From assembly GCA_030038595.1 (NCBI GenBank), contig JASHSW010000093.1, positions 1 to 6,572 of the forward strand: 6,572 nt of DNA, in the 5' to 3' direction. Position 1 is the stretch's first letter; each line of letters begins with the position of its first letter. Shown piece after piece: positions 1 to 6,572 of the stretch. The position numbers and the translations under genes are program-made. The notes under the pieces were generated by a model, which saw nothing but the letters and a program-made list of their open reading frames with translations, was not told the origin of the DNA and did not search any database. The DNA is from Methylovirgula sp. Lineage in GTDB: Bacteria > Pseudomonadota > Alphaproteobacteria > Rhizobiales > Beijerinckiaceae.

Positions 1-43
1 CCCCTCACCCCCAGCCCTCTGCCCGCTCGCGGGGAGAGGGAGT
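1..43 (+). repeat. GC-rich palindromic intergenic repeat, copy A
   Basis: A C-rich lead (CCCCTCACCC type) is followed by a palindrome. The left arm is CCCTCTGCCCGC (15-26), the loop is TC (27-28), and the right arm is GCGGGGAGAGGG (29-40), with one mismatched pair (G21/G34). The right arm is identical to that of the copy at 2277-2316, and the C-rich lead is also shared, so this is a dispersed repeat and not a chance hairpin. It may begin before the window. Elements of this look are scattered between genes in many GC-rich proteobacterial genomes; whether this one acts as a terminator or is only a REP-like sequence cannot be told from here. Confidence 0.75.
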
Positions 44-80
44 TCCCGCAAGATCGAGGGCGTGGGCGAATTCGTTATGG

Positions 81-95
81 TTAAGCGGCGCTTAA
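81..95. promoter_or_regulatory. 6-bp inverted repeat upstream of the outer membrane protein gene
   Basis: TTAAGC (81-86) and GCTTAA (90-95) are perfect inverted arms around GGC. The symmetry and the AT-rich ends in a GC-rich setting fit an operator for a dimeric regulator near the promoter of the beta-barrel gene. I could not place a convincing -35/-10 pair beside it. A chance palindrome remains possible. Confidence 0.3.
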
Positions 96-109
96 GAAAT
101 GTCCTTTAC

Positions 110-140
110 GCTTCCTTTCGATCGAGACCCGAAAGGAAGC
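110..140 (+). promoter_or_regulatory. Leader hairpin containing the ribosome binding site of the outer membrane protein gene
   Basis: GCTTCCTTTCG (110-120) and CGAAAGGAAGC (130-140) are perfect 11-bp inverted arms around the 9-base loop ATCGAGACC. The right arm contains AAGGAAG (133-139), the only good Shine-Dalgarno sequence for the ATG at 145. If the mRNA folds this way the ribosome binding site is fully paired, which would limit translation until the stem opens. The pairing is seen directly; a role in temperature, protein or small-RNA control is inference. No T-tract follows, so it is not a normal intrinsic terminator. Confidence 0.6.
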
Positions 141-144
141 ATCG

Positions 145-972
145 ATGCCCTCGCGACACGTTCTCCTGCGCGCCCTCCTCGTCGTCACGGCGCTTGCGGC
201 GAGCGCCGGAAACCTCGATGCCGCCGATCTCGGGAGCTTGTTTTCGGACGGGCCGGGAACGTATGTTCCGCCGGTTCAATTCGGCACCGGCTGGTATCTG
301 CGCGGCGATGCCGCGTTTGCCGACGATTCGATCCCGGCGGTCACTCCGGACCTCACGCAGTTTCTTTCCAACGCGCGGCAGGCGACGGTCAATCTCGATC
401 TCGGCTTCGGATACAAGTTCAACAGTTTCCTGCGCGCCGATGCGACCGTCGATTGGTGGAAGCCGATCGTAGCGTCGGGCGTGGGAACGGGGGCACAGTG
501 CATAACGCAGCTGACCACGATCAATAATATCCCAACACCAACCGCATACGACACCTGCACCCCTCACTATAATTCGAGCGTTCAACGCTGGGATGCTCTC
601 GCCAACCTCTATGCCGATCTCGGCACTTGGTATGGGGTTACGCCCTATATCGGCGGCGGCGCCGGACTGAGCCTCACGCATATATCCAGCGCGGTGAATT
701 GGTACATGTCCAACGGTTTGCCCTACCAAATTACGACCGACGGGTTCTACTATAATTGGGATAGCAGCCAGAGCATCACGCGCTATCAGTTCGCCTGGGC
801 GGCGATGGCCGGCTTCTCCTATGCGATCACGCCCAACATCCTGCTCGACATCGGCTACCGCTATATCGATCTCGGCAAGCTCGACAGCCTGCCGGGCCCG
901 AACGGCAGCGTCGTTTCGAAGACCATGGACGCGCATGAATTGCGGCTCGGCGTCCGCTACATGATCGATTGA
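145..972 (+). CDS. Outer membrane beta-barrel protein (Omp25/OmpA-like family)
   Basis: The 275-residue product begins with a signal peptide: Arg residues at 4 and 9, a hydrophobic run of about residues 7-20, and a likely cleavage after A26 (NLDA/ADLG). The mature part alternates aromatic and polar residues in amphipathic strands, for example GWYLRGDAAF (49-58), VNLDLGFGYKF (82-92), TPYIGGGAGLSL (166-177), NILLDIGYRYIDLG (231-244) and the last strand ELRLGVRYM (265-273). This is typical of 8-stranded barrels in the Omp25/RopB-like group of Rhizobiales. It probably sits in the outer membrane in a structural or surface role; no enzyme motif is seen. Two cysteines (119 and 138) flank a Thr/Asn/Pro-rich loop and could form a disulfide. 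The ATG is supported by AAGGAAG five bases upstream, although that site lies inside a hairpin. serC starts 44 bases downstream on the same strand. Confidence 0.85.
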   Translation: MPSRHVLLRALLVVTALAASAGNLDAADLGSLFSDGPGTYVPPVQFGTGWYLRGDAAFADDSIPAVTPDLTQFLSNARQATVNLDLGFGYKFNSFLRADATVDWWKPIVASGVGTGAQCITQLTTINNIPTPTAYDTCTPHYNSSVQRWDALANLYADLGTWYGVTPYIGGGAGLSLTHISSAVNWYMSNGLPYQITTDGFYYNWDSSQSITRYQFAWAAMAGFSYAITPNILLDIGYRYIDLGKLDSLPGPNGSVVSKTMDAHELRLGVRYMID

Positions 973-988
973 CGCCAACCTTGCGCCG

Positions 989-1016
989 CCGCGTCGCCCC
1001 GCTTTAGAGGACGCGG
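989..1016 (+). promoter_or_regulatory. Hairpin abutting the serC start codon
   Basis: CCGCGTC (989-995) and GACGCGG (1010-1016) are perfect 7-bp inverted arms with a 14-base loop. The right arm ends at the base before the GTG start at 1017. The Shine-Dalgarno sequence AGAGGA (1006-1011) straddles the loop and the first two bases of the right arm. The fold could tune initiation or couple it to translation of the upstream gene. The pairing is seen; the regulatory effect is inferred. In DNA this GC-rich, chance pairing is more likely than for the longer stem at 110-140. Confidence 0.4.
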
Positions 1017-2171
1017 GTGACAGCAATCCCCGCAGCCAAACCGCAACGCCCGTTCTTTGCGTCCGGCCCGTGCCCCAAACGGCCCGGTTGGACGCCGCAG
1101 AGCCTCCAGCATGCTTTGCTCGGCCGCTCGCACCGCAGTCCCGCCGGCCGGGCAAGGCTCAAGCAGGCTATCGATTGCACCCGCGAAGTTCTTGAAATCC
1201 CCTCGGAATACCGGATCGCCATCGTGCCGGCTTCCGACACGGGCGCGGTCGAATTGGCGCTCTGGTCGCTCATCGGCGCGCGCGGCGTCGACGTGCTCGC
1301 CTTCGATGCATTCGGCGAAACCTGGGTCGAAGACATCGTCCGGCACCTGCGGATCGACCGCGTCCGTGTCCTGAAAGCGCCGCCCGGCGCAATCGCCGAT
1401 CTTCATTCGGTCGATTTCGACCATGACGTGGTCTTCACCTGGAACGGGACGAGCACCGGCGTGCGGGTCCCGAACGGCGATTGGATCGACGTCGATCGCA
1501 AGGGCCTGACGATTTGCGATGCGACCTCCGCCGCCTTCGCCGAGCGGCTCGATTGGGACAAACTCGACGTTGCGACCTTTTCCTGGCAGAAGGCGCTGGG
1601 CGGCGAGGCCGCGCACGGCATGCTGGTGTTGGGACCCCGCGCGGTCGAGCGGCTCACGAGCTACGTCCCACCCCGCCCTCTGCCGAAGATCTTCCGGCTC
1701 ACCGAAGGCGGCAAGCTGATCGACGCCATTTTCGACGGCTGGACGATCAACACGCCGTCGATGCTTTGCGTCGAAGATTATCTCGATGCGCTCAGTTGGG
1801 CGCAATCGATCGGCGGGTTGGCCGCCCTCGTCGCCCGCAGCGAAGCCAACGCGCAAGCGCTCGCCAACTGGGTCGGAGTGACGGCCTGGATCGACTACCT
1901 CGCCAAAGACCCGGCGGTGCGTTCCAATACCAGCGTCTGCCTTGCGTTTGCCGAGCCGGCCGTGGCTACCCGCCCGCCGGAAGAGCGCCGCGCCTTGGCG
2001 AATAAGATCGTCGAGCGTCTCGAGGCGGAGAGGGTCGCCTACGACATCGGCGCCTACCGGCTTGCCCCGCCCGGCCTACGCATTTGGTGCGGCCCTACCG
2101 TCGAGACACGCGACATCGAACTGCTGACGCCCTGGCTCGATTGGGCCTATGGGCTGGCGCGCGGAGACTGA
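1017..2171 (+). CDS. serC: Phosphoserine aminotransferase
   Basis: This PLP-dependent class V-type aminotransferase converts 3-phosphohydroxypyruvate plus glutamate to O-phosphoserine plus 2-oxoglutarate in cytoplasmic serine biosynthesis. The 384-residue product has the features of the SerC subtype common in alphaproteobacteria: FFASGPCPKRPGW near the N-terminus (14-25), LLGRSHRS (34-41), the cofactor-site segment PASDTGAVELALW (71-83), ICDATSAAF (166-174), and SWQKALGGEAAHGM (189-202), in which K192 is the expected Schiff-base lysine. Its length is normal for the family and it appears intact. Translation starts at GTG 1017, five bases after AGAGGA (1006-1011); no upstream in-frame ATG is better. 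The 44-base gap to the beta-barrel gene allows co-transcription. The usual partner serA is not downstream: a repeat region and convergent genes follow instead. Confidence 0.93.
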   Translation: MTAIPAAKPQRPFFASGPCPKRPGWTPQSLQHALLGRSHRSPAGRARLKQAIDCTREVLEIPSEYRIAIVPASDTGAVELALWSLIGARGVDVLAFDAFGETWVEDIVRHLRIDRVRVLKAPPGAIADLHSVDFDHDVVFTWNGTSTGVRVPNGDWIDVDRKGLTICDATSAAFAERLDWDKLDVATFSWQKALGGEAAHGMLVLGPRAVERLTSYVPPRPLPKIFRLTEGGKLIDAIFDGWTINTPSMLCVEDYLDALSWAQSIGGLAALVARSEANAQALANWVGVTAWIDYLAKDPAVRSNTSVCLAFAEPAVATRPPEERRALANKIVERLEAERVAYDIGAYRLAPPGLRIWCGPTVETRDIELLTPWLDWAYGLARGD

Positions 2172-2192
2172 GAAGCTCCGTCATTGCGAGCA

Positions 2193-2240
2193 CCCTTCTC
2201 CCCATGTGTTCGCGCATGGGGTGAGGGCTGGGGTGAGGGG
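2193..2240 (-). repeat. Palindromic intergenic repeat, copy C, inverted; possible serC terminator
   Basis: Read on the minus strand, this begins CCCCTCACCCCAGCCCTC and continues into a stem, matching the lead of copies A and B. The stem on the plus strand is CCCCATGTG (2200-2208) with CGCATGGGG (2213-2221), nine pairs including one G-U, closed by a TTCG tetraloop. The arms differ from those of the other copies while the fold is kept, as expected of a diverged family member. It begins 21 bases after the serC stop and could end that transcript, although no T-run follows on the plus strand. Confidence 0.6.
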
Positions 2241-2276
2241 CGTGGGGATTAGCCGCGATGGAAGCAAATCGCCCGG

Positions 2277-2316
2277 CCCCTCACCCTAACCCTCTCCCCG
2301 CCAGCGGGGAGAGGGG
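2277..2316 (+). repeat. Palindromic intergenic repeat, copy B
   Basis: CCCCTCACCCTAAC leads into perfect 12-base arms CCCTCTCCCCGC (2290-2301) and GCGGGGAGAGGG (2304-2315) with only CA between them. The right arm equals that of copy A at 29-40. It faces copy C (2193-2240) head to head, so the pair fills the gap between the convergent serC and rpsT and could block read-through from both sides. The rest of the non-coding stretch 2172-2418 shows no gene. Confidence 0.78.
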
Positions 2317-2418
2317 ATATTTGCGCGCGCTCCCACACCCATGAGCGAATGGGATTGGTGGGTGGTCGCAGATGAAGGAACCGCGTTCTTGTCCGGCGAA
2401 GTGCGTCAAGCCGGCTGC

Positions 2419-2685
2419 TTATTTCGCCAGCGCGCGGACCCGGTGGCTCAAGCGCGAGACTTTGCGGGCCGCGGTATTCTTGTGGATGATGCCCTTCTGG
2501 GCGGCGCGTACGATGACCGGCTCGGCCTCGGAAAGCGCCGCGGCGGCGGCTTTCGCATTGCCGGCGGCGATCGCCTCTTCGACTTTGCGGACGAACGTGC
2601 GCATGCGGCTGCGCCGCGAACGGTTCGCCGCGGTGCGCCGGGCAATTTTCCGCGTCGCCTTTTTGGCCGAACTTGTATTCGCCAT
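2419..2685 (-). CDS. rpsT: 30S ribosomal protein S20
   Basis: S20 is a primary 16S rRNA-binding protein of the small ribosomal subunit. The 88-residue product has the standard size and composition for S20: it opens [19 protein letters not shown], is rich in Lys, Arg and Ala, and carries the conserved [16 protein letters not shown] helix (24-39) and [19 protein letters not shown] near the C-terminus. The ATG at 2683-2685 matches where family members start. The frame stays open 19 codons further upstream, but that extension lacks S20 character. It lies downstream of the enoyl-CoA hydratase on the same strand with its own promoter at 2757-2785. In many alphaproteobacteria dnaA follows rpsT; here it does not. 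Confidence 0.96.
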
Positions 2686-2719
2686 TTCTAAGACCCCGGA
2701 TGAAGAAGAATTCGCCGCT

Positions 2720-2732
2720 GCGCCCAAGGCGC
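2720..2732 (-). promoter_or_regulatory. Small hairpin in the rpsT leader
   Basis: On the minus strand GCGCC, TTG and GGCGC form a 5-bp stem in the untranslated leader between the predicted rpsT promoter and start codon. S20 synthesis is translationally autoregulated in E. coli, so leader structure could matter. The stem is short and may be chance in GC-rich DNA. Confidence 0.2.
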
Positions 2733-2756
2733 CGAGCCGCATTCGTTGGAAGCGGG

Positions 2757-2785
2757 CTTATAATTCGCGCCCAAGCAGGCGTCAA
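2757..2785 (-). promoter_or_regulatory. Sigma-70-type promoter for rpsT
   Basis: Read on the minus strand, TTGACG (2785-2780) is followed after exactly 17 bases by TATAAG (2762-2757). Each hexamer matches five of six consensus bases at optimal spacing, unusually good for this GC-rich sequence. Transcription would begin near 2750, giving a leader of roughly 65 bases before the rpsT ATG. The promoter starts just past the hydratase stop codon, so rpsT can be expressed independently of that gene. Confidence 0.7.
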
Positions 2786-2797
2786 CGCGGATGAAAT

Positions 2798-3562
2798 CTA
2801 GCGGTTCTTGAAATCGGGCTTGCGCTTTTCCAGAAACGCCGCCATTCCCTCCTTCTGATCCTGGGTCGCAAACAACGACTGGAAGAGGCGGCGTTCGAAG
2901 AGAATTCCTTCTTCCAGCCTGCTCTCGGCGTGCTTGATGCTTTCCTTGATCAGCATCACGGCCTGCGCCGGCATGGCGGCGATGGTGGCGGCGATATTCA
3001 GCGCCTCCGCCTCCAGATTTTCGGCTGGAACGATGCGCGCCACGAGCCCGGCGCGTTCGGCTTCGGCCGCGTCCATCGTCCGGCCGGTAAGGCAAAGGTC
3101 CATGGCCTTCGCCTTGCCGACCGCCCGCGTCAGGCGTTGCGTGCCGCCGCCGCCCGGCATGATTCCCAGTTTGATTTCGGGTTGGCCGAACTTGGCGTTG
3201 TCCGCGGCGATGATGATGTCACACATCATCGCAAGTTCGCAGCCGCCGCCAAGCGCGAACCCCGCGACCGCGGCGATCGTCGGTTTGCGGACCCTGGCGA
3301 GCTGCTGCCAATCGCCGACGAAATCCTCGGCGAGCGCCTCGATATAGGTTTTGGCGTGCATTTCCTTGATGTCGGCTCCGGCGGCGAAGGCCTTGGCCGA
3401 GCCGGCGACCACGATGCAGCCGATTGCGGGATCTGCCTCGAAGGTATCGAGCGCCGCGTTCAATTCCCCGACCAACGCCGCGTTGATCGCGTTCAAGGCC
3501 GCTGGCCGGTTGAAGCGGAGAAGGCCGACGCTTGCGTGGATTTCGACAGCGACCGTTGCCAT
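2798..3562 (-). CDS. Enoyl-CoA hydratase (crotonase family)
   Basis: This cytoplasmic crotonase-fold enzyme should hydrate trans-2-enoyl-CoA to 3-hydroxyacyl-CoA in fatty acid beta-oxidation. The 254-residue product is full length. It shows the oxyanion-hole segment [15 protein letters not shown] (54-68), the [16 protein letters not shown] block (101-116) with catalytic E109, and [20 protein letters not shown] (125-144) with catalytic E129. The two glutamates are 20 residues apart, as in mitochondrial short-chain enoyl-CoA hydratase, and the C-terminus ([17 protein letters not shown]) matches that subgroup closely. The ATG at 3560-3562 has GAGG six bases upstream; the open frame extends 31 codons further without family similarity. 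rpsT lies 112 bases downstream on the same strand, an arrangement common in alphaproteobacteria. Confidence 0.93.
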
Positions 3563-3607
3563 GCTCCGCCTCGAATCAGTCGATGCGCGGCCGGTCGCCG
3601 CGCGATC

Positions 3608-3622
3608 TGCCGCAATGCGGCA
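3608..3622. promoter_or_regulatory. 6-bp inverted repeat in the hydratase leader
   Basis: TGCCGC (3608-3613) and GCGGCA (3617-3622) are perfect arms around AAT, 46 bases upstream of the hydratase start codon. It may be an operator or leader hairpin for that gene. No consensus promoter could be placed with confidence beside it. Confidence 0.3.
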
Positions 3623-3656
3623 AAGTGTATGCGGCGCGGCGCCCTGCCGGCGCATT

Positions 3657-3673
3657 GTTACGGTTTGTAACCG
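3657..3673. promoter_or_regulatory. Overlapping palindromes in the divergent intergenic region
   Basis: GTTAC/GTAAC (3657-3661 and 3667-3671) and CGGTT/AACCG (3661-3665 and 3669-3673) overlap in one AT-richer patch between the divergent hydratase and alpha-oxoamine synthase genes. A TTGACT hexamer at 3677-3682 follows and could be a -35 box for the plus-strand gene, but no good -10 stands at 16-18 bases. The patch is the best candidate regulator-binding site between these genes. The rest of 3563-3731 shows no gene. Confidence 0.3.
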
Positions 3674-3731
3674 GATTTGACTTACCGTTCCAACCGTCTG
3701 CTTCTAAAGATGTACACTTAGTTCCCAAAGT

Positions 3732-5099
3732 ATGGGTGGGGGCACTCTCCTTGGCATCGGCGCCTTCCCTTTTGCCGCACGGCCTTGGGGATGTTATGGG
3801 TTGGCCAATGTCTCAGGATTTGCCGGCGCTTGCGGCGCAAATCCGCCCTTGAATCATTGGACAAAGGCGTTGGTCCTGAAACTAAATAGCCTTGCTGATT
3901 ATGCGAGCAAGCGTCTCCGGCGTGCCGGCAAGGGCTATCTCGAAGAATACGATCCGTTTTTCGTGCCGATCGACAGCGCCCGCCAAGAGGCGGATGTGCA
4001 AGGCCGGCATTTCGTCAGTTTCGCCAATTACGACTATCTCGGCATCTCCAGCCATCCGGCGGTAAAAGCGGCGGCCGGCGCTGCGCTCGAATCTTTGGGC
4101 GTCGGCGCACTCGCCTCGCGGCTCGTCGGCGGCGAACGCTCGACCCATCATGTTTTCGAGGAAAGCCTCGCGCAATTCTTGGGAGTCGAATCGGTCCTAA
4201 CGCTGGTTTCCGGCTATCTCACCAACGTCACGACGATCTCCCACGTCATGAACACCCACGACGCGATCTTCCTCGACGAGCTTTCTCACAACAGCATCAT
4301 CTGCGGCGCCAAGGGGACCAGCGCCACGACCGTGGTCTTTCGCCACAACGATCTCGATCATCTCGACGCTTTGCTGCGCGACAGACGTGGCACCTACCGG
4401 CACGTGCTGATCGTCGTCGAGGCGCTCTACAGCATGGACGGCGACATCGTCGATCTGCCCCGGCTCATCGAAATCAAGGAGAGGCACAAGGCGTGGCTTT
4501 TGGTCGATGAGGCGCATTCGATCGGCGTGCTCGGTCAGGACGGCCGCGGGCTTTGCGAATATTCCGGCGTCGATCCGGCGCAGATCGATCTCATCATTGG
4601 CACCTTGTCGAAGACGCTTGCTTCCTGCGGCGGCTTCATCGGCGGCAAGGCGCCGGTCATCGAGTGGCTGCGCTATACGCTGCCCGGATTCGTGTTCAGC
4701 GTCGGTCTGTCGCCGGTGATCGTCGCCGCCGCCTATACGGCGCTGCAAATCGTCAAGAAAGAACCTTGGCGGATCGAGCGGCTGCGTCAGAACGCTGAAC
4801 TGTTCGTCGAGCTGGCGCGCGAAGCCGGACTCGATACCGGCCCGGCGATCGGGCGCGGCGTAGTGCCGATCCTCTTCTCCGACAGCCACGAGACGTTGGC
4901 GGCATCGCGGCACCTGATGGACCATGGCTATTACGTGCCGCCGATCATCCAAATCGGGGTGCCGAAGAACCAGCCGCGGCTGCGTTTCTTCCTCTCCGCC
5001 GCGCACAAGAGCGAAGATATCCGCAAGGTCATCCAGCTTCTTGCCCGCTGCCGGACCCAGGCGTCGGTATCGACGCAACGGGTCAGCGCCGCGACTTGA
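3732..5099 (+). CDS. Alpha-oxoamine synthase, probable serine palmitoyltransferase-like enzyme
   Basis: This PLP-dependent class II aminotransferase-fold enzyme should join an amino acid to an acyl thioester with loss of CO2. The family includes serine palmitoyltransferase (SPT), 8-amino-7-oxononanoate synthase (BioF), Kbl and 5-aminolevulinate synthase. Counting from ATG 3732, visible landmarks are FVSFANYDYLG (94-104), SHNSI with the PLP-stacking H186, VDEAHSIGVLG (258-268) with D259 and H262, and GTLSKTLASCGGFIGG (290-305) with Schiff-base K294. DEAHSIG, the DPAQIDLIIGTLSK stretch and GGFIGGK resemble SPT more than BioF. No biotin genes adjoin it, and a GNAT-like acyltransferase follows after 79 bases, both favouring a sphingoid-base role. 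The substrate is inferred. The start is uncertain: 3732 is the only ATG before the family core, but it lacks a clear ribosome site and the first 40 or so residues look unrelated. TTG codons at 3801, 3849 or 3870 are alternatives. Confidence 0.85.
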   Translation: MGGGTLLGIGAFPFAARPWGCYGLANVSGFAGACGANPPLNHWTKALVLKLNSLADYASKRLRRAGKGYLEEYDPFFVPIDSARQEADVQGRHFVSFANYDYLGISSHPAVKAAAGAALESLGVGALASRLVGGERSTHHVFEESLAQFLGVESVLTLVSGYLTNVTTISHVMNTHDAIFLDELSHNSIICGAKGTSATTVVFRHNDLDHLDALLRDRRGTYRHVLIVVEALYSMDGDIVDLPRLIEIKERHKAWLLVDEAHSIGVLGQDGRGLCEYSGVDPAQIDLIIGTLSKTLASCGGFIGGKAPVIEWLRYTLPGFVFSVGLSPVIVAAAYTALQIVKKEPWRIERLRQNAELFVELAREAGLDTGPAIGRGVVPILFSDSHETLAASRHLMDHGYYVPPIIQIGVPKNQPRLRFFLSAAHKSEDIRKVIQLLARCRTQASVSTQRVSAAT

Positions 5100-5108
5100 G
5101 CGGCAATC

Positions 5109-5134
5109 CAAAATTCGCGAAACCCGCAATTTTG
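5109..5134 (+). promoter_or_regulatory. Hairpin between the oxoamine synthase and acyltransferase genes
   Basis: CAAAATT (5109-5115) pairs with AATTTTG (5128-5134), and after a bulged C, GCG (5117-5119) pairs with CGC (5125-5127) around the loop AAACC. That makes ten pairs in a 79-base gap. AAAAG (5142-5146) and CTTTT (5154-5158) can form a second small stem, and CCAAAA at 5108 can alternatively pair with TTTTGG at 5155-5160. It could attenuate or protect the shared mRNA. It is a poor match for an intrinsic terminator, since the stem is AT-rich and no U-tract follows. Confidence 0.35.
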
Positions 5135-5178
5135 TTCCTCGAAAAGACCGGCGCTTTTGGAATGAACGGGTCTGGTGC

Positions 5179-6354
5179 ATGAGCGAAATTGCGATCCTCC
5201 CGGTCGCCGGGCTCGGAACCTTCGTCGATTTTTGCAAGGTGCCCCGGCTCATCTACAAAGGCGCCAAGGGCTTCGCGCCGCCGCTCGATGCCGAACGCTG
5301 GACCTTGCACGGCGCCAAGCTCAATCCGCACTTCAAGCTCGTCGATTACCAAGGCTGGCTGGCGCGCAAGGACGGCAAGCTCGCCGGGCGGATCTATGCC
5401 CAGGTCTACAAGGACGGCAGTATTCCCAACGGCGTCTCGCGGTTTCAATTCGGCACGTTCGATGCAATCGAGGACGAATCTGTGGTCGATGCCTTGCTTG
5501 CCGCTGCCGAGAATTGGCTTGCCGAACGCGGTGCACGGACGATCCACGGGCCTTTCTCGCCCTCGGTCAACGCCGAGTGCGGCATGCTCGTCGACGGATT
5601 TAGCGCCGTGCCGATGATTTTCATGCCCTGGAACCCGCCCTATCTTCCCGCCCTCCTCGAGCGTCGCGGCTACCGCAAGGCGCGCGACCTCATCTCCTAC
5701 CGCTACGACGTCACCGCCGCCGACCACGTCGAGCGGCCGGGCATTATCGCGCGCCCCGAATGGCGCGATCGGTTGAAGATCCGCGACATCGACCTGAAGG
5801 CGATGAAGACGGAGGCGGCGCTCATCGTCGATATTTTCAACGACGCCTGGAGCGAGAACTGGGGGTTCGTGCCGTTCACCTACGACGAGTTCATGTCGAC
5901 CGCCGATGCACTGAAATACGTGATGCCTCGGGAGGGCGGCTTTATCGTCGAGCTCGACGGCGCCGGCCAAGCGTTCGGCATCGTTCTGCCGAACCTGCAC
6001 GAGATCACCGCCGATTTCGACGGCAGGCTTTTCCCGTTCGGGTTGCCGCGGCTGATCGCGAGGATCCGCAGCCATCCGTTCGAATCGGGCCGGCTCTGCC
6101 TGTTCGGCGTCCGCCGCGCCTTGCATCGCAAGGCGGCGGGCGGCGCCGTCATCCTCGCGTTCATCGAAGAATGCCGGCGCCGTTCAAGCCGCTACGCCAG
6201 CATGGAACACGTCGAATTCGGCTGGGTTCTGGAGGATAATCTCGGAATGCGCCGCCCGATCGAACTTTCCGGCGCCCGGATCGACAAGGTCCACCGCATC
6301 TACGAAAAGGACCTCGCGGCGCCGCGCGGCGCGCTGCAAGGAGCGGCGCGATAG
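5179..6354 (+). CDS. GNAT-fold acyltransferase-like protein, candidate bacterial ceramide synthase
   Basis: The 391-residue protein belongs to a family of large, poorly characterised proteins with an acyl-CoA N-acyltransferase fold. Landmarks are the N-terminal FCKVPRLIYKGAKGFAPPL (18-36), the highly characteristic HGPFSPSVNAECGMLVDGF (123-141), PMIFMPWNPPYLPALLERRGY (145-165), NDAWSENWGFVPFTYDEF (221-238) and the C-terminal VLEDNLGMRRPIE (350-362) leading to KVHRIYEKDL. No signal peptide or clear membrane segment is seen, so it is probably cytoplasmic or peripheral. Caulobacter ceramide synthase bCerS is described as a GNAT-like protein, and this gene directly follows an SPT-like gene, which suggests N-acylation of a sphingoid-type amine; that function is inference. 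The ATG at 5179 fits family starts. The frame is open back to 4924 but that part lies inside the upstream gene and has no family character. The ribosome binding site is weak. Confidence 0.8.
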   Translation: MSEIAILPVAGLGTFVDFCKVPRLIYKGAKGFAPPLDAERWTLHGAKLNPHFKLVDYQGWLARKDGKLAGRIYAQVYKDGSIPNGVSRFQFGTFDAIEDESVVDALLAAAENWLAERGARTIHGPFSPSVNAECGMLVDGFSAVPMIFMPWNPPYLPALLERRGYRKARDLISYRYDVTAADHVERPGIIARPEWRDRLKIRDIDLKAMKTEAALIVDIFNDAWSENWGFVPFTYDEFMSTADALKYVMPREGGFIVELDGAGQAFGIVLPNLHEITADFDGRLFPFGLPRLIARIRSHPFESGRLCLFGVRRALHRKAAGGAVILAFIEECRRRSSRYASMEHVEFGWVLEDNLGMRRPIELSGARIDKVHRIYEKDLAAPRGALQGAAR

Positions 6355-6486
6355 ATGATTGAATTCCGGATCGTTCGCTGTGCATTTGGGCTGCTTCCAA
6401 CCTTTGCAAGGCGGGCGTCGCAAGGATCGACTTTCGGCGCAAGCCGATGTATCGAAGAACGAGCATCCTGAAAGCGAGGACTGCGC
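6355..6486 (+). other. Intergenic gap with a small GNRA-loop hairpin
   Basis: This gap carries no convincing gene or promoter. TCGGC (6434-6438) and GCCGA (6443-6447) form a 5-bp stem closed by the tetraloop GCAA, about 40 bases before the next start codon; it may be a leader structure or chance. No terminator-like hairpin with a T-run is visible, so the downstream gene could share the transcript of the upstream pair. Confidence 0.3.
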
Positions 6487-6572
6487 ATGAATATTGCGGT
6501 TCGGGAGCAAGGATCAGGAGCCGAGCACCTCCCCGAGACCTTCCTGAAGGGCGAGCCGATGCGGCCGCATCC
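6487..6572 (+). CDS. Start of an unidentified gene, truncated by the window end
   Basis: The ATG at 6487 is preceded by AGCGAGGA with AGGA at 6477-6480, six bases from the start: the clearest ribosome binding site in the right half of the window. Twenty-eight full codons are open to the last base, beginning MNIAVREQGSGAEHLPETF. The visible part is charged and hydrophilic with no signal peptide, membrane segment or recognisable motif, so no function is offered. It is 132 bases downstream of the acyltransferase-like gene on the same strand and may belong to the same operon. Confidence 0.55.
   Translation, partial: MNIAVREQGSGAEHLPETFLKGEPMRPH

What the first reader, a model, noticed from the sequence alone, without database searches (positions are those of the whole stretch)
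3732..6354. Compact candidate sphingolipid module: SPT-like alpha-oxoamine synthase next to a GNAT-like candidate ceramide synthase
Seen: an alpha-oxoamine synthase with K294, D259, H262 and the SPT-like DEAHSIG and GGFIGGK segments, followed after 79 bases by a GNAT-fold protein of the HGPFSPSVNAECG family. Known: Caulobacter makes ceramide with Spt and a GNAT-like bCerS, encoded a few genes apart. Inference: the two genes here carry out sphingoid-base formation and N-acylation, or make a related N-acylated amino lipid. No acyl carrier protein, acyl-ACP synthetase or reductase gene lies in the window, so either they are elsewhere or this is a different lipid pathway.
Basis: partly seen in the sequence, partly recalled or inferred. 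Interest (0 to 1): 0.7.

Follow-up and report, generated by a model that had tools for sequence, protein, structure and literature searches.

The report
Second bacterial ceramide pathway, with Δ4-desaturase
In this relative of methane-oxidizing bacteria, two neighbouring genes and a conserved set of companion genes likely build ceramide-type membrane lipids, predicted to carry the double bond known from animal sphingolipids, by a route assembled from partly different enzymes than the known bacterial one.

Summary
The window is one whole contig of a Methylovirgula-like genome: an alpha-oxoamine synthase (AOS) and, 79 bases on, a predicted tandem-GNAT protein, 36% identical to E. coli YghO, a bacterial ceramide synthase homologue. 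The sphingolipid reading is supported, but this is not the Caulobacter gene set. The AOS lies outside the Spt, BioF, Kbl and ALAS clades, the GNAT protein in its own clade. The third gene, cut by the contig end, is a desaturase whose relatives carry Pfam's sphingolipid Delta4-desaturase domain (11 of 11 scored). Glycosyltransferase, SDR, ketoacyl synthase and acyl carrier protein genes follow on contig C102. Of 60 relatives, the same 15 hold window-type GNAT and desaturase. AOS, GNAT and desaturase are consecutive in 34 of 38 Pseudomonadota loci of a capped desaturase scan; AOS and GNAT of other lineages share the locus in 17 of 27 Verrucomicrobiota loci. No CerR or AasR was seen in the 80 loci. 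Most likely: a Delta4-unsaturated ceramide pathway of methanotroph-related Alphaproteobacteria. No activity or lipid was tested.

The parts
3870..5099 (+). alpha-oxoamine synthase, predicted serine palmitoyltransferase of a non-canonical lineage (ORF can be read from 3732; conserved part begins about 3870, TTG)
5179..6354 (+). tandem-GNAT N-acyltransferase of the bCerS/YghO family, predicted ceramide synthase
6487..6572 (+). first codons of the predicted sphingolipid Delta4-desaturase; gene cut by the contig end, remainder at the end of contig C102 (its bases 20542 down to 19655)
   Evidence: PF08557 in relatives

Best explanation
The AOS-GNAT pair belongs to a conserved gene set that likely makes ceramide-type sphingolipids: the AOS would condense an acyl thioester with L-serine to 3-ketosphinganine, the SDR would reduce it, the GNAT protein would N-acylate it, and the desaturase is predicted to add the Delta4 double bond. 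The glycosyltransferase would add a sugar to the head group. The acyl carrier protein and ketoacyl synthase would supply the acyl chain, taking the place of the acyl-ACP synthetase AasR of Caulobacter. Shown here: the genes, their homology, their linkage, and their joint presence or absence across the genomes searched. Inferred: the amino acid used, the order of N-acylation and reduction, the acyl donor, the exact desaturase product, and the lipid itself.
For: AOS catalytic residues intact. GNAT protein 36% identical over 379 aa to YghO of the E. coli BL21 ceramide operon (operon; YghO as homologue of Caulobacter CC_1154, PMC9386255 passages). Members of the third gene's family carry PF08557 above cut-off in 11 of 11 scored. 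The rest of the set lies in the own genome on C102, whose end falls in the same desaturase gene. GNAT (58% or more) and desaturase (61% or more) are in the same 15 of 60 relatives; one more, G054, has a desaturase (51%) and a GNAT at only 35% (Fisher 3e-13 by genome, 4e-7 by genus, relatedness not removed). KAS (60% or more) is in those 15 plus G010. KAS (60% or more) and SDR (53% or more) orthologues are in 14 of 14 tested genomes whose stretch around the pair lacks them, against 37-41% KAS and at most 40% SDR in 4 genomes with other desaturase loci. In 34 of 34 window-type loci the AOS, GNAT and desaturase are consecutive, gaps under 400 bases. Of 80 desaturase loci, 54 also hold an AOS and a GNAT-family gene, with AOS from three lineages. 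The complete relative G006 holds separate BioF and ALAS genes that pass their NCBIfam cut-offs.
Against: No activity or lipid data. The AOS scores 297 of 500, 292 of 640 and 215 of 670 bits against the three NCBIfam Spt models, and its best NCBIfam score is BioF, 347 of a needed 426. AOS and GNAT both lie outside the canonical Spt and bCerS clades. The desaturase stands without AOS and GNAT in the stretch held in 14 of 14 Bacteroidota and 5 of 27 Verrucomicrobiota loci, and with an AOS but no GNAT in 7 more; some of these are short contigs. In 24 of the 34 window-type loci a KAS above 55% is not in the stretch held. G013 has its desaturase on another contig than the pair, and G019 has only a 48% SDR away from the cluster. 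A 2020 study of Alphaproteobacteria states that sphingolipids appear restricted to Sphingomonadales (PMC7179689, passages), though Caulobacter is a counter-example.
Confidence: 0.77

Rival explanations
1. Same pathway, but the desaturase-family enzyme hydroxylates C4 (phytoceramide type) or is bifunctional, so the product is a hydroxylated rather than Delta4-unsaturated ceramide.
For: Membrane desaturases and hydroxylases share the fold and histidine boxes; the animal DES2 enzyme is bifunctional (both recalled). A DesA-family protein, CC_0202, is reported to be responsible for hydroxylation of the amide-linked acyl chain in Caulobacter (PMC11324152, passage).
Against: The Pfam hit is the Delta4-desaturase model PF08557, which does not itself separate the two activities.
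Confidence: 0.12
2. The AOS uses another amino acid (alanine, glycine, cysteate), so the pair makes a deoxysphingolipid, sulfonolipid or other N-acylated amino lipid.
For: AOS in a separate clade from canonical Spt and below Spt cut-offs; a cysteate enzyme is among its structural relatives (28eh); its motif GTLSKTxASCGGF differs from the approximate Spt pattern GTFSKSxxxIGGF.
Against: The co-inherited glycosyltransferase would need a C1 hydroxyl as acceptor, which serine gives (inference); the desaturase family is named for sphingolipids.
Confidence: 0.15
3. The AOS is BioF or Kbl (biotin or threonine metabolism) and its neighbour an unrelated acetyltransferase.
For: Best NCBIfam score is BioF, 347 bits.
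Against: Below the BioF cut-off of 426; G006 has another AOS that passes BioF (427.2) and one that passes ALAS (626.5); window clade separate from BioF, Kbl and ALAS; co-inheritance with a sphingolipid-type desaturase.
Confidence: 0.02
4. The gene set is a real lipid module, but the GNAT protein acylates something else (O-acylation or acyl transfer to a protein or sugar), with N-acylation done elsewhere.
For: GNAT clade separate from bCerS with a long stem of about 0.9-1.0 changes per column.
Against: Conserved core shared with YghO, including NWGFVPFT and GPFS; GNATs of this same family stand near AOS genes of several lineages.
Confidence: 0.08

Closest known systems
Caulobacter/E. coli B ceramide genes (aasR, cerR/epi, acpR, spt, bcerS/aca/yghO)
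   Same: AOS plus a YghO-family acyltransferase plus an ACP and a reductase; the E. coli set is, and of 16 canonical Spt loci of the class 14 hold CerR, 13 AasR and 10 a YghO-like gene, three of these partial
   Different: AOS from another lineage; GNAT in its own clade; classical SDR (PF00106) instead of the epimerase-type CerR (PF01370); KAS + ACP, and no AasR seen in 80 loci; desaturase with PF08557 and GT2 added
Eukaryotic sphingolipid route (SPT, KDSR, ceramide synthase, DEGS1, glucosylceramide synthase; recalled)
   Same: SPT-type AOS, classical SDR reductase, DES-family desaturase with PF08557, glycosyltransferase
   Different: N-acyltransferase is a GNAT, not the eukaryotic membrane-bound ceramide synthase type (recalled); ACP and KAS beside it; one AOS instead of two SPT subunits
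Verrucomicrobiota loci with desaturase, Spt-like AOS and YghO-like GNAT
   Same: desaturase, AOS and GNAT-family gene in one locus in 17 of 27
   Different: AOS and GNAT of other lineages (six such loci placed, one of them acidobacterial); desaturase first; no window-type GT/KAS/ACP block in the locus
BioF (8-amino-7-oxononanoate synthase)
   Same: AOS family and PLP residues
   Different: below cut-off, separate clade, and a separate BioF in the complete relative G006

Membership tests
Canonical bacterial serine palmitoyltransferase | score above NCBIfam cut-off (NF047599, NF047600, NF047603) | tested here: not met
   296.7 of 500, 292.4 of 640, 214.7 of 670 bits. The cut-offs are strict: only 1 of 16 strong NF047603 loci of the class passes, and Caulobacter and E. 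coli ring but do not pass
Canonical bacterial serine palmitoyltransferase | PLP lysine, aspartate and histidine of AOS enzymes | tested here: met
   K294, D259, H262
Canonical bacterial serine palmitoyltransferase | falls in the Spt clade | tested here: not met
   window and sister lineage form their own group (98*; 99*); unrooted quick trees, deep forks weak
Canonical bacterial serine palmitoyltransferase | L-serine as substrate | not testable with these tools
   needs enzyme assay
BioF | score above TIGR00858 cut-off | tested here: not met
   347.3 of 426.45 bits
bCerS/YghO N-acyltransferase family | full-length homology | tested here: met
   36% over 379 aa, E 6e-77; 34-39% to GNATs of 9 canonical ceramide loci, two of them partial. 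Caulobacter bCerS itself was not in hand
bCerS/YghO N-acyltransferase family | tandem GNAT fold | tested here: met
   model pLDDT 86.3, pTM 0.85; best PDB matches tandem GNATs
bCerS/YghO N-acyltransferase family | inside the clade of GNATs from canonical ceramide loci | tested here: not met
   own clade, 100* and long stem; set apart at 95* and 98* (where one canonical GNAT, L094, stands beside it)
bCerS/YghO N-acyltransferase family | N-acylates a long-chain base | not testable with these tools
   needs assay
Sphingolipid Delta4-desaturase (DES) | PF08557 plus PF00487 domains | tested here: met
   11 of 11 relatives' proteins above both cut-offs. In the own genome the gene is split over two contigs and PF08557 was not found
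Sphingolipid Delta4-desaturase (DES) | three histidine boxes | tested here: met
   HDxxHN, HxKHH and HNEHH in 7 of 7 aligned relatives; that these boxes define the family is recalled
Sphingolipid Delta4-desaturase (DES) | introduces a Delta4 double bond into a sphingoid base | not testable with these tools
   needs assay or lipid analysis
Caulobacter-type ceramide operon | CerR and AasR homologues near the synthase | tested here: not met
   0 of 80 desaturase loci, 34 of them window-type (50 bits or more, best hit per place); the same queries find CerR in 14 and AasR in 13 of 16 canonical loci. The rest of the genomes was not searched for them

The most novel reading that the evidence does not exclude
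Alphaproteobacterial methanotrophs and their relatives make Delta4-unsaturated glycosylceramides by a separately assembled, eukaryote-like pathway. A third AOS lineage, a divergent GNAT ceramide synthase, a classical SDR, a DES-family desaturase and a de novo ACP/ketoacyl-synthase acyl feed replace the Caulobacter Spt-CerR-AasR set. Ceramide synthesis would then have arisen at least three times in bacteria around the same GNAT and desaturase parts.
Probability: 0.5. Interest if true: 0.82.

Novelty: new variant of a known kind. Interest (0 to 1): 0.68.

Why it matters
If true, well-known soil and wetland methane oxidizers (Methylocella, Methylocapsa, Methylocystis, Methylosinus) carry a membrane lipid class that the papers I saw do not report for them; one 2020 study held sphingolipids to be restricted to Sphingomonadales within the class (PMC7179689, passages). 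It would also be a bacterial source of the Delta4 double bond that marks animal sphingolipids. It would give a culturable system to test how ceramide synthesis was assembled more than once from AOS, GNAT and desaturase parts, a candidate lipid biomarker for methanotrophs, and bacterial relatives of DEGS1 for biochemistry. The expected lipids are directly measurable in existing cultures.

Tried and rejected
BioF/Kbl reading: rejected by cut-offs, trees and a separate BioF in G006. The AOS as an orthologue of Caulobacter-type/E. coli Spt: rejected by trees. Desaturase search in the plasmid collection: no match. PDB sequence searches with the GNAT protein, YghO and the desaturase gave no meaningful hit. 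A promoter/terminator scan of 3650-6572 was near the shuffle level (1 promoter vs 0.6, 5 terminators vs 3.4); Rfam found nothing in the window.

Literature: ten paper searches, of which searches returned no paper and several others capped lists. I saw listings with abstract starts, passages of PMC9386255, PMC11334938, PMC11765627, PMC11324152, PMC12322946, PMC10667739 and PMC7179689, and abstract plus outline of PMC11087976. None of what I saw reports sphingolipids of Beijerinckiaceae or Methylocystaceae, or a bacterial Delta4 sphingolipid desaturase. PMC10667739 says that the genetic potential for sphingolipids is found in a wider range of genera, citing the 2022 survey of bacterial ceramide synthesis; that survey (doi 10.1038/s41589-021-00948-7) is not held and may list some of these genomes. 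A recalled lead (a mycobacterial AOS with an extra domain) was not tested.

Own errors: the AOS query was cut one base out of frame, so its AOS rows are not used (searches use the right frame). Rows dropped: one search skipped two short GNAT pieces (L056, L090); one search left out two partial AOS (L030, L100); one search left out two partial GNATs (L055, L089); one search left out seven AOS (the two partial ones, four near-duplicates, one long-branch row) and four GNATs (the two partial ones, two near-duplicates). Stops inside rows were read as X in trees, and GNAT rows were cut at 430 residues.
Full report
What is in the window. The window is the whole of contig C4 (6,572 bases) of a draft genome of 1.85 Mb in 253 contigs, 81.8% complete. 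The closest named protein to the GNAT-like protein is from a Methylovirgula sp. (89%). In order it holds an outer-membrane beta-barrel protein gene (PF13505), serC (above its NCBIfam cut-offs), rpsT-like and enoyl-CoA hydratase-like ORFs on the minus strand (named by eye), the AOS, the GNAT-like gene, and the first codons of a third gene at 6487 that runs off the end.

The AOS. It hits PF00155 and solved SPT, BioF, Kbl and ALAS structures, best a bacterial SPT, 3a2b. It passes no cut-off of the NCBIfam models it hits best: BioF 347 of 426, Spt models 297 of 500, 292 of 640, 215 of 670. In two unrooted quick trees (57 and 65 rows) it sits in a clade with its relatives; with a sister lineage this forms a group supported at 98 and 99, apart from canonical Spt (18 rows, with E. 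coli Spt), BioF, Kbl and ALAS. The deepest forks are weak (31), so which of these is nearest is open. In the complete relative G006, which has three AOS genes, the other two pass the BioF (427.2 vs 426.45) and ALAS (626.5 vs 338.55) cut-offs. In 36 relatives a window-type AOS (68% or more) occurs in 14.

The GNAT-like protein. It has no Pfam or NCBIfam hit, and YghO has none in Pfam. It is 36% identical over 379 aa to YghO from the E. coli BL21 ceramide operon, which PMC9386255 names as the homologue of Caulobacter CC_1154, needed for dihydroceramide formation (passages). PMC11087976 calls the Caulobacter acyltransferase bCerS (abstract and outline). The window protein is 34-39% identical to GNATs in canonical ceramide loci of other Alphaproteobacteria, which are 40-46% identical to YghO (a 47-residue piece in L091, 38% to YghO, left out). 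Trees put it in its own clade, supported at 100, with a long stem. AlphaFold gives pLDDT 86.3 and pTM 0.85, and Foldseek matches tandem GNATs, FemX and N-myristoyltransferases.

The third gene and the rest of the set. In relative G006 the next gene encodes a membrane desaturase with PF00487 and PF08557, Pfam's sphingolipid Delta4-desaturase domain, above cut-off. Ten further members, including one Verrucomicrobiota and one Bacteroidota protein, also pass (11 of 11 in all). Beyond it, on the other strand, lie a GT2 glycosyltransferase, a classical SDR, a ketoacyl synthase and an ACP. In the own genome a 5.7 kb stretch of relative G008 matches the end of C4 (95%) and then the end of contig C102 (89%), leaving 28 of its bases between. 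C102 holds the rest of the desaturase gene and the GT, SDR, KAS and ACP genes. So a candidate reductase and carrier protein are in the genome, apparently next door.

Linkage and co-inheritance. An AOS is next to a window-type GNAT gene in 15 of 15 genomes; a second GNAT copy in G013 stands alone. Over 60 relatives, GNAT at 58% or more and desaturase at 61% or more are in the same 15; G054 has a desaturase at 51% and a GNAT at 35%. KAS at 60% or more is in those 15 and in G010 (three more genomes have KAS at 51-54%). G010 is a draft with a window-type AOS near a contig end and no window-type GNAT or desaturase found. Fisher tests give 3e-13 by genome and 4e-7 by genus; relatedness is not removed. 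In ten named methanotroph genomes and in G010, G013, G017 and G027, where the second block is not in the stretch held around the pair (for the drafts the contig ends may be the reason), KAS (60% or more) and SDR (53% or more) are still present in 14 of 14; in four genomes with other loci (G451-G454) KAS is 37-41% and SDR at most 40% or not found. Outliers: G013 has its desaturase on another contig, and G019 only a 48% SDR away from the cluster.

Wider distribution. Of 38 Pseudomonadota loci, 34 hold window-type AOS and GNAT, 2 an AOS and a YghO-like GNAT, 2 an AOS only. Of 27 Verrucomicrobiota loci, 17 hold an AOS and a YghO-like GNAT, 5 an AOS only, 5 neither. One Acidobacteriota locus holds both, and 14 of 14 Bacteroidota loci neither. 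Some loci are short contigs. In the 34 window-type loci the three genes are consecutive with gaps under 400 bases, on one strand in 33; in L161 the desaturase is on the other strand. Named carriers include Methylocapsa acidiphila, M. aurea and M. palsarum, Methylocella silvestris and M. tundrae, Methylocystis rosea and M. silviterrae, Methylosinus sporium and Beijerinckia sp. L45. In a draw of 385 genomes of the class, 2 have the desaturase at 1e-20, the own genome and G397, so it is not a common desaturase of the class. The AOS partners of the desaturase fall in three lineages: the window's, its sister (L227, L234) and a verrucomicrobial one.

Comparison with the known pathway. Canonical Spt (1e-100 to NF047603) is in 16 of 142 class genomes and not in G000. 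Around those 16, CerR is seen in 14, AasR in 13 and a YghO-like GNAT in 10, three of them partial. No CerR or AasR hit was seen in the 80 desaturase loci; whole genomes were not searched for them. PMC9386255 reports that AasR loads the special carrier protein AcpR, which Spt prefers (abstract and passages). Here a KAS beside the ACP suggests that the chain comes from synthesis instead; this is inference.

Mechanism and limits. Predicted: serine plus acyl thioester to 3-ketosphinganine (AOS); reduction (SDR); N-acylation (GNAT); Delta4 double bond (desaturase); sugar (GT). Whether N-acylation precedes reduction, as one group proposes for Caulobacter (abstract), is open. Nothing here shows an activity or a lipid.

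Novelty. Each part is of a known kind. The combination, its lineages and its steady presence in methanotroph-related Alphaproteobacteria were not seen in ten paper searches of an open-access library, nor in the passages read. One of these, a 2020 study, says that sphingolipids appear restricted to Sphingomonadales within the class (PMC7179689). The 2022 survey of bacterial ceramide genes could not be read.

Noticed in passing
L187, L192, L194-L196, L198, L201, L204, L211-L214, L218, L219, L221, L223, L226: 17 Verrucomicrobiota loci carry desaturase, an Spt- or AOS-like gene and a YghO-like GNAT in one locus; those placed in trees are of other AOS and GNAT lineages than the window's, so this looks like a second, separate pairing.
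   Followed up: partly
L188, L199, L206, L207, L210, L215-L217, L225, L228-L230, L232, L233: 14 of 14 Bacteroidota loci have the desaturase (PF08557 scored in one, L207) without AOS or GNAT in the stretch held; whether their SPT lies elsewhere was not checked.
   Followed up: no
L043 (G017), L054 (G010); L132-L138: A sister AOS lineage about 42-47% identical to the window's; in L043 and L054 it is followed by a GNAT only 27-30% identical to the window's, so some genomes may have two AOS-GNAT pairs for two lipids.
   Followed up: partly
L051 (G032); L222 (Afipia sp.); L227: AOS, SDR (38-40% to the cluster SDR) and a GNAT-family gene in one locus in other Hyphomicrobiales, which supports the SDR as the reductase of the pathway.
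   Followed up: partly
L046 (G031), L052 (G054): A GNAT of this family (34-37%) near ACP and ketoacyl synthase genes (52-54% to the cluster KAS), which would fit an ACP-bound acyl donor.
   Followed up: no
L237, L238 (G397): Two desaturase copies (45%) in one genome of another alphaproteobacterial family, one with a YghO-like GNAT close by.
   Followed up: no
L040 (G013): An extra window-type GNAT (58%) with no AOS beside it, in a stretch that looks like hydrogenase genes by eye.
   Followed up: no
window 145-3655: Beta-barrel protein, serC, rpsT-like and enoyl-CoA hydratase-like genes upstream keep this order beside the AOS in relatives L032, L035 and L036, and from serC on in L034, where the contig begins; serC makes a serine precursor, but a functional link is not shown.
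   Followed up: partly
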